Assembly: GCF_004361815.1 (NCBI RefSeq)
Contig: NZ_SNWA01000001.1
Span: 3,968,001 to 4,032,000, forward strand
Length of the DNA stretch: 64,000 nt
Direction: 5' to 3'
Origin: Paraburkholderia sp. BL10I2N1
Lineage (GTDB): Bacteria > Pseudomonadota > Gammaproteobacteria > Burkholderiales > Burkholderiaceae
Shown here in pieces: positions 1 to 64,000 of this stretch. The position numbers and the translations under genes were made by a program. The notes beneath the pieces are model-generated. The model did not search any database. It was given only the letters and a program-made list of their open reading frames with translations, and was not told the origin of the DNA. The first letter of the stretch is position 1, and each line of letters starts with the position of its first letter.

Positions 1-299
1 ACCTGTTCGATGCGTTGCAGATCACCACGGCATTCGTGTTGCGTGCGTACCGCGTCGCGGTGGTGCCCACTGTCATCTATGCCGTCGCATTGTGGGGCGT
101 CGGTCTCGGCGGGGGCTATCTGCTGGGTTTCGACGTCGTCGGCGGGACGCCCGCATGGCTCACCGGCGCCCGCGGATTCTGGTGCGCCAACGCAGCCAGC
201 CTTGCGATCGCGGGCATCGGGTTCGCCATTTACTGGCGCAACGTCAGCGTGCGATTTCTGCGCATGGACGCCACGCCGCGCATCGATACGGCAGCATAG
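1..299 (+). CDS. MATE family efflux transporter, C-terminal end (5' cut by window)
   Basis: Only the last ~98 codons are present; the reading frame is open from base 3. MATE proteins are inner-membrane antiporters that export cationic drugs or metabolites using a Na+ or H+ gradient. The fragment begins LFDALQITTAFVLRAYR, typical of the late transmembrane helices of NorM-like proteins. Two hydrophobic segments follow (VAVVPTVIYAVALWGVGLGG and a stretch around FWCANAASLAIAGIGFAIYW), then a short basic tail. The substrate cannot be deduced from the fragment. Confidence 0.75.
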   Translation, partial: LFDALQITTAFVLRAYRVAVVPTVIYAVALWGVGLGGGYLLGFDVVGGTPAWLTGARGFWCANAASLAIAGIGFAIYWRNVSVRFLRMDATPRIDTAA

Positions 300-556
300 T
301 CGACGCGTCACACGACGCCGAAACGAAGCAGAACGCATGGCGAGCGACGCCGTCGCGCGCTTCATCCACAGCCTGCCGGTCAGCGTGAACTGTTAAATCG
401 AGCTCACATTAATTTACTTGTCACGAATCAATCGTTATAAATCAGCGGCTTTCGTAAAAAGGGCGTGCAAATTATCCTATGCTTGAACGCAGCGCCTGCT
501 GAGTGGAGACGTCGTCCGTTCCCGGCTATTTTTTTGCCCTCAATGGAGTGCCTGCC

Positions 557-1111
557 ATGCTGAAGAAGCTGTTGATGCTCTGCGTTGCGTTTGCCCTGTC
601 GCTATCCGCCACGTTTGCGGCGGCGGTCGAAGTCAATACAGCCGACACGGCCGCGCTGGAATCGGTCAAGGGGATTGGCCCCGTCCATGCGAAGGCGATC
701 ATCGACGAACGGACCAAAAACGGGCCGTTCAAAGATGCTGACGATCTCGCCGCGCGAGTCAAGGGGCTCGGCGCCAAATCGGTGGTCAATCTCGAAGCGG
801 CAGGTTTGACGATCAACGGCTCAGCGGCCGCGCCGACCGGCGCCAAGGCTTCGACCCCTGCCACGACGAAGTCCGGCAGCGCCAGCAGCAAGGCAAAGAC
901 TTCGACCGAAACGGCCGCCCCCGCGGCGACACCAGCCAGCGCACCAGCTGAATCTTCGGGCACGAAAAAATCGAAGAAGACCAAAGAGGCCGCCGCATCG
1001 GCGCCAGCAGCGACCGCTGCGGCCAGTTCACCGGCCGGCGCGTCAGACGCAAACACTTCGAAGAAGAAGGGGAAGAAAGCGAAGGCTGCCTCGGCGGCAT
1101 CGGGCGTGTGA
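557..1111 (+). CDS. ComEA-like helix-hairpin-helix DNA-binding protein, secreted
   Basis: 184 aa. The ATG at 557 is preceded by GGAG at 545-548 and begins a clean signal peptide (MLKKLLMLCVAFALSLSATFAAA). The mature part starts VEVNTADTAALESVKGIG, the helix-hairpin-helix signature of ComEA, which binds double-stranded DNA in the periplasm during natural transformation or otherwise acts as a small DNA-binding protein. The HhH module ends near residue 85. The remaining ~100 residues are a low-complexity Ala/Ser/Thr/Lys tail with Lys clusters (KKSKKTKE, KKKGKKAK), which may add non-specific DNA or envelope binding. An in-frame ATG at 503 would only add residues before the signal peptide. No other competence gene is nearby. 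Confidence 0.75.
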   Translation: MLKKLLMLCVAFALSLSATFAAAVEVNTADTAALESVKGIGPVHAKAIIDERTKNGPFKDADDLAARVKGLGAKSVVNLEAAGLTINGSAAAPTGAKASTPATTKSGSASSKAKTSTETAAPAATPASAPAESSGTKKSKKTKEAAASAPAATAAASSPAGASDANTSKKKGKKAKAASAASGV

Positions 1112-1241
1112 TAGCTGGCGCCAGACGGTGCTCCCTGCACCCTTGCCACCCGCCACTGCCCCCTAGCCGGTGCCGCGCTTCGGCGCGGCGTATTCCACCG
1201 CCGGCGCGCTTCGCGTTTGCCGGCATTCAAGAGAGACCGTC

Positions 1242-1667
1242 ATGAGCTTACTCGACACTATCGGTTCCCTTCTCAACAAATCACCCGAAGGCGGCGGAGG
1301 TCAGCAGGCGCTGATCGCGACCGCACTCGAATTCGTGAACAACCAGCCGGGCGGCCTCAACGGCCTGATCCAGCAGTTCAAGGACAAAGGCGCCGGCGAC
1401 ATCATCAGTTCGTGGGTCAGCAACGGTGAGAATCAGCCAATCTCGCCGGATACGTTGCACAACGTGCTCGGTTCGGACGCCGTCGCGAGTTTCGCTTCGA
1501 AGGCCGGTATCGCTCCGGAACAGGTGACGGGCTTGCTGTCGCAGGTACTGCCTCACGTGGTCAATGCTGCGACGCCGGATGGCGAGGTTCCCGCGGAAGG
1601 TCAGCTGAACTCGACAACCGTGCTCGGCGCACTCGGTGGCCTCACTTCCTTATTCGGCAAAACCTAG
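1242..1667 (+). CDS. YidB-type DUF937 family protein
   Basis: 141 aa, starting at the ATG after GAGAGACC. It matches the YidB/DUF937 family: N-terminal MSLLDTIGSLLNK, a Gly-rich linker, then a segment rich in GLNGLIQQFKDKG and a C-terminal module (VLGSDAVASFASKAGI; LSQVLPHVVNAATPDGEVP). This family is widespread in proteobacteria and has no established biochemical role. No signal peptide or membrane segment is evident. It stands alone, with clpB convergent downstream. Confidence 0.75.
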   Translation: MSLLDTIGSLLNKSPEGGGGQQALIATALEFVNNQPGGLNGLIQQFKDKGAGDIISSWVSNGENQPISPDTLHNVLGSDAVASFASKAGIAPEQVTGLLSQVLPHVVNAATPDGEVPAEGQLNSTTVLGALGGLTSLFGKT

Positions 1668-1725
1668 GGCCAGAATCCTGTCATTTGTGCATACTCCTGG
1701 ATTGTTTTGAGCACCCACCAAACAA

Positions 1726-1755
1726 AAAGGGCAACGACTCCCATCGCTGCCCTTT
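1726..1755 (-). terminator. Rho-independent terminator of clpB
   Basis: An 8-bp stem (AAAGGGCA at 1726-1733 with TGCCCTTT at 1748-1755) is followed on the minus strand by a T-rich run. It lies just past the clpB stop codon. On the plus strand no T-run follows, so it mainly serves clpB. Confidence 0.7.
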
Positions 1756-1803
1756 AAACCAGGTCAAACACCGGGCGTGGGCTGCGTCCCACGCCTGTTT
1801 CAC

Positions 1804-4401
<2,598 letters not shown>

Positions 4402-4430
4402 TAAGAGACCTCCAATTTCGAATATCACCA

Positions 4431-4458
4431 AAATGGGGCACTTTGTGCGGGTTTCAAG
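4431..4458 (-). promoter_or_regulatory. Sigma-32 (RpoH) heat-shock promoter of clpB
   Basis: On the minus strand CTTGAAA (4452-4458) is followed by 13 bases and then CCCCATTT (4431-4438). This matches the RpoH consensus CTTGAAA-N13-15-CCCCATNT in every defined position. The start codon lies 30 bases downstream of the -10 element. Confidence 0.9.
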
Positions 4459-4539
4459 CGCCTTTTTGCATTGGACGGGAGTTTTTTGACAAACTGACGC
4501 GACAAACCACGGCCCCCCGCACCAGCCGGCAGGCGCCGC

Positions 4540-5013
4540 TTACTTCCCGACGGGCACGATCGGCACTGCCGTGCGCAAACCCAGCAATGCGGCGAGCGGC
4601 GCGGCCGGCTGCGCCAGATCACCGATCGTATGCCGGTCGAGTTCCACCATGAACGCTTCGCGTGCGGCTTCGAACACCCCCTTCAACTGGCATTGCGATT
4701 GAATCACGCAATGCCGAAGGCTACCCGTGTCATCGGGAATACAGCCGACGAGAGCGAAGTCGGCCTCGGTCGCCCGCACGACCTGGCCAACCGTGAGCGC
4801 TCCCGATTGACCTGCGAGCCGCAGACCGCCATGACGGCCGCGCACTGTCTCGACCCAGCCGAGTTCGCCAAGCCGCTGGACCACCTTCATCAGATGATTC
4901 TTCGAGATGCCGTAAGCGTCGGAGATGTCCTGGATCGTCGCGAGTCCTTCACGGCGGACCGCCAGATAAAGCATCACGCGCAACGCGTAATCGGTATAGT
5001 CGGTGAGTCTCAT
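4540..5013 (-). CDS. Rrf2 family transcriptional regulator, NsrR-like
   Basis: 157 aa. The start MRLTDYTDYALRVMLYLAV is the classical Rrf2/NsrR N-terminus; a longer in-frame start upstream was rejected. A winged HTH occupies about residues 10-60 (IQDISDAYGISKNHLMKVVQRL). Three cysteines, Cys91, Cys102 and Cys108, are placed where NsrR and IscR bind an Fe-S cluster. NsrR is a nitric-oxide sensor that represses NO-detoxification genes until its cluster is nitrosylated. The divergent neighbour is a group III truncated haemoglobin, a plausible NO-related target. The C-x10-C-x5-C spacing is wider than I remember for standard NsrR, so NsrR-like is safer than NsrR. Confidence 0.75.
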   Translation of the reverse strand: MRLTDYTDYALRVMLYLAVRREGLATIQDISDAYGISKNHLMKVVQRLGELGWVETVRGRHGGLRLAGQSGALTVGQVVRATEADFALVGCIPDDTGSLRHCVIQSQCQLKGVFEAAREAFMVELDRHTIGDLAQPAAPLAALLGLRTAVPIVPVGK

Positions 5014-5175
5014 GGGATTCCGGTCGCGTTCAGCGGCAGGCGCAATCAGCATGACGACCGCGTCGGCACAAGGGTTGTCGATCCTGTTTCTACGCAATAA
5101 CATGCCGCCTGGATGCACGTATGTCCGAACGCAGAACGCCTAGTGTGCGCCAGGTTGCGCTGTGCTCCAACTCGG

Positions 5176-5192
5176 ACCGGCATTTTGCCGGT
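5176..5192. promoter_or_regulatory. 17-bp near-palindrome between the NsrR-like gene and the globin gene
   Basis: ACCGGCA-TTT-TGCCGGT, a 7-bp inverted repeat with a 3-base centre, lies 78 bases upstream of the globin start in the divergent spacer. It does not resemble the published NsrR consensus, so it could equally be a small hairpin in the globin leader or an operator of another factor. Confidence 0.3.
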
Positions 5193-5269
5193 TTCAGGGT
5201 CGTGCTCGGTCCCGCGCGCGCCCGTGCGGCTGAATTCTGCCATTTTCGCCTTTCACCCGTGTTCACTCT

Positions 5270-5812
5270 ATGAATCCGTCCTTTCCCCCGTTGCCGGCCG
5301 TCACGCGCCAGCCTGAGCCGACCGAAGAAAACGTCCGCGATCTGGTCTACGCGTTCTATGAGCGCGTGCGCGCCGATCCCCTGCTGGGGCCGGTCTTCGA
5401 GCGCACGCTCGCGGGAAGCTGGGACGAGCATCTGCCGAAGATGTGCACCTTCTGGGGAAGCATCGTGCTCGGCGCGAAACAGTATCGCGGCAACGTGCAG
5501 CAGGCGCATCAGCCGCTGCCGGGCATCGAACCGCAGCACTTCAGCCGCTGGTTATATCTGTTCCTGGATACGGTGGAGTCGCGCTATGAACCTGCCGCGG
5601 CAGTCCGTTTCATGGAGCCCGCGTTGCGCATTGCACAAAGCCTGCAGCTGTCGCGCTTCGGTTGGGACTACACGATTCCGGCGGAACAACAGGCGCTGCT
5701 GGATCGCGTCGCGCCACGGCGGCACAATCGTGACGACAACACGCACGAAAGCGCCCGGCCGCGTGGCGAGCCGTTCCCGACGAAGATCATCGGGCGCAAC
5801 AAGGAAGATTGA
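5270..5812 (+). CDS. Group III truncated haemoglobin
   Basis: 180 aa, slightly long for a trHb because of a basic hydrophilic C-terminal tail after residue ~150. The globin core starts near residue 18 (TEENVRDLVYAFYERVRADPLLGPVF). It has the group III pattern with a Tyr in helix B (Tyr30), FWGSIVLGAKQYRG, and HFSRWLYLFLDTV, where His90 is the probable proximal haem ligand. Group III trHbs bind O2 and NO and are linked to NO or peroxide chemistry. The divergent NsrR-like regulator supports a role in nitrosative stress. The next gene downstream (moaE) is convergent. Confidence 0.85.
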   Translation: MNPSFPPLPAVTRQPEPTEENVRDLVYAFYERVRADPLLGPVFERTLAGSWDEHLPKMCTFWGSIVLGAKQYRGNVQQAHQPLPGIEPQHFSRWLYLFLDTVESRYEPAAAVRFMEPALRIAQSLQLSRFGWDYTIPAEQQALLDRVAPRRHNRDDNTHESARPRGEPFPTKIIGRNKED

Positions 5813-5879
5813 GTGCGCCGTCAGCCGCATCGCCCGGCGTCCCATCCCGGGGCTGCCTCTCGCCGCCACAGACGCCGGA

Positions 5880-6353
5880 TCAAGCCTTCGTGTTGCCTGA
5901 ATCGACGCCCCAGCGGGCGAGCGCGACGTCATCGGTGACGCGCGCATCGACCCAGCGTTCCCCGCTGTCGGTCTTCTCTTTCTTCCAGAACGGGGCCTGG
6001 GTCTTCAGGTAGTCCATCACGAACTCGCACGATGCAAACGCATCGCCACGATGCGCGGCGGTCGTGGCGACCAGCACGATCTGGTCCAGCGGACAGAGCT
6101 TGCCGACCCGATGCACGATCAGCACATCGATGCCCGGCCAGCGGCTGCGCGCGGTCTCGACGATCGCCTCCAGCGCCTTCTCCGTCATGCCCGGATAGTG
6201 CTCGAGTTCCATCGTCTCGACGGCGCTGCCGTCGTTCAGATCGCGCACGGTACCGACAAAGCACGCCACCGCGCCGACCTTCGGATTCTGCGCGCGCATG
6301 GCGGCTACTTCGGTGGTCAGGTCGAAATCTTCGGTCTGGACGCGAACGGTCAT
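5880..6353 (-). CDS. moaE: Molybdopterin synthase catalytic subunit MoaE
   Basis: 157 aa. MoaE with MoaD converts cyclic pyranopterin monophosphate to molybdopterin by adding two sulfurs. Diagnostic segments are GAVACFVGTVRDLNDG, LEHYPGMTEKALEAI, HRVGKLCPLDQIVLVATTA, the patch HRGDAFASCEFVMDYLK, and the active-site lysine region KTQAPFWKKE near the C-terminus. It is the last gene of the moeA-moaD-moaE set, 22 bases after moaD. Confidence 0.95.
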   Translation of the reverse strand: MTVRVQTEDFDLTTEVAAMRAQNPKVGAVACFVGTVRDLNDGSAVETMELEHYPGMTEKALEAIVETARSRWPGIDVLIVHRVGKLCPLDQIVLVATTAAHRGDAFASCEFVMDYLKTQAPFWKKEKTDSGERWVDARVTDDVALARWGVDSGNTKA

Positions 6354-6375
6354 CGGTGAGCTCCCAGACGGTCTC

Positions 6376-6633
6376 TCAGCCGCCCGTCACGGGCGGAAAG
6401 AATGCGACTTCGCAGCCGTCGGTAACACGCGTGGCGGCGTCGGTCATCTGGTGGTTACACGCCATGCGCAGGGCGCGCCCTTCGGCCAGCGCTTCGGCCC
6501 ACGCGCCGCCGCGCACGCGCAGCCAGGCACGCACATCGCCGACCGTCGCAATGCCGTCCGGCAGCACGACTGATTCGTCCGCCACGCCAAGCGCCTCGCG
6601 GACGCTCGCAAAATATTTCAGCTGGATCTTCAT
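6376..6633 (-). CDS. moaD: Molybdopterin synthase sulfur carrier subunit MoaD
   Basis: 85 aa ubiquitin-like beta-grasp protein beginning MKIQLKYFASVREALG. It ends in the required Gly-Gly (FFPPVTGG), which is adenylated and thiocarboxylated before donating sulfur in the MoaE complex. It sits between moeA (30 bases upstream) and moaE (22 bases downstream) on the same strand, so the two synthase subunits are co-expressed. Confidence 0.95.
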   Translation of the reverse strand: MKIQLKYFASVREALGVADESVVLPDGIATVGDVRAWLRVRGGAWAEALAEGRALRMACNHQMTDAATRVTDGCEVAFFPPVTGG

Positions 6634-6663
6634 GTTCAGTGTCCGGCGACGCGTCAGGCAACG

Positions 6664-7932
6664 TCAGTTCAGCAATTCGGAAAAAGGGATGAAACGCACG
6701 GTTTCGCCCGCGCTGATCGCATGGTTTGGCGGATTGTCGATCAGGCCATCGCCCCACACCGTCGAGGTCAGCACCGCCGAACTCTGGTTCGGGAACAGGT
6801 CGAGGCCACCCGCCGGATTGACACGCGCGCGCAGGAATTCATTCCTTCGATCGGCCTTCGACTGCGAGAAGTCGGCACGCAGCGACAGCGCGCGCGGTGT
6901 CACGGTGCGCACGCCGGCTAGCCGAAGCACGAACGGACGGACGAACAGCAGAAAGGTCGCAAAACTCGACACAGGATTGCCCGGCAAGCCGATGAAGAAG
7001 GTTTCGCCCACGTCCTGCGCCGTGGCGTTGGCGTCGCCCGACCGACGCACCGCGCCGAACGCAAGCGGCTTGCCCGGCTTCATCGCAATCTGCCACATCG
7101 ACAGACGGCCTTCCGCCTCGACCGCCGGCTTCACGTGATCCTCCTCGCCCACCGATACGCCGCCGCAGGTCAGGATCAGGTCATGTGCCTGCGCAGCCTC
7201 GCGCAGCGTAGCGCGGGTCGCGTCGAGCCGGTCGGGCACGATGCCGAAGTCCGATACCTCGCAGCCCAGGTTCGCGAGCAAGCCACGCAGCGTGAAGCGA
7301 TTCGAGTTGTAGATGGCGCCCGGCTTGCGCGGCTCGCCTGGCATCGTCAGCTCGTCGCCGGTGAAAAAAACGGCGACCTTCACGCGCCGCGCGACGGTCA
7401 GCGTCGCGCACCCGACCGATGCCGCCAACCCCAGTGCCTGCGGCGTAAGCCGCGTGCCCAAAGGCAGGATCACGGAGCCGCTGCGGATGTCCGCGCCCTG
7501 TTGTGTGATCCATTCGCCGGCCTTCGGCGTGTGCAGAATCGCGACTTCGTCGCCGGTCGTTTCGGTTTGCTCCTGCATGACGATGGCATCTGCACCGGGC
7601 GGCACCGTCGCCCCCGTGAAAATGCGCGCCGCCGTGCCCGCTGCAAGCGGCTGCGGCGCGTGGCCGGCAGGAATGCGCTGGGACACCGGCAAACGGCGCT
7701 CGCCTTGTGACAGGTCAGCCACGCGGACCGCATAGCCATCCATCGAACTGGTATTCATTGGCGGCACGTCGAGCGGCGACACGACATCGGCGGCCAGCAC
7801 GCGATTCAGCGCATCGAGGGTAGGCAATGTTTCCGTGCCTTCGACGGCACGGGCCGCGCCAAGCAGCGTGGCGAGCGCATCGGCGGTCGAAAGCATCGGC
7901 GCGCGAGGCGCGGAAGATGGAGGCGTGGACAT
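6664..7932 (-). CDS. moeA: Molybdopterin molybdenumtransferase MoeA
   Basis: 422 aa. MoeA inserts molybdate into adenylated molybdopterin to give the molybdenum cofactor. Visible family signatures: NTSSMDGYAVR near residue 60, AARIFTGATVPPGADAIVMQEQ, the MoCF-binding core PGAIYNSNRFTLRGLLANLG, ILTCGGVSVGEEDH, KPGKPLAFG and FIGLPGNPVSSFATF. The C-terminal domain IV closes with NPPNHAISAGETVRFIPF. The start follows a gap of 137 bases from thrC, so it could have its own promoter or continue the thrC transcript. No moaA, moaC or mobA is in the window. Confidence 0.95.
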   Translation of the reverse strand: MSTPPSSAPRAPMLSTADALATLLGAARAVEGTETLPTLDALNRVLAADVVSPLDVPPMNTSSMDGYAVRVADLSQGERRLPVSQRIPAGHAPQPLAAGTAARIFTGATVPPGADAIVMQEQTETTGDEVAILHTPKAGEWITQQGADIRSGSVILPLGTRLTPQALGLAASVGCATLTVARRVKVAVFFTGDELTMPGEPRKPGAIYNSNRFTLRGLLANLGCEVSDFGIVPDRLDATRATLREAAQAHDLILTCGGVSVGEEDHVKPAVEAEGRLSMWQIAMKPGKPLAFGAVRRSGDANATAQDVGETFFIGLPGNPVSSFATFLLFVRPFVLRLAGVRTVTPRALSLRADFSQSKADRRNEFLRARVNPAGGLDLFPNQSSAVLTSTVWGDGLIDNPPNHAISAGETVRFIPFSELLN

Positions 7933-8069
7933 CGAATGGGCTGGCGCACAGGACCGAAAAGAATATTGTAGCGGTCAGAGAGCGCAGGCGGGGCACGCTG
8001 GACGGATAGCGTCCTTTTGTGGGTGCCCGGCACGCGCTCGGCGCGCCGGGCATTCACTCATTCACCCAC

Positions 8070-9521
8070 TCAGTTCGACGTGTGTGCTGCGACGAAGTCC
8101 TTCACCTGCTGGACGTCGGCCGGCAACACTTCGAATCGCTGCGGCAGCGCTTCGAGACCGGAGAACGCCGCCGGCCGCTCCGGTTCGCGAAGCAGCGCTT
8201 CGCGGATCGTTTCACCAAACTTGATCGGCTGCGCGGTTTCCAGCACGATCATCGGAATGCCCGGTTGCAGATGCTCGCGCGCAACCTTCAGCCCGTCGGC
8301 GGTATGCGTATCGATCATCGTATCGTAGCGCTCGAACACGTCGCGGATTGCCTCGACGCGATCCGCATGGCTGCTGTGCCCTGACACAAAACCGAATTCC
8401 TGCACCCGCGCGAAATCGCCGCTCGCCGCCAGATCGAAGCCGCCCTTCTCTTCGACGTCGCGGAACAGTTGCAGTACGCGCGCCGGATCACGGCCCAACA
8501 GGTCGAACACGAAACGCTCGAAATTCGACGCCTTCGAGATGTCCATGCTCGGGCTGCTGGTGTGATACGTCTCGGCAGCCTTGCGCACACGATAGATGCC
8601 CGTGCGGAAGAACTCGTCGAGCACATCGTTCTCGTTGGTTGCGACGACGAGTTTCTCGATCGGCAGACCCATCATCCGCGCGATATGGCCTGCGCAGACG
8701 TTGCCGAAATTGCCGGACGGCACCGTGAACGACACACGCTCGTCGTTTGACTTCGTCGCCGCGAAATAGCCCTTGAAGTAGTACACGACCTGAGCGACGA
8801 CCCGGGCCCAGTTGATCGAGTTGACCGTGCCGATCCGGTGCTTTGCCTTGAACGCGTGATCGTTCGACACCGCCTTGACGATATCCTGGCAATCGTCGAA
8901 CACGCCTTCGACCGCCAGATTGAAGATGTTCGGGTCCTGCAGGCTGTACATCTGCGCAGTCTGGAACGCGCTCATCTTCCCGTGCGGCGACAGCATGAAG
9001 ACGCTGATGCCCTTCTTGCCACGCATCGCATATTCAGCCGCGCTGCCGGTGTCACCCGAGGTCGCGCCGAGGATGTTCAGCGTCTCACCGTGCCTGGCGA
9101 GCGCGTACTCGAACAGGTTGCCGATCAGTTGCATCGCCATGTCCTTGAACGCGAGCGTCGGTCCGTTCGACAGTTCGAGCAGCGACAGCGGCGCGCCGTT
9201 TTCGACGCCCAGGGTCTTCAAAGGCGTGATCTGCGCGGCGCTTTCGTCGTCGCGGACGTTGCAGTAGGTCTCAGCCGTATAGGTGCGGCGCGTCAGCGTG
9301 CGCAGGTCTTCAGCGGGGATGTCGTCGCTGAACTTCGACAGGATCTCGAACGCGAGATCCGCGTACGACAGCCCGCGCCAGCGGGCCAGTTCGTCCGCCG
9401 TGACGCGCGGGTAGTGCGCGGGCAGATAGAGGCCGCCGTCTTTTGCCAGACCGCCGAGCAGGATGGCTGAGAAAGTGTGGCGCTCGCCGGCCCCGGCGCC
9501 GCGCGTGGAGATGTAGTTCAT
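8070..9521 (-). CDS. thrC: Threonine synthase
   Basis: 483 aa PLP enzyme of the long (gamma-proteobacterial/fungal) threonine synthase type. It converts O-phosphohomoserine to threonine. It opens MNYISTRGAGAGERHTFSAILLGGLAKDGGLYLP. The PLP-lysine motif is GPTLAFKDMAMQLIGNLF and the phosphate loop is LGATSGDTGSAAEYAMRG. Cofactor pocket residues lie in FTVPSGNFGNVCAGHIA. It begins 9 bases after the hom stop, so the two last branch steps to threonine are encoded together. Confidence 0.96.
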   Translation of the reverse strand: MNYISTRGAGAGERHTFSAILLGGLAKDGGLYLPAHYPRVTADELARWRGLSYADLAFEILSKFSDDIPAEDLRTLTRRTYTAETYCNVRDDESAAQITPLKTLGVENGAPLSLLELSNGPTLAFKDMAMQLIGNLFEYALARHGETLNILGATSGDTGSAAEYAMRGKKGISVFMLSPHGKMSAFQTAQMYSLQDPNIFNLAVEGVFDDCQDIVKAVSNDHAFKAKHRIGTVNSINWARVVAQVVYYFKGYFAATKSNDERVSFTVPSGNFGNVCAGHIARMMGLPIEKLVVATNENDVLDEFFRTGIYRVRKAAETYHTSSPSMDISKASNFERFVFDLLGRDPARVLQLFRDVEEKGGFDLAASGDFARVQEFGFVSGHSSHADRVEAIRDVFERYDTMIDTHTADGLKVAREHLQPGIPMIVLETAQPIKFGETIREALLREPERPAAFSGLEALPQRFEVLPADVQQVKDFVAAHTSN

Positions 9522-9530
9522 ATGTGTGGC

Positions 9531-10862
9531 CTAGTTCAGCGCTTCCATGCGCAGCTTCGTCACCTTCGACACGACGGTCTTCAGCGCTTCGATGTTCGCG
9601 ATCGCGGTGTTGACGTTCTTTTCGACCGTCTCGTGCGTGATCAGGATGATGTCGGTTTCGCCCTTGCCGTTCGCATCGACCTGCTCCGATTCCTTCTGCA
9701 GCAGCGCGTCGATCGAAATACCCGTGTCGGCGAGGATGCGCGTGATGTCGGCCAGCACGCCGGTCACATCGGCGACCCGCAGACGCAGGTAGTAACCGCT
9801 CGTCACTTCGTCGATTGACAGGATCGGCGTGCTCGACAGGCTGTCCGGCTGGAACGCCAGATGGGGCACGCGATGCTCCGGATCCGCAGTGTGCAAACGC
9901 GTCACGTCGACCAGATCGGCGATCACGGCCGATGCCGTCGGCTCCGCGCCCGCGCCCTTGCCGTAATACAACGTCGAACCCACCGCGTCGCCGTGCACCA
10001 CGACCGCGTTCATCGCGCCTTCGACGTTCGCGAGCAGACGCTTCTCCGGGATCAGCGTCGGATGGACGCGCAGTTCGATACCTCTATCCGTGCGGCGCGC
10101 GATGCCGAGCAGCTTGATGCGATAGCCGAGTTCTTCCGCGTAACGGATGTCGATTGCGGCAAGCTTGCTGATGCCTTCGACGTAGGCGCGGTCGAACTGC
10201 ACCGGCACGCCGAACGCGATCGCACTCATGATCGTGGCCTTGTGCGCAGCGTCGACGCCTTCGATATCGAAGGTCGGATCGGCTTCCGCATACCCCAGGT
10301 CTTGCGCGGCCTTGAGCGCCGTCGCGAAGTCGAGACCGCGGTCGCGCATCTCCGACAGGATGTAATTCGTCGTGCCGTTGATGATGCCCGCGATGTACTG
10401 GATGCGGTTCGCCGTGAGCCCTTCGCGCAGCGCCTTGATGATCGGAATACCGCCCGCCACCGCTGCTTCGAACGCTACCATCACGCCGTTCGCACGCGCC
10501 GCCTCGAAGATCTCCGTGCCGTGCACCGCGAGAAGCGCCTTGTTCGCCGTCACGACATGCTTGCGGTTGCGGATCGCGCGCAGCACCAGTTCGCGCGCGA
10601 TGCCCGTGCCGCCGATCATTTCCGCAACGATATCGATCGACGGATCGTCGACCACCGCGCCGAAGTCGTCCGTAATCTGCACGGTGCCGCTTGCGCTGCC
10701 GAGCGCGGCGCTCGCCTTCGCGGGATTGCGTACGGCGATACGCGCCACTTCAATGCCGCGGCCCGCGCGGCGTTTGATTTCTTCCTGATTGCGGCGCAGT
10801 ACGGTGAAGGTGCCGCTGCCTACCGTGCCGAAGCCCAGCAGTCCAACTTTGATCGGTTCCAT
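9531..10862 (-). CDS. hom: Homoserine dehydrogenase
   Basis: 443 aa. It reduces aspartate-semialdehyde to homoserine for threonine and methionine. The start MEPIKVGLLGFGTVGSGT gives the Rossmann GxGxxG at the usual place. The open frame continues ~190 codons further upstream, but that part overlaps alaA in another frame and is not coding. The homoserine-binding region is TANKALLAVHG and FEAAVAGGIPIIKAL, with the conserved Lys in YAEADPTFDIEGVDAAHK. A C-terminal ACT domain (YLRLRVADVTGVLADITRIL) suggests feedback inhibition by threonine. Confidence 0.96.
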   Translation of the reverse strand: MEPIKVGLLGFGTVGSGTFTVLRRNQEEIKRRAGRGIEVARIAVRNPAKASAALGSASGTVQITDDFGAVVDDPSIDIVAEMIGGTGIARELVLRAIRNRKHVVTANKALLAVHGTEIFEAARANGVMVAFEAAVAGGIPIIKALREGLTANRIQYIAGIINGTTNYILSEMRDRGLDFATALKAAQDLGYAEADPTFDIEGVDAAHKATIMSAIAFGVPVQFDRAYVEGISKLAAIDIRYAEELGYRIKLLGIARRTDRGIELRVHPTLIPEKRLLANVEGAMNAVVVHGDAVGSTLYYGKGAGAEPTASAVIADLVDVTRLHTADPEHRVPHLAFQPDSLSSTPILSIDEVTSGYYLRLRVADVTGVLADITRILADTGISIDALLQKESEQVDANGKGETDIILITHETVEKNVNTAIANIEALKTVVSKVTKLRMEALN

Positions 10863-10930
10863 GCAGCGTGTGTTTTCGAGTAAGAGATTAAGGAAACAGG
10901 TTGCGGGCGGCCGGTACGTCAGTTCAGGCG

Positions 10931-12178
10931 TCAGGCCGCGTGGCGCTTGCGATAACCGTCGAGGAAACGTGCGATCCGGTTGATCGAATCGGCAAGATCG
11001 TCGACGTTCGGCAAGAAGACGACGCGGAAATGATCCGGCGTCTTCCAGTTGAAGCCACTGCCCTGGACGAGCAGCACACGCTCTTCGAGCAGCAGATCGA
11101 GGATGAATTGCTGGTCGTTTTCGATCGGGTACATCTTCGGATCGAGACGCGGGAACATGTACAGCGCCGCCTGCGGTTTCACACAGGTTACACCGGGAAT
11201 CGACGTCAGCATGTCGTACGCCAGTTCGCGCTGCCTGTACAGGCGCCCCGTGGGCACGATCAGATCGTTGATGCTCTGGTAGCCGCCGAGCGCCGTCTGG
11301 ATCGCGTACTGACCCGGAACGTTCGGGCACAGCCGCATCGAGGCGAGGATGCCGAGCCCTTCGACGTAGTCTTTCGAGCGGCGGCGGTTCTCGCCGGTCA
11401 GGCCTGAAATGAACATCCAGCCCGCGCGGTAGCCGCACGAACGATAGCTCTTCGACAGGCTGTTGAAGGTGACCGTGAGCACGTCTTCGGACAGCGCGCC
11501 TATCGCGGTGTGCTGCTTGCCGTCGTAGATGATCTTGTCGTAGACCTCGTCGGCGAAGATCACGAGGCCATGCTCGCGCGCGATCTGGATCAGTTCGAGC
11601 AGCAGTTCGTTCGAATACAGCGCACCGGTGGGGTTGTTCGGGTTGATCACGACGAGCGCCCGCGTGTTCGGCGTGATCTTCGCGCGGATATCGTCCGGGT
11701 CGGGCATCCAGCCGTTCGATTCGTCACAGATGTAGTGCACCGGCGTTCCGCCCGACAGGCTCACGCCGGCGGTCCACAGCGGATAGTCGGGCGCCGGCAG
11801 CAGCACTTCATCGCCGTCGTTCAGGAGACCCTGCAGCGCCATCACGATCAGTTCAGAGGCGCCGTTGCCGATGAAGATGTCGTCGAGTTCGACGCCCTGC
11901 ACGTTCTTCTGCTGTGCGTAGTGCATGATCGCCTTGCGCGCCGCGAACACGCCTTTCGAGTCGGAATAGCCCGACGAGCCCGGCAGGTTCAGGATCATGT
12001 CCTGAATGATTTCGTCCGGGGCTTCGAAACCGAACGGCGCCAGGTTGCCGATATTCAGCTTGATGATGCGATGGCCTTCTTCTTCGAGGCGCTTCGCATG
12101 TTCGAGAACGGGCCCGCGGATGTCGTAGCAGACATTCAACAGCTTGTTGGATTTCAGAATCGGTTTCACGGCGGGCAC
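10931..12178 (-). CDS. alaA: Glutamate-pyruvate (alanine) aminotransferase, AlaA type
   Basis: 415 aa class I PLP aminotransferase that closely follows E. coli AlaA (YfbQ): LLNVCYDIRGPVLEHAKRLE, LNIGNLAPFGFEAPDEI, GNGASELIVMALQGLL, APDYPLWTAGVSLSGG, INPNNPTGALYS, FADEVYDKIIYDG and the Schiff-base lysine in FNSLSKSYRSCGYRAGWM. It makes alanine from pyruvate and glutamate. The start is a GTG. It is followed after 68 bases by hom on the same strand. The alaA-hom-thrC order is consistent with coordinated amino-acid synthesis. The 470-base upstream spacer is described separately. Confidence 0.9.
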   Translation of the reverse strand: MPAVKPILKSNKLLNVCYDIRGPVLEHAKRLEEEGHRIIKLNIGNLAPFGFEAPDEIIQDMILNLPGSSGYSDSKGVFAARKAIMHYAQQKNVQGVELDDIFIGNGASELIVMALQGLLNDGDEVLLPAPDYPLWTAGVSLSGGTPVHYICDESNGWMPDPDDIRAKITPNTRALVVINPNNPTGALYSNELLLELIQIAREHGLVIFADEVYDKIIYDGKQHTAIGALSEDVLTVTFNSLSKSYRSCGYRAGWMFISGLTGENRRRSKDYVEGLGILASMRLCPNVPGQYAIQTALGGYQSINDLIVPTGRLYRQRELAYDMLTSIPGVTCVKPQAALYMFPRLDPKMYPIENDQQFILDLLLEERVLLVQGSGFNWKTPDHFRVVFLPNVDDLADSINRIARFLDGYRKRHAA

Positions 12179-12648
12179 GGGGTCCTAGTCAATCAGTCGG
12201 TGTCAGTCTGGAAAAATCAGCCTGCGATGTTCAATCTGCGAAGTCCGGCCGGGGCCGACCAGTCTGGACGGACAGGTCTGCGAAAGCCTCTTGACGGGGA
12301 AGCAGGCCCGGGAGCGGCCGGTCCATGTGGGGGGACCTGTCTGAGTCGCGCCCTTCTGTCGTCATTTTGCCGGTCTTTTGCCGTCTGACGAACCTCTCCG
12401 GCGCAGCTTGTGGCGTCGCGCGAAGCAAGGGGGCGCCGCCGGGCGGCTAAAAAGTTATAATTTAGCGGATTTTGGCCGACTTCCGCAATGCACCAACCGT
12501 GTCGGCCAACCATTTTGGCCAATTCGTCCATTTCGTGCCGCCTGGTGAGGAGCTGGCTGTGAAGCGGCACGACGCCCTTCGCGCGCAGCACCCGCCACCC
12601 GATATTCACGATGGCCACGATGCCTCACGACGACCCCGGATCACAAAT
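12179..12648. promoter_or_regulatory. Divergent intergenic region between alaA and the Mth938-like gene
   Basis: 470 bases without a convincing gene. It holds a TATAAT hexamer at 12456-12461 without a clear -35. Downstream lies a perfect 9-bp inverted repeat TTGGCCGAC (12472-12480) / GTCGGCCAA (12501-12509), and then an 8-bp palindrome TTGGCCAA (12515-12522). The first part, next to alaA, is GC-rich with short repeats. It must contain the promoters of both divergent units, but I cannot place them firmly. Confidence 0.4.
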
Positions 12649-13023
12649 TTGAAACTACACCAGGATTCCAGCGGCGCCCTCAACACCGTCACCGGCTACG
12701 GCGCCGACTATGTCGAAATCAACCTCGAGCGCCATATGGGCAGCATCCTCGTGCTTCCAGACGCGCCCGTCATCGCCTGGCCGGTCTCTTCGTTCGAATC
12801 GCTTACCCCCGAACACTTCGAGCTGCTGATTGCACCGGCACCGGAAGTCGTCGTGTTCGGCAGCGGCGAACGCCTGCGCTTTCCGCACCCGCGCCTGACC
12901 GCCGCGCTCGCGAAGCACCGCATCGGTGTCGAGACGATGGACTTCAAGGCGGCCTGCCGGACCTACAACATCCTGATGGCCGAAGGCCGCAAGGTCGCGG
13001 CTGCGTTGCTGATCGAAAGCTAG
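12649..13023 (+). CDS. Mth938-like domain protein (DUF498)
   Basis: 124 aa from a proposed TTG start that gives the usual family N-terminus (KLHQDSSGALNTVTGYGADYVEINL). The frame is open further upstream from 12472, but those residues look unlike the family and overlap the inverted repeat. The fold is the small alpha/beta Mth938 type, seen in NDUFAF3-like proteins; the bacterial function is unknown. Visible core: ILVLPDAPVIAWPV, FELLIAPAPEVVVFGSG, LTAALAKHRIGVETMDFKAACRTYNILMAEGRKVAAALL. It precedes arnT on the same strand, which may be coincidental operon membership. Confidence 0.7.
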   Translation: MKLHQDSSGALNTVTGYGADYVEINLERHMGSILVLPDAPVIAWPVSSFESLTPEHFELLIAPAPEVVVFGSGERLRFPHPRLTAALAKHRIGVETMDFKAACRTYNILMAEGRKVAAALLIES

Positions 13024-13189
13024 AACGCGCGGCGCAGGCACCGCGTCACGGCGTTGCCACACGCTGCGCGACAGGCAGCGCTGCGCCACGGCGCCTCAAT
13101 GGACCGAGGCCCGGCGCATGTCCGCCTCACTGTCGTCGCTCACCCTTCCACGACGCCGCCCCGCGGCATTGATAAACAGGCTGAAAACC

Positions 13190-14872
13190 ATGAACGATAC
13201 GCCGTCCCGGCTACCGCTCAACCGCACCGCGATCCTGCTGCTCGTCGTTGCGCTCGCTGTCATCTGGTTCGTGCCGCTCGGCTGGCGCCACCTGCTGCCG
13301 AGCGATGAGGGCCGCTATGCGGAAATGGCCCGCGAAATGTTCGTCACGGGCGACTGGATCACGCCGCGCTACAACGGCTACAAATACTTCGAAAAGCCGC
13401 CGCTGCAGACCTGGGCCAATGCGCTGACGTTCGCCTGGTTCGGCATCGGCGAATGGCAGGCGCGGCTCTACACGGCGCTCACGGGCTTCGCCGGCGTGCT
13501 GCTCGTCGGCTACACCGGCACGCGCGTGTTCAACGCGGCGACGGGCCTGTTCGCCGCGCTCGTGCTCGCGACTGCGCCGTACTGGTACCTGATGGGCCAC
13601 TTCAACACGCTCGACATGGGTCTGTCGTTCTGGATGGAGTTGACGCTCAGTGCATTGCTGCTTGCGCAGCGCCCCAACCTGCCGGCAAGCCACGTGCGGC
13701 TCTGGATGTGGCTATGCTGGGGTTCGATGGCGCTCGCCGTGCTGTCGAAGGGGCTGGTCGGCATCATCCTGCCGGGCGCCGTGCTCGTGCTGTACACGTT
13801 CATCGCGCGCGACTGGGCAGTCTGGAAACGCCTGTATCTGGTGAGCGGCCTGATTGTCTTCTTCGTGATTGCAACGCCCTGGTTCGTTCTCGTCCAGCAG
13901 CGCAACCCGGAATTCCTGAATTTCTTCTTCATCGTCCAGCAGTTCCAGCGCTATCTGACGCCCGAGCAGAATCGCCCCGGCCCCATCTACTACTTCGTGC
14001 CGGTGATTCTCGTAGGGTTTCTGCCGTGGCTGTCGGTGAGCATTCAGAGCATCCGCCACGCGCTGCGCACGCCGCGCCAGCCGAACGGCTTCTCGCCGGT
14101 GACCCTGCTGCTGGTGTGGGCGGTGTTCATCTTCCTGTTCTTCAGTGCATCGCATTCGAAGCTGCTCTCGTACACGCTGCCGATCGCCCCGGCCCTCGCA
14201 CTCGTCATCGGCATGTACCTGCCGCTCGTGACGCGCGACCAGTGGCGCCGCCACCTGACCGGCTATGCCGTGTTCTTCGTCGTCGCAGCGTTTGGTGCGA
14301 TTTTCCTCGGCCGGCTGGGCAACGCGCGAACGCCGAACGAGCTGTATCGCGCCTATCAGGTCTGGGTATTCGCGGCGCTTGGCACAGGGTTCCTGCTCAC
14401 GCTCGTCGCGCTCTGGCTCAACCGGCAGAGCCGCACCGGAATCGTCGGCGCGACCGTGGCGTTCGGCTCCGCGTGGCTGCTGGTTGCCACCATCGCGGGC
14501 ACGGGTCATGACGTGTTCGGGCGCCTGAGCTCTGGCGCGCCGCTCGCGCCCGCCGTCAAGGCTGCGCTGGCAAAGCTGCCGCCCGATACGCCGTTCTACT
14601 CGGTGGGGGTGCTCGATCACACGATGCCGTTCTACATCGGCCACACGATGATCATGGTCGCGCAGCCGGATGAACTGACATTCGGTGTGTCGGTGGAACC
14701 GGAGAAATGGGTGCCGACCGTCGACGAATGGATCAAACGGTGGGACAGCGACCGTTATGCGCTCGCCTTGATGCCGACGCAGCGCTTTAACGAACTGTCG
14801 GCCCGGAACGTGCCGATGCAGGTCGTCGCCCGCGATGTGCGGCGCGTGATCGTGGAAAAACCGCAACAGTAA
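13190..14872 (+). CDS. arnT: 4-amino-4-deoxy-L-arabinose transferase ArnT (GT39/GT83-type)
   Basis: 560 aa multi-spanning inner-membrane glycosyltransferase. ArnT moves aminoarabinose from undecaprenyl phosphate onto lipid A on the periplasmic face, lowering the negative charge of LPS and giving polymyxin resistance. After the first membrane helix it has the conserved acidic loop PSDEGRYAEMAREM and the segment YNGYKYFEKPPLQTWANAL, both typical of ArnT. About ten further hydrophobic segments follow, then a soluble periplasmic C-terminal part (~430-560) with YSVGVLDHTMPFYIGHTM. The ATG at 13190 gives the family-like N-terminus; an ATG at 13118 is an alternative. The other arn genes follow. Confidence 0.9.
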   Translation: MNDTPSRLPLNRTAILLLVVALAVIWFVPLGWRHLLPSDEGRYAEMAREMFVTGDWITPRYNGYKYFEKPPLQTWANALTFAWFGIGEWQARLYTALTGFAGVLLVGYTGTRVFNAATGLFAALVLATAPYWYLMGHFNTLDMGLSFWMELTLSALLLAQRPNLPASHVRLWMWLCWGSMALAVLSKGLVGIILPGAVLVLYTFIARDWAVWKRLYLVSGLIVFFVIATPWFVLVQQRNPEFLNFFFIVQQFQRYLTPEQNRPGPIYYFVPVILVGFLPWLSVSIQSIRHALRTPRQPNGFSPVTLLLVWAVFIFLFFSASHSKLLSYTLPIAPALALVIGMYLPLVTRDQWRRHLTGYAVFFVVAAFGAIFLGRLGNARTPNELYRAYQVWVFAALGTGFLLTLVALWLNRQSRTGIVGATVAFGSAWLLVATIAGTGHDVFGRLSSGAPLAPAVKAALAKLPPDTPFYSVGVLDHTMPFYIGHTMIMVAQPDELTFGVSVEPEKWVPTVDEWIKRWDSDRYALALMPTQRFNELSARNVPMQVVARDVRRVIVEKPQQ

Positions 14873-14906
14873 CCCCATATCTGGACCAACGGACCTCTCG
14901 TCGCCG

Positions 14907-15278
14907 ATGAACCCCATTTCCCTCTTTTGCATCCTCGCAGGCGTGTCGCTGAACGCCTGCGCGCAGTTGCTGCTCAAAGCCGGCACGAATGCCGTTGGAC
15001 ACTTCGAATTCACCCGTGCGAACATCCTGCCCATCGCCTTCAGGCTGGCAACCCAGTTGCCGATCATCGGCGGCCTCGCCTGCTATGTCGTGAGCGTCGG
15101 CGTCTGGGTGATCGGGTTGTCGCGGGTCGATGTATCGATTGCCTATCCGATGCTCTCACTCGGCTACGTCGTCAACGCCTTCGCGGCCTGGTATCTGTTC
15201 GGCGAGGTGCTGTCGGTCCAGAAGCTCGTTGGCATCGGCATTATCCTGGTTGGTGTTTTCGTGCTTGCACGAAGCTAG
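14907..15278 (+). CDS. ArnE-like EamA/SMR flippase subunit for undecaprenyl-P-aminoarabinose
   Basis: 123 aa with four hydrophobic helices, the size of an SMR/EamA half-transporter. It ends LSRVDVSIAYPMLSLGYVVNAFAAWYLFGE, then VQKLVGIGIILVGVFVLARS, typical of ArnE/ArnF proteins that flip Und-P-L-Ara4N to the periplasm. It follows arnT by 34 bases. Only one such subunit is in the cluster, whereas enterobacteria have the ArnE-ArnF pair, so it may work as a homodimer or with a partner elsewhere. Confidence 0.8.
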   Translation: MNPISLFCILAGVSLNACAQLLLKAGTNAVGHFEFTRANILPIAFRLATQLPIIGGLACYVVSVGVWVIGLSRVDVSIAYPMLSLGYVVNAFAAWYLFGEVLSVQKLVGIGIILVGVFVLARS

Positions 15279-15364
15279 CCGCGGTGGTGGTATAAAGCCG
15301 CCCTGCAACCGTCAGCGCAACGGTCCGTTGCCGATCGCCGCGTCGAGCCGTTCTTTGGCAGACG

Positions 15365-15381
15365 CTTAAGCGTGCCTTAAG
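15365..15381 (+). promoter_or_regulatory. PmrA-type box upstream of arnB
   Basis: Two identical direct hexamers CTTAAG (15365-15370 and 15376-15381) are separated by exactly 5 bases (CGTGC). This matches the PmrA response-regulator consensus YTTAAK-N5-YTTAAK known from enterobacterial lipid A modification promoters. It lies in the 166-base gap between arnE and arnB, 63 bases before the arnB start, so arnB-C-A-A-D probably form a separately induced transcription unit. Confidence 0.65.
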
Positions 15382-15444
15382 GTTCGCATAAGGCCTGTTT
15401 GAGCACACTTGCACATTGCACCCTTTTTATCGAGCACAGCATTC

Positions 15445-16593
15445 ATGAGCCAGCCATCAGTCCCGTTTTTGCCGTTTGTCCGTCCGGAAATCGATGAAGA
15501 GACGATTCAGGGCGTAGCCGACGTGCTGCGCTCCGGCTGGATCACGACCGGTCCGCAGAACCAGAAGTTCGAGGCCGCGCTGTCGGAATTCTGCGGCGGG
15601 CGACCGGTGCGCACGTTCAATTCCGGCACGGCGACGCTCGAAATCGGTCTGCGAATCGCCGGCGTGGGCGAAGGCGACGAAGTCATCACGACGCCGGCCT
15701 CGTGGGTCGCAACGAGCAACGTGATCATCGAAACGGGCGCGACGCCGGTCTTCGTCGACATCGATCCGAAGACGCGTAACATGGATCTGGGCCTGCTCGA
15801 GAAGGCCATCACAGCGCGCACGAAAGCAATCATTCCGGTTTATCTGTCGGGCCTGCCGGTCGACATGGACCGCCTGTACGACATTGCCCAGGCACATAAA
15901 CTGCGTGTCGTCGAAGATGCCGCGCAGGCATTCGGCTCGACCTGGAAAGGCGAGCGCATCGGCAAGCTCGGCGATATGGTTTCATTCAGCTTTCATGCGA
16001 ACAAGAACCTGACGTCAATCGAAGGCGGCGCACTCGTGCTCAACAACGAAGACGAAGCGATCCTCGCCCAGAAGTACCGCCTGCAGGGCATCACGCGCAC
16101 CGGCTTCGACGGCATGGACTGCGACGTGCTCGGCGGCAAGTACAACCTGACGGACGTGGCCGCACGCGTCGGCCTCGGCCAGCTGCCGCATCTGCAACGC
16201 TTCATCGCGCAGCGCAAAAATCTTGCACGCGCTTACTTTTCAGGCTTCGAAGGCGGCGCGGCCGTCAAACTCGGCGTCGGCCTGCCGCTCGCGGACTTCG
16301 AGAACAGCAACTGGCACATGTTCCAGATCACGCTGCCGCTCGAAAAGCTGTCGCTGGATCGCGCCGGCTTCATGGCGCAGTTGAAGGAACGCGGTATCGG
16401 CTCGGGGGTGCACTACCCGGCAATCCACCTGTTCTCGCTGTATCGCGCGCGGGGCTTCAAGGAAGGCATGTTCCCTCACGCGGAGCGCTTCGGCGCCACC
16501 ACGGTCACGCTGCCGCTCTTCACGCAGATGAACGAAGGTGACGTGGCACGGGTATGCCGCGCGGTCAATGAAATTTGCGAACAATTCGGAAAA
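15445..16593 (+). CDS. arnB: UDP-4-amino-4-deoxy-L-arabinose aminotransferase ArnB
   Basis: 382-383 aa DegT/DnrJ/EryC1-type PLP aminotransferase. It transfers an amino group from glutamate to UDP-Ara4O to give UDP-L-Ara4N. The start MSQPSVPFLPFVRPEIDEE is chosen over an ATG 36 bases upstream. Diagnostic features: ITTGPQNQKFEAALSEFCG, FNSGTATLEIGLRIAG, VVEDAAQAFGSTWKGERIGKLGD, and the PLP lysine in SFSFHANKNLTSIEGGALV. The stop codon ends at 16596 and arnC starts 6 bases later. Confidence 0.95.
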
Positions 16594-16602
16594 TAAGCGG
16601 AA

Positions 16603-17664
16603 ATGAGTCAAACGGAACATCACTCCCGAGCGTCGGACGCGCCGGAAGTCTCGATCGTCATCCCGGTGTACAACGAAGAGCAAGGTCTCGCGGAGCTCTT
16701 CGCACGTCTCTACCCGGCGCTCGACACACTCGGCACAACCTACGAAGTGATCTTCATCAACGACGGCAGCCGGGACAAATCGGCGGCGATACTCGCCGGG
16801 CAGTTCCGCGCGAGGCCCGACGTGACGCGCGTGATCCTGCTGAACGGCAACTTCGGTCAGCACATGGCGATCCTCGCGGGCTTCGAGCAGTCGCACGGCG
16901 AGATCATCCTCACGCTCGACGCCGACCTGCAGAATCCGCCGGAAGAAATCGCCAAGCTCGTCGCGAAGATGCGCGAGGGCTACGACTACGTCGGCTCGAT
17001 CCGCACGCAGCGCCAGGACAGCCTGTGGCGCCGCAAGGCGTCGCGCGCGATGAACCGTCTGCGCGAACGCATTACTCGCATCAAGATGACTGATCAGGGC
17101 TGCATGCTGCGCGCGTACAGCCGTCAGGTCATCGATACGATCAACCGCTGCGGCGAAATCAATACGTTCATTCCAGCACTCGCGTACACATTCGCGCAAA
17201 ACCCGGTCGAGATCGAGGTCGCGCACGAAGAGCGTTTTGCGGGCGAATCGAAGTATTCGCTCTACAGCCTGATCCGTTTGAACTTCGACCTGGTGACCGG
17301 CTTCTCGGTGGTGCCGCTGCAGTGGCTGTCGTTCATCGGCGTGATCCTGTCGTTCGGATCAGCCGCACTGTTCGTGCTGCTGCTGATCCGCCGCTTTATC
17401 ATCGGCGCGGAAGTGCAAGGTGTGTTCACGCTCTTCGCCATTACGTTCTTCCTGCTTGGCGTGATCATTTTCGCGCTCGGGCTGCTTGGCGAATATATCG
17501 GGCGCATCTATCAGCAGGTGCGCGCGCGGCCACGCTATCTGGTGCAGACGATCCTCGAACAGCGCGACGGCACCACGGTCACGCAGACCCCGCGACAGAC
17601 CGTCGTGCAGGCTGTGCAGAATGTGCAGATCGCGCCAGCCATCGATCAGGGCCCGCAGCCATGA
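16603..17664 (+). CDS. arnC: Undecaprenyl-phosphate 4-deoxy-4-formamido-L-arabinose transferase ArnC
   Basis: 353 aa GT2 glycosyltransferase anchored in the inner membrane. It attaches the formylated sugar to undecaprenyl phosphate. The N-terminal catalytic domain carries VSIVIPVYNEEQGLAELF, EVIFINDGSRDKS and the DxD region LTLDADLQNPPEEIAKL. Two C-terminal hydrophobic segments (~235-255 and ~270-295) match the two membrane helices of ArnC/DPM-type enzymes. A Gln/Val/Thr-rich tail of about 35 residues follows. Its stop overlaps the next start as ATGA. Confidence 0.95.
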   Translation: MSQTEHHSRASDAPEVSIVIPVYNEEQGLAELFARLYPALDTLGTTYEVIFINDGSRDKSAAILAGQFRARPDVTRVILLNGNFGQHMAILAGFEQSHGEIILTLDADLQNPPEEIAKLVAKMREGYDYVGSIRTQRQDSLWRRKASRAMNRLRERITRIKMTDQGCMLRAYSRQVIDTINRCGEINTFIPALAYTFAQNPVEIEVAHEERFAGESKYSLYSLIRLNFDLVTGFSVVPLQWLSFIGVILSFGSAALFVLLLIRRFIIGAEVQGVFTLFAITFFLLGVIIFALGLLGEYIGRIYQQVRARPRYLVQTILEQRDGTTVTQTPRQTVVQAVQNVQIAPAIDQGPQP

Positions 17665-18599
17665 AGCCCCGCGCGGTCGTATTCGCCTATCACAATGTCG
17701 GCGTGCGCTGCCTGCAGGTGCTGCTCGCGCGCGGTGTCGACGTGGCGCTCGTCGTCACCCACGAAGACAGCCCGACCGAGAACATCTGGTTCGGCAGCGT
17801 TGCGTCGGTGGCCGCCGAACATGGCGTTCCCGTCGTCACGCCGGCCGACCCGCGCAGCCCCGAACTGCGCGCCGCCGTGAGCGCCGCACGGCCGGACTTC
17901 ATCTTCTCGTTCTATTACCGGCACATGCTGCCGGTCGACCTGCTGGCGATCGCCGCACGGGGCGCGTACAACATGCACGGTTCGCTGCTGCCTAAATACC
18001 GCGGCCGCGTGCCGACCAACTGGGCGGTGCTGAACGGCGAAACGGAAACGGGCGCCACGCTGCATGAAATGGCGGCGAAGCCCGACGCCGGCGCAATCGT
18101 CGCGCAGACACCTGTGCCGATCCTGCCCGACGATACCGCCGCGCAGGTTTTCGACAAGGTCACCGTCGCGGCCGAGCAGACGCTCTGGCGCGTGTTGCCG
18201 GCCCTGCTAGCCGGCGAAGCGCCACATCTGCCGAACGATCTGTCGCATGGCAGCTACTTCGGAGGGCGCAAACCGGAAGACGGACGCATCGACTGGAACC
18301 AGCCGGCGCATCAGGTCTACAACCTGATACGCGCGGTCGCGCCGCCCTATCCGGGTGCCTTCACGGAGCTCGAAGGCCAGCGTTTCATCGTCGCGCGGGC
18401 ACGACTGGCGCCACCCGCAGCCCTGCAGTCGGATTTGCCGCCGGGACTCCACGTAAGCGATAATGCCATTTTTGCGATATGCGGCGACGGTCGCGCCATC
18501 GCTATTCACGAATTGCGGCATCAGCACGACGGTCAAGAAACCGTCGTCACCCCCGCCGGATTCACCCAGCTCATTCACTCTCCCCGTCACTCTTCATGA
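17661..18599 (+). CDS. UDP-4-amino-4-deoxy-L-arabinose formyltransferase (ArnA N-terminal activity, stand-alone)
   Basis: 312 aa. It N-formylates UDP-L-Ara4N with 10-formyl-tetrahydrofolate. The fold is that of Met-tRNA formyltransferase: the active-site Asn-x-His is in YNMHGSLLPKYRGRVPTNWA and the catalytic Asp in KPDAGAIVAQ. A C-terminal FMT-C-like region contains GRIDWNQPAHQVYNLIRAVAPPYPGAF. In E. coli this domain is fused to the dehydrogenase in ArnA; here it is a separate gene. The start overlaps the arnC stop and its own stop overlaps the next start, both as ATGA, so translation is likely coupled. Confidence 0.92.
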   Translation: MKPRAVVFAYHNVGVRCLQVLLARGVDVALVVTHEDSPTENIWFGSVASVAAEHGVPVVTPADPRSPELRAAVSAARPDFIFSFYYRHMLPVDLLAIAARGAYNMHGSLLPKYRGRVPTNWAVLNGETETGATLHEMAAKPDAGAIVAQTPVPILPDDTAAQVFDKVTVAAEQTLWRVLPALLAGEAPHLPNDLSHGSYFGGRKPEDGRIDWNQPAHQVYNLIRAVAPPYPGAFTELEGQRFIVARARLAPPAALQSDLPPGLHVSDNAIFAICGDGRAIAIHELRHQHDGQETVVTPAGFTQLIHSPRHSS

Positions 18600-19645
18600 A
18601 AAAAGTCCTGATTCTGGGCGTCAATGGCTTCATCGGCCATCACCTGTCCAAGCGCATTCTCGAAACGACCGACTGGGATGTGTTCGGAATGGACATGCAG
18701 ACCGACCGCCTTGGCGACCTCGTCAATCACGAGCGGATGCACTTCTTTGAAGGCGACATCACGATCAACAAGGAATGGGTCGAATATCACGTGAAGAAGT
18801 GCGACGTGATCCTGCCGCTCGTCGCGATCGCTACGCCCGCAACCTACGTCAAGCAGCCGCTGCGCGTGTTCGAACTCGACTTCGAAGCAAACCTGCCGAT
18901 CGTCCGTTCGGCCGTCAAGTACGGCAAGCACCTGGTCTTCCCGTCGACCTCCGAGGTCTACGGCATGTGCGACGATGAACAGTTCGATCCGGACGCATCG
19001 CAACTCACCTACGGCCCGATCAACAAGCCGCGCTGGATCTACGCGTGCTCGAAGCAACTGATGGACCGCGTGATCTGGGGTTATGGCATGGAGGGCCTCA
19101 ACTTCACGCTGTTCCGTCCGTTCAACTGGATCGGCCCGGGCCTCGATTCAATCTACACGCCGAAGGAAGGTAGCTCGCGCGTGGTCACGCAGTTCCTCGG
19201 CCATATCGTGCGCGGCGAGAACATCAGCCTCGTCGACGGCGGAGCGCAAAAGCGTGCGTTCACCGATATCGACGACGGCATCGGCGCTCTGATGAAGATC
19301 ATCGAAAACAGGAACGGCGTCGCGACGGGCAAGATCTACAACATCGGCAATCCGACCAACAACTTCTCGGTGCGCGAACTCGCGCACAAGATGCTGGCGC
19401 TCGCCGCCGAATTCCCGGAATACGCGGAAACGGCGAAGAAGGTTCAGCTCGTCGAGACGTCGTCGGGTGCGTACTACGGCGCGGGCTATCAGGACGTGCA
19501 GAACCGCGTGCCGAAGATCGACAACACGAAGCAGGAACTCGGCTGGGCGCCGGTGTCCACCTTCGACGACGCACTGCGCAAGATTTTCGAAGCGTATCGC
19601 GGCCACGTCGCCGACGCTCGCGCGCTCGTCGAGCAGCAAGCGTAA
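18596..19645 (+). CDS. arnA: UDP-glucuronate oxidative decarboxylase (ArnA C-terminal activity, stand-alone)
   Basis: 349 aa extended SDR. It oxidises UDP-glucuronate to UDP-Ara4O with loss of CO2, the first committed step of the pathway. The NAD-binding motif GVNGFIGHHL is at the N-terminus. The catalytic region is STSEVYGM and YACSKQLMDR. The substrate-binding arginine that defines ArnA decarboxylases is in FRPFNWIGPGLDSI. GGAQKRAFTDIDDGI is the usual late SDR motif. It is translationally coupled to the formyltransferase by a 4-base overlap. Confidence 0.94.
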   Translation: MKKVLILGVNGFIGHHLSKRILETTDWDVFGMDMQTDRLGDLVNHERMHFFEGDITINKEWVEYHVKKCDVILPLVAIATPATYVKQPLRVFELDFEANLPIVRSAVKYGKHLVFPSTSEVYGMCDDEQFDPDASQLTYGPINKPRWIYACSKQLMDRVIWGYGMEGLNFTLFRPFNWIGPGLDSIYTPKEGSSRVVTQFLGHIVRGENISLVDGGAQKRAFTDIDDGIGALMKIIENRNGVATGKIYNIGNPTNNFSVRELAHKMLALAAEFPEYAETAKKVQLVETSSGAYYGAGYQDVQNRVPKIDNTKQELGWAPVSTFDDALRKIFEAYRGHVADARALVEQQA

Positions 19646-19655
19646 AGGCGGCGCC

Positions 19656-20552
19656 TTGCCTCGTATCGTCCTGAAGATCGACGTCGACACGCTTCGCGGC
19701 ACGCGTGAAGGCGTGCCGAATCTCGCGCGTATCTTCGACCGCTTCAAGGCGCGCGCCACCTTCCTCTTCAGCCTCGGGCCCGACCACACTGGCTGGGCGA
19801 TGCGCCGCGTGCTGCGACCGGGTTTTCTGAAGAAGGTGTCGCGCACATCGGTGGTCGAGCACTACGGCGTGAAGCAACTGATGTACGGCGTGCTGTTGCC
19901 CGGTCCGGATATCGGTGTGCGCGCAGCGTCGGAGATGCGTGCGATCCACGAAGCCGGCTTCGAATGCGGCATTCATACGTGGGATCACGTGTACTGGCAG
20001 GACAACGTGCGTTCGCGTCCGCCCGAATGGACCGCCGCCGAGATGAAGAAGAGCTATACCCGGTTCATCGACATCTTCGGCTCGCCGCCTGTTACGCACG
20101 GTGCAGCGGGCTGGCAGATGAACGGCGCCGCGTTCGAGCAGATCGACGCGTGGGGCATGCACTACGCGTCCGACGGCCGTGGCCATACGCCGTATTTTCC
20201 AGTGGTCAACGGACGAACGCTGTCGCACGTCCAGATGCCCACCACGCTGCCAACGCTCGATGAAGTGCTGGGCGTCGATGGCGTGGATATCGATAACGTT
20301 GCCGCGTGGTACCTGAAGCGCACGCAGAGCAATCCGCACGATCAGGTCTTCACGCTGCACGCCGAACTCGAAGGACAGAAACTCGCGCCGGTGTTTGAGC
20401 AGCTCCTCGACGGCTGGCGCGCGCAAGGTCATACGTTTGCGACCATGGGCGATTATCACGCCGCGCTGGACCGAAGCACGCTGCCATCGTACCCTGTTAC
20501 ATGGGGTGAAATTCCCGGACGCTCCGGCGAACTGATCGTCCAGCCCGACTGA
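19656..20552 (+). CDS. arnD: Undecaprenyl-phosphate-L-Ara4FN deformylase ArnD
   Basis: 298 aa polysaccharide deacetylase (NodB-fold) enzyme. It removes the formyl group from Und-P-L-Ara4FN before flipping. The TTG at 19656 gives the family start PRIVLKIDVDTLRGTREGVP; no ATG or GTG occurs near it in frame. Catalytic features: KIDVDT (metal-binding Asp) and GIHTWDHVYWQD (metal-binding His pair). It starts 10 bases after the decarboxylase and is the last gene of the arnBCAAD unit. Confidence 0.93.
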   Translation: MPRIVLKIDVDTLRGTREGVPNLARIFDRFKARATFLFSLGPDHTGWAMRRVLRPGFLKKVSRTSVVEHYGVKQLMYGVLLPGPDIGVRAASEMRAIHEAGFECGIHTWDHVYWQDNVRSRPPEWTAAEMKKSYTRFIDIFGSPPVTHGAAGWQMNGAAFEQIDAWGMHYASDGRGHTPYFPVVNGRTLSHVQMPTTLPTLDEVLGVDGVDIDNVAAWYLKRTQSNPHDQVFTLHAELEGQKLAPVFEQLLDGWRAQGHTFATMGDYHAALDRSTLPSYPVTWGEIPGRSGELIVQPD

Positions 20553-20708
20553 TCGGCGCCGCGCCAAACCGGACCTTGCGGACCTCACCGGATCTTGTGC
20601 GCTGTCACGAAGTTTCACGCGTACCGGACTACTCCCCGCACCTCGATGCTCAAGGCTGACGGAGCCGCCCCAGCCGCTTCGTCATGCCGATAACAACCGG
20701 AGAACCTC

Positions 20709-21170
20709 GTGCCCATCGCAGTCGACCAACCCGTCCCCGACTTTACCGCTGCCGCAACCGGCGGCGAGTTCACGCTGTCCAGTCTTCGGGGCAAGAAGGC
20801 GGTGCTCTATTTCTATCCGAAGGACAACACCCCGGGCTGCACGACCGAAGGTCTGCAGTTCCGAGATCTTTACCCGAAGTTCAGGAGGGCCGGCGCGGAA
20901 GTCGTCGGCGTGTCGCGCGATAGCGTACGTTCGCATGACAACTTCAAGGCAAAGCTCGAACTACCCTTTCCGCTTGTGTCCGATCCGGACGAAACGCTGT
21001 GCACGCTCTTCGGCGTCATGAAACTGAAGAAAATGTATGGCAAAGAGGTACGTGGAATCGAGCGTTCCACCTTCCTCATCGACGGCGATGGCGTGTTGCG
21101 CCAGGAATGGCGCGGCGTCAAGGTACCGGGACATGTCGACGAGATTCTGGAGGCTGTACAAGCGCTTTGA
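20709..21170 (+). CDS. bcp: Thioredoxin-dependent peroxiredoxin, BCP/PrxQ type
   Basis: 153 aa thiol peroxidase that reduces H2O2 and organic peroxides. The peroxidatic cysteine lies in YFYPKDNTPGCTTEGLQF. No cysteine follows at the +5 position (CTTEGLQ), so the resolving thiol, if any, is elsewhere; one further Cys is in DETLCTLFG. The C-terminal pattern RSTFLIDGDGVLRQEWRGVKVPGHVDEIL is typical of BCP. The start is a GTG eight bases after an ACCGGAGAACC site. It is transcribed alone, 156 bases after arnD. Confidence 0.9.
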   Translation: MPIAVDQPVPDFTAAATGGEFTLSSLRGKKAVLYFYPKDNTPGCTTEGLQFRDLYPKFRRAGAEVVGVSRDSVRSHDNFKAKLELPFPLVSDPDETLCTLFGVMKLKKMYGKEVRGIERSTFLIDGDGVLRQEWRGVKVPGHVDEILEAVQAL

Positions 21171-21285
21171 GGCGCGTTATATTGGTCCGCAATGAGTGCC
21201 CCATCACCCCATTCTTTCCGCTGCTGCGCTGGCTTTCACGCTGCTGTTGTTGAAGTCGTGAGGCGCAACGCGATGACCGAAGTCG

Positions 21286-21323
21286 AGCCGCTTGCCCCGG
21301 TTGCCGGGGAGGCGGCTTTTTTG
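21286..21323 (+). terminator. Strong Rho-independent terminator after bcp
   Basis: GCCGC/GCGGC outer pairing and CCCCGG/CCGGGG inner pairing close a TTG loop. TTTTTTG follows directly. It lies 116 bases after the bcp stop, leaving room for a long 3' UTR or a small RNA. Confidence 0.85.
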
Positions 21324-21412
21324 TTTGCGCGAAGCCGTTCGTCCGTTCAGCAACGCGTTTTTGTCAAGGAGCGCATCGAAACTCAGGCGAACCGGCATTT
21401 TTAGACCAAAGC

Positions 21413-21472
21413 GCGTCGCCTGTCGCATCCTGCGTGCTCTGTTCCGGCACGGCAGGATGCGACAGGCGACGC
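21413..21472. repeat. Perfect 21-bp inverted repeat upstream of phoH
   Basis: The arms 21413-21433 (begins GCGTCGCCTG, ends CATCCTGC) and 21452-21472 are exact reverse complements over 21 bases. The 18-base spacer itself contains GTGC/GCAC, so the hairpin can extend by 4 bp past a single bulged G, leaving a 9-base loop. The right arm ends 33 bases before the phoH start. No T-run follows on either strand, so it is not a standard terminator. Confidence 0.9.
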
Positions 21473-21505
21473 ACGATATGTGACCCGCTTTTTCCGAGGG
21501 AAACC

Positions 21506-23338
21506 ATGCCTTTGCCTACCCCACCCAGCAAGCTCGGCAATCTCTTGCCGCCTGATGAGTACAAGGCGAAAGCCCAGCCAGCGGCGAAATCCGCCCGCAA
21601 ACAGGCCCACGAAGGGGAGCAGCTGGAAACGGCTGATTATGGCCGTACCAGCGTCGCCACACCGATGACGCACGCCGCCAACACCGCGACTACGCTGCGC
21701 CCCGTTCCGGCTTCGCCTGCCCCGGCCGCGGCGCCGGCGCCCGCCCGTGGCCGCCGCTCGAAACAGACCGCCGCGCTCCTTCAGACTGTGCCCGCTGCAC
21801 GCCCCGAGCCGAGCCAACCTGCCGAGCCCGCTCACCCCGTGGTAGCACGCGCCGGCAAGGAAGCCGAAGCCGCCGTTCCCGCCGCGACCACGCCCACGAC
21901 ACGCGGCACGACAAAGAGCCGTGGCCGCAAAACCGGCGAAATCGAAATCCGCAAGCTGTTCGTGCTCGACACCAACGTCTTGATGCACGATCCGACCTGC
22001 CTGTTCCGCTTCGAGGAACACGACGTCTATCTGCCGATGATGACGTTGGAAGAACTCGACAACCACAAGAAGGGGATGTCGGAAGTCGCGCGCAACGCGC
22101 GCCAGGTCAGCCGTACGCTCGACGCGCTCGTCGCGAACGCGGGCGAGATGTCGGAAGGCATCTCTCTGGCCCGCCTCGGTAGCCGCGAAGCGTCGGGGCG
22201 TCTCTATTTTCAGACCAGGCTGACCCACATCGAGCCGGTCGAAGGTCTGCCGCAAGGCAAGGCTGACAACCAGATTCTCGGTGTAGTGCGTGCGTTGCAG
22301 CGTGACCGGGCGGACCACCAGGTCGTGCTGGTGTCGAAAGACATCAACATGCGCATCAAGGCGCACGCGCTCGGCCTGCCCGCCGAGGACTACTTCAACG
22401 ATCAGGTTCTCGAAGACAAGGATCTGCTCTTTTCCGGCATCCGCGCGCTGCCCCAGGATTTCTGGACGAAGCACGCGAAGGGCATGGAAAGCTGGCAGGA
22501 CACGAAAACCGGCACCACGTATTACCGCGTAACCGGTCCGCTGTGCGCGTCGATGCTCGTCAACGAATTCGTTTATCTCGAACCTCAGAACGGCGAACCG
22601 GCGTTCCATGCGCTCGTGCGTGAACTGAACGGCAAGACCGCATTGCTGCAGACGTTGCGTGACTACGGCCACCACAAGAACAACGTGTGGGGCATCACGG
22701 CGCGCAACCGCGAGCAGAATTTCGCGCTCAATCTGCTGATGAATCCGGAGATCGATTTCGTCACGCTGCTGGGCCAGGCCGGGACCGGCAAGACGCTGGT
22801 CGCGCTGGCGGCCGGCCTCGCACAGGTGCTCGACGACAAGCGCTACAACGAAATCATCGTGACGCGTGCGACGGTGCCGGTGGGCGAAGACATCGGCTTC
22901 CTGCCGGGTACGGAAGAAGAAAAGATGCAGCCGTGGATGGGCGCCTTCGACGACAATCTCGAGGTCCTCCAGAAAACCGACGATGCCGCCGGCGAATGGG
23001 GACGCGCCGCGACCCAGGAACTGATCCGCTCGCGCCTGAAGATCAAGAGCATGAACTTCATGCGTGGCCGCACGTTCGTGGACAAGTACCTGATCATCGA
23101 CGAGGCGCAGAACCTGACGCCGAAACAGATGAAAACGCTTGTCACGCGGGCAGGCCCGGGCACCAAGATCATCTGCCTCGGTAACATCGCGCAGATCGAC
23201 ACTCCCTACCTGACGGAAGGCAGTTCGGGGCTGACGTATGTGGTCGACCGCTTCAAAGGTTGGGCGCATAGCGGCCACGTGACTCTCGCCCGCGGCGAAC
23301 GCTCGCGGCTGGCGGACTACGCGTCCGAGATTCTTTAA
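21506..23338 (+). CDS. PhoH family ATPase with N-terminal PIN domain
   Basis: 610 aa. The ATG at 21506 follows GAGGG. The first ~130 residues are low-complexity Pro/Ala/Arg. A PIN ribonuclease-like domain follows (FVLDTNVLMHDPTCLFRF; LPMMTLEELDNHKKG; VSKDINMRIKAHALG). The C-terminal half is a PhoH P-loop domain with Walker A GQAGTGKTLVALAAGL and Walker B YLIIDEAQNLTPKQM, ending with the PhoH signature GSSGLTYVVDRFKGW. PIN-PhoH proteins have been reported as RNA-unwinding and RNA-cleaving enzymes in other bacteria. The gene is monocistronic, with a terminator 24 bases later and a striking inverted repeat in front. Confidence 0.9.
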   Translation: MPLPTPPSKLGNLLPPDEYKAKAQPAAKSARKQAHEGEQLETADYGRTSVATPMTHAANTATTLRPVPASPAPAAAPAPARGRRSKQTAALLQTVPAARPEPSQPAEPAHPVVARAGKEAEAAVPAATTPTTRGTTKSRGRKTGEIEIRKLFVLDTNVLMHDPTCLFRFEEHDVYLPMMTLEELDNHKKGMSEVARNARQVSRTLDALVANAGEMSEGISLARLGSREASGRLYFQTRLTHIEPVEGLPQGKADNQILGVVRALQRDRADHQVVLVSKDINMRIKAHALGLPAEDYFNDQVLEDKDLLFSGIRALPQDFWTKHAKGMESWQDTKTGTTYYRVTGPLCASMLVNEFVYLEPQNGEPAFHALVRELNGKTALLQTLRDYGHHKNNVWGITARNREQNFALNLLMNPEIDFVTLLGQAGTGKTLVALAAGLAQVLDDKRYNEIIVTRATVPVGEDIGFLPGTEEEKMQPWMGAFDDNLEVLQKTDDAAGEWGRAATQELIRSRLKIKSMNFMRGRTFVDKYLIIDEAQNLTPKQMKTLVTRAGPGTKIICLGNIAQIDTPYLTEGSSGLTYVVDRFKGWAHSGHVTLARGERSRLADYASEIL

Positions 23339-23361
23339 GCTTCGCGCCTGCTTTGTCTGGA

Positions 23362-23395
23362 AGCCGCGCCGGGTATTGCCCGGCGCGGCTCTTTT
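23362..23395 (+). terminator. Rho-independent terminator of phoH
   Basis: A 12-bp GC-rich stem (AGCCGCGCCGGG with CCCGGCGCGGCT) and a short TATTG loop are followed by CTTTTC. It is placed 24 bases after the stop codon. Confidence 0.85.
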
Positions 23396-23561
23396 CATGG
23401 TGGACCCAACGCAAATGCTGCCATCGCGCCGTTCCAGCAAAGCAACACTTAGCGCGCATACTTCAAGTAAATTGTCAGCAATTCTTGCCTGAGGCCTGTC
23501 GCGCGGGCTACTATCGCCACATCTTCGCTTTAAGCGGACGTTTACGCTCGTCTGTGTGTCC

Positions 23562-24728
23562 ATGCGCCGACTCTGGTTCCCGCTGCTGATCGCGCTTCTG
23601 CTCGCTGCATGCTCCGGCGCGCCGCAGAAGGTCTCGCGCGGGCCGGCCACCGAGAGCGAAGACGCCTATCGCACCACCCCATCCGGCTTCCCGAACTTCG
23701 TCGACCACAGCGTCGGTCGTGAGGAAATCTCGATCCAGGCCATGAGCCTCGTTGGTGTACCGTACCGATGGGGCGGCAATACGCCGGACAGCGGCTTCGA
23801 CTGCAGCGGGCTCGTGCGTTATGTAGTAGCGCGGGCGGCCTCGGTGAGTCTGCCTCGTACAACAGCGGACATAAGCGGGCGCGGCGAATCGATCGAACCC
23901 GACGAGATCGCCACCGGGGACCTGATTTTCTTCAATACAACGGGTCGGCCACATTCGCATGTCGGCATTTACGTCGGCAAGCTGCGCTTTGTAAACGCGC
24001 CATCGACTGGCGGTACCGTCAGGCTCGACTACTTGACGAATCCCTACTGGGCGAAGCGGTTTGACGGCATCCGGCGAGTCGCACCGCCCGCCCGCAACCC
24101 TGCTCCGTTCGACACGCCAACGTGGCAGGCGTCGAATGAGCCGGATAAAGCCCCTTCGATGACGCAACCGCCTGTTAGCCAGGCTGCGTCCGGAGCTGCG
24201 CCGACCGTGACGACTTCGTCGCCACTTTCAGCGCGTGTATCGGCTGCTTCGTTCCAGACACCGTCCGCCACCGGCTCGACCTCGACAGCCATTTCCGTCA
24301 CGGCCCAACCCGCTGCTGCGTCCAGCGACCCGTTTGAACCTCCCCCGCCGGGCTTGAGCGCGGCGCAGATGCAGGCTCGTGCCGCCGGGGCCATCGCATC
24401 TTCCGTTGTCCCGGCGCCCCGTGCGCAAGAAGGTTCGGGCACCCTCGCGTCCACGCAGGCAAGCACGCCAGCACCCGTCCGGGTCGCGCCCGAAGCCTCC
24501 GCGGAACACGCTGCGGCCAATGCGCCGGACGCCATCGACGCCGCCGCCGACGCCTTCGAGCCCCCGCCGCCCGCGGCAGTCGCCGTGCGTCAGGCACAGC
24601 AGGCGCAGCAATCCGGCGCGGCCGGTGAAGTGCAGGTCATGCGCGCCTCCACGACTTCCCGCCCCGCCCCCGCTGCGACCCACACCAACGACGATCCTAT
24701 CGCCCGCTTCGCCAACGGCAGTTTCTGA
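23562..24728 (+). CDS. NlpC/P60 family cell-wall hydrolase lipoprotein
   Basis: 388 aa. The ATG at 23562 (two codons after a GTG) starts a lipoprotein signal peptide ending in the lipobox LLAAC, Cys17. The NlpC/P60 domain spans ~55-172: catalytic Cys81 in GFDCSGLVRYV and His133 in HSHVGIYVG. The third catalytic position, usually His in Spr-like enzymes (FVHA), is Asn145 here (FVNAPSTGG). Such enzymes cut peptide stems of murein. From ~175 to the end the protein is a 210-residue Pro/Ala/Ser/Thr-rich tail with repeated FEPPPP motifs, probably a flexible spacer across the periplasm. It is not in an obvious operon. Confidence 0.85.
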   Translation: MRRLWFPLLIALLLAACSGAPQKVSRGPATESEDAYRTTPSGFPNFVDHSVGREEISIQAMSLVGVPYRWGGNTPDSGFDCSGLVRYVVARAASVSLPRTTADISGRGESIEPDEIATGDLIFFNTTGRPHSHVGIYVGKLRFVNAPSTGGTVRLDYLTNPYWAKRFDGIRRVAPPARNPAPFDTPTWQASNEPDKAPSMTQPPVSQAASGAAPTVTTSSPLSARVSAASFQTPSATGSTSTAISVTAQPAAASSDPFEPPPPGLSAAQMQARAAGAIASSVVPAPRAQEGSGTLASTQASTPAPVRVAPEASAEHAAANAPDAIDAAADAFEPPPPAAVAVRQAQQAQQSGAAGEVQVMRASTTSRPAPAATHTNDDPIARFANGSF

Positions 24729-24826
24729 CTTTCAGATCGCACAGTCCATAGACCGTTCGGCCAATTCCCCGGAGACCCGGGCCTCTGCTATCGTTGCCCA
24801 TATTCTCCGACCGCAGGGTGGCAACC

Positions 24827-25633
24827 ATGGATCTCGGGCTCAAAGACAAGGTGGTACTGATTACCGGCGGCAGCAAGGGTATCGGGCTGGCCTGCGCCCG
24901 GGCGTTCGCCACTGAAGGCGCGAGAGTTGCGATCGTGTCGCGCGATCCCGCCAATCTGGCCCGCGCCCGCGAACAGTTGACGAATGAAGGTCTGCACGTG
25001 CATTTAACCCGCGCTGACCTGCACGAACCGCATAGCGCCGCCGACGTGGTCGAGGAAGTCAGCGAGGCTGTAGGCCCGATCGAGATCCTGATCAACAGCG
25101 CGGGCGCGGCGAAGCGCTACGACCCCGAAACGCTCGACGCTGCTGCGTTCAAGGCGACGATGGAAGCCAAATACTTTCCGTACATCTACCCGCAGCAGGA
25201 AGTATTGCGGCGTATGGTAGAGCGCGTAAAAGCGCGCGGCACGGCTGAACCCGGCGCCATCGTCAACGTCATCGGGATGGGCGGCAAGATCGCGAGCGAT
25301 ATCCACATCGCTGGGGGCGCCGCGAATGCCGCGCTGATGCTGGCGACAGTCGGGCTCGCGCATTACTACGGGCGCTACGGAATCCGGATCAACGCGATCA
25401 ATCCAGGGGCAACGTTCACGCAAAGAGTGGAAGAGGCGCTGAAACTGGAAGCCGACCAGCAAGGCATCGGCACAGATGAAGCACTCGCGCGCGGTCAGGC
25501 CAAGGTGCCGCTCGGGCGATATGCGAAACCGGAAGAAATTGCGGACGTCGCCCTGTTTCTGGCTAGCCGCCGCGCGAGTTATGTCACGGGGGCGATTGTT
25601 CCGATGGACGGAGGTAGCGCGCCGCTGATCTGA
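24827..25633 (+). CDS. SDR family oxidoreductase with altered active site
   Basis: 268 aa. Classical SDR fold: dinucleotide motif VVLITGGSKGIGLACARAF, ILINSAGAAKRYD, then AIVNVIGMGGKIASDIHIAGGAANAALML, IRINAINPGATFTQRVEEAL and the closing YVTGAIVPMDGGSAPLI. The catalytic Tyr-x-x-x-Lys is not visible: where YSASKAA is expected the sequence reads GGAANAALML. The usual Ser is also displaced by Gly. It may bind NAD(P) but use different chemistry, or act as a binding protein. The substrate is unknown. The ATG at 24827 is preferred to an in-frame start at 24794. Confidence 0.75.
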   Translation: MDLGLKDKVVLITGGSKGIGLACARAFATEGARVAIVSRDPANLARAREQLTNEGLHVHLTRADLHEPHSAADVVEEVSEAVGPIEILINSAGAAKRYDPETLDAAAFKATMEAKYFPYIYPQQEVLRRMVERVKARGTAEPGAIVNVIGMGGKIASDIHIAGGAANAALMLATVGLAHYYGRYGIRINAINPGATFTQRVEEALKLEADQQGIGTDEALARGQAKVPLGRYAKPEEIADVALFLASRRASYVTGAIVPMDGGSAPLI

Positions 25634-25660
25634 TGCGGCGCGCCAGCCATCCGGCATGCT

Positions 25661-26671
25661 TTACATCAGACGATGGGCGAGCCACCAGCTGGCCGCAGCG
25701 AGCACCGCCGAAGCAGGAATGGTGAGTATCCATGCCCACACGATGTTACCTGCTACGCCCCAGCGCACCGCGCTCAGCTTCTGCGTGGCGCCAACGCCGA
25801 CAATCGCGCCGGTAATCGTATGAGTGGTGGACACCGGAATACCCAGCCAGGAGGCGGTGAACAGCGTAATCGCACCGCCCGTTTCCGCACAGAACCCACC
25901 AACCGGCTTGAGCTTTGTGATCTTCTGCCCCATCGTGCGGACGATGCGCCAGCCGCCGAACAGCGTACCGAGCCCCATCGACAGATAGCAGCCGCCGATC
26001 ACCCAGATCGGCGGTGCTGCGGCGGTGGCCGATGCATAGCCGGTCGCGATCAGCAGCATCCAGATGATGCCGATGGTCTTCTGCGCATCGTTGCCACCGT
26101 GTCCAAGGCTATACAGCCCGGCCGAAACCAGCTGCATACGGCGGAACCGCCGGTCGACCTTGCTTGGCGGTGTCCGGAAGTAAAGCCACGACACCGCCAG
26201 CATGAAAAATGACCCGAGCACGAAGCCGAGAAGCGGCGAAACGAAGATGAACGCGATCGTCTTCAGCAGACCGTCGAAGTTGAGCGCACCCCACCCCGAC
26301 TTGGCAAGCGCCGATCCCACCAGACCGCCAATCAGCGCATGCGATGAACTCGACGGAATGCCGTAGTGCCACGTCACGATATTCCAGCCAATCGCACCAA
26401 CGAGCGCGCCGAACACGACGTAGTGGTCAACGATGGCTGGATCGATCGTGCCGCGCCCGACCGTCTCCGCAACCTTCAAGTGGAAAATGAAGTACGCAAT
26501 AACGTTAAATGCTGCGGCAAACGCAACAGCCTGCTGGGGCTTGAGCACACCGGTCGAAACGACGGTCGCGATCGAGTTCGCGGCGTCGTGAAAACCGTTC
26601 ATGAAATCGAAGACCAGCGCGACGACGACGAGGGTGGCGACCACCCAGATGGCGAGTTGAATCGACTGCAT
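25661..26671 (-). CDS. pit: Low-affinity inorganic phosphate transporter, PiT family
   Basis: 336 aa inner-membrane phosphate:H+ symporter (PF01384-type). Both signature repeats are present: FDFMNGFHDAANSIATVVSTGVL near the N-terminus and YSLGHGGNDAQKTIGIIWM in the second half. About ten hydrophobic segments are visible. The start MQSIQLAIW is used; a start 45 bases upstream would overlap the preceding gene. It begins one base after the DUF47 stop, so the pair is one operon. Confidence 0.93.
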   Translation of the reverse strand: MQSIQLAIWVVATLVVVALVFDFMNGFHDAANSIATVVSTGVLKPQQAVAFAAAFNVIAYFIFHLKVAETVGRGTIDPAIVDHYVVFGALVGAIGWNIVTWHYGIPSSSSHALIGGLVGSALAKSGWGALNFDGLLKTIAFIFVSPLLGFVLGSFFMLAVSWLYFRTPPSKVDRRFRRMQLVSAGLYSLGHGGNDAQKTIGIIWMLLIATGYASATAAAPPIWVIGGCYLSMGLGTLFGGWRIVRTMGQKITKLKPVGGFCAETGGAITLFTASWLGIPVSTTHTITGAIVGVGATQKLSAVRWGVAGNIVWAWILTIPASAVLAAASWWLAHRLM

Positions 26672-26672
26672 C

Positions 26673-27299
26673 TCAGGCGTTTTCCAGCACGATGCCTTCG
26701 ATGATGTTCGCCACATCCTCGCACTTGTCGGTGATCGTCTCGAGCAATTCGTAGATTGCCTTGAGCTTGATCAGGGTCTTCACGTTGTCTTCCTCGCGGA
26801 AGAGCTTCGACATCGCGGAACGCAGCACGCGATCGGCTTCCGATTCCAGCCGATCGATTTCCTCGCACGCCTTCAGGATCTGTCTTGCCTGCTTCATGTC
26901 GGAGAGCATGCCGACGGCTTGCTGCACGCGCTCCGATGTCGCCGTGCAGATGTGCGCCAGTTGGCTCGCTTCGGACGTCACCGCCTGCACGTCATAGAGC
27001 GAAATAGCCGTCGCGACGTCCTCCATCAGGTCGAGGATGTCGTCCATCGTCGTGATCAGCTTGTGGATTTCGTCGCGATCAAGCGGCGTGATGAAGGTCT
27101 TGTGCAGCAGATCGATGGCTTCGTGCGTGAGTTTGTCAGCCGCTTTTTCGGCCTTCTGCACGTTCTGCTTGTGAATCTCGGCGTCCGACAGGTTATCGAT
27201 TAGCAGCTCGAGTTCGCGGCTCGCCGAGACAATGCAATTTGCGTGCGCATTGAAAATATCAAAGAACTTGCCCTCGGTGGGCATGAAACGACCGAACAT
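26673..27299 (-). CDS. DUF47 (PhoU-like) Pit accessory protein
   Basis: 208 aa all-helical PhoU-like protein: MFGRFMPTEGKFFDIFNAHANCIV, LTHEAIDLLHKTFITPLDRDEIHKLITTMDDILDLMEDVA, EIDRLESEADRVLRSAMSKLFRE. Members sit next to Pit transporters and are thought to modulate phosphate uptake. Here the stop is 1 base from the pit start, a strong context argument. Upstream of the start on the minus strand there is a possible -10 TACAAT (27348-27353) but no clear -35 or Pho box. Confidence 0.9.
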   Translation of the reverse strand: MFGRFMPTEGKFFDIFNAHANCIVSASRELELLIDNLSDAEIHKQNVQKAEKAADKLTHEAIDLLHKTFITPLDRDEIHKLITTMDDILDLMEDVATAISLYDVQAVTSEASQLAHICTATSERVQQAVGMLSDMKQARQILKACEEIDRLESEADRVLRSAMSKLFREEDNVKTLIKLKAIYELLETITDKCEDVANIIEGIVLENA

Positions 27300-27416
27300 T
27301 GGGATCCCGGAAATTGGTCACGGTTGTGGCTGACATAAAGCCGCAGCATTGTACCGTTCCGGAACCAGCGTCGCATTTTTGAAAGCATCGTTACAACAGC
27401 CCGCGCAGATATGGCT

Positions 27417-28802
27417 TTACTCGCTGTAGAAATTCTGCGCACCGGCAAAATTATCGAATTTCGTGAATTGGCCATGGAACGTGAGCCGAACGGGTCCGAT
27501 CGGACCGTTACGTTGTTTGCCGATGATAATTTCTGCGGTGCCCTTATCCGGGCTGTCCGGGTTGTAGACCTCGTCCCGATAAATAAAGAGAATCACGTCC
27601 GCGTCCTGCTCGATAGCACCCGATTCACGCAAATCCGACATCACCGGCCGCTTGTTGGGCCGCTGCTCAAGACCGCGGTTCAGCTGAGACAGCGCGATCA
27701 CCGGGACGTCGAGTTCCTTCGCCAAACTCTTCAGTGATCGGGAGATTTCCGAAATTTCAGTCGCCCGGTTTTCACCTTGCGACGATCCGCTCATCAGTTG
27801 GAGGTAGTCGATGATGATGAGACCCAGTTTGCCGCATTGACGCGAAAGCCGCCGCGCGCGCGAACGAAGTTCCATCGGATTCAGGCCACCGGTTTCGTCA
27901 ATGAAAATCTGCGCCTCGCTCATCTTCTGCACGGCGTGCGTCAGCTTCGGCCAGTCTTCGTCCGTCAGACGCCCGGTTCGCATGCGGTGCTGATCCAGCC
28001 TGCCGACCGAACCGAGCATACGCATCGTCAGCTGGGTACCCGGCATTTCCATCGAAAACACGGCGACCGGAAGACCATATTCGACCGCCACGTATTCGCC
28101 GACGTTCATCGAAAACGCGGTCTTACCCATCGACGGCCGCCCAGCGACGATGATCAGTTCGCCACCGTGCATGCCCGACGTCATCCTGTCGAGATCAACG
28201 AAGCCCGTCGGCGTGCCAGTCACATCGCTTGAGTTAGCCGTGTGGTACAGGGTGTCGATCCGTTCCACCACCTGCGTCAACAATGGCCCGATTTCGAGAA
28301 AGCCCTGAGTGCCGCGTGCGCCGTCTTCGGCAATCGAAAACACTTTCGATTCAGCCTCGTCGAGCAGTTGCCGGACTTCCTTGCCCTGCGGGTTGAAGGC
28401 ATCGGCGGAAATCTCGTCGGCGACCGAAACGAGGCGCCGCAACACCGCTCGATCCCGCACGATTTCCGCGTAGCGGCGGATATTGGCGGCGCTCGGCGTG
28501 TTTTGCGCGAGCGCGTTCAGATACGCGAGGCCGCCGACCTCCTCCGCCTTGCCGGACGTGCCGAGCGCTTCGTACACAGTGATCACGTCGGCCGGACGCG
28601 TTGCCGCGATCAGCTTGCCGATATGCTCGAAGATGATCCGATGGTCGTAGCGGTAGAAATCGCTCTGAGACAGGAAATCCGCGATGCGGTCCCATGCAGC
28701 GTTATCGAGCAACAAGCCGCCGAGCACGGACTGCTCGGCCTCGATCGAGTGCGGCGGGACTTTCAGCGATTCGAGTTGGGGATCTTTCGACGGTGCGTTC
28801 AT
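27417..28802 (-). CDS. dnaB: Replicative DNA helicase DnaB
   Basis: 461 aa ring helicase that unwinds DNA 5'-3' at the replication fork. N-terminal DnaB domain: VPPHSIEAEQSVLGGLLLDNAAWD. The RecA-like C-terminal domain carries Walker A AGRPSMGKTAFSMN, VFSMEMPGTQLTMRML, Walker B LGLIIIDYLQLM, and the arginine-finger region LSQLNRGLEQRPNKRPVMSDLRESG. It lies downstream of the rpsF operon but is separated from it by a terminator, so it probably has its own promoter. Confidence 0.97.
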   Translation of the reverse strand: MNAPSKDPQLESLKVPPHSIEAEQSVLGGLLLDNAAWDRIADFLSQSDFYRYDHRIIFEHIGKLIAATRPADVITVYEALGTSGKAEEVGGLAYLNALAQNTPSAANIRRYAEIVRDRAVLRRLVSVADEISADAFNPQGKEVRQLLDEAESKVFSIAEDGARGTQGFLEIGPLLTQVVERIDTLYHTANSSDVTGTPTGFVDLDRMTSGMHGGELIIVAGRPSMGKTAFSMNVGEYVAVEYGLPVAVFSMEMPGTQLTMRMLGSVGRLDQHRMRTGRLTDEDWPKLTHAVQKMSEAQIFIDETGGLNPMELRSRARRLSRQCGKLGLIIIDYLQLMSGSSQGENRATEISEISRSLKSLAKELDVPVIALSQLNRGLEQRPNKRPVMSDLRESGAIEQDADVILFIYRDEVYNPDSPDKGTAEIIIGKQRNGPIGPVRLTFHGQFTKFDNFAGAQNFYSE

Positions 28803-28853
28803 GGAGACGAATTATCGGGCAAATGCGGTTATCAGGAAACCGGAACGCGGAAA

Positions 28854-28893
28854 CAAAAAAACGGGAGCCGGTTGCCCGACTCCCGCTTTTTTT
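28854..28893. terminator. Bidirectional terminator between rplI and dnaB
   Basis: CGGGAG...CTCCCG stem with A7 on the left and T7 on the right, so it can terminate in both directions. On the minus strand it closes the rpsF-priB-rpsR-rplI operon, 34 bases after the rplI stop. Confidence 0.85.
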
Positions 28894-28926
28894 GCCAGAA
28901 ACGACCTGGCGAATACTGCCCGGTAC

Positions 28927-29379
28927 TTAGACGTGTTCGCCCAGCACCGACACCGTCACGTCGACTAGAACATCGGTGTGCAGCGAAATCTGCACCGGAT
29001 GATCGCCGACCATTTTCAGCGGGCCTTCCGGCAGACGCACTTGAGCCTTTTCCACTGTGAAGCCTTGCTTGACCAGTGCGTCAGCGATGTCGGCGTTTGT
29101 CACCGAGCCGAACAGACGGCCGTCGACGCCAGCCTTCTGGCCAATCTGAACGGTCGAGCCGGCCATCTTTTCGCCTTGAGCCTGAGCGGCTGCCAGCTTT
29201 TCAGCAGCAACCTTTTCCAGTTCTGCACGGCGGACTTCGAATTCAGCGATCGCTTCCTTCGTTGCACGGCGAGCCTGCTTTTTCGGGATCAGGAAGTTAC
29301 GTGCGTAACCGTCCTTCACCTTGACGATGTCGCCGAGATTGCCCAGGTTGACGACTTTTTCGAGAAGAATGATTTGCAT
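28927..29379 (-). CDS. rplI: 50S ribosomal protein L9
   Basis: 150 aa: [36 protein letters not shown], the L9 N-terminal domain, followed by the long connecting helix rich in Ala/Glu/Lys and the C-terminal domain ([23 protein letters not shown]). AAGGAG lies ahead of the ATG. L9 binds 23S rRNA domain V at the base of the L1 stalk. It is the last gene of the rpsF operon. Confidence 0.98.
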
Positions 29380-29406
29380 TCGGATGCTCCTTGTTGCGTC
29401 GTCGGG

Positions 29407-29682
29407 TTAGGCCTTGTGCTGGTCGGTGTACGGCATGAGCGCGAGGAAACGTGCGCGCTTGATTGCCGTATCCAACTGGCGTTGATAGTGCGACTTCGTA
29501 CCCGTAAGACGCGCCGGCGTGATCTTGCCGTTTTCGCCGATGAAGTCCTTCAGCGTTTCGAGGTCCTTGTAGTCGATCTGGTCGACGCCAGCGGCCGTGA
29601 AACGGCAGAACTTCTTGCGCTTGAAGAGCGGATTTTGTTGCTGACGACGCTTGTCGAATTTCTTACCAGTCGGGCGGGGCAT
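29407..29682 (-). CDS. rpsR: 30S ribosomal protein S18
   Basis: 91 aa. The start [28 protein letters not shown] is used; the frame stays open further upstream but overlaps priB. The core is [26 protein letters not shown], then [24 protein letters not shown]18 pairs with S6 on the platform of the 30S subunit. The start is 2 bases after the priB stop. Confidence 0.98.
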
Positions 29683-29684
29683 GT

Positions 29685-29984
29685 TCAGTCCTTTCCAATG
29701 TCCTGCAATTCTGTGATGTGAAATACCAGGGTTCTGGCGTTGCGGCTCTTTTTTGCCAGGAAGCCGGTGAAGAGCGTTTCGACGCCCATCGCACAGCTTT
29801 CCAGCTTGCCGCTCGCCTCGCCGGCGGCCACCGCCGACATCGTCAGTTCGACCTGCCGTGCAATACCGGCTTCGACGACTTCGGTGCGGTGATGCAACGT
29901 ACAACCTGCAATCGGAACGCCAGCGGGGGTATACCGCACCGGTTCGCGTTCAACGACGCTGGCCATGAGTTGCAGCCTGTTCAT
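29685..29984 (-). CDS. priB: Primosomal replication protein N (PriB)
   Basis: 99 aa OB-fold single-stranded DNA-binding protein of the PriA restart primosome: [40 protein letters not shown], then [22 protein letters not shown]. Its position between rpsF and rpsR is the standard beta/gamma-proteobacterial arrangement, and the gaps are 46 and 2 bases. Confidence 0.95.
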
Positions 29985-30030
29985 GAGAGCGACGCGAGTT
30001 TTCCGTAACCTGGTAGCTTAAATAACTGTA

Positions 30031-30405
30031 TTAAGCCTGCGCTTCGGATGCTTGCGTAGCAGCCGACTTCTTGGCTTCTTCGCGCTGCACTTCCTTCATC
30101 ATCGGCGACGGACCGGTTTCGGCCTTCTTCATCTTGACGATGAGGTGGCGCAGAACCGCGTCGTTGAACTTGAACGCATGTTCGAGTTCGTCGAGCGTAG
30201 CCTGGTCGCACTCGATGTTCATGCAGACGTAGTGAGCCTTCGCGAGTTTCTCGATCATGTAGGCCAGTTGGCGACGGCCCCAGTCTTCGATGCGGTGGAT
30301 CTGGCCACCGTGCGACGTGATCGTGCTCTTGTAACGCTCGATCATAGCGGGCACCTGCTCGCTCTGATCGGGATGCACGATAAAGACGATTTCATAATGA
30401 CGCAT
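30031..30405 (-). CDS. rpsF: 30S ribosomal protein S6
   Basis: 124 aa starting [29 protein letters not shown], with AAGGAG ahead of the ATG. The frame is open 30 codons upstream, but that part covers the leader hairpin. Core: [35 protein letters not shown]. The C-terminal ~20 residues are a Lys/Glu/Ala-rich tail. It heads the rpsF-priB-rpsR-rplI operon. Confidence 0.98.
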
Positions 30406-30426
30406 ACACACTCCTTGTGGATTAAA

Positions 30427-30454
30427 GCCACCCGGGCGTCGGAACCGGTGTGGC
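30427..30454 (-). promoter_or_regulatory. rpsF leader hairpin, candidate S6:S18 binding RNA motif
   Basis: On the minus strand a hairpin with GCCAC/GTGGC base pairing encloses ACCGG, TTCCGACG and CCGG, 21 bases before the rpsF start codon. Leaders of rpsF in many bacteria contain a hairpin with conserved CCG bases that mimics the 16S site of the S6:S18 complex and mediates autoregulation. The position and the CCG content fit; the fold was judged by eye only. Confidence 0.45.
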
Positions 30455-30641
30455 AAGTGAGAAGCCGGAGAGTGTAACCCGAATGGGGTCAGCACGCAAG
30501 GTGTGCGTTGAATTTCCGTGCTGATTCGGCCGTGTTTTCAACGGCTTAGGAGCCAAAGCGGCCCCGGTCGCGCGCAAAGGCCACGCTTTTCCGTGACGCC
30601 AGCCCCAGGCACCGCCTGCCACACTGGCTGCCGGACGCCGG

Positions 30642-31493
30642 TCAGCCCGGCATTTCGCCCCGCGCGCCGCCGTGCAGACGGGCGTTCAGCGCCACCTTGA
30701 ACGCCGCCAGCGAGTCAGGCGCGGCATCCGTGATCGCCCACCACACCATGCCGTCGTCACGCCAGCGGGCGAGCGAGTATCCGTCGCGAACAACCGTCGA
30801 CGCTGGACTTTCTGCACCCGGGTCGGTCTCGGGGAAGACGTACACGTCGAGGACGTGCTTGCGGTAATGGTACGTCAGCACCGCCACCCGGCGATGTCCG
30901 ACGTAGTCCAGCCGTCCGCCCACCAGCGTAAAGCCGCTCGCGGCCAGATCCTCGACCGGCGGTGCATAGTCGAGCCGCCCGTTGAACCACGGCTTTACTG
31001 TGTGCTGGTCGGAGGAAACGACATCGATCTCCCGCCCCGACAACTGCGCTCGCACATGGCTCGCGACGAGTTCATCGACAAGCGGCCCCGCGTCGGCCGG
31101 ACGTCGCAGCGTCAACGTGACACCGGCGACCACGGCGCACAGCGCGATCAGCAGCGTGGCGAGCCAGCCGGCGCCGACCGTGTCGCCCGCCGGCGCGCCG
31201 AATATGCCGCCACCCAGCCCGCGCGCGCCGCCAAACAAAGGGAACCGCCAACGTCGGCGCCGCTGCGGCAACGAGGTCGGCGGCAGATCGGCGACGATGC
31301 GAGCCCGCAGCGCATCTGACGCGCGATGATAGTTCGCCTGACGGACGTTACGGCTAACCGCCCGAACGATCCCCGCCTCGCGACGGCATGCTTGGCACCC
31401 GTCGATGTGCTGCTGGACGCGCCGGTCGTCAGCCGCCGAAAGTTCGCAATCGGCGCTCGCATCAAGCAGAGGACGCGCTTCCTTACAGTCCAT
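30642..31493 (-). CDS. Zinc-finger anti-sigma factor, membrane-bound
   Basis: 283 aa. The start MDCKEARPLLDASADCELSAADDRRVQQHIDGCQACRRE gives a ZAS domain with the His29-x3-Cys33-x2-Cys36 motif that grips an ECF sigma factor. A single membrane helix lies at ~110-129 (WLATLLIALCAVVAGVTLTL). The remaining ~150 residues would be periplasmic, ending GFTLVGGRLDYVGHRRVAVLTYHY and WWAITDAAPDSLAAFKVAL, similar to other anti-sigma sensor domains. The start overlaps the sigma-factor stop by 11 bases. It probably holds the sigma factor at the membrane until an envelope signal releases it. Confidence 0.88.
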   Translation of the reverse strand: MDCKEARPLLDASADCELSAADDRRVQQHIDGCQACRREAGIVRAVSRNVRQANYHRASDALRARIVADLPPTSLPQRRRRWRFPLFGGARGLGGGIFGAPAGDTVGAGWLATLLIALCAVVAGVTLTLRRPADAGPLVDELVASHVRAQLSGREIDVVSSDQHTVKPWFNGRLDYAPPVEDLAASGFTLVGGRLDYVGHRRVAVLTYHYRKHVLDVYVFPETDPGAESPASTVVRDGYSLARWRDDGMVWWAITDAAPDSLAAFKVALNARLHGGARGEMPG

Positions 31494-32415
31494 CCGGCGC
31501 CTCCCCGTTCGTGCGGGCCACTCCGCCGCTCTGGTCGGCGAGGCCATCCGGCGCGCGTCCCCGGAGCGAGGACCGTGTACCTCCCGGCTGCCCCGTCTGC
31601 GCGCCGGACAAACCGGTCTGCGCGTCAGGCGCAGTTCCTGTTGCGCCGCGCACAGGTGCTTGCGATCGAGCCGCGTCCCATTCATCCCGGCCCCGGCCAT
31701 CGTGTCCGCACGAAGCATCGAGTGGCAATCCGGCCTGGTTGCCATTCACGTCGACGTCGTCGGCGTGGCTGCCTGGCTGCCGCGCTGCCGGGGCGCCTTC
31801 ATCATTCCCTGCTGCGGCGCCCTTTCGCTGCCGCGCCGGTCCGGACTCGCGCGCCTCGAGCGCGGTCAACGCCGCGGCCAGCTTGCGACGGCCGCGCGCA
31901 AGCCGCGACATCACCGTGCCGACCGGCAGATCGGCAATCGTCGCGATCTCCCGATAGCTCAACTCCTCCAGCTCCCGCAGAATCAGCACCTCGCGATACT
32001 CGACCGGCAACCGCTCCAGCGCGGCGTGCACGAGTCGGCTGTCTTCCTCGCGGATCGCCAAGGTCTGCGGATCGACGCTCGCGGGACTCCAGCCGTCGAT
32101 GGCGGCCTCTTCCTGCGAGTCGTCGAATCCGCCCACTTCGTGCGCCGACGCACGCCGGCGCCACTCCGTGTACCACGTGCGCCGCACGATCGCGAGCAGC
32201 CACGGGCGAGCACTGTCGCCACGGAAGGTATCGAAGAAGCGGAACGCGCGCATAAAGGCTTCCTGAACGACGTCGTCAGCGTCGCTGGCATTGCCGCACA
32301 ACCAGCGCGCAAGGTTGTAGGCGGCATCGAGATGCGGTAGCGCCAGTTGCTGGAACCGTCGACTGCGCGCGGCCTGGTCGTACGTTCCAGCAGCGTTTCT
32401 TTCGGTCTCACCCAC
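31483..32415 (-). CDS. ECF RNA polymerase sigma factor with long C-terminal extension
   Basis: 310 aa from a GTG with GGGAGGG seven bases upstream; the longer open frame upstream crosses the promoter and is rejected. Sigma2: LPHLDAAYNLARWLCGNASDADDVVQEAFMRAFRFFDTF, residues ~26-65. Sigma4: LERLPVEYREVLILRELEELSYREIATIADLPVGTVMSRLARGRRKL, ~133-180. ECF factors normally stop near 190 residues; this one continues ~120 residues of hydrophilic Gly/Ala/Arg/Asp-rich sequence up to the overlap with the anti-sigma gene. The tail may be disordered or a by-product of the overlap. Confidence 0.88.
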   Translation of the reverse strand: MGETERNAAGTYDQAARSRRFQQLALPHLDAAYNLARWLCGNASDADDVVQEAFMRAFRFFDTFRGDSARPWLLAIVRRTWYTEWRRRASAHEVGGFDDSQEEAAIDGWSPASVDPQTLAIREEDSRLVHAALERLPVEYREVLILRELEELSYREIATIADLPVGTVMSRLARGRRKLAAALTALEARESGPARQRKGAAAGNDEGAPAARQPGSHADDVDVNGNQAGLPLDASCGHDGRGRDEWDAARSQAPVRGATGTAPDAQTGLSGAQTGQPGGTRSSLRGRAPDGLADQSGGVARTNGEAPDGL

Positions 32416-32444
32416 GCAGGCCCTCCCGGCTTTACGGCTGCAAT

Positions 32445-32469
32445 ACCGGCCATCCGTCAAGTTTATTCC
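32445..32469 (-). promoter_or_regulatory. Probable autoregulated ECF promoter of the sigma/anti-sigma operon
   Basis: On the minus strand GGAATAAA (32462-32469) is followed by 12 bases and CCGGT (32445-32449). The GTG start of the sigma gene is 30 bases downstream. The same elements at the same spacing occur on the opposite strand in this spacer. Confidence 0.7.
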
Positions 32470-32501
32470 CGCTTTCTCGCGCGGCAGGCACAAATAAATC
32501 C

Positions 32502-32526
32502 GGAATAAAATTCGCCTCGCGCCGGT
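32502..32526 (+). promoter_or_regulatory. Probable ECF-dependent promoter of the metallophosphoesterase-cupredoxin operon
   Basis: GGAATAAA (32502-32509), 12 bases, CCGGT (32522-32526). It is identical in both elements and in spacing to the promoter on the other strand, which is what an ECF sigma factor controlling itself and its neighbours would need. The start codon is 33 bases further on. Confidence 0.7.
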
Positions 32527-32559
32527 CGACAGGAAATGCTCACCCCATGAGGAGCCGCC

Positions 32560-33456
32560 ATGACGACCCGCCTGAACCAGCTCAAACGGCGCGATTTTTT
32601 GCGCCTTGCCGCCTTCGGCGGCGCAGCCCTCGCGTCCGCCCTGCCCGGCTGGACGTACGGGCGCGACGACGATTTCTTCTTCGTGCAGCTCTCCGATGCC
32701 CACTGGGGTTTCGAAGGCCCGGCCGTCAATCCCGACGCGAAGGGTACGCTGCCCAAAGCGATCGCCGCGGTAAACGCTCTACCCACCGCGCCGGATTTCG
32801 TCATCTTCACCGGCGACCTGACGCACACCACCGACGACACCGCCGTGCGCCACGAGCGCATGCGCCAGTTCCAGTCGATCGTCAGCAAGCTCAACGTCAA
32901 GCCGCTCTACCTGATGCCGGGCGAGCACGACGCGAGCCTCGACAACGGCGCGGCGTATCGCGAGCATTTCGGCGACACGCACTACACGTTCGACCATAAG
33001 GGCGTGCATTTCATCACGCTCGACAACGTGTCCGATCCAGCGGGCAAGGTCGGCGCCGAACAGATCGCGTGGCTTGCCGCCGATCTGGCGCAGCAGCCTG
33101 AACACGCGCGCATTGTCGTGTTCACGCACCGGCCGCTCTTCGATCTCGCGCCGCAGTGGGACTGGGCGACGCGGGACGGCGCACAGGTCATCGACGTTCT
33201 TGCGCAGCACTACAACGTCACCGTGTTCTACGGTCACATCCATCAGGAGAATCATGCGATGACGGGAAACATCGCGCACCACTCGGCGCGCTCGCTGATG
33301 TTTCCGCTGCCCGCGCCGGGGTCGCAGCCAAAGCGCCTGCCGGTGCCGTGGGACGCGTCCGCGCCTTATCGGGGGCTCGGCTGGCGGCAGATCGAAGTGG
33401 GCGGGACGGCCGGCGCGTTTGCGCTCAATGAAATGCCGATCCGCGACATCTCGTGA
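32560..33456 (+). CDS. Tat-exported metallophosphoesterase
   Basis: 298 aa. The ATG follows GAGGAG. A twin-arginine signal peptide is evident (LKRRDFLRLAAFGGAALASALPG). The calcineurin-like phosphoesterase motifs appear in order: QLSDAHW (Asp and His metal ligands), FTGDLTHT, MPGEHD (in place of GNHD), FTHRPLF and YGHIHQENH. It should be a periplasmic di-metal phosphoesterase; the substrate is unknown. The stop overlaps the upstream region of the cupredoxin gene, whose start is 11 bases later. Its promoter matches that of the divergent ECF sigma operon. Confidence 0.85.
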   Translation: MTTRLNQLKRRDFLRLAAFGGAALASALPGWTYGRDDDFFFVQLSDAHWGFEGPAVNPDAKGTLPKAIAAVNALPTAPDFVIFTGDLTHTTDDTAVRHERMRQFQSIVSKLNVKPLYLMPGEHDASLDNGAAYREHFGDTHYTFDHKGVHFITLDNVSDPAGKVGAEQIAWLAADLAQQPEHARIVVFTHRPLFDLAPQWDWATRDGAQVIDVLAQHYNVTVFYGHIHQENHAMTGNIAHHSARSLMFPLPAPGSQPKRLPVPWDASAPYRGLGWRQIEVGGTAGAFALNEMPIRDIS

Positions 33457-33467
33457 GGAGACCGACC

Positions 33468-33857
33468 ATGCACGCAAACGCAAGCCTCGGGGATCAAACG
33501 CGCGTCACGCGTCGCCACTGGTTGATGCTCGCAGGTGCAGGCGCGGTCACGGCGCTGATCCGCTTCGATGCCAAAGCTGCGGAGCCGCGCGTCATCAAGG
33601 TTCATGCGCGCAGATTCACGTTCACGCCGAACCGCATTACGCTCGCGCCTCACGAACAGGTCATCTTCGAAGTCACTGCTGAGGATACCGTGATGGGGTT
33701 CTCGGTTCCGCAGTTCGGCGTGCGCGCCGACGTGCCGCCGGGCGCGACCGTGCGTGTGCCGGCTCAGGCCGCCGAGGCGGGCAACGTCGAATTTCTGTGC
33801 GACATCTTCTGCGGCTCGGGGCACGAAACGATGAACGGCACAATCGTCGTCGGCTGA
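33468..33857 (+). CDS. CuA-like cupredoxin-domain protein, exported
   Basis: 129 aa. The ATG at 33468 is preceded by GAGGAG; an in-frame GTG at 33453 is an alternative. The signal peptide has TRRHWLMLAGAGAVTALIRF, a possible Tat signal, with likely cleavage near AKA-AEP. The C-terminal motif CDIFCGSGHETM (Cys111, Cys115, His119, Met122) is the Cys-x3-Cys-x3-His-x2-Met pattern of the dinuclear CuA site in cytochrome oxidase subunit II. The first CuA histidine, expected where subunit II reads His-Ser-Phe/Trp before the Pro-x-Phe-Gly-Val motif, is Met76 here (VMGFSVPQFGVRAD). It probably binds copper with altered ligands, as a metallochaperone or electron carrier. Confidence 0.8.
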   Translation: MHANASLGDQTRVTRRHWLMLAGAGAVTALIRFDAKAAEPRVIKVHARRFTFTPNRITLAPHEQVIFEVTAEDTVMGFSVPQFGVRADVPPGATVRVPAQAAEAGNVEFLCDIFCGSGHETMNGTIVVG

Positions 33858-33897
33858 AGGATGGGGCGGGCGTGATGCGAGGCTGCGGCAGCCCGCG

Positions 33898-34815
33898 TCA
33901 CGCCACGCCGCTCCAGTAGCCCGGACGCGCGTACACCTCTTTCAGATAGTCGATGAAGTACCGCACCCTTGCCGGCACATAACGCTGCTGCGGATAGACG
34001 GCGAGGATGTCGTAATCGGGCAGTGCGAATTCGTCGAGGACGGTTTCGAGTTCGCCACGTGCAATCTGCTGCTGCACCTCCCAGGTCGAACGCCAGCCGA
34101 GACCGAGCCCTTCCGCCACCCAGCGGTGCAGCAGTTCGCCGTCGTTGCAGTCGAGCGTGCCGCCGACGCGCACCGTCGCGAGCTTGCCGTTGCGTCGAAA
34201 GTACCAGCCGCGGTTCTGGCCGCCCTGCAGGTTGAACGCGAGACAGTTGTGCTGTGGAAGGTCTTCGAGCGTCTTTGGCCGCCCGTGCCGGCGGAAATAT
34301 TCGGGCGTGCCGCACACCACCCGCCGGTTCGACGCGAGCTTCACCGCGACGAAATTCGGATCGACCGCCCCGCCAATCCGAATCGACAGGTCATAGCCTT
34401 CGCGCACGAGATCGACCACGCGATCCGTCAGATTGAACGAAAGCTGCAGTTCCGGCTTGTCGGACAAAAACGCGGGCGCGAGCGGGGCAACATGTTTGCG
34501 GCCAAAAGCCGCCGGCGCCGAGACGATCAGGTGCCCCGTCACTGCGCGCCGTCCGGCCGTCAGTTCGTTTTCCGCCTGATCCCATTCGGTGAGAAGCCCG
34601 CGGCACCGCTCGAGAAATGCCGCGCCTTCTTCGCTGACCACGAGCCGCCGGGTCGAGCGATACATCAGCTTCACGCCAAGCCGCTTCTCGAGCGCGTCGA
34701 TGCGCCGGCCGAGAATCACCGGCGACACGCCCTCTTCCAGCGCGGCGGAGGCAAGGCTGCCCGCGTCGGCGACGCGCACGAAGGTCTCGATCTGCTTGAA
34801 GCGGTCCATGGTCAT
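33898..34815 (-). CDS. LysR family transcriptional regulator
   Basis: 305 aa. N-terminal winged HTH (MDRFKQIETFVRVADAGSLASAALEEGVSPVILGRRIDALEKRLG), then a periplasmic-binding-like effector domain (GHLIVSAPAAFGRKHVAPL; VREGYDLSIRIGGAVDPNFVAVKLASNRRVVCGTPEYF). This subgroup (CrgA/AaeR-like) often controls divergently transcribed genes. The neighbour read the other way is the gcl-hyi-glxR operon, so it is a candidate regulator of glyoxylate use. It is convergent to the cupredoxin gene. Confidence 0.85.
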   Translation of the reverse strand: MTMDRFKQIETFVRVADAGSLASAALEEGVSPVILGRRIDALEKRLGVKLMYRSTRRLVVSEEGAAFLERCRGLLTEWDQAENELTAGRRAVTGHLIVSAPAAFGRKHVAPLAPAFLSDKPELQLSFNLTDRVVDLVREGYDLSIRIGGAVDPNFVAVKLASNRRVVCGTPEYFRRHGRPKTLEDLPQHNCLAFNLQGGQNRGWYFRRNGKLATVRVGGTLDCNDGELLHRWVAEGLGLGWRSTWEVQQQIARGELETVLDEFALPDYDILAVYPQQRYVPARVRYFIDYLKEVYARPGYWSGVA

Positions 34816-34933
34816 CTCCAGCCTTGCCTGGCGGTGGTGGCAGCAAACGCCCGGTCATCCCGCGCCTGATGGGCCCCACCGCATTCAGTACTTTTTGTTT
34901 CGAAATAAGCGACCTGAACGGATCTTATCAAAC

Positions 34934-34952
34934 CTTTAGGTGAAGCTTAAAG
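34934..34952. promoter_or_regulatory. Inverted repeat in the LysR-gcl divergent spacer
   Basis: CTTTA-N9-TAAAG, 59 bases before the gcl start. An AT-rich TTTCGAAA palindrome also lies at 34898-34905. Either could be the LysR-type binding site; the motif is short, so chance is possible. Confidence 0.35.
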
Positions 34953-35010
34953 TGCCTCTCAACAGCCTTCACCGGCGATTCCAGGCATTCCAGACATTGA
35001 GGAGACAACC

Positions 35011-36786
35011 ATGGCCAAGATGAGAGCCGTCGACGCAGCCGTACTCGTGCTCGAAAGAGAAGGCATCGATACTGCGTTCGGTGTCCCGGGCGCCGCGATC
35101 AATCCGTTCTACTCGGCGATGCGCAAGGCCGGCAATATCAGCCACGTGCTGGCGCGCCACGTCGAAGGCGCATCGCACATGGCCGAGGGCTATACGCGGG
35201 CCGCGCCGGGCAATATCGGCGTGTGCATCGGCACGTCGGGCCCGGCGGGCACCGACATGATCACCGGCCTCTACTCCGCCTCCGCCGATTCGATTCCGAT
35301 TCTCGCGATCACCGGCCAGGCGCCGCGCGCGCGTCTTTACAAGGAAGACTTCCAGGCCGTCGATATCGAATCGATCGCCAAGCCCGTGACGAAGTGGGCT
35401 GTCACCGTGCGTGAGCCGGCGCTCGTGCCGCGTGTGTTCCAGCAGGCCTTCCATCTGATGCGCTCGGGCCGCCCGGGTCCGGTGCTGGTCGATCTACCGA
35501 TCGACGTGCAACTCGCCGAAATCGAGTTCGACATCGACACGTACGAGCCGCTGCCGGTCTACAAGCCCGCGGCCACCCGCAAGCAGATCGAAGCCGCGCT
35601 CACGCTGCTCAACGATTCCGAGAGGCCGCTGATCGTCTCCGGCGGCGGCGTGCTCAACGCGGCGGCGGAAGCCCTGCTCGTCGAGTTCGCGGAGACCGTC
35701 GGCGTGCCAGTGATTCCGACGCTGATGTCGTGGGGCGCGATTCCCGACGATCATCCGTTGATGGCCGGCATGGTCGGTCTGCAGACCTCGCACCGCTACG
35801 GCAACGCAACGATGCTCGCCTCTGACTTCGTGCTGGGCATCGGCAACCGCTGGGCGAACCGTCATACGGGCAGCGTCGAAGTTTATACGAAGGGCCGCAA
35901 GTTCGTGCACGTCGACATCGAGCCGACGCAGATCGGGCGCGTGTTTGGTCCGGACCTCGGCATCGTGTCGGACGCGAAGGCGGCGCTCACGCTCTTCGTC
36001 GAAGTGGCGCGCGAATGGAAAGCAGCCGGCAAGCTCAAGGACCGCAGCGCCTGGGTCGCGGACTGCCAGCAGCGCAAGCGCACGATGCTTCGCAAGACGC
36101 ACTTCGATAACGTGCCGATCAAGCCGCAGCGCGTCTACGAAGAGATGAACCAGGTGTTCGGCCGCGACACGTGCTATGTGAGCACGATCGGTCTGTCGCA
36201 GATCGCCGGTGCGCAGTTTCTGCACGTGTTCAAGGCGCGCAACTGGATCAACTGCGGCCAGGCCGGCCCGCTCGGCTGGACGATTCCTGCTGCGCTCGGT
36301 GTACGCGCTGCTGATCCGCAACGCCCGATCGTCGCGCTCTCCGGCGACTACGACTTCCAGTTCATGATCGAAGAACTGGCAGCCGGCGCGCAGTTCAACC
36401 TGCCGTACGTGCATGTGGTGGTGAACAACTCGTACCTCGGGCTCATCCGCCAGGCGCAGCGCGCGTTTGACATGGACTTCTGCGTGCAGCTCGCATTCGA
36501 CAACATCAACGCACCGGAAGTGAACGGCTATGGCGTCGATCACGTCGCGGTGGCCGAAGGTCTCGGCTGCAAGGCTATCCGCGTGTTCAAACCGGAAGAG
36601 ATCAAGCCGGCGCTGCAGAAGGCGCAGTCGATGCTGTCCGAGTTCAATGTGCCGGTGATCGTCGAAGTGATTCTCGAGCGCGTGACCAACATCTCGATGG
36701 GCACGGAGATCGATGCGATCAACGAGTTCGAAGAACTGGCCGAAAGACACGAAGACGCGCCGACCGCGATCAGCGCGCTCGACTGA
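35011..36786 (+). CDS. gcl: Glyoxylate carboligase
   Basis: 591 aa ThDP/FAD enzyme that joins two glyoxylates to tartronate semialdehyde with loss of CO2. The sequence closely follows E. coli Gcl: [51 protein letters not shown]. Val51 stands in place of the glutamate that activates ThDP in related enzymes, as in E. coli Gcl. The ThDP-binding motif is [17 protein letters not shown]...[14 protein letters not shown] precedes the ATG. It heads the gcl-hyi-glxR operon and is divergent from a LysR regulator. Confidence 0.97.
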
Positions 36787-36792
36787 ACCTTC

Positions 36793-36814
36793 AGGCGGCC
36801 CGAACGGGCCGCCT
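36793..36814 (+). other. Intercistronic hairpin between gcl and hyi
   Basis: AGGCGGCCC / GGGCCGCCT, a perfect 9-bp stem with a GAAC loop, starting 7 bases after the gcl stop. No T-run follows, so it is more likely a processing or stability element than a terminator. Confidence 0.6.
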
Positions 36815-36870
36815 CCAGCCGAAACCGGCCTAATCCCGCTTAACTGACCGACCAGCGAGACTTACGCACC

Positions 36871-37680
36871 ATGCCGAAATTTGCAGCCAACCTGACCATG
36901 CTGTTCAACGAAGTCCCGTTCCTCGGCCGCTTCGCGGCCGCAGCGGACGCGGGCTTCAACGCCGTCGAATTTCTCTTTCCGTACCCGTACGGGATCGCTG
37001 AACTGGCCGAGCGTCTGCAGCAGAACCGTCTGAAGCTCGTGCTGCATAACCTGCCGGCCGGCAACTGGGAAGCGGGTGAACGCGGCATTGCCTGTCTGCC
37101 GAATCGTGTCGCCGAATTCCAGGAAGGTGTCGGCCGTGCAATCGAATACGCGAGGGCGCTGAATGTGCCGCAGTTGAATTGCCTCGTCGGCATTCCGACG
37201 GCAGGCATCGATGCCGACAAGGCGCGCGCCACGATCGTCGACAACCTGCGCTTCGCTGCGGACGAACTGAAGAAAGAAGGCATTCGCCTCCTCGTCGAGC
37301 CGTGCAACTCGTACGACATTCCAGGCTTCGCGCTGAACCGCTCATCGGAAGGCCTCGACGTGATCCGCGCAGCCGGCTCGGACAATCTCTTCCTGCAGTA
37401 CGACATCTATCACATGCAGCGGATGGAAGGCGAACTCGCGGCGACCATCCGGAAGAACCTGGCATCGATCGCGCACATCCAGCTCGCCGATAACCCCGGC
37501 CGCAACGAACCGGGCACCGGCGAAATCAACTACCCGTTCCTGTTCGACCTGCTCGATTCGCTTGACTACGAAGGTTACGTCGGCTGCGAATACAAGCCGC
37601 GCACGACAACCACCGAGGGCCTCGGCTGGATCCAGCGCATCGCCGGCCAGACGCGCGGCGCGGCGCACATAGCAGCCTGA
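36871..37680 (+). CDS. hyi: Hydroxypyruvate isomerase
   Basis: 269 aa TIM-barrel sugar isomerase of the Hyi/OtnI family. It interconverts hydroxypyruvate and tartronate semialdehyde. Key segments: MPKFAANLTMLFNEVPFLGRF, FNAVEFLFPYPYGI, LLVEPCNSYDIPGFALN (metal-binding Glu), LFLQYDIYHMQRMEGEL (Asp-x-x-His), HIQLADNPGRNEPGTGEINY, and YVGCEYKP. OtnI (2-oxo-tetronate isomerase) is a close relative, but the gcl/glxR context favours Hyi. Confidence 0.92.
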   Translation: MPKFAANLTMLFNEVPFLGRFAAAADAGFNAVEFLFPYPYGIAELAERLQQNRLKLVLHNLPAGNWEAGERGIACLPNRVAEFQEGVGRAIEYARALNVPQLNCLVGIPTAGIDADKARATIVDNLRFAADELKKEGIRLLVEPCNSYDIPGFALNRSSEGLDVIRAAGSDNLFLQYDIYHMQRMEGELAATIRKNLASIAHIQLADNPGRNEPGTGEINYPFLFDLLDSLDYEGYVGCEYKPRTTTTEGLGWIQRIAGQTRGAAHIAA

Positions 37681-37748
37681 GCGTTGCTGCGTAACCAGCC
37701 AGCGAACGGTTGAACATTTCTCGAACCCTGCATCCCGGAGACATATCT

Positions 37749-38657
37749 ATGGCAACAATCGGTTTCATCGGCCTCGGCATCATGGGCGCGCACATGGCGC
37801 GCAACCTTCTCAAGGGCGGTCACACGCTGATCGTCAACGGCGCCTATCCCGTACCGGACGACCTGCGCACGCAGACGACCGTCGTCGCGAGCTCCACCGC
37901 CGTCGCCCAGGCCGCCGATATCGTTATCTCGATGGTGCCGGACACGCCCGACGTCGCGAACGTGCTGTTCGCCGAAGACGGCGTCGCGAACGGCCTTTCG
38001 AAAGGCAAGCTCGTCATCGACATGAGTTCGATCTCCCCGCTCGAAACGCAGGACTTCGCGAAGAAGATCAACGCCCTTGGCTGCGACTATCTCGACGCGC
38101 CGGTATCCGGCGGCGAAGTCGGCGCGCGTGAAGCGACGCTGACCATCATGGTCGGCGGCCCGCAAAAGGCGTTCGATCTGGCAAAGCCGCTGTTCGACCT
38201 GATGGGCAAGAACATCTCGTTGATCGGCGACAACGGTGCCGGGCAGACCTGCAAGGTGGCAAACCAGATCATCGTGGCGCTGAACATCGAAGCCGTCGCC
38301 GAAGCGCTGCTGTTTGCAGCGCGTTCGGGCGCCGATCCGGAGCGTGTGCGCCGCGCGCTGATGGGCGGATTCGCGTCGTCACGCATCCTCGAGGTACACG
38401 GCGAGCGCATGACGAAGCGCACCTTCGATCCGGGCTTTCGCATCGAGCTTCACCAGAAGGATCTGAACCTCGCGCTCGATGGCGCGCGCAAGCTCGGCAT
38501 CGCCCTGCCCCACACGGCGAGCGCGCAGCAGCTGTTCAGCGTGTGTGCGGCGAATGGCGGCAAGGCCTGGGATCATTCGGCCATGGTGCGTGCGCTGGAA
38601 ATCATGGCGAACTTCGAGGTCGCACAGGCGCCGGGCAAGGAAGCGAAGGCTGCCTGA
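37749..38657 (+). CDS. glxR: 2-hydroxy-3-oxopropionate (tartronate semialdehyde) reductase
   Basis: 302 aa beta-hydroxyacid dehydrogenase. It reduces tartronate semialdehyde to D-glycerate. The ATG at 37749 follows CCGGAGACA. The Rossmann motif is TIGFIGLGIMGAHMARNL; the substrate motif is DYLDAPVSGGEVGAREATLTIMVGG; the catalytic Lys is in GAGQTCKVANQIIVAL. With gcl and hyi it makes a complete glyoxylate-to-glycerate route. Confidence 0.94.
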   Translation: MATIGFIGLGIMGAHMARNLLKGGHTLIVNGAYPVPDDLRTQTTVVASSTAVAQAADIVISMVPDTPDVANVLFAEDGVANGLSKGKLVIDMSSISPLETQDFAKKINALGCDYLDAPVSGGEVGAREATLTIMVGGPQKAFDLAKPLFDLMGKNISLIGDNGAGQTCKVANQIIVALNIEAVAEALLFAARSGADPERVRRALMGGFASSRILEVHGERMTKRTFDPGFRIELHQKDLNLALDGARKLGIALPHTASAQQLFSVCAANGGKAWDHSAMVRALEIMANFEVAQAPGKEAKAA

Positions 38658-38978
38658 AGTCAACGCCCGGTTGTTGCCTGTTGCGACAGACATTCGCAAC
38701 GGGCAATCACGATTCGCCATTGATGCACATAAACAGCGGCCGCGACATTCGCGGTTGCTGGCAGGTGGGGCGCTTTGTCCGTTGCGCGGCACGCGTAGCG
38801 GCCAGGGCAAATCAAGCCGCTCTGGGCTGAGAGCGGCCAGTGGGGTCCGCAGCGGCACCCGGCGACGCCGGGGAAGCCTTGGTCGGTCAGACGTCGTCGT
38901 CGGGTGTCCGGCTGTCGGATTTCATGGTTTTGCCACGCCTTGACCAGGACCGCTTTCGGCCGTCGCGGTCCGCAGGCA
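38658..38978. other. Gap between glxR and the asparaginase gene
   Basis: 321 bases, convergent flanks, no gene seen. It contains a perfect 8-bp hairpin GCCGCTCT (38816-38823) / AGAGCGGC (38830-38837), and a 7-bp hairpin GGACCGC (38947-38953) / GCGGTCC (38965-38971) 7 bases past the asparaginase stop. Neither has a T-run. Confidence 0.5.
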
Positions 38979-40001
38979 TCAGTAAGTATCGAACGCCCGC
39001 TGCAACGCGACCGAACCCGTCCCGCCTGCAGCGAGCGCGAGCATCAGCAGCACGCGCGCCTTGTAAGGATTCAGCGAATTGGCCGTGACAAAACCGAGCG
39101 CATCGTCGGGCGCCGCACCATTGCGCATCACATGTCCGGAGCCCACGCGCGACGAGCGCACCACGGCCACACCCTGCGACGCCGCATCCGCCAGCGCCTG
39201 CTGCATCGACGCGTGGATCGAACCGTTGCCCGTGCCCGCGACGACGATGCCCCGCACGCCGGCGGCCACCAGCGCGTCGACGGCGACGCGTGAAGCGCCC
39301 GCATAACTCGCGACGATCTCGACATCCGGCCATGCCGCGCCGATCACGAATTCCGTCGCAGCCGTATGCGGCCGTACGACGCTGCGCTGGAACTCGACAC
39401 GCCCATCCTGCACCCAGCCAAGCGCGCCGACTTCCGGCGACTGGAACGCATCGACCGCGAAGGTGCTCGTCTTGACGACGTCGCGCGCGCTATGGATGCG
39501 ATTGTTGAATGCAACGAGCACTCCCTTTCCGTGCGCAACCGGACTCGCCGCGACCGTCACGGCATTCGCGAGATTCAGCGGACCGTCGGCCGACAATGCG
39601 GAGGCCGGCCGCATCGCAGCGGTCAGCACCACGGGCTTCGCACTCTTTATCGTGAGATGCAGCAGATAGGCCGTTTCCTCCAGCGTATCGGTGCCATGCG
39701 TGATCACCACGCCGTCAATGTCGTCGGTTGAAAGCAGCGCATTCACACGTTCCGCGAGCGTCGTCCACAGCGCGAGCGCCATGTCCTTGCTGTCGATGCT
39801 AGCGACCTGTTCCGCGTGGATCTGCGCGACTGTCGACAACGCAGGCACCGCCGCCAGCAACTGGTCGACGCCAACCACGCCAGCCTGGTAGCCCGCGGTG
39901 TTGGTGGCATCGGCGGCAAAGCCCGCGATGGTGCCGCCCGTGGCAAGCACGGCGATGCGCGGCAACGCGCCCTGCGGCGCAGAAGAAGTGGAAGTATTCA
40001 T
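38979..40001 (-). CDS. L-asparaginase
   Basis: 340 aa. The ATG at 40001 is preferred to one 81 bases upstream. Both asparaginase threonine motifs are present: IAVLATGGTIAGFAAD near the N-terminus and VVITHGTDTLEETAYLLHL. Conserved AAMRPASALSADGPLNLANAV and GWVQDGRVEFQRS follow. The sequence resembles type II (high-affinity) enzymes, but no signal peptide is visible, so it may be cytoplasmic. It hydrolyses asparagine to aspartate and ammonia. It lies 97 bases downstream of cysB on the same strand, possibly by chance. Confidence 0.9.
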   Translation of the reverse strand: MNTSTSSAPQGALPRIAVLATGGTIAGFAADATNTAGYQAGVVGVDQLLAAVPALSTVAQIHAEQVASIDSKDMALALWTTLAERVNALLSTDDIDGVVITHGTDTLEETAYLLHLTIKSAKPVVLTAAMRPASALSADGPLNLANAVTVAASPVAHGKGVLVAFNNRIHSARDVVKTSTFAVDAFQSPEVGALGWVQDGRVEFQRSVVRPHTAATEFVIGAAWPDVEIVASYAGASRVAVDALVAAGVRGIVVAGTGNGSIHASMQQALADAASQGVAVVRSSRVGSGHVMRNGAAPDDALGFVTANSLNPYKARVLLMLALAAGGTGSVALQRAFDTY

Positions 40002-40098
40002 GGCGGCGATTGTAAGCGATGCGCTGCCATGTTTCGATACGCGTGCACCCGATGTCGCGGACGGTGCATCGCGCACCGTCACGCTGCGCCGCGCGACT

Positions 40099-41025
40099 TC
40101 AGGCTGCTTCGCGCAACTGCGCAGCGATTTCCGCTTCGTTCAGTTGCGGCGCGAACATCTCGAGCAGCCGGTAAGCGTAGGCGCGCAGGAACGCGCCCTT
40201 GCGCAGACCGACGCGCGTCGTGCTCGCTTCGAACAGATGCTGCGTGTCGAGCGCGACGAGTTCGGTGTCGCGCTTCGGGTCGTAAGCCATCGCCGCGACC
40301 ACGCCGATCCCCATGCCGAGTTCGACGTAGGTCTTGATCACGTCAGCGTCGATGGCGGTCAGCACCACGTCGGGCAAGGCACCGGCTTTCGCGAACGCCT
40401 GGTCGATATGCGAGCGGCCCGTGAAGTCCTGGTCGTACGTGACGATCGGATACTCGGCAACCTCATCGAGCGTGAGATTGGGCCGGCCCACCAGTGGGTG
40501 ATCCTTCGGCACCACCACTACGTGATGCCACGAATAGCACGGGAACGTGACGATGTCGGGATAGCGGTCGAGCGCCTCGGTCGAGATGCCGATGTCCGCC
40601 TCGCCATTGATGATCATCTGCGCAATCTGCTGCGGACTGCCCTGGCGCAGCGCGAGATGCACCTTCGGGAACACCTCGGTGAACTGGCGGATCACCTTGG
40701 GCAGCGCGTAGCGCGCCTGGGTGTGGGTCGTAGCGACGACGAGGTGGCCGCTGTCCTGGTCGGCGTACTGACGGGCAACGCGGCGCAGGTTTTCCGCATC
40801 GAGCAGCATCCGCTCGATCAACTGATGCACCGCCTTGCCAGGCTCGGTCAAACCCGTCAGCCGCTTGCCGCGACGAATGAAGATATCGACGCCGAGTTCG
40901 TCCTCGAGGTCCTTGATCTGTTTCGACACACCCGACTGCGACGTGTACAGCACGTTCGCCACTTCGGTCAGGTTCATGTTCTGGCGCACGGCCTCACGCA
41001 CAAAACGTAGTTGCTGAAAGTTCAT
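40099..41025 (-). CDS. cysB: CysB family LysR-type regulator of sulfur assimilation
   Basis: 308 aa. The start MNFQQLRFVREAVRQNMNLTEVANVLYTSQSGVSKQIKDLEDELG is the CysB/Cbl HTH. The effector domain includes TTHTQARYALPKVIRQFTEVFP and QGSPQQIAQMIINGEADIGISTEAL, residues tied to O-acetylserine or sulfate sensing. CysB activates sulfate uptake when sulfur is short. It is the last gene of the sbp-cysT-cysW-cysA-cysB run. Cbl or SsuR are close relatives; location favours CysB. Confidence 0.9.
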   Translation of the reverse strand: MNFQQLRFVREAVRQNMNLTEVANVLYTSQSGVSKQIKDLEDELGVDIFIRRGKRLTGLTEPGKAVHQLIERMLLDAENLRRVARQYADQDSGHLVVATTHTQARYALPKVIRQFTEVFPKVHLALRQGSPQQIAQMIINGEADIGISTEALDRYPDIVTFPCYSWHHVVVVPKDHPLVGRPNLTLDEVAEYPIVTYDQDFTGRSHIDQAFAKAGALPDVVLTAIDADVIKTYVELGMGIGVVAAMAYDPKRDTELVALDTQHLFEASTTRVGLRKGAFLRAYAYRLLEMFAPQLNEAEIAAQLREAA

Positions 41026-41066
41026 CTGTATGTCTCCGGTTCAGCCGAAGTTAGATTATGCAATGG

Positions 41067-42125
41067 TCAATGCGCCGGAAACACGCGCAACGCCCGCGGC
41101 ACGGCGGTCACACCGTCGCCGACGGCAAGACGCAGATCGCGCCATGCTTCGCGATCGAGTTCGGCTTCGAGCACGGTGCCTTCGCGGCCTTCGAGCTCGA
41201 CCCGCACCGAGCCGCCCAGCGTGACCACGCGCCGCACGCCCACCCCGATGCCATCGCGATGGCTGTCGGTCTGCGGATACAGTTGCAGATCGTGCGGCCG
41301 CACATACGCAAACGCGGGGCCTTCGAAGCCCGCCTCGATCGGCACCGGCAGCGCCGCCCCGTCGACCACGAAACCGCGGCGATCCACCTTGCCCTGCAGA
41401 CGGTTGGCCGCGCCGAGGAATTCATAGACGAACGACGTCTGCGGATGATCGTACATCTCCTGCGAACTGCCGACCTGCTCCACGTGTCCGCGATTGAGCA
41501 CGACGATGCGGTCGGCGACTTCCAGCGCTTCTTCCTGGTCATGCGTGACGAAGATCGTTGAGATATGCAGGTCGTCGTGCAGACGCCGCAGCCAGCTGCG
41601 CAGCTCCTTGCGCACCTTCGCGTCGAGTGCGCCGAACGGTTCGTCGAGCAGCAACACTTTCGGCTCGACGGCGAGCGCGCGGGCCAGCGCGATGCGTTGC
41701 CGCTGGCCGCCCGAGAGCTCCGACGGAAAGCGTTGCGCGAGCCAGTCGAGCTGCACGAGCTGCAGCAGTTCATGCACCTTCTCGCGGATCACCGCTTCCG
41801 AAGGCCGCTGCCGGCGCGGCTTCACACGCAGGCCGAACGCGACATTCTCGAACACCGTCATATGACGGAACAGCGCGTAATGCTGGAACACGAAGCCCAC
41901 CTGCCGCTCACGCGCGCCCACCTGCGCGACGTCCTGGCCCTGCAGCACGACCTGGCCGGCATCCGCATGGTCGAGGCCCGCGATCACGCGCAGGAGGGTC
42001 GTCTTGCCGCACCCGGAAGGCCCGAGCAGGGCAACGAGCTCGCCCGGCGGAAAGTCGAGCGAGACGTTATCGAGCGCGGTGAAATCGCCGAAGCGCTTGC
42101 GCAGGTGACGAACGGTGATGCCCAT
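41067..42125 (-). CDS. cysA: Sulfate/thiosulfate ABC transporter ATP-binding protein CysA
   Basis: 352 aa. The start [29 protein letters not shown] is used; the frame is open further upstream across cysW and is not coding there. Walker [12 protein letters not shown], the Q-loop in [22 protein letters not shown], signature [15 protein letters not shown], Walker [14 protein letters not shown]-loop [16 protein letters not shown]. The C-terminal TOBE domain begins near residue 240. It starts 10 bases after cysW. Confidence 0.95.
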
Positions 42126-42135
42126 GGACTGCTCC

Positions 42136-43110
42136 TTACTGAACCGGCTGGCCGGCCACCCGCGACGGCGCCGGCGACTGGGTGACAGGACCGGAGTGCG
42201 CAGGAAGATCCCGCGCGCTGGCCAGCTCCGCCGACATATGACGTTCCGCGAGCAGCTTGAGCGCCAGCGTGAGCAGCGCCAGCAGCGCCAGCACGGAGGC
42301 CACCGCAAACGCCGCGGAAAAGTTGTATTCGTTGTAGAGGATCTCGACGTGCAGCGGCATCGTGTCGGTCTGGCCGCGAATATGCCCGGACACCACCGAC
42401 ACCGCGCCGAACTCGCCCATCGCGCGCGCATTGCAGAGAATCACGCCGTACAGCAGACCCCACTTCACGTTGGGCAAGGTGACGCGGCGAAAAACCTGCC
42501 AGCCCGACGCACCGAGCACATGCGCGGCTTCTTCCTCGTCGTTGCCCTGCGCCTGCATCAGCGGAATCAGTTCGCGCGCGACGAACGGAAACGTGACGAA
42601 CACCGTCGCGAGCACGATGCCCGGCACCGCGAAGATGATCTGCAGGTTGTGCGCTTCGAGCCACGGACCGAACCAGCCCTGCGCGCCGAACATCAGCACA
42701 TAGATCAGGCCCGAGATGACGGGCGACACCGAGAACGGCAGATCGATCAGGGTCGTCAGCAGCGCCTTGCCGCGGAATTCGAACTTCGCGATGCACCACG
42801 ACGCCGCGAGTCCGAACACGAGGTTCAGCGGCACGGCGATGGCCGCGGTGACCAGCGTGAGCCTGATCGCCGACAGCGCGTCGGGATCGGCGAGCGATTC
42901 GAAATAAAAGCCGATGCCCTTGCTGAGCGCCTGATAGAACACCGCAGCGAGCGGCACGACGAGAAACAGCGCCAGGAACAGCAGCGCGATGCCGGTCAGC
43001 AGCCAGCGCACCGCGCGCGGCTCGGTCACCGGGTCGGGACGGTGAACGGCGGTGCCGCTGTTGCGCGGCGTCGAGGCGAGCGTGGCAGGGGTGGCAGGGG
43101 TGCGGCTCAT
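42136..43110 (-). CDS. cysW: Sulfate ABC transporter permease CysW
   Basis: 324 aa inner-membrane permease with six hydrophobic segments. EAA loop: [51 protein letters not shown]. CysW-specific sequences include [22 protein letters not shown]. The ATG at 43110 overlaps the cysT stop by 4 bases. A Pro/Ala/Gln-rich tail follows the last helix. Confidence 0.94.
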
Positions 43111-44018
43111 TGTGCGCCTCCGCCGATCGCGACGGCACCCGCGCTGCCGATGCCCGTGGCCGGCGGCACCGCGCCGGATGCGCCGCGCCCCGTACGCCGC
43201 TGCAGATACCACTGCAGCGTGTTGACCGTCAGCAGCATGAAGAAGGACACCACCAGCATCACCACCGCCAGCGCCGTGGCGCCCGCGTAGTCATACTGTT
43301 CGAGCTTCGTGATGATCAGCAGCGAGGTGATTTCGGACTTCATCGGCACGTTGCCCGCGATGAAGATCACCGAGCCGTATTCGCCGAGCGCGCGGGCGAA
43401 GGCCAGTGCGAAGCCGGTCAGCAGCGCGGGCAGCACCGACGGCAGCACGACGCGCCGGAACGTCAGCCAGCGCGATGCGCCCAGGCACGCGGCCGCCTCT
43501 TCCTGCTCGCGCTCGAAGTCTTCGAGCACCGGCTGCACGGTGCGCACGACGAACGGCAGGCCGATAAACGTCAGCGCCAGCAGCACACCGAAAGGGGTGA
43601 ACGCGACCTTGATGCCGAGCGGCACGAGCAGCTGTCCGAGCCAGCCGTTGCCGGCGTACACGGCGGCGAGCGAAATGCCCGCGACCGAGGTCGGCAGCGC
43701 GAATGGCAGATCGACGACCGCATCGACGATGCGCCTGAACGGAAACCGGTAGCGCACCAGCACCCAGGCGAGGAGAAAGCCGAATACGGCGTTGATCAAG
43801 GCGCCGCCGAACGCGGCGACGAACGTCAGCCGGTACGAGGCGAGCACACGTGGCGACGTCACGGCGCGCACGAACTGCTCCCAGTCGAGGGTGGCGGTCT
43901 TCAGGAAGGTCGCCGCCAGCGGGATCAGCACCACGAGGCTCAGATACGCCACCGTGATGCCGAGTGTCAGGCCGAAGCCGGGTAACGCGCCCGGCTTGCG
44001 GAAGGTCAACGTCGTCAT
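43107..44018 (-). CDS. cysT: Sulfate ABC transporter permease CysT (CysU)
   Basis: 303 aa permease with six hydrophobic segments. [27 protein letters not shown] is the first helix; [28 protein letters not shown] is characteristic. EAA loop: [45 protein letters not shown]. The start [15 protein letters not shown] at 44018 is preferred over an ATG 60 bases upstream. It follows sbp by 22 bases. Confidence 0.94.
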
Positions 44019-44040
44019 GCTGAATGCCCTTGTTACTCGA

Positions 44041-45072
44041 TTACTGCGGCTGGTAGATCGAATCGAAGATGCCGCCATCCGCGAAGTGTGTCTTCTGCGC
44101 GTTCGCCCAGCCGCCGAAGCTGTCGTCGACCGTGTACAGCCTGAGCTTCGGAAACTTCGAGGTGAGCGCGGCCGGCACCCTGTTCGAACGCGGACGGTAG
44201 AAGTTCTTCGCCGCGATCTCCTGGCCTTCGTCGCTATAGAGGAAGTTCAGGTACGCCTCGGCGAGCCTGCGCGTGCCGTGTTTGTCGACCACCTTGTCCA
44301 CCACGGCAACCGGCGGTTCGGCCAGGATGCTCGCCGAAGGCACGACGATCTCGAACCGGTCCGGGCCGAATTCCTTCAGCGACAGAAACGCCTCGTTTTC
44401 CCACGCAATCAGCACGTCGCCGATGTCGCGCTGCACGAAGCTGGTCGTCGCGCCCCGGGCACCCGAATCGAGTACGCCTGCATTCCTGTAAAGCTTGCCG
44501 ACGAATTCCTTCGCCTTCTGGTCGTTGCCGCCCGGCAGATGGGCGGCGTAGGCCCACGCGGCCAGGTAGTTCCAGCGGGCGCCGCCGGAGGTTTTCGGGT
44601 TCGGTGTCACGATCGACACGCCCGGCTTGATCAGGTCGTCCCAGTCCCTGATGTGCTTCGGGTTGCCCTTGCGCACGAGAAACACGATGGTCGACGTGTA
44701 CGGCGACGCGTTATCCGGCAGACGTTTCTGCCAGCCCCTGTCGATGAGACCCTTGCCGGCGAGCGCGTCGATGTCATAGGCGAGCGCGAGCGTCACGACG
44801 TCCGCCTGCAGACCGTCCAGCACCGAACGCGCCTGCGCGCCCGAGCCGCCGTGCGACTGCCTGAAGGTGACCGATTCACCGGTCTTTGCCTTCCATTCCT
44901 TGCCAAACGCCTGATTGACATCCTGATACAGCTCGCGCGTCGGGTCGTACGACACATTGAGGAGCGTTGCATCCGCCCGCGCATGGCCGGCGAAACCCGC
45001 CGCCGAGATGCCCAGCGCAAGTGCCGTGATGACGTTGCGCGTCCTGCCTGTCAGCCCCGAATTTCCGAACAT
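44041..45072 (-). CDS. sbp: Periplasmic sulfate-binding protein
   Basis: 343 aa. The start [21 protein letters not shown] follows a GGAG site and forms a signal peptide with likely cleavage at [23 protein letters not shown]. Sulfate-contact motifs are visible: [52 protein letters not shown] and [19 protein letters not shown]. It delivers sulfate or thiosulfate to CysTWA. CysP is an alternative name; sequence alone does not settle the anion preference. Confidence 0.93.
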
Positions 45073-45148
45073 CCGCTTTCTCCGTGTTCTTTGTATTGAT
45101 GCAGCGTTGGTTTGCATCGATTGCGGCGCAGTCTATCGAACGGCCTTC

Positions 45149-45190
45149 ATTATTAAAAATAATCGTTCTTCATTTTTTAATACGAAAAAG
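45149..45190 (-). promoter_or_regulatory. AT-rich regulatory region upstream of sbp
   Basis: An AT-rich island within GC-rich surroundings, 77-118 bases before the sbp start, with ATTATT-AAA-AATAAT (45149-45163). CysB-dependent promoters usually have AT-rich activator sites in this position. A specific CysB site was not demonstrated. Confidence 0.45.
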
Positions 45191-45310
45191 TGCTAACAAC
45201 GGACAGGCGTGGCGTTCCAGCACGAAAACGTGTGTGACGATGTCCGAAACCAGCGTTGCAACGACACCGCCGGAACCGAACCTAAAGTAAAGCTTGAAAT
45301 GCGCCGGATA

Positions 45311-45346
45311 CTGTATAAAAATACAGTCACCTGTCTATCCATACAG
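45311..45346 (+). promoter_or_regulatory. Two tandem LexA (SOS) boxes
   Basis: CTGTATAAAAATACAG (45311-45326) and CTGTCTATCCATACAG (45331-45346) both fit the CTGT-N8-ACAG LexA box. Their starts are 20 bases apart, about two helical turns. The lexA ATG is 7 bases after the second box. This indicates autorepression of lexA. Confidence 0.92.
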
Positions 45347-45353
45347 TGGCGCC

Positions 45354-46004
45354 ATGACCAAACTCACCGCACGACAGCAGCAGGTTTTCGATCTGATTCG
45401 CCGGGCCATCGAGCGCACGGGCTTTCCGCCCACCCGCGCAGAAATTGCCGGCGAACTCGGTTTCAGCTCGGCCAACTCGGCGGAAGAGCATCTGCGCGCA
45501 CTGGCGCGCAAGGGCGTGATCGAACTGGCCGCGGGCGCTTCGCGCGGTATCAGGCTGCTGTCCGGCTCAGACGACAGCCCCTATCAGTTCACACTTCCGC
45601 ACGCGAGCATCATGCAGCTGTCGCTGCCGCTGATCGGCCGGGTGGCGGCCGGCAGCCCGATCCTGGCTCAGGAGCACATCTCGCAACACTACGCGTGCGA
45701 CCCGGCGCTCTTCTCGAGCAAACCGGATTACCTGCTGAAGGTACGTGGGCTGTCGATGCGGGACGCGGGCATCTTCGACGGCGATCTGCTGGCCGTTCAA
45801 AAGAAGAGCGAAGCGAAAGACGGCCAGATCATCGTCGCGCGGCTCGGCGACGATGTCACGGTGAAGCGGCTGAAGCGCCGGCCGGACGGCATCGAGCTGA
45901 TCGCCGAGAACCCGGACTACGAAAACATCTTTGTACAGGCCGGCAGCGCCGAATTTGCGCTCGAAGGCATTGCGGTTGGGCTGATTCGCCCGACCGAATT
46001 CTGA
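45354..46004 (+). CDS. lexA: LexA repressor
   Basis: 216 aa. The ATG at 45354 lies just after two SOS boxes; an in-frame start at 45294 would run through them. N-terminal winged [53 protein letters not shown]. Self-cleavage site Ala99-Gly100 in RVAAGSP. Catalytic Ser134 (GLSMRDAG) and Lys171 (VTVKRL). RecA filaments trigger cleavage and induce the SOS genes. A small gene follows 19 bases later. Confidence 0.97.
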
Positions 46005-46023
46005 ATCTCGCCAGGAGAGTCTC

Positions 46024-46374
46024 ATGGAACGCCTTGCCCGCCTGATCCCGTTTCGCCAGTTCGGCCGTCTGCGTCATCTGCGCAATATCGTCCCATGCGC
46101 ACCACTCGAGGCGATTGCCACGCCGTCGCTCTTCGGGCGCGACGCGACAGCCGGGGCGTCCGGTGCTTCGCCCCTGCCGTCCGCGCTGCCGGCCTTCGCG
46201 CGGGTATCGCTGAATTCCGGACTTAACGCGGAACCCGCAAGACGCGCACCGGTGCGCGTCTATCATGGGTCGTCGCGGCTCATCATGGTGGGTACAGTGG
46301 ATGCGGTCTGCCGCATGATCGACCACTGCATCGCTGAAGAGCGGGCTGGCGTGCAAGGCGCACTGTTCGAGTGA
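46024..46374 (+). CDS. Small hypothetical protein linked to lexA
   Basis: 116 aa, unrecognised. The ATG has AGGAG nine bases upstream and lies 19 bases after lexA, so it is probably in the same SOS-regulated transcript. The N-terminal half is basic and hydrophobic (MERLARLIPFRQFGRLRHLRNIV) and is followed by a low-complexity Ala/Ser/Pro stretch. The most conserved-looking part is the C-terminal VRVYHGSSRLIMVGTVDAVCRMIDHCIAEE. No signal peptide. Cell-division inhibitors and repair helpers are often placed next to lexA, but I see no similarity that allows naming. Confidence 0.6.
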   Translation: MERLARLIPFRQFGRLRHLRNIVPCAPLEAIATPSLFGRDATAGASGASPLPSALPAFARVSLNSGLNAEPARRAPVRVYHGSSRLIMVGTVDAVCRMIDHCIAEERAGVQGALFE

Positions 46375-46524
46375 TGGGCTGTTCCGATGACCCGTGGGCC
46401 TGAGGCGATTGCGCCGCAGATGCGCTGCGACCGCGCCGTGTCCCGGCCCGACTTGCGGCTCAGGGGATCGTTTCCACATGGTTGCGGTCAACGTTAGATC
46501 ACATCTGACAGAGGCTCACCCTCC

Positions 46525-47202
46525 ATGGCTGTTTCAGCACCTCCAAAGAAGAAGCACCGTCCTTTTCGGTCGCTGGCGATTGCGGCCCTTGTGGTCGTGG
46601 TTGTGGCAGCGCTGATATATGGCTATGCCTCGCCGTATATCGCGCTCAACCGTCTCAAGCGCGCAGCCGACGCGCGCGATGCGGAAACGGTCAACGAATA
46701 TGTCGACTTCCCGGCTCTACGCGACAGTCTGAAACAACAGGTGACCGGCTTGCTCGTGCGGCGTCTCGACGGGCAGCACAGCGGGAATCCGTTGGCCGCC
46801 ATCGGGGCAATGATAGGAGTAGCCTTGATCGGTCCGCTGGTGGATGCCTATGCAACGCCGGATGGCGTCGCGGCCCTGCTGAACGGCATGCCGCCGCGCG
46901 GCGAGCCCGGCGAGCGACCACCGCAGCCACCATCGGCGGCATCGAATGAGCCGTCTGGATCGGCAGGCTCAGCAGGAACGGCGAGCGCAACGCAAGCACC
47001 GTCGCCTGCGCCGCCCACCGCATCGTCTTCTTCAGAACAGCCGACCCCGCTGCAGCCCCCGCAGACCACTGCGGGTTATCGCGGGATCAACGAGTTCGTC
47101 GTTACGTATCAGCACGGTATCGGCGATACGCGTTATTCGGCCATCCTGCGCCGCGACGGTCTGTTTTCATGGAAGCTGTCAGCCGTTGATCTGAATGGCT
47201 GA
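46525..47202 (+). CDS. DUF2939 family membrane-anchored protein
   Basis: 225 aa. A short basic N-terminus (KKKHRPFRS) precedes one membrane helix (LAIAALVVVVVAALIYGYASPYI), then LNRLKRAADARDAETVNEYVDFPALRDSLKQQV, which is the DUF2939 pattern. A Pro/Ser/Ala-rich linker (~130-185) connects to a C-terminal part FVVTYQHGIGDTRYSAILRRDGLFSWKLSAV. It is probably periplasmic. Function is unknown. Confidence 0.7.
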   Translation: MAVSAPPKKKHRPFRSLAIAALVVVVVAALIYGYASPYIALNRLKRAADARDAETVNEYVDFPALRDSLKQQVTGLLVRRLDGQHSGNPLAAIGAMIGVALIGPLVDAYATPDGVAALLNGMPPRGEPGERPPQPPSAASNEPSGSAGSAGTASATQAPSPAPPTASSSSEQPTPLQPPQTTAGYRGINEFVVTYQHGIGDTRYSAILRRDGLFSWKLSAVDLNG

Positions 47203-47235
47203 CGCTATACGTAACTGATGTTACTCAGCGTGACA

Positions 47236-47727
47236 TCAGGCCGCTGTAGTCGTCGAGGCTGCAGCGGCGGCCTCCTGTTTCTGTTCGGCGGCTGAGGAAC
47301 AGGCCACCAGAATGCTGCAGGAGACCCGGTCGAGAAGCGGCGTATTGCCCGCACCCATCCACCATCGCGAAAGTCCTGTACGGCAACGATGGCCCACCAC
47401 CACGAGGTCCACTTGCAGTTCGTTCGCGAGATTGGCGATTTCGTCGATCGGATGACCAAACGCAAAGTGACCATGAGCCTGTACGCCGCGCTCGGTCAAC
47501 CAGTTCACGCCTTCTTGAAGAATTTCGCGGGCTGTTTCTTCGAAACGACCGCACGCGACATCGGTCAGCAGGCCCGCGCTTTGTGCGATGCTCGATCTCA
47601 TGTCGACCACGGACAGCAGATGCGTTTCCGCTTTCAGGTCCAGTGCAAGATCCGCACCGCAGCGCAGCGCCTTGCGGCCTTCGCGCGAGCCGTCGTAGCA
47701 CAGCAGGATTTTTTTGTAGCTCGCCAT
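47236..47727 (-). CDS. Universal stress protein (UspA family)
   Basis: 163 aa Rossmann-like protein: MASYKKILLCYDGSREGRKALRCGADLALDLKAETHLLSVVD, then VDLVVVGHRCRTGLSRWWMGAGNTPLLDRVSCSILVA. The ATP-binding loop normally reads G-x2-G-x9-G-S/T; here GHRCRTGLSRWWMGAGNT is close to it. Usp proteins accumulate in stress and growth arrest. It is convergent with DUF2939; an inverted repeat CTGATGT/ACATCAG (47215-47239) lies across the junction. The C-terminal tail is Ala/Gln/Thr-rich. Confidence 0.88.
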   Translation of the reverse strand: MASYKKILLCYDGSREGRKALRCGADLALDLKAETHLLSVVDMRSSIAQSAGLLTDVACGRFEETAREILQEGVNWLTERGVQAHGHFAFGHPIDEIANLANELQVDLVVVGHRCRTGLSRWWMGAGNTPLLDRVSCSILVACSSAAEQKQEAAAAASTTTAA

Positions 47728-47956
47728 GATCTTCTCCCCACCGCCCGATGCGGCTTCGCTTCAATCATGGTGCGCCGCAATTCCGCTTGCAAGGGATGGA
47801 AAACGCTTAGTGCGTCTCCACCGCGTTTGAGGGCATGCCGCAGTGCAATAAGCACCTTTCAGGCATCAGGGCGCCGCAAACGCAACGCAGCCAATGCCCC
47901 TAGAATGGGCAGCCCGGCCGGTTTTTTTACGGCACACCTCGTGCAGTCACCCATCC

Positions 47957-48871
47957 ATGTCCGCAGCCGAGATTGAATTCGAGAACGTAGAGAAGCGTTA
48001 TGGCGAGAAGACTGTCGTTGACGGACTTTCGTTCCACGTCCGCGCCGGCGAGTGCTTCGGTCTGCTGGGGCCAAACGGTGCCGGTAAGACGACGACACTG
48101 CGCATGTTGCTTGGCATCGCCGCACCAGATGCGGGCACGATCAGGCTCTGCGGCGAATCGATTCCGCTGCGGGCGCGTTATGCCCGAGCGCGGGTCGGTG
48201 TCGTGCCACAGTTCGACAATCTCGATCCGGACTTCACCGTTCGCGAAAATCTGCTCGTGTTTGGCCGCTATTTCGGTTTGAGCGCCGCGCAAACGCGCGA
48301 CAGGGTGCCGGCGCTGCTCGAATTCGCCCGGCTCGAAAACAAAGCGGACGCGCGCGTCGGCGAACTGTCGGGTGGGATGAAACGACGTCTGACGCTTGCT
48401 CGGGCGCTCGTCAACGATCCCGACGTGCTGATCATGGACGAGCCGACCACCGGTCTCGACCCGCAGGCCCGGCATCTGATCTGGGAGCGTCTGCGCTCGC
48501 TGCTCGCGCGCGGCAAGACGATCCTGCTCACCACGCACTTCATGGAAGAAGCCGAGCGGCTGTGTCACCGGCTGTGCATCATCGAGGAAGGGCGCAAGAT
48601 TGTGGAAGGTGCACCGAATCAGTTGATCGCGTCGGAGATCGGTTGCGATGTGATCGAAATCTACGGACCCGATCCCGTCGCCCTGCGTGACGAACTGGCG
48701 CCGCTCGCCGTGCGCACCGAGATTAGTGGAGAGACGCTGTTCTGCTACGTCGAGGATCCGCAGCCTGTCCACGCGAAGCTCAAACAACGCTCGGATTTGC
48801 GGTGTCTGCACCGGCCCGCCAATCTTGAGGACGTTTTTCTGCGGCTCACGGGCCGCGAGATGCAGGACTGA
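47957..48871 (+). CDS. NodI-type ABC exporter ATP-binding protein
   Basis: 304 aa. The start [26 protein letters not shown] is taken at 47957. Walker [18 protein letters not shown]-loop [28 protein letters not shown], signature [34 protein letters not shown]. The sequence matches the DRA/NodI group, whose rhizobial members export lipochitooligosaccharides; homologues in non-nodulating Burkholderiales have unknown substrates. The partner permease starts 86 bases downstream. Confidence 0.9.
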
Positions 48872-48957
48872 GCCTGCGCGATGCAGCCGACTCATTCAAC
48901 GAGGGGCGCCCCCTTCTGATCACCCGCCTCCGACAGACACGAGATTCACCCGACCCT

Positions 48958-49785
48958 ATGGACGCGCGCAGCTACGATACCCCCGGCAAACCCTCCCGGC
49001 TGCACGAAGGCTTTGCCGCCCTGCCGGCCAATCCGGTCAACTGGATTGCGGTCTGGCGCCGCAACTATCTGGTCTGGCGCAAGCTCGCGATTGCGTCGAT
49101 GTTCGGCAATCTCGCCGATCCGATGATCTATCTATTCGGTCTCGGTTTCGGACTGGGTCTGATGGTCGGCCATGTCGACGGTGTCTCGTACATCTCGTTC
49201 CTCGCGGCAGGCACGGTCGCGTCGAGCGTGATGATGTCGGCGAGTTTCGAGTCGATGTATTCGGGCTTTTCGCGGATGCACGTACAGCGCACCTGGGAAG
49301 CCATCATGCAAACGCCGCTCACGCTCGGCGATATCGTGCTGGGTGAGGTGATCTGGGCCGCCAGCAAAGCGACGCTGTCCGGCGCGGCGATCATGCTGGT
49401 GGCGGGCGCGCTCGGTTATGCAAGTTTTCCTTCGATGCTGCTCGCACTGCCCGTCATTGTGCTGACCGGACTCGCGTTCGCCAGTGTCACGATGATCGTG
49501 ACCGCCCTCGCGCCGTCCTACGATTTCTTCATGTTCTATCAGACGCTGGTGCTCACGCCGATGCTGCTGCTCTCAGGCGTGTTCTTTCCGGTTACGCAAT
49601 TGCCCGCGGCCGCACAAACCGTCACGCTGCTTTTGCCGCTCGCGCATGCGGTCGATCTGATGCGGCCCGCGATGCTCGGCAGGCCGGTTGAAGATGCCGC
49701 GTTGCACGTCGCCGTGCTGGCGGCCTATGCGGTCGTGCCGTTTGTGATTTCGGCCGTGCTGTTCCGTCGCCGTCTGATGCGCTGA
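48958..49785 (+). CDS. NodJ-type ABC-2 permease
   Basis: 275 aa ABC-2 membrane protein with six hydrophobic segments: [105 protein letters not shown], and [14 protein letters not shown]. These resemble NodJ. It forms a two-component exporter with the preceding ATPase. No nod, nodABC or other glycan genes are nearby, so a nodulation role is not supported. Confidence 0.88.
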
Positions 49786-49839
49786 ACAGGCATGCGCACC
49801 GCGCGGACCGCCATGCCCATGTGGCGTGTGGGCAGTCCG

Positions 49840-50262
49840 TCAGTCTTCGTCGTCGGTCCACGGAATGTCGACGTCCGAGATGAACGCGACCGTGGCGAAC
49901 GGACCGCCGTCCTGACGTCCAATCTTGCCGTCTGCCCGTTGCCATTCGACGCGGAACACCGTGCCCGGATCATCCGCCACGAGGCGGATCGTGCGCACTT
50001 CGTCCGGATCGGCCGCTTCCACCGGGCCATCGAGCGAGATGAGCAACGTCTGCGGCCACAACCCGTCAGCCGGATCGTAAATGCGATCGCCATCGGGGAT
50101 CAACGTGAACGCTTCCACGCCAATAGTCGCCGACGCATCGACAATCATCTTGCCCAGTGCGCGCAGCAACGCGGTCGCCCGCGCCGAGTTCGCCTGGCGG
50201 ATAGCGAGGTCCCCGCGCGTCAGCGCCTGTTCAAGTTTCGGATTGGTTTTCTGTTGCGCCAT
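49840..50262 (-). CDS. Hypothetical protein, acidic
   Basis: 140 aa, unrecognised. It starts MAQQKTNPKLEQALTRGDLAIRQANSARATALLRALGKMIVDASATIGVEAFTLIPDGDRIYDPADGLWPQTLLISLDG and ends with a strongly acidic DIPWTDDED. No signal peptide, membrane segment or cysteine. Coding potential looks real (no stop, typical codon use, AGGAA before the ATG). It is convergent to the NodJ-type permease and 276 bases from the next gene. Confidence 0.65.
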   Translation of the reverse strand: MAQQKTNPKLEQALTRGDLAIRQANSARATALLRALGKMIVDASATIGVEAFTLIPDGDRIYDPADGLWPQTLLISLDGPVEAADPDEVRTIRLVADDPGTVFRVEWQRADGKIGRQDGGPFATVAFISDVDIPWTDDED

Positions 50263-50538
50263 TCTGTTTCCTGGATTCCATCGTTCTTTTCAGCGTGCGG
50301 TCGTGGAAAGCCCGCCGCCGATATTGCAATTGCCAATGAGGGTTGAAAAAGATTGCAGCCGGTCATGGGTGGTTGCGTTCGCGGACTGAATCCTACCATT
50401 CGGGTGTGCTGCAATGCGGCAGCGCGGGCGCGGTGGCTAGACCGCACCCCCAGTCCCCCCAGTGTAGGTCGCGTTTGGCGATTGAACACGTCAATTCCAC
50501 CCGCGAGCGCGAGAAAGCGCACCGATCGGGTGTGCCGC

Positions 50539-51591
50539 CTAAAAACCCAGTGCGATCGCCAGCAGACCGGCGACCACGCCAAAAGCCACCACCGACACGG
50601 CCACGACCGACAGCACGCGGGGCCGGAACGAGCGCGTCAGCATTGCGAGCGACGGCACGCTGATTGGTGGAAGCGTCATCAGCAGCGCGCCTGCCGGACC
50701 GACGCCCATGCCGAGCGACAGCATCGCCTGAATGATCGGCACTTCGCCCGCCGTCGGAATCACGAACAGCATCCCGGCCACCGCCAGCGCGACAATCCAG
50801 CCGATATGATTGCCGATCTCAGGCCCCACATGCGGAAACAGCCACGCGCGCGCCGCACCGAGCAGCAGAATGAGGACGATGTATTCCGGAATGAGGCGCA
50901 CCGCCATCCGGCCGAGAATCTGCAGCCAGCGGGCAAATGCATGGCCCGTCTGCTGCTCGGCAATGAGTTGCGCAAGCTGCGTATCGGCGGCTTCCGATTC
51001 CCTGGTGGTCACGAGGCGGTTCATCAGATAGCCCAGGCCGAACACCATCAGCACCCCGAGTACCAGCCGCAGTGCAGTCCAGTTCCAGCCGAGTACGAAC
51101 CCCATGAACACGAGCGTCGCCGGATTGAGCACCGAGTTACCGAGCCAGAAGGCGATCGCGCCGCCGGGCGAGGCTTGCCTCGCCCGCAACCCGACCACTA
51201 CCGGCGCGGCGCAGCAGGTGCACATCATGCCGGGAATCGCCAGCAGCCCGCCTGCCGCGACGCTGCCGAAACCTGTCTTGCCGAGCAGCCTCGCCACCCA
51301 GTGTGCCGGCAGCAGCGCCTGCACGGCCGAGCCGAGCAGCAGGCCCAGCACCATTGCCTGCCAGATTGCCTTGCCGTAAGCCCACGCGTAATCGAGCGCC
51401 GCCGACAGCGAGGGCTCAGGGGGACTTGCCGCGGTGCCCATCAGGATCGATTTTCCGATCGAGTGCGTCGATGCCGCGGTGAAAGCGCGGTTGTAGTACG
51501 GAAACCACTTCACATAGAAAAGCCCGACGACGGCAATCAGCAGGAAAACCGGCCAGCCGTAAGTGGGTTGTGTTTGGCGTGTGGAGTTCAT
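50539..51591 (-). CDS. DUF318/ArsP-type permease
   Basis: 350 aa, about eight to ten hydrophobic segments in two repeats. LLLGSAVQALLPAHWVARLLGKTGFGSVAAGGLLAIPGMMCTCCAAPVVVGLRARQASPGGAIAFWLGNSVLNPATLVFMGF matches the predicted permease family PF03773 (DUF318, ArsP). The paired cysteine motif Cys-Thr-Cys-Cys lies in a membrane loop. ArsP members export organoarsenicals; related YraQ-type proteins are uncharacterised. The ATG overlaps the selU stop (TCATGA), so the two are translationally coupled. Confidence 0.82.
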   Translation of the reverse strand: MNSTRQTQPTYGWPVFLLIAVVGLFYVKWFPYYNRAFTAASTHSIGKSILMGTAASPPEPSLSAALDYAWAYGKAIWQAMVLGLLLGSAVQALLPAHWVARLLGKTGFGSVAAGGLLAIPGMMCTCCAAPVVVGLRARQASPGGAIAFWLGNSVLNPATLVFMGFVLGWNWTALRLVLGVLMVFGLGYLMNRLVTTRESEAADTQLAQLIAEQQTGHAFARWLQILGRMAVRLIPEYIVLILLLGAARAWLFPHVGPEIGNHIGWIVALAVAGMLFVIPTAGEVPIIQAMLSLGMGVGPAGALLMTLPPISVPSLAMLTRSFRPRVLSVVAVSVVAFGVVAGLLAIALGF

Positions 51592-52775
51592 GATTTTCTT
51601 TCTTGGATATTCTGAGTGACGAAAGAGGTGGAAGCCTGTCCGGATTGCGTCGCACCCGTCACAACGCGCCTTCCCTCAGGGGAAAGGGTAGCGGACGAAG
51701 AAGAAGGCGTCATCCATGCCGCTCCGCCCTCAGCGCATTGCGCGAGCAGCACCCTCGCCTGTTCGACGCAGTCCGCCGCATTCGGCCGGAAGGTGAACCG
51801 AAGCGCCTGCGCAAGACCGCGGAAATGCTGACCACTGCTGCGCTGATACGCAGGATCGTAATGGCATTCGATCAATTCACCGGACAACTCGGCGCGCGCC
51901 CCGTCGTCGATCAACTGCTGCCAGTGTCTGACCTGCTCCTTGCTGTGCAGGCCGATCAAACGGTCGAGTTGCTGCTGGAACTGCCGCGGGTCGTCGAACA
52001 GGTGCGCGTAGTCCTGCAGCAGGAACGCAATGCGATCTTCACGCGATGCGTCGATCTCGACGCACGCCCCGCGATGAAAGCGGTCGAGCAGTGCCAGCGG
52101 CAGCGTGATACGGCCGATGCGCCGGCTCTCCGATTCGACGAACACCGGGCGCCTGACATCGAGCCGGGACAATGCGTCGAAGAGCGCCGTATCGAACGCT
52201 TTCTGCGACGGCTGCGCCTGCCCGGGCCACGCGCCCAGCAGCGAGCCGCGATGGCGCGCGAGTTCTTCCAGATCGAGCACCTGCGCGCCCGCCTGCCGCA
52301 GCGCCTGCAAGAGACGCGTCTTGCCGCTGCCGGTAGGACCGACGAGCGCGATGTAATCGAATTGCCCCGGCAATGTGCCGAGCCTCTCCAGCACCGAGTG
52401 ACGGTACGTCTTGTACCCGCCGTCGAGTTGCCGCGCCTGCCAGCCGATCATGTTCAGCAGCATGGTCATCGAGGCGGAACGCTTGCCGCCGCGCCAGCAA
52501 TAGATCAGCGGACGCCAGTTGCGCGGCCGGCCGGCGAAGGTGTGCTCGAGGTGCCAGGCGATGTTGCGCGCGACGATCGCCGCGCCGACGCGCGTCGCCT
52601 CGAACGGCGAAACCTGTTTGTACATCGTGCCGACGAGCACGCGCTCTTCGTTGCTGAGCACGGGGACATTGATCGCGCCCGGTATGTGGTCTTCGGTGAA
52701 TTCGAGCGGCGTACGGACGTCGACGATCTCGTCGAACCGCGACAACTGGTCCAGAGGTACAAGCAGGTTTTTCAA
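51588..52775 (-). CDS. selU: tRNA 2-selenouridine synthase SelU (MnmH)
   Basis: 395 aa from a TTG that gives the family start KNLLVPLDQLSRFDEIVDVRTPLEFTEDHIPGAINVP; the frame is open farther upstream but without family resemblance. The rhodanese domain has the catalytic Cys93 in YCWRGGKRSASM. A P-loop follows: VGPTGSGKTRLLQALR (146-153), then LDLEELARHRGSLLGAWPGQ and VESESRRIGRITLP. The enzyme replaces sulfur with selenium in the mnm5s2U34 wobble base of tRNAs via a geranylated intermediate. The last ~35 residues are a Ser/Thr/Gly-rich extension. selD is not in the window. The stop overlaps the permease start. Confidence 0.92.
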   Translation of the reverse strand: MKNLLVPLDQLSRFDEIVDVRTPLEFTEDHIPGAINVPVLSNEERVLVGTMYKQVSPFEATRVGAAIVARNIAWHLEHTFAGRPRNWRPLIYCWRGGKRSASMTMLLNMIGWQARQLDGGYKTYRHSVLERLGTLPGQFDYIALVGPTGSGKTRLLQALRQAGAQVLDLEELARHRGSLLGAWPGQAQPSQKAFDTALFDALSRLDVRRPVFVESESRRIGRITLPLALLDRFHRGACVEIDASREDRIAFLLQDYAHLFDDPRQFQQQLDRLIGLHSKEQVRHWQQLIDDGARAELSGELIECHYDPAYQRSSGQHFRGLAQALRFTFRPNAADCVEQARVLLAQCAEGGAAWMTPSSSSATLSPEGRRVVTGATQSGQASTSFVTQNIQERKS

Positions 52776-52933
52776 TTTGGCGACGCGTGAAAGACCTTCT
52801 CCGAACGAAACAGCCAATCGAAGAAGAAGCCAGCGTGGAGATTGGATGGGACGGATTATCGCACGGGGCTCCGTCCACGCACCCTGCCGCTGGCGCTCGA
52901 GGCCGCGGCGCCCAACGTGCTTTCGCGAGACGC

Positions 52934-53064
52934 GTGGACCGGCGGCGCCATGGTCGCAATCTGATGGTCGAGAAACGCCCGCACCGAAGCGGGCAACTCG
53001 CGGCCGGCCATCGTCTGCACCTGGATGTTGCGCTGGCATAGTGGCGGATTGCTCAGCCGAATCA
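52934..53064 (-). pseudogene. Possible remnant of a LysR-type regulator C-terminus
   Basis: A minus-strand stretch reads NPPLCQRNIQVQTMAGRELPASVRAFLDHQIATM, resembling the end of LysR effector domains (GRELP...VRAFLDHL pattern). Nothing upstream encodes the DNA-binding part, and the frame ends in unrelated sequence. It probably marks a decayed regulator between selU and the peptidase. The match is short. Confidence 0.35.
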
Positions 53065-53116
53065 TCACGACACCGTCGTCGCAATAGCTTCGCGGGTTGC
53101 TTCGTGGTTTGCTTTT

Positions 53117-53143
53117 TTGGCAACGCAAGGTTCGAAATACAAT
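53117..53143 (+). promoter_or_regulatory. Candidate promoter of the M20 peptidase gene
   Basis: TTGGCA (53117-53122), 15-base spacer, TACAAT (53138-53143). The spacer is two short of the optimum. The peptidase start is ~107 bases downstream. Confidence 0.35.
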
Positions 53144-53249
53144 CATTGTGGCAACAAAAACGGCCTTCTAGAATCGATCGAACGTCAAGCGCTGCCCCCT
53201 TATGTCGACAAGGCGCGCCCGCCTCGCCCGTTTTTCACTGGAGACTGTC

Positions 53250-54644
53250 TTGAGCCGCACCCACGCCATCGACCACGCGACACAGCATTTCGATTCGGGC
53301 GCCTTCCTCGCCGACCTCAACCGCCGCGTCGGCGTGCACACCGAGAGTCAGGAAGCGGGTCGCGCCGCCGTCCTGCACGCGTACCTGAGCGACGAAATCG
53401 TGCCCGCGGCCCGGCAACTCGGTTTCGATACGCGCATCGTCGGTAACCCCGTCGAAGGTTTTGGCCCCTTCCTGCTGGCGACGCGCCACGAAGCGGACCA
53501 CCTGCCGACGGTGCTCATCTATGGTCACGGCGATGTGGTTCGCGGCTACGACAGCCAGTGGCGCGAGTCGTTGACGCCGTGGGCGGTCGTGGTCGACGGC
53601 GACCGCTGGTATGGCCGCGGCACGGCGGACAACAAAGGCCAGCACTCGATCAATCTCGCGGCGCTCGGTAGCGTGCTGGCCGTGCGCGAAGGCAGGCTCG
53701 GCTTCAACGCGAAACTGCTGATCGAGATGGGCGAAGAAACGGGTTCGCCCGGACTCAACGAAATCTGCCAGCGCTTCAGCGACGAACTCGCCGCCGATGT
53801 GCTGATCGCCTCCGACGGCCCGCGCCTCGCCGCGACACGTCCAACCGTCTTTCTCGGCTCGCGCGGCGCGGTCAATTTCCGGCTCGCACTGAACCTGCGC
53901 CACGGCGCGCACCACTCCGGCAACTGGGGCGGTCTGCTGCGCAATCCCGCAACGGTGCTCGCCAATGCGCTCGCGAGTCTTGTCGATGCGCGCGGCGTGA
54001 TTGCCGTCGATGGCCTGCGTCCGCCGCCGATCCCGGACGCCGTGCGCCGGGCGCTCGCTGACATCACCGTCGGCGGCGGCCCGAACGATCCGGCCGTCGA
54101 CGACAACTGGGGCGAGCCCGGCCTCACGCCCGCCGAACGCGTGTTCGGCTGGAACAGTTTCGAAGTGCTCGCCATGAAGGCGGGCAACCCCGAGAACCCG
54201 GTGAACGCGATTCCGTCCAGCGCGTTCGCGCAGTGCCAGTTGCGCTTCGTGGTCGGCACCGACTGGGAGCATCTCGAAGGGCATCTGCGCGCGCACCTCG
54301 ACTCGCACGGCTACACGATGGTCGAAGTGAGCGTCGAGCGCGGCGCCCCGGCGACGCGTCTGAACCCCGACGATCCGTGGGTCACGTGGGCGATCGCTTC
54401 CCTCGAACGCACCACCGGCAAGAAAACGGCCGTGTTGCCGAACCTCGGCGGAACGCTTCCTAACGAGGTGTTCGCCCACACCCTCGGTCTGCCGACCATC
54501 TGGGTCCCGCACTCCTACCCGGCCTGTTCGCAGCACGCACCGAACGAGCATCTGCTTGGCAGCGTCGCGCGCGAAGGGTTGCAGATCATGGCCGGTCTGT
54601 TCTGGGATCTGGGCGAAAGCGCGCCCCATTCCGGCGCTGCCTGA
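53250..54644 (+). CDS. M20 family metallopeptidase
   Basis: 464 aa from a TTG preceded by GGAG (53238-53241); the ATG at 53202 is an alternative lacking a ribosome-binding site. M20 motifs: LPTVLIYGHGDVV (metal His, Asp), WYGRGTADNKGQHSINLAAL (bridging Asp), LLIEMGEETGSPGL (catalytic Glu-Glu), NPVNAIPSSAFAQCQLRFVVGTDWEHL (dimerisation domain) and PHSYPACSQHAPNEHL (last His). It likely cleaves a dipeptide or N-acyl amino acid in the cytoplasm; the substrate is unknown. It is transcribed alone. Confidence 0.88.
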   Translation: MSRTHAIDHATQHFDSGAFLADLNRRVGVHTESQEAGRAAVLHAYLSDEIVPAARQLGFDTRIVGNPVEGFGPFLLATRHEADHLPTVLIYGHGDVVRGYDSQWRESLTPWAVVVDGDRWYGRGTADNKGQHSINLAALGSVLAVREGRLGFNAKLLIEMGEETGSPGLNEICQRFSDELAADVLIASDGPRLAATRPTVFLGSRGAVNFRLALNLRHGAHHSGNWGGLLRNPATVLANALASLVDARGVIAVDGLRPPPIPDAVRRALADITVGGGPNDPAVDDNWGEPGLTPAERVFGWNSFEVLAMKAGNPENPVNAIPSSAFAQCQLRFVVGTDWEHLEGHLRAHLDSHGYTMVEVSVERGAPATRLNPDDPWVTWAIASLERTTGKKTAVLPNLGGTLPNEVFAHTLGLPTIWVPHSYPACSQHAPNEHLLGSVAREGLQIMAGLFWDLGESAPHSGAA

Positions 54645-54680
54645 CCACCCATCCCGCGCCTCCGCTTCGCCCATAAAAAA

Positions 54681-54714
54681 ACAGGCTGCCGCCGGAGAAA
54701 CCGGGGCAGCCTGT
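54681..54714. terminator. Bidirectional terminator between the M20 peptidase and the aldo-keto reductase
   Basis: ACAGGCTGCC (54681-54690) / GGCAGCCTGT (54705-54714), a perfect 10-bp stem. On the minus strand it is followed by T7; on the plus strand by a short TTT only. It sits between two convergent genes. Confidence 0.85.
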
Positions 54715-54752
54715 TTGCGATACCAGCCACATGAATCAGAAGTCAGTACGGC

Positions 54753-55805
54753 TTACGGAGCCGGATTCGGCTGCCGTTCGTGCAAAGCGTCGATTTCCGC
54801 GAGCGCTTCCGGCGACAGCTTCAGCTCGGCGCTTGCGATGTTTTCCTTCAGCTGATCGAGCGACGTCGCGCCGATCAGGTTGCTCGTCAGGAAAGGCTGG
54901 CTGTTGACGAATGCGAGAGCGAACTGCGCCGGCGACAGGCCATGGCGTTTCGCGAGCTCGACGTAACGCGTGGTCGCCTGCACCGACTGCGGCTTGCTGT
55001 AGCGCTGGAAGCGTTCGAACAGCGTGATCCGCGCGCCAGCTGGACGCGCGCCGCCTTCGTACTTGCCCGACAGCCAGCCGAACGCGAGCGGCGAGTATGC
55101 GAGAAGCCCCACGCCTTCGCGGTGCGTGAACTCGGACAGGCCGGTCTCGAAGGTGCGGTTCAACAGGCTATACGGATTCTGGATGCTGACGATGCGCGGC
55201 AGGCCCAGCTTCTCCGACGCGCGCAGGAACTGCGCGACGCCCCACGGGGTTTCGTTCGACACACCGATATGCCGAACCTTGCCTTCCTTCACGAACTCAG
55301 CGAGCACCGACAGCGTCTCTTCGATCGGCACCGTGTACGCATCGTCGATCCAGGGGTAGGCAGGACGGCCGAACGTCATCGTGCTGCGGTCTGGCCAGTG
55401 CAGCTGGTACAGATCGACGTAATCCGTCTGCAGGCGCTTGAGGCTGTCGTTGAGCGCTTCGGTGAGGTTCTTGCGGTCGAACTGGTTACCTTCGCCGCGA
55501 ATGTGCCGTGGATTGTGCGGCTGGCGCGCCGGGCCGGCGATCTTGGTGGCGAGCACGATTTTTTCGCGCGCGCTGCGATGCTGCGCGAGCCACGTGCCGA
55601 TGTAACGTTCGGTCGAGCCCTGCGTCTCAGGACGCGGCGGCACCGGGTACATCTCCGCCGCGTCGATCAGGTTGACGCCGTGGTCCAGCGCGTAGTCGAT
55701 CTGCGCATGCGCTTCGCTTTCGGTGTTCTGCTCGCCCCACGTCATCGTGCCGAGGCCGATTACGCTGACCTGTACATCGGTTGCGCCGAGTCTGCGGTAT
55801 TCCAT
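54753..55805 (-). CDS. Aldo/keto reductase, Tas-like
   Basis: 350 aa TIM-barrel NADPH-dependent reductase. The ATG at 55805 gives MEYRRLGATDVQVSVIGLGTMTWGEQNTESEAHAQIDYALDHGVNLIDAAEMYPVPPRPETQGSTERYIGTWL, the Tas/YajO arrangement. The catalytic tetrad is present: Asp in LIDAAEMY, Tyr in AEMYP, Lys in LATKIAGP and His in LYQLHWPDRST. The Tas-specific MYPVPPRPETQGSTE insertion is visible. The physiological substrate is unknown. Confidence 0.92.
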   Translation of the reverse strand: MEYRRLGATDVQVSVIGLGTMTWGEQNTESEAHAQIDYALDHGVNLIDAAEMYPVPPRPETQGSTERYIGTWLAQHRSAREKIVLATKIAGPARQPHNPRHIRGEGNQFDRKNLTEALNDSLKRLQTDYVDLYQLHWPDRSTMTFGRPAYPWIDDAYTVPIEETLSVLAEFVKEGKVRHIGVSNETPWGVAQFLRASEKLGLPRIVSIQNPYSLLNRTFETGLSEFTHREGVGLLAYSPLAFGWLSGKYEGGARPAGARITLFERFQRYSKPQSVQATTRYVELAKRHGLSPAQFALAFVNSQPFLTSNLIGATSLDQLKENIASAELKLSPEALAEIDALHERQPNPAP

Positions 55806-55936
55806 CGAACTGTTCCTGTTGGTTGAGTGAACGGAAAACGCTGAAGTTACCACGCCGGCGCGCAACCCGTGCAGGGCCGCTAGAATGACGCACCTGCGCA
55901 GCTCACGCGGATGGGCCGCCTTTCTTGTGGAGAGTC

Positions 55937-57373
55937 ATGCAGATGTCAGGTTCCTCGCCCGCTGCCATGCGCTCAGGTGATCCATCATTGATCGTCATGC
56001 TGGTGGCGGCGGCATTCTTCATGGAAAACCTCGACGGCACGATCATCGCCACCGCGTTGCCGCAGATGGCGCGCTCGTTCAATGTGCATGCGGTCGATCT
56101 CAGCATCGGCATCACGTCCTATCTGCTGACACTCGCCGTCTTCATTCCGATCAGCGGCTGGGCCGCCGACCACTTCGGCGTGCGCAACGTGTTCACGGCG
56201 GCGCTCGCGGTGTTCACGGCTTCGTCGGTGGTGTGCGGGATGACCAACGGGCTGGTTGAATTCACGGCGGCGCGCATCGTCCAGGGCATCGGCGGGGCGA
56301 TGATGGTACCGGTGGGACGCCTCGCGGTCCTGCGCGCGACGCGCAAGGAAGACCTGATGCGCGCGATCTCGATCATCACGTGGCCAGGCCTCGTCGCGCC
56401 GGTGATCGGGCCGCCGCTCGGCGGGCTCATCACGACGTACTCTTCGTGGCGCTGGATTTTCTGGCTGAACCTGCCGCTCGGCCTGATCGGGCTTGTTCTC
56501 GCGTGGCGCTTTATCGGCAACGAGCGTGACGCAGACAAGCGCCCGTTCGACGCGTTGGGCTTCGTGCTGACGGGCGTCGCCTGTACGGCGGTGATGTATG
56601 GGATGGAGCTGACCGGCCGCGCCGATGCGCCGTGGATTCGGGTACTGGCCTGTCTCGCGGTGGGGATCTCGGCAGGCGTGGCCGCGCTCGTTCATCTGCG
56701 ACGCGCGCCGTATCCGGTCGTCGATCTCTCCGCGTTCAAGGTGAAAACGTTCGCCGTTGCGATGGGCGGCGGGTCCCTCTTTCGCGTCTCGATCAGCGCC
56801 GTGCCGTTTCTTCTGCCGCTGATGTTTCAGGTCGGCTACGGCATGAACGCCTTCCGCTCCGGCTTGCTGACACTTGCCGTTTTCGCCGGCAATCTCGCCA
56901 TGAAGCTCGTCACGACGCCCGTGATGCGGCGTTTCGGCTTTCGCTCGGTGCTGCTCGCGAATGGCGCGTTTGCCGCGCTGTCACTGGCGGCGATGAGCCT
57001 GCTCACCCCCTCGACGCCGGCCTTCTGGATCGTTGCCGTACTGTTCGTCAGCGGTCTCGCGCGGTCGCTGCAATTTACCGCCATCAATACGCTCAGCTTT
57101 GCCGATGTGCCGAAGCTCCAGATGAGCGGCGCATCGACGCTGTCGAGCACGCTCGGACAGATGACGATGGGCATGGGCGTTGCGTTCGGCGCGATCGCAT
57201 TGCGGATCGCGGCATGGGCGCACGGGCACGAAGCGCAGTCGGTGACGCCCGCCGACTTCAGTCTCGCCTTCCTGTTTGTCGCGGCATTGGGCGGTGCCGC
57301 GCTCCTCGACGTGATCAAGCTCGACCGGCACGCGGGCGCGCACGTCAGCGGACATGGCAGGACCGAGGCCTGA
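55937..57373 (+). CDS. MFS drug exporter, DHA2 type
   Basis: 478 aa with ~13-14 hydrophobic segments. The N-terminal motif MVAAAFFMENLDGTIIATALPQMARSF is typical of DHA2/EmrB (motif D1). Motif A: GWAADHFGVRNVFTAALAVF. Motif C region: WPGLVAPVIGPPLGGLITTYSSWRWIFWLNLPLG. It probably exports amphiphilic compounds by proton antiport. Start choice between ATG 55937 and ATG 55943 is uncertain; TGGAGA lies just ahead. No EmrA-type partner is adjacent. Confidence 0.88.
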   Translation: MQMSGSSPAAMRSGDPSLIVMLVAAAFFMENLDGTIIATALPQMARSFNVHAVDLSIGITSYLLTLAVFIPISGWAADHFGVRNVFTAALAVFTASSVVCGMTNGLVEFTAARIVQGIGGAMMVPVGRLAVLRATRKEDLMRAISIITWPGLVAPVIGPPLGGLITTYSSWRWIFWLNLPLGLIGLVLAWRFIGNERDADKRPFDALGFVLTGVACTAVMYGMELTGRADAPWIRVLACLAVGISAGVAALVHLRRAPYPVVDLSAFKVKTFAVAMGGGSLFRVSISAVPFLLPLMFQVGYGMNAFRSGLLTLAVFAGNLAMKLVTTPVMRRFGFRSVLLANGAFAALSLAAMSLLTPSTPAFWIVAVLFVSGLARSLQFTAINTLSFADVPKLQMSGASTLSSTLGQMTMGMGVAFGAIALRIAAWAHGHEAQSVTPADFSLAFLFVAALGGAALLDVIKLDRHAGAHVSGHGRTEA

Positions 57374-57430
57374 GCCGGGCACGCCGATTGCTGAAAGATG
57401 GCGCCACCGCACCCGCGAAGGATCGTCGCC

Positions 57431-57670
57431 ATGAACGTCAATGAGATGCCCGCTCCCGCCGAATTCGACGGCCCGTCTGCCCCGCCGCCGGCGCCCGATT
57501 CCTTGATTTCATTTGACCCGGTCGCGCGGAAGAAAGGCGGCACGTTCTCCGAATCGCTCGCGCTCGGCATCGCGCGGATATTCGGCCTTGAACCGTTTCT
57601 CGCCGAGTCGCCCGATCAATCAGAGTCCCCCGCTTCCGACCGGTCGATTCGTCCGGACCTGAAACGCTAG
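57431..57670 (+). CDS. Small hypothetical protein
   Basis: 79 aa starting MNVNEMPAPAEFDGPSAPPPAPDSLISFDPVARKKGGTFSESLALGIARIFGLEPFLAESPDQ. GAAGGA is placed eight bases ahead of the ATG. It is rich in Pro, Ser and Asp with one possible amphipathic helix (SESLALGIARIFGL). No recognisable family and no signal peptide. It lies 57 bases after the exporter and could be co-transcribed. Confidence 0.45.
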   Translation: MNVNEMPAPAEFDGPSAPPPAPDSLISFDPVARKKGGTFSESLALGIARIFGLEPFLAESPDQSESPASDRSIRPDLKR

Positions 57671-57689
57671 GACAGCGGCCCTGCGCAAA

Positions 57690-57711
57690 AGGTGCAAACC
57701 AGGTGCAAACC
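57690..57711. repeat. Perfect 11-bp tandem direct repeat
   Basis: AGGTGCAAACC occurs twice head to tail (57690-57700 and 57701-57711), one helical turn apart, in the spacer before the secreted hypothetical gene. It could be a pair of transcription-factor sites or a slippage duplication. Confidence 0.7.
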
Positions 57712-57839
57712 GCGACTGACAAGAAGACCACGCCAGACCTCAACCGACGATCCAGGCGCGGAAATAGTTGCAATAGCCAGGAAAACTGCGCGACGGAGCT
57801 TTCGGCGCGCAGCGTGCACACAGAGTAAGGAAGGGCATC

Positions 57840-58310
57840 ATGGAAAAACTCAACCAGACTGTTTCAGACACGGCATTCGCGTCGAAGGCTGCGCTATCGA
57901 TCATCGTGCTGGCGATCGGTGCGCTGCTGCCTGGCGTCGCCCGCTCGGACGACACGCCGAGTCCGTGCGCCGCACTCAAACGGATCGTCGCAGCGGCCCC
58001 GGACGGATTCGCGTCGCTAAGCCCGGACGACAGCCGAAACGTGGCGCAACCTTATGGCGACGACACGCAGTGCAGCGCGAGCCACGCCAGCTATCAATGT
58101 CTATGGACTCCACGTCACGACGCCGGCTCCACCACGGATGCGCTGGAGGCCGTCGCGGCCGATATCGCATCGTGTCTGCCTGACGCAACGCACGACCAGA
58201 ACTCGCCGGCCCGCCAGCACTTCTATCTCGGCGCGCGCGGGCAGCGCACGCAGATCACCGCTACGACCGCAGGCGCGAACAAGCTCAAACTGGTGGTGTC
58301 GGGAAAATGA
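57840..58310 (+). CDS. Secreted hypothetical protein
   Basis: 156 aa. The N-terminus is long (MEKLNQTVSDTAFASKAALSIIVLAIGALLPGVARS) with a hydrophobic core near residues 18-33 and probable cleavage before DDTPSPCAAL. Four Cys remain in the mature part, compatible with disulfides (CAALKRIVAAAPDGF; DTQCSASHASYQCLW; ADIASCLPDATHD). No family recognised. AAGG ahead of the ATG fits a ribosome-binding site. It is convergent with the XRE-cupin gene. Confidence 0.6.
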   Translation: MEKLNQTVSDTAFASKAALSIIVLAIGALLPGVARSDDTPSPCAALKRIVAAAPDGFASLSPDDSRNVAQPYGDDTQCSASHASYQCLWTPRHDAGSTTDALEAVAADIASCLPDATHDQNSPARQHFYLGARGQRTQITATTAGANKLKLVVSGK

Positions 58311-58355
58311 CGTGCGCGTGATCAGCGCGCCAGACGTGGGCGCAGCCTGGTTTTC

Positions 58356-58925
58356 CTAGCGGCGCACGAGCGCGACGACGTACACGCAGGGCTCCGCCCC
58401 GGGGTTGAAGAACTCGCAATCCGCTGGCGCGCCCAGTTGCAGACAGTCGCCTGCATTCAGTTGATGGGTCTGTGAGCCTTCGCGAAACGTCAGCGTTCCG
58501 CGTGTGACCCAGATCTGCTGATGCTGAAACACGAAAGCATCCGACGGATACGGCACGCTCACGCCAGCCGGTAACTCGATCTCGAGCAACTCCAGCACGC
58601 CGCCCGTCGCGGGCGATACCCGGCGACGCGTGTAACCCGTTTCCGGATCGCGCCAGAGCACCTGCTGCTCGCGGCGCGCGAGTCGCTCACCGGTCTGCTC
58701 GGCTAGCGCCAGAAGCGTTGACAGCGTCAAGCCGAAAGCACCCGACAGCCGGCCGAGCACCGTCGCGGTCGGACTCGCTTCGCCGCGCTCGATCTTGCTG
58801 ATCATCGCCTTCGATACGCCGGAGCGTTCCGCGAGTTCGCTCAGCGACCAGTTCCGGGCCTCGCGCTCGATCTTCACGCGGGAGGAAATCGCAAGGTTCA
58901 GATCGATCGACGCGGAATCGGACAT
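58356..58925 (-). CDS. XRE family regulator with C-terminal cupin domain
   Basis: 189 aa. The start at 58925 (MSDSASIDLNLAISSRVKIERE) is preferred because a TATAAT lies 43 bases upstream; an in-frame GTG at 58964 would sit on the promoter. HTH: WSLSELAERSGVSKAMISKIERGEASPTATVLGRLSGAFGLTLSTLL. The cupin domain (IELPAGVSVPYPSDAFVFQHQQIWVTRGTLTFREGSQTHQLNAGDCLQLGAPADCEFFN) probably binds a small effector. It is divergent from the FMN monooxygenase operon and is the obvious candidate regulator. Confidence 0.85.
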   Translation of the reverse strand: MSDSASIDLNLAISSRVKIEREARNWSLSELAERSGVSKAMISKIERGEASPTATVLGRLSGAFGLTLSTLLALAEQTGERLARREQQVLWRDPETGYTRRRVSPATGGVLELLEIELPAGVSVPYPSDAFVFQHQQIWVTRGTLTFREGSQTHQLNAGDCLQLGAPADCEFFNPGAEPCVYVVALVRR

Positions 58926-58967
58926 GGAGGAAAGAGGATAGACAGGAGCGGTTTTTGCCGCCACGCA

Positions 58968-58973
58968 TTATAC
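58968..58973 (-). promoter_or_regulatory. TATAAT -10 element for the XRE-cupin gene
   Basis: A perfect TATAAT on the minus strand, 43 bases before the chosen start. The -35 region is only weakly matched (CCTGAAC). Confidence 0.5.
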
Positions 58974-59066
58974 CGGCGGCCTGTTCAGGACCCGGGCGCC
59001 GTCAGGCCAGCTTGAGATCCGGCGGATTCATTCAGTTTGCTGCAGGTCCTAGCTTCACACAACGTC

Positions 59067-59095
59067 TTGCATAGTGTTTTTTTGTCCACTATATT
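59067..59095 (+). promoter_or_regulatory. Sigma-70 promoter of the monooxygenase operon
   Basis: TTGCAT (59067-59072), exactly 17 bases, TATATT (59090-59095). The inverted repeat at 59099-59115 lies immediately downstream, where a repressor would block initiation. The start codon is 77 bases after the -10. Confidence 0.65.
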
Positions 59096-59098
59096 AAA

Positions 59099-59115
59099 CG
59101 CACGATCAACGTGCG
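59099..59115 (+). promoter_or_regulatory. Operator-like inverted repeat CGCACG-N5-CGTGCG
   Basis: CGCACG (59099-59104), ATCAA, CGTGCG (59110-59115). It starts 3 bases after the -10 element of the monooxygenase promoter, so it covers the expected transcription start. It is a likely binding site for the divergent XRE-cupin regulator, although no second copy was seen by that gene's own promoter. Confidence 0.55.
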
Positions 59116-59171
59116 AAGCGCAGTCAGGTCGTGTGAGCGCAGGTACTCCGCAACCTCCACCGGAACACGCC

Positions 59172-60563
59172 ATGCCGAAGGAAATCCTCCTCAACGCTTT
59201 TGACATGAACTGCGTCGGGCACATCCAGCAGGGTTTATGGACGCACCCGCGCGATCGCTCTGACCGCTACACCGATCTGCAATACTGGACCGATTACGCA
59301 CGCACGCTGGAGGCTGGTCTTTTCGACGGCATTTTCTTCGCCGATGTGGTGGGTGTCTACGATGTCTACGGCGGCAGCCCGGATGGCGCGATCCGCGGCG
59401 GCGTGCAGGTGCCGGTCAACGACCCGACCCTGCTGATTCCGGCGATGGCCGCCGCGACGCGTCATCTGTCGTTCGGCGTGACGTGCAATCTCACCGTCGA
59501 GCAGCCGTTTCTGTTCGCGCGCCGCATGTCGACGCTCGATCATCTGACACGTGGACGTATCGGCTGGAACATCGTCACCGGCTACCTGAATAGCGCCTCG
59601 CGCGCGATCGGCCTCACGGGCCAGATGGCGCACGACGACCGCTACGACCTCGCCGACGAATACATGGAACTCGTCTACAAGCTGTGGGAATGCAGCTGGG
59701 AGGACGATGCCGTGTTGCGCGACAAGGCACAGGGCATCTACGCGGATCCTGCCAGGGTTCATGTGATTCACCATCATGGCAAACAATATCGCGTCGACGC
59801 CATGCATTTGAGCGAACCTTCGCCGCAGCGTACGCCGGTGCTCTATCAGGCCGGCTCGTCGACGCGCGGAAAGCAGTTCGCCGCGGCCCATGCTGAATGC
59901 GTCTTCGTCAACGGCCAGGCGAAACCCGCCGTAAAAGCCATCGTCGACGACATTCGGGCACAAGCCGTCGCGCGCGGCCGCAGCGCAGATGACATCAAGG
60001 TTTTCCTCGGCCAGACAGTGATTACCGGCCGTACCGATGCGGAAGCACGGGAAAAATACGCCGGGTACCAGCGCTACGTGAATTCCGAAGCGGCGCTCGT
60101 CCACGCAGCAGCCTCCCTCGGCATCGATTTCGCCCGCTACGACCTCGACGAGCCGATCGAAACCGGCAAGAGTCAGGCAATCGTGTCGAACGTCGAAGCG
60201 ATGACTCGCGCGGCTGGCCCGAAGTGGACGAAGCGCAAACTGCTCGAACAGATGGTGCTGGGTAGCCGCCAGACGCCGCTCGTCGGCGCAGCCGAACGCG
60301 TCGCCGACGAACTCATCGCCTGGAGCACTGAGGCGGGCGTCGACGGTTTCAATCTGTCGCGTACGGTCGCGCCCGAATGCTTCGACGATTTCATCGAGTT
60401 TGTGGTGCCGATCCTGCAGGAGCGCGGCGCCTACAAGCGTGCCTATCGCGAAGGCAGTCTGCGCGAAAAGCTGTTCGGTCACGCCCGTCTGCCGGCCAGC
60501 CACACGGCTGCGCAGTTTCGCGCGCCGTCATGCGCGGCAGCGCCAGCCGACCCAACCTGCTGA
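59172..60563 (+). CDS. FMN-dependent monooxygenase, NtaA/SnaA/DszA family
   Basis: 463 aa bacterial-luciferase-like enzyme: EILLNAFDMNCVGHIQQGLWTHPRDRSDRYTDLQYWTDYARTLEAGLFDGIFFADVVGVYDVY, then MSTLDHLTRGRIGWNIVTGYLNSASRAIGL (FMN-binding region), VLYQAGSSTRGKQFAAAHAECVFVNG and SEAGVDGFNL-type C-terminus. This group oxidises nitrilotriacetate, pristinamycin precursors, dibenzothiophene sulfone or alkanesulfonates using FMNH2. FMNH2 would come from the adjacent flavin reductase (51 bases downstream). The actual substrate cannot be read from sequence. An upstream ATG at 59037 lies in the -35 region and is rejected. Confidence 0.88.
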   Translation: MPKEILLNAFDMNCVGHIQQGLWTHPRDRSDRYTDLQYWTDYARTLEAGLFDGIFFADVVGVYDVYGGSPDGAIRGGVQVPVNDPTLLIPAMAAATRHLSFGVTCNLTVEQPFLFARRMSTLDHLTRGRIGWNIVTGYLNSASRAIGLTGQMAHDDRYDLADEYMELVYKLWECSWEDDAVLRDKAQGIYADPARVHVIHHHGKQYRVDAMHLSEPSPQRTPVLYQAGSSTRGKQFAAAHAECVFVNGQAKPAVKAIVDDIRAQAVARGRSADDIKVFLGQTVITGRTDAEAREKYAGYQRYVNSEAALVHAAASLGIDFARYDLDEPIETGKSQAIVSNVEAMTRAAGPKWTKRKLLEQMVLGSRQTPLVGAAERVADELIAWSTEAGVDGFNLSRTVAPECFDDFIEFVVPILQERGAYKRAYREGSLREKLFGHARLPASHTAAQFRAPSCAAAPADPTC

Positions 60564-60614
60564 CGCAGCAAGCGGCAAGCCGGTAGCACGACGATCTTTA
60601 TCGCAGAGAATCCT

Positions 60615-61115
60615 ATGGTCGACAAAGCCACCTTCCGCGACGCGATGGCCGGACTGGGCGCCGCCGTCAACATCATCACCAGCGATGGCGAAGCCGGACG
60701 CGCCGGCTGCACGGCGTCGGCCGTCTGCGGCGTGACGGATGAGCCGCCTACCCTGCTCGTCTGCATCAATCGCAGCAGCCGCAACAATGCGGCGTTCCGC
60801 GACAACGGTCGCCTGTGCGTCAACGTGCTGAGCGCGGAACAGCAGACGCTCGCCGCGAAGTTCGCCACGCCTGCGCTGTCCATGGAGGGGCGTTTCGCGG
60901 CTGCGCAGTGGGACACGCTCGTCACAGGGGCGCCCGCGCTGCACGGCGCTGTCGCATCGCTCGACTGCGAGATCGAGTCCGTCACCGAGGTCGGTACGCA
61001 TACGGTGTTCTTCTGCGCGGTGAAGGCAGCGCGAACCCGCGACGGCTGCGATGCACTGATCTACTATGGGCGCAACTACCATCGCGTTGGCGCTGTGTCC
61101 GCGCATGTCGCCTAA
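60615..61115 (+). CDS. Flavin reductase domain protein (HpaC/NtaB-like)
   Basis: 166 aa. FMN-binding split-barrel fold: MVDKATFRDAMAGLGAAVNIITSDGEAGRAGCTASAVCGVTDEPPTLLVCINRSSRNNAAFRDNGRLCVNVLS, ending DCDALIYYGRNYHRVG-type sequence (DALIYYGRNYHRV). These short NADH:flavin oxidoreductases supply free FMNH2 to two-component monooxygenases, here the preceding gene. Its 3' end overlaps the start of the MFS gene. Confidence 0.9.
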   Translation: MVDKATFRDAMAGLGAAVNIITSDGEAGRAGCTASAVCGVTDEPPTLLVCINRSSRNNAAFRDNGRLCVNVLSAEQQTLAAKFATPALSMEGRFAAAQWDTLVTGAPALHGAVASLDCEIESVTEVGTHTVFFCAVKAARTRDGCDALIYYGRNYHRVGAVSAHVA

Positions 61116-62376
61116 CCCTGGCTCCTCGCACGTGACGACCTCTCCTCCCGGCCTCGCCCAACCCGCCAGCACGAAGCGCGGCAAGACGCGCTCGCTCGTC
61201 ATCCTGCTGCTGTGTCAGGTAGGCGCGATGAGCGTGTGGTTCTCGTCGTCGGCGGTCGTCGCGATCGTCAGGCAGGTGCAGGGTATCTCCGCGCTGCAGG
61301 CAACCTTGCTGACGAGCGCGGTCCAGGCGGGCTTCGTCGCCGGCACGATTACAAGCGCGCTGCTGTCGCTCGCGGATCGCTACGATCCCCGACGGCTCTT
61401 CATGACGAGCGCGTTGGTCGCGGGCAGCGCAACCGCTTGCCTCGCGTTCATCGAACCGGCGGGCGTGGCCGCGATCGCGTTGCGCTTTCTGACCGGCATG
61501 TGCATGGCGGGCGTCTATCCGGTCGGCATGCGCCTCGCCGCCACGTGGGCGAACCGCGATCTCGGCCTGTTGATCGGCCTCCTGGTCGGCGCGCTGACGT
61601 TCGGCTCGGCGAGCCCGCATCTGCTTGCGGCGCTCGGCGGATCGAGCTGGCGCGCGATCTATGCGATAGCCGCGCTCTGCGCCCTCCTCGCCGGTATCGC
61701 GATCCTGCTCTGCGATGTCGGGCCCACCATGGCCCGCGCGACGCGCATCCAGTGGTCCGCGCTGGCCGGCGCATGGCGCAACCCCGCGCTGCGGCTCGCG
61801 AACCTCGGTTACCTCGGTCACATGTGGGAGTTGTATGCGATGTGGGCATGGCTCGCCGTGTTCCTGCAGACGAGCTTCGCAGCCGCTGGCATCAGTCACG
61901 CACGACAGGCGGCCGAATGGCTGACGTTCGCCGCGGTGGCGGCGGGCGCGCTCGGCGCGTGGCTCGGCGGTGTGCTGGCAGACCGTGTCGGGCGCACGAC
62001 GGTCACGATCGGCGCAATGGCCGTGAGCGGCGCATGTGCGGCCGTGATGGGCTGGCTTCTGGGCGCGCCGGTATGGCTCGTCGTGGGTGTTGCGCTGGTG
62101 TGGGGCGTGTCGGTGATTGCCGATTCGGCACAGTTCTCGGCCAGCATCGCAGAACTCGCCGAGCCCAACTCGATCGGCACGCTGCTTACCGCGCAAACCT
62201 GTGCGGGCTTTCTGCTCACGCTCGTCAGCATTCATCTCGTGCCTGACGTCGTGGCGTTCGCCGGTTGGCCCGGCGCGTTCAGCATGCTCGCGGCGGGCCC
62301 GTTCCTTGGCTGTATCGCGATGGCGCGCCTGCGCCGTCACCCCGATGCGCGACGGCTGGCGGGCGGCAAAGGATAG
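61105..62376 (+). CDS. MFS transporter, cyanate/nitroimidazole (CynX/NimT)-like
   Basis: 423 aa with 12 hydrophobic segments. LLLCQVGAMSVWFSSSAVVAIVRQVQGISALQATLLTSAVQAGFVAGTI, LADRYDPRRLFMTSALVAG (motif A), ALRFLTGMCMAGVYPVGMRLAATWANRDLG and AALGGSSWRAIYAIAALCALLAG. The start is uncertain: ATG 61105 overlaps the reductase gene by 11 bases; GTG 61132 is an alternative. Its place after the monooxygenase and reductase suggests uptake of the substrate or export of the product. Confidence 0.82.
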   Translation: MSPNPGSSHVTTSPPGLAQPASTKRGKTRSLVILLLCQVGAMSVWFSSSAVVAIVRQVQGISALQATLLTSAVQAGFVAGTITSALLSLADRYDPRRLFMTSALVAGSATACLAFIEPAGVAAIALRFLTGMCMAGVYPVGMRLAATWANRDLGLLIGLLVGALTFGSASPHLLAALGGSSWRAIYAIAALCALLAGIAILLCDVGPTMARATRIQWSALAGAWRNPALRLANLGYLGHMWELYAMWAWLAVFLQTSFAAAGISHARQAAEWLTFAAVAAGALGAWLGGVLADRVGRTTVTIGAMAVSGACAAVMGWLLGAPVWLVVGVALVWGVSVIADSAQFSASIAELAEPNSIGTLLTAQTCAGFLLTLVSIHLVPDVVAFAGWPGAFSMLAAGPFLGCIAMARLRRHPDARRLAGGKG

Positions 62377-62488
62377 TTCAACGCGCTTCGGTTGCCGCGC
62401 TGGGGATTGAGCTTGCGCATGCCCGCGCCGCAAGCGCCCTACGCTCGCCGCGCGCCATGCGCGCCGACCACCTGCATCGCCCCACGGC

Positions 62489-62944
62489 TCAGGCGCCGTG
62501 CACCGTCACCTCTTCGAGACGCTTGCGCAACTGCTCCGCGTTCCTGATACCCGGCAAACGTCGCACCGGATGAGCCGCGTCGCTCGTCTTCAGGATGACC
62601 GAGCCGGTACCGAAGATTCGCTGCCACCACGGATGAACCGTCGTCACACCTCTGATAAGCGAAAGATCCAGGCTCGACACGCGCCGACGCAGGATTCCTT
62701 GGGTCCAGGTGATCCGTTCGGTGTCAATAACGATCTCGGTAAGCGCCGTCTTGAGGAACGGCAAGCCGACACCGATCATGACAGCCGCTGCCTGGATCAG
62801 CACGAGACGCCACTGGAACGGGAATTCATCCGACGCATAGAGATGGATCGCGCCAACCAGCGCGATGACCACGCCGCCTTTCAGAAACGCCGGAATATTG
62901 ATGACCTGAGAAGGCGCACCGCTGAAAATCACCTGCCTCGCCAT
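62489..62944 (-). CDS. Membrane-anchored PH-domain (bPH2) protein
   Basis: 151 aa. The start MARQVIFSGAPSQVINIPAFLKGGVVIALVGAIHLYASDEFPFQWRLVLIQAAAVMIGVGLPFLKTALTEIVIDTERITWTQGILRRRVSSLDL shows two membrane helices followed by a bacterial PH-like domain (DUF304/bPH2) with ITWTQGILRRRVSSLDLSLIRGVTTVHPWWQRIFGTGSVIL. Its role is unknown; related proteins sit in the envelope. It starts 20 bases after the dinB stop and may be co-transcribed with it. Confidence 0.75.
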   Translation of the reverse strand: MARQVIFSGAPSQVINIPAFLKGGVVIALVGAIHLYASDEFPFQWRLVLIQAAAVMIGVGLPFLKTALTEIVIDTERITWTQGILRRRVSSLDLSLIRGVTTVHPWWQRIFGTGSVILKTSDAAHPVRRLPGIRNAEQLRKRLEEVTVHGA

Positions 62945-62964
62945 CACACTTGTCCTTTCATTGA

Positions 62965-64000
62965 TCAATTGCCCTGCTCTTCGGTCGGGAACGGCAGTTC
63001 CGCCTGCGCCGGGTGCGGCGCGACGGGTTCGCTGCCGACCGGTGTCAACGCACTGACACGCACGCCCAGGAGCCGCAGCCGCCGGTTCAGCGGGACGCGT
63101 TTGAGACATTCTGTTGCGGCGCGGCGAATCTCGACTGCATCGGCCGTTTGCACGGGAATGGTCAGATCGCGCGTCACCGTTTTGAAGTCGTCATAGCGCA
63201 GCTTGATACCGACGGTGCGGCCAGTATAGCCCTTGCGCCGAAGGTCGTCCGCTACCCGCACGCACAGGCCGGTGAACGCCGCGGACAGCGCTGCGCGATC
63301 GTGGCGCGGATGCAGGTCGCGCTCGAAGGTAGTCTCCCGGCTCATCGACCTGGGTTCGGAACTCACCACCACCGGACGTTCGTCGAAACCCTGCGACACC
63401 TCGGCAAGCCACGCGGAATAGCTCCGTCCGAAATGCGTCTGCAGCAGCCCGAGGTCCGCGCTCGCCAGATCGCCGACACTGACGATGCCAAGCGCGGCCA
63501 GCTTTTCATTCGCCTTCGGCCCGATGCCGTTCACCTTGCGCGCCGGCAGCGGCCAGATCCGCCCCGGCACGTCTGCCATCGTCAGGATGGTGAGACCATC
63601 CGGCTTGTCCAGTTCGGAGCCGATCTTCGCCAGCAGCTTGTTGGGCGCGATGCAGATCGAGCAGGTCAAGCCAGTGGCGTCACCCACTGCCTGCTTGATT
63701 TTTGCGCCGATGTCGGCGGGCTCGCCGGGGACATCGGCGAGATCGATGTAGATTTCGTCGATGCCACGGTCTTCGATCTGCGACGTGAATGTCGCCACCG
63801 CGGTCTTGAAGAGACGCGAGTAATGGCGGTAGGAGTCGAAATCGGTGGGCAGCAGGATGGCGTCGGGTGCCAGTTGCGCCGCCCTCATCATCCCCATCGC
63901 TGAAAACACGCCAAGCGCGCGGGCCTCGTAGGTGGAGGTCGTGACAACACCGCGGCCCGCGTAATCACGCAGCCGCCGGAAGCGTCTGGTGCCGTCGTCG
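62965..64000 (-). CDS. dinB: DNA polymerase IV (DinB), 5' end outside the window
   Basis: The frame is open to the window edge, so the first residues of the palm are missing; about 344 codons are seen. Upstream of the first in-window Met the frame reads GVVTTSTYEARALGVFSAMG, the Y-family N-terminus. The palm motif is DRGIDEIYIDLADVPG (catalytic Asp-Glu; a Gly replaces the usual Ser of SIDE). Thumb: KVNGIGPKANEKLAALGIVSVGDLASADLGLLQTHFG. Little finger: SEPRSMSRETTFERDL and GYTGRTVGIKLRYDDFKTVTRDL. A beta-clamp binding tail may be AELPFP near the C-terminus. Low-fidelity translesion polymerase, usually SOS-induced; its promoter is outside the window. Confidence 0.95.
   Translation of the reverse strand, partial: DDGTRRFRRLRDYAGRGVVTTSTYEARALGVFSAMGMMRAAQLAPDAILLPTDFDSYRHYSRLFKTAVATFTSQIEDRGIDEIYIDLADVPGEPADIGAKIKQAVGDATGLTCSICIAPNKLLAKIGSELDKPDGLTILTMADVPGRIWPLPARKVNGIGPKANEKLAALGIVSVGDLASADLGLLQTHFGRSYSAWLAEVSQGFDERPVVVSSEPRSMSRETTFERDLHPRHDRAALSAAFTGLCVRVADDLRRKGYTGRTVGIKLRYDDFKTVTRDLTIPVQTADAVEIRRAATECLKRVPLNRRLRLLGVRVSALTPVGSEPVAPHPAQAELPFPTEEQGN

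Follow-up and report, generated by a model that had tools for sequence, protein, structure and literature searches.

ECF sigma factors are a main route of the bacterial envelope-stress response, and to our knowledge both the regulon and the inducing signal are unknown for many of them. Promoters read by these factors usually carry -35 boxes of the GGAA type. In the actinobacterial SigR/SigH-RsrA system (ECF12), a zinc-finger anti-sigma factor is combined with promoters in which a -35 box of the GGAAT type is followed by a -10 box reading GTT. The locus described here, which lies in a 64 kb window (the whole stretch of DNA analysed) of a Paraburkholderia genome of 9.2 Mb in four contigs, shares the zinc-finger anti-sigma factor and the GGAAT-type -35 box with this system and differs from it in the -10 element, which reads nGGT. 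Among solved structures the window sigma factor was best matched by a chain named SigH/SigE, and its anti-sigma factor matched the RsrA model weakly. Membership of the sigma factor in SigR/SigH (TIGR02947) was rejected at 97.1 bits against a cut-off of 251.55, as was that of the anti-sigma factor in RsrA (TIGR03988) at 34.2 bits against 62.5. By score, the sigma factor is a member of NCBIfam NF009185 (PRK12533), with 347.1 bits against a cut-off of 248; the description of this family names no promoter or function.

Most ECF sigma factors autoregulate, and the conservation of sequences upstream of their genes has been used to derive promoter motifs (Rhodius et al. 2013, PMC3817407). The present locus resembles the autoregulated systems described there in the presence of sigma regions 2 and 4, an adjacent anti-sigma gene and a putative upstream promoter of its own class; the strings 'GGAA', 'CGGT' and 'Burkholderia' are all absent from the main text of that article. 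Our analysis of the sequence indicates that the spacer upstream of this sigma gene very probably holds two divergent promoters of the adjacent ECF sigma factor (31483-32415), one serving the sigma/anti-sigma genes leftwards and the other a metallophosphoesterase (MPE) and a cupredoxin gene rightwards.

Organization of the locus and the probable twin promoter elements

The anti-sigma and ECF sigma genes on the minus strand are divergent from the MPE and cupredoxin genes on the plus strand (Table 1). The anti-sigma gene overlaps the 3' end of the sigma gene (31483..32415, minus strand), and an anti-sigma match adjoins the sigma gene in most of the divergent loci. Sigma-70 regions 2 and 4 are both present in the window sigma factor (PF04542, PF08281, PF04545). 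About 120 residues follow region 4 in this protein (region 4 ends at about residue 180 of 310; 31483-31875), and its alignment to many relatives ends at about residue 185-200. In a scan of genome contigs the closest matches of the window MPE came mostly from Paraburkholderia. The N-terminus of the enzyme, judged by eye, is Tat-like (KRRDFLRL), and weak matches to Rv0805 and to the phosphohydrolase 2dxl/3d03 were obtained among PDB structures. The cupredoxin gene, whose start overlaps the stop of the MPE gene, encodes RRHWLML close to the N-terminus of its product and is present in 45 of the 80 best MPE loci. The CuA signature C-x3-C-x3-H-x2-M is kept in the window and in the relatives L006-L061. 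The presumed position of the first copper-ligand histidine of CuA proteins is occupied by methionine in the window protein. Of the 44 relatives with a residue there, 39 likewise have methionine and five (L043, L044, L045, L057, L058) have histidine. No Rfam family was detected in 27000-37000 and no sigma-70-like promoter in 30500-34000.

The spacer between the sigma and MPE genes comprises 144 bases (32416-32559), one fewer than in the original prediction, which had also described GGAATAAA-N12-CCGGT on both strands some 30 bases before each start codon. Both boxes and the 12-base spacing indeed match exactly, the minus strand carrying GGAATAAA-CTTGACGGATGG-CCGGT (32445-32469, read from 32469 to 32445) and the plus strand GGAATAAA-ATTCGCCTCGCG-CCGGT (32502-32526). 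The distance from the end of the -10-like box to the start codon is 29 bases for the sigma gene (GTG, 32415) and 33 bases for the MPE gene (ATG, 32560).

Table 1. Genes and putative promoter elements of the divergent sigma-MPE locus (positions in the window).
Feature	Position	Strand	Remarks
Anti-sigma factor gene	30642..31493	-	zf-HC2 N-terminus, H-x3-C-x2-C; Pfam PF13490, E 2.9e-8; HIDGCQAC motif
ECF sigma factor gene	31483..32415	-	GTG start, 310 aa; Sigma70_r2, Sigma70_r4_2
Probable ribosome binding site of sigma, GGGAGGG	32422..32428	-	direct reading of the sequence
-10-like element CCGGT, sigma promoter	32445..32449	-	nGGT kept at fixed distance
-35-like element GGAATAAA, sigma promoter	32462..32469	-	upstream site of at least 11/13 in 44/47 sigma orthologues of the genus
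Stretch between the -35 boxes, 32 bases	32470..32501		AAATAAAT adjoins the MPE promoter
-35-like element GGAATAAA, MPE promoter	32502..32509	+	GGAAT conserved on the MPE side
-10-like element CCGGT, MPE promoter	32522..32526	+	strict GGAAT-N16-CGGT site in 33/46 spacers
Probable ribosome binding site of MPE, AGGAG	32550..32554	+	direct reading of the sequence
Metallophosphoesterase (MPE) gene	32560..33456	+	ATG start; PF00149, E 4.8e-11
Cupredoxin gene	33453..33857	+	PF13473, PF00116; CuA-like CDIFCGSGHETM motif

Conservation in orthologous spacers

The main weight for reading the twin as promoters lies in its conservation in relatives. The scan for MPE genes in genome contigs provided the best 80 of 102 loci, 45 of which have a divergent sigma homologue and yielded, together with the window, 46 spacers for comparison. 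Loss of the motif from orthologous spacers, on which the original prediction was prepared to be abandoned, is not what these spacers display: the strict pattern GGAAT-N16-CGGT is present on the sigma side in 21, on the MPE side in 33 and on both sides in 15 of the 46. With spacings of 14-18 allowed, the numbers were 22, 33 and 16, against means of 0.33, 0.24 and 0 and maxima of 2, 2 and 0 in dinucleotide shuffles, and the one additional sigma-side site (L029, N18) is incidental. Comparison of spacings from 6 to 26 revealed N16 in 21 loci on the sigma side and 33 on the MPE side, any other spacing occurring in at most two. With paired boxes whose spacing is constant and a -35 box starting GGAA, this set has the features of an ECF promoter.

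The strict site also follows the presence of the sigma gene. It was found, on either strand, upstream of the MPE gene in 38 of the 45 relatives with a divergent sigma gene, versus none of 11 close MPEs without a divergent sigma gene and none of 24 distant MPEs, the upstream stretch being 300 bases or whatever the contig offers (fewer than 300 in a few loci). The strict sigma-side N16 site is missing in 25 of the 46 spacers, 14 of which are off by one -10 base while 11 fit worse, and the MPE-side site is missing in 13. The core conserved over the spacers is GGAATA(AA)-N15/16-nGGT with a TGC or GACAG tail; the sequence that follows is often ATTGCAG in sigma-side sites and ATGACAGGC in MPE-side sites. 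Since the sites picked for deriving this core had to have GGAA and CGGTA was favoured, only its remaining columns are independent; the strict counts and the spacing comparison are free of this bias. The exact string of eight plus five bases is narrower than the consensus, to which GGAATA(AA)-N15/16-nGGT corresponds.

Both sites could be scored in 39 of the 46 loci, and the gap between their -35 boxes ranges there from 4 to 48 bases, most commonly 36 (10 loci), 33 (8) or 32 (6). As this gap is variable while the spacing inside each promoter is fixed, the twin elements are best regarded as two separate promoters, which may still share upstream DNA. In Paraburkholderia phosphatilytica (L020, ~3850-3980) two tandem sites on the sigma side accompany one facing the MPE gene.

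The sigma side was also followed across the genus. A sister-sigma match at E<=1e-50 was present in 53 of 58 genus genomes (own genome included), and all 60 matches were inspected. Among the 47 orthologues of the window sigma gene, 44 are preceded by a site that agrees in at least 11 of the 13 box letters, as are all 13 paralogues; mononucleotide shuffles of the same upstream stretches gave an average of about 8/13 and maxima of 9-11. The other three orthologues score below 11/13. An MPE gene lies nearby in at least 16 of the 47, the available stretches differing in length and some covering only 1.5 kb per side. In four congeners (L126, L131, L132, L137) a LysR-type gene directly adjoins the sigma gene, with no MPE-cupredoxin operon in between, and the promoter on the sigma side is retained.

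Specificity of the exact string

Apart from the twin, the 64 kb window holds no GGAATAAA-N12-CCGGT site with up to two mismatches, and with up to three mismatches it holds 16 sites in total against 7.6 expected. Across the whole genome of 9.2 Mb, exact matches are confined to the twin's two places. One mismatch allowed, five places were found versus seven for a reversed control pattern, so that one-mismatch sites alone carry no weight. Shuffling of the spacer gave an identical 8-mer and 5-mer pair on opposite strands at equal spacing (8-20) in 4 of 2000 dinucleotide shuffles, in a test for which the motif was not chosen beforehand, and a looser 6+4 twin in 55 of 500. The twin is unusual in shuffles, yet by itself it is not convincing after the fact.

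Across 97 genus genomes the exact 8+5 string gave 53 matches versus 41 for the reversed control (counted from the table). These matches included 29 new loci (L087-L115); in 25 of them a module gene lies no more than about 1.5 kb away, the exceptions being L088, L094, L099 and L115. With no excess over the control in the own genome at one mismatch and 53 against 41 in the genus, the exact string was rejected as a regulon finder. The original prediction, which had proposed it as a ready motif for this purpose, holds to the extent that the motif leads to module genes in relatives, and fails in that the string is too narrow and has few sites in its own genome.

Further sites and a sister module in the same genome

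The genome-wide search that the original prediction had called for returned only the twin with the exact string and a handful of places with widened patterns. The pattern GGAATAAA-N14-GGT has four places in the genome versus one for its control, namely the twin, C2:1763291 and C1:2378859. The site at C2:1763291 (L135) was retained, as it lies in front of a small gene and the relative of that gene in genome G048 has the site as well, and two one-mismatch sites were dropped, C2:337365 (L133) as lying inside a long open frame and C2:1228576 (L134) as lying inside a candidate open frame. The site at C1:2378859 (L147, 1501-1532) is a near-palindrome with inverted GGAATAAAC...GTTTATTCC near a minus-strand secreted-protein frame, and this inverted site is possibly the promoter of another ECF factor. 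The pattern GGAATA-N17-GTNTTGC likewise gave four places, against none for its control: before the sigma gene, before the MPE2 gene and a small-protein gene of contig 2, and before the start of one small secreted protein (C2:582269). A third pattern, made after the MPE-side tail, matched one place in the genome against none for the control and did not match the window promoter. The regulon defined by the motif is small in this genome, with only a handful of sites.

Contig 2 carries a sister module (L125) consisting of sigma2, anti-sigma2, MPE2 and an amicyanin-like cupredoxin. Its sites have the same spacing, with GTAATAAAA...CGGTCT before sigma2 and GGAATAAAA...CAGTCT before MPE2, and a further divergent site, noted by eye, faces a small ORF. 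The sister sigma factor scores 237 against NF009185, just below the cut-off of 248. As this paralogous module has nearly the same promoters, the motif alone does not name one sigma factor. Two other genomes, G037 (L129, L208) and G047 (L205, L206), show an island, about 30 kb long, in which at least ten promoter sites of the same class stand beside genes for DUF4148 peptides, two genes resembling MPE2, sigma2, a second sigma-like frame and a gene resembling a ferric reductase.

Promoter model in 80 family genomes

A sequence-only promoter model was trained on 58 of 83 candidate rows. Eleven rows were omitted on the sigma side (the near-identical Ralstonia L025, L029, L030, L034 and L061, and also L039, L043, L044, L047, L054 and L058) and 14 on the MPE side (L008, L015, L025, L029, L030, L031, L034, L039, L040, L043, L044, L054, L058 and L061). 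In the own genome, where 150 of 2484 candidates were scored, the model matched the sigma promoter at E 0.003, the MPE promoter at E 1.45 and a place within a gene at E 2.2; this third match (C3:570507), which on the opposite strand falls in a frame that by eye resembles a dehydrogenase, was dropped.

When 80 family genomes were searched under stricter filter settings, with up to 90 candidates being scored in each, the model returned 56 matches at E<=1 in 29 of the genomes, the window MPE promoter (E 1.45) falling outside this set. A module gene follows directly (same strand, -60 to 450 bases) at 49 of the 56 matches: sigma genes at 24, MPE genes at 18, membrane-protein genes at four, DUF4148 genes at two and a small-protein gene at one. 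One of the 24 sigma matches precedes a distant ECF gene of 34% identity. Gene types that are not in the training set account for 19 of the 49, among them 12 MPE2 matches; the seven matches before membrane-protein, DUF4148 and small-protein genes are cross-genome repeats and not blind, because the module list was drawn up in part by inspecting what lies next to motif copies in this genome and in G037. No module gene adjoins the other seven of the 56, two of which lie within the DUF4148 cluster of G129.

A sigma factor of NF009185 above cut-off is encoded in 32 of the 80 family genomes, and a model match was obtained in 26 of these 32 versus 3 of the 48 others (Fisher p 3e-12, kinship ignored). 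The three include G133, whose sigma factor scores just below cut-off and whose match precedes an MPE gene; in G105, one of the 26, the sole match lies away from the module. In the five sampled genomes of genus g12 (G107, G127, G143, G156, G165) the sigma gene and the MPE2-cupredoxin operon are on different contigs, and the operon carries the motif in all five; another contig need not mean another replicon, since some of the assemblies are fragmented. Six sigma-bearing genomes gave no model match. By hand inspection, at a threshold of 8/13 and without shuffles, five of them have weaker divergent twins with -35 boxes 32 bases apart, and G160 (L265) has no recognisable site.

Alternative explanations

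The two GGAATAAA boxes form an 8-base inverted repeat with 32 bases between its arms, and could be conceived as the arms of one operator bound by a dimeric regulator. A gap of 32-33 bases recurs in 14 of the 39 scored loci and the gap of 32 also in genomes with a paralogous MPE (L266-L271), as such an operator would suggest. The constant distance between arms that it calls for is, however, not observed: the gap runs from 4 to 48 bases, whereas each arm keeps a constant distance from its GGT box, and copies for which no opposite-strand partner was reported stand before sigma, MPE2, membrane-protein and small-protein genes. On account of the variable gap this candidate was discarded, and we regard it as very improbable. 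Still harder to credit is a coincidence in which AT-rich boxes merely stand out by chance in a GC-rich spacer. The searches at one mismatch in the own genome and with the exact string in the genus, both little above or below the reversed control, would agree with it; the rarity of the twin in shuffles (4 in 2000), the conservation at a single spacing in orthologous spacers and the position of 49 of the 56 model matches before module genes in 80 genomes speak against it.

A more serious alternative accepts both promoters as real and assigns their recognition, in part or for the most part, to a different ECF factor, such as the sister sigma factor of contig 2, through crosstalk or a cascade. The sister module has sites of its own at the same spacing, all 13 sister loci have an upstream site of at least 11/13, and cascades between sigma factors are raised in the article of Rhodius et al. 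(2013, PMC3817407). Against it, the motif at the MPE gene tracks the adjacent sigma gene, and in each of the five g12 genomes only one family match above 105 bits is listed, yet the sigma promoter and the distant MPE2 promoter both carry the motif. We consider this explanation unlikely on balance, though far from negligible. That the same ECF factor reads both promoters, as originally proposed, is the most likely case; the existence of a sister sigma factor with a very similar motif weakens the exclusiveness of that proposal.

Proposed regulation and significance

For two divergent promoters of the adjacent sigma factor, the computed support covers the sequences, the gene families, the conservation at fixed spacing, the tie to the neighbouring sigma gene and the reappearance of the motif ahead of related operons elsewhere. 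In the simplest account, the sigma/anti-sigma genes would be positively autoregulated and MPE and cupredoxin co-activated. The anti-sigma factor would hold the sigma factor until an envelope signal frees it, upon which RNA polymerase with the sigma factor would bind GGAATAAA as the -35 and (C)CGGT as the -10 element. Leftward transcription of the sigma/anti-sigma operon would then provide positive feedback together with renewed inhibition, and the metallophosphoesterase/cupredoxin operon would be co-activated rightwards from the back-to-back promoter. The twin would in this respect be a further example of the promoters of autoregulated ECF sigma/anti-sigma pairs, an arrangement that is already known.

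A broader scheme may tentatively be proposed, which we hold to be somewhat less probable than its opposite. NF009185-type sigma factors and their paralogues might read one grammar, GGAATA(AA)-N15/16-nGGT with a TGC or GACAG tail, and run a dispersed regulon in Burkholderiales. To this regulon would belong operons for exported phosphoesterases and cupredoxins, a membrane protein with several helices, secreted peptides of the DUF4148 type, a protein of 76 residues and also the sigma factors. The back-to-back pairs, often 32-33 bases apart, might then form a coupled unit sharing one A/T-rich dock for the polymerase alpha subunit.

A motif that was read by eye in one spacer is conserved over Burkholderiaceae and points to a few exported or membrane proteins in the genomes of the family, and the regulon of a widespread sigma family, which has above-cut-off members in 32 of the 80 genomes, is now directly testable. 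The motif also ties an apparently exported phosphoesterase and copper-type proteins to a single regulator, so that copper or periplasmic redox stress may be suggested as a first candidate signal.
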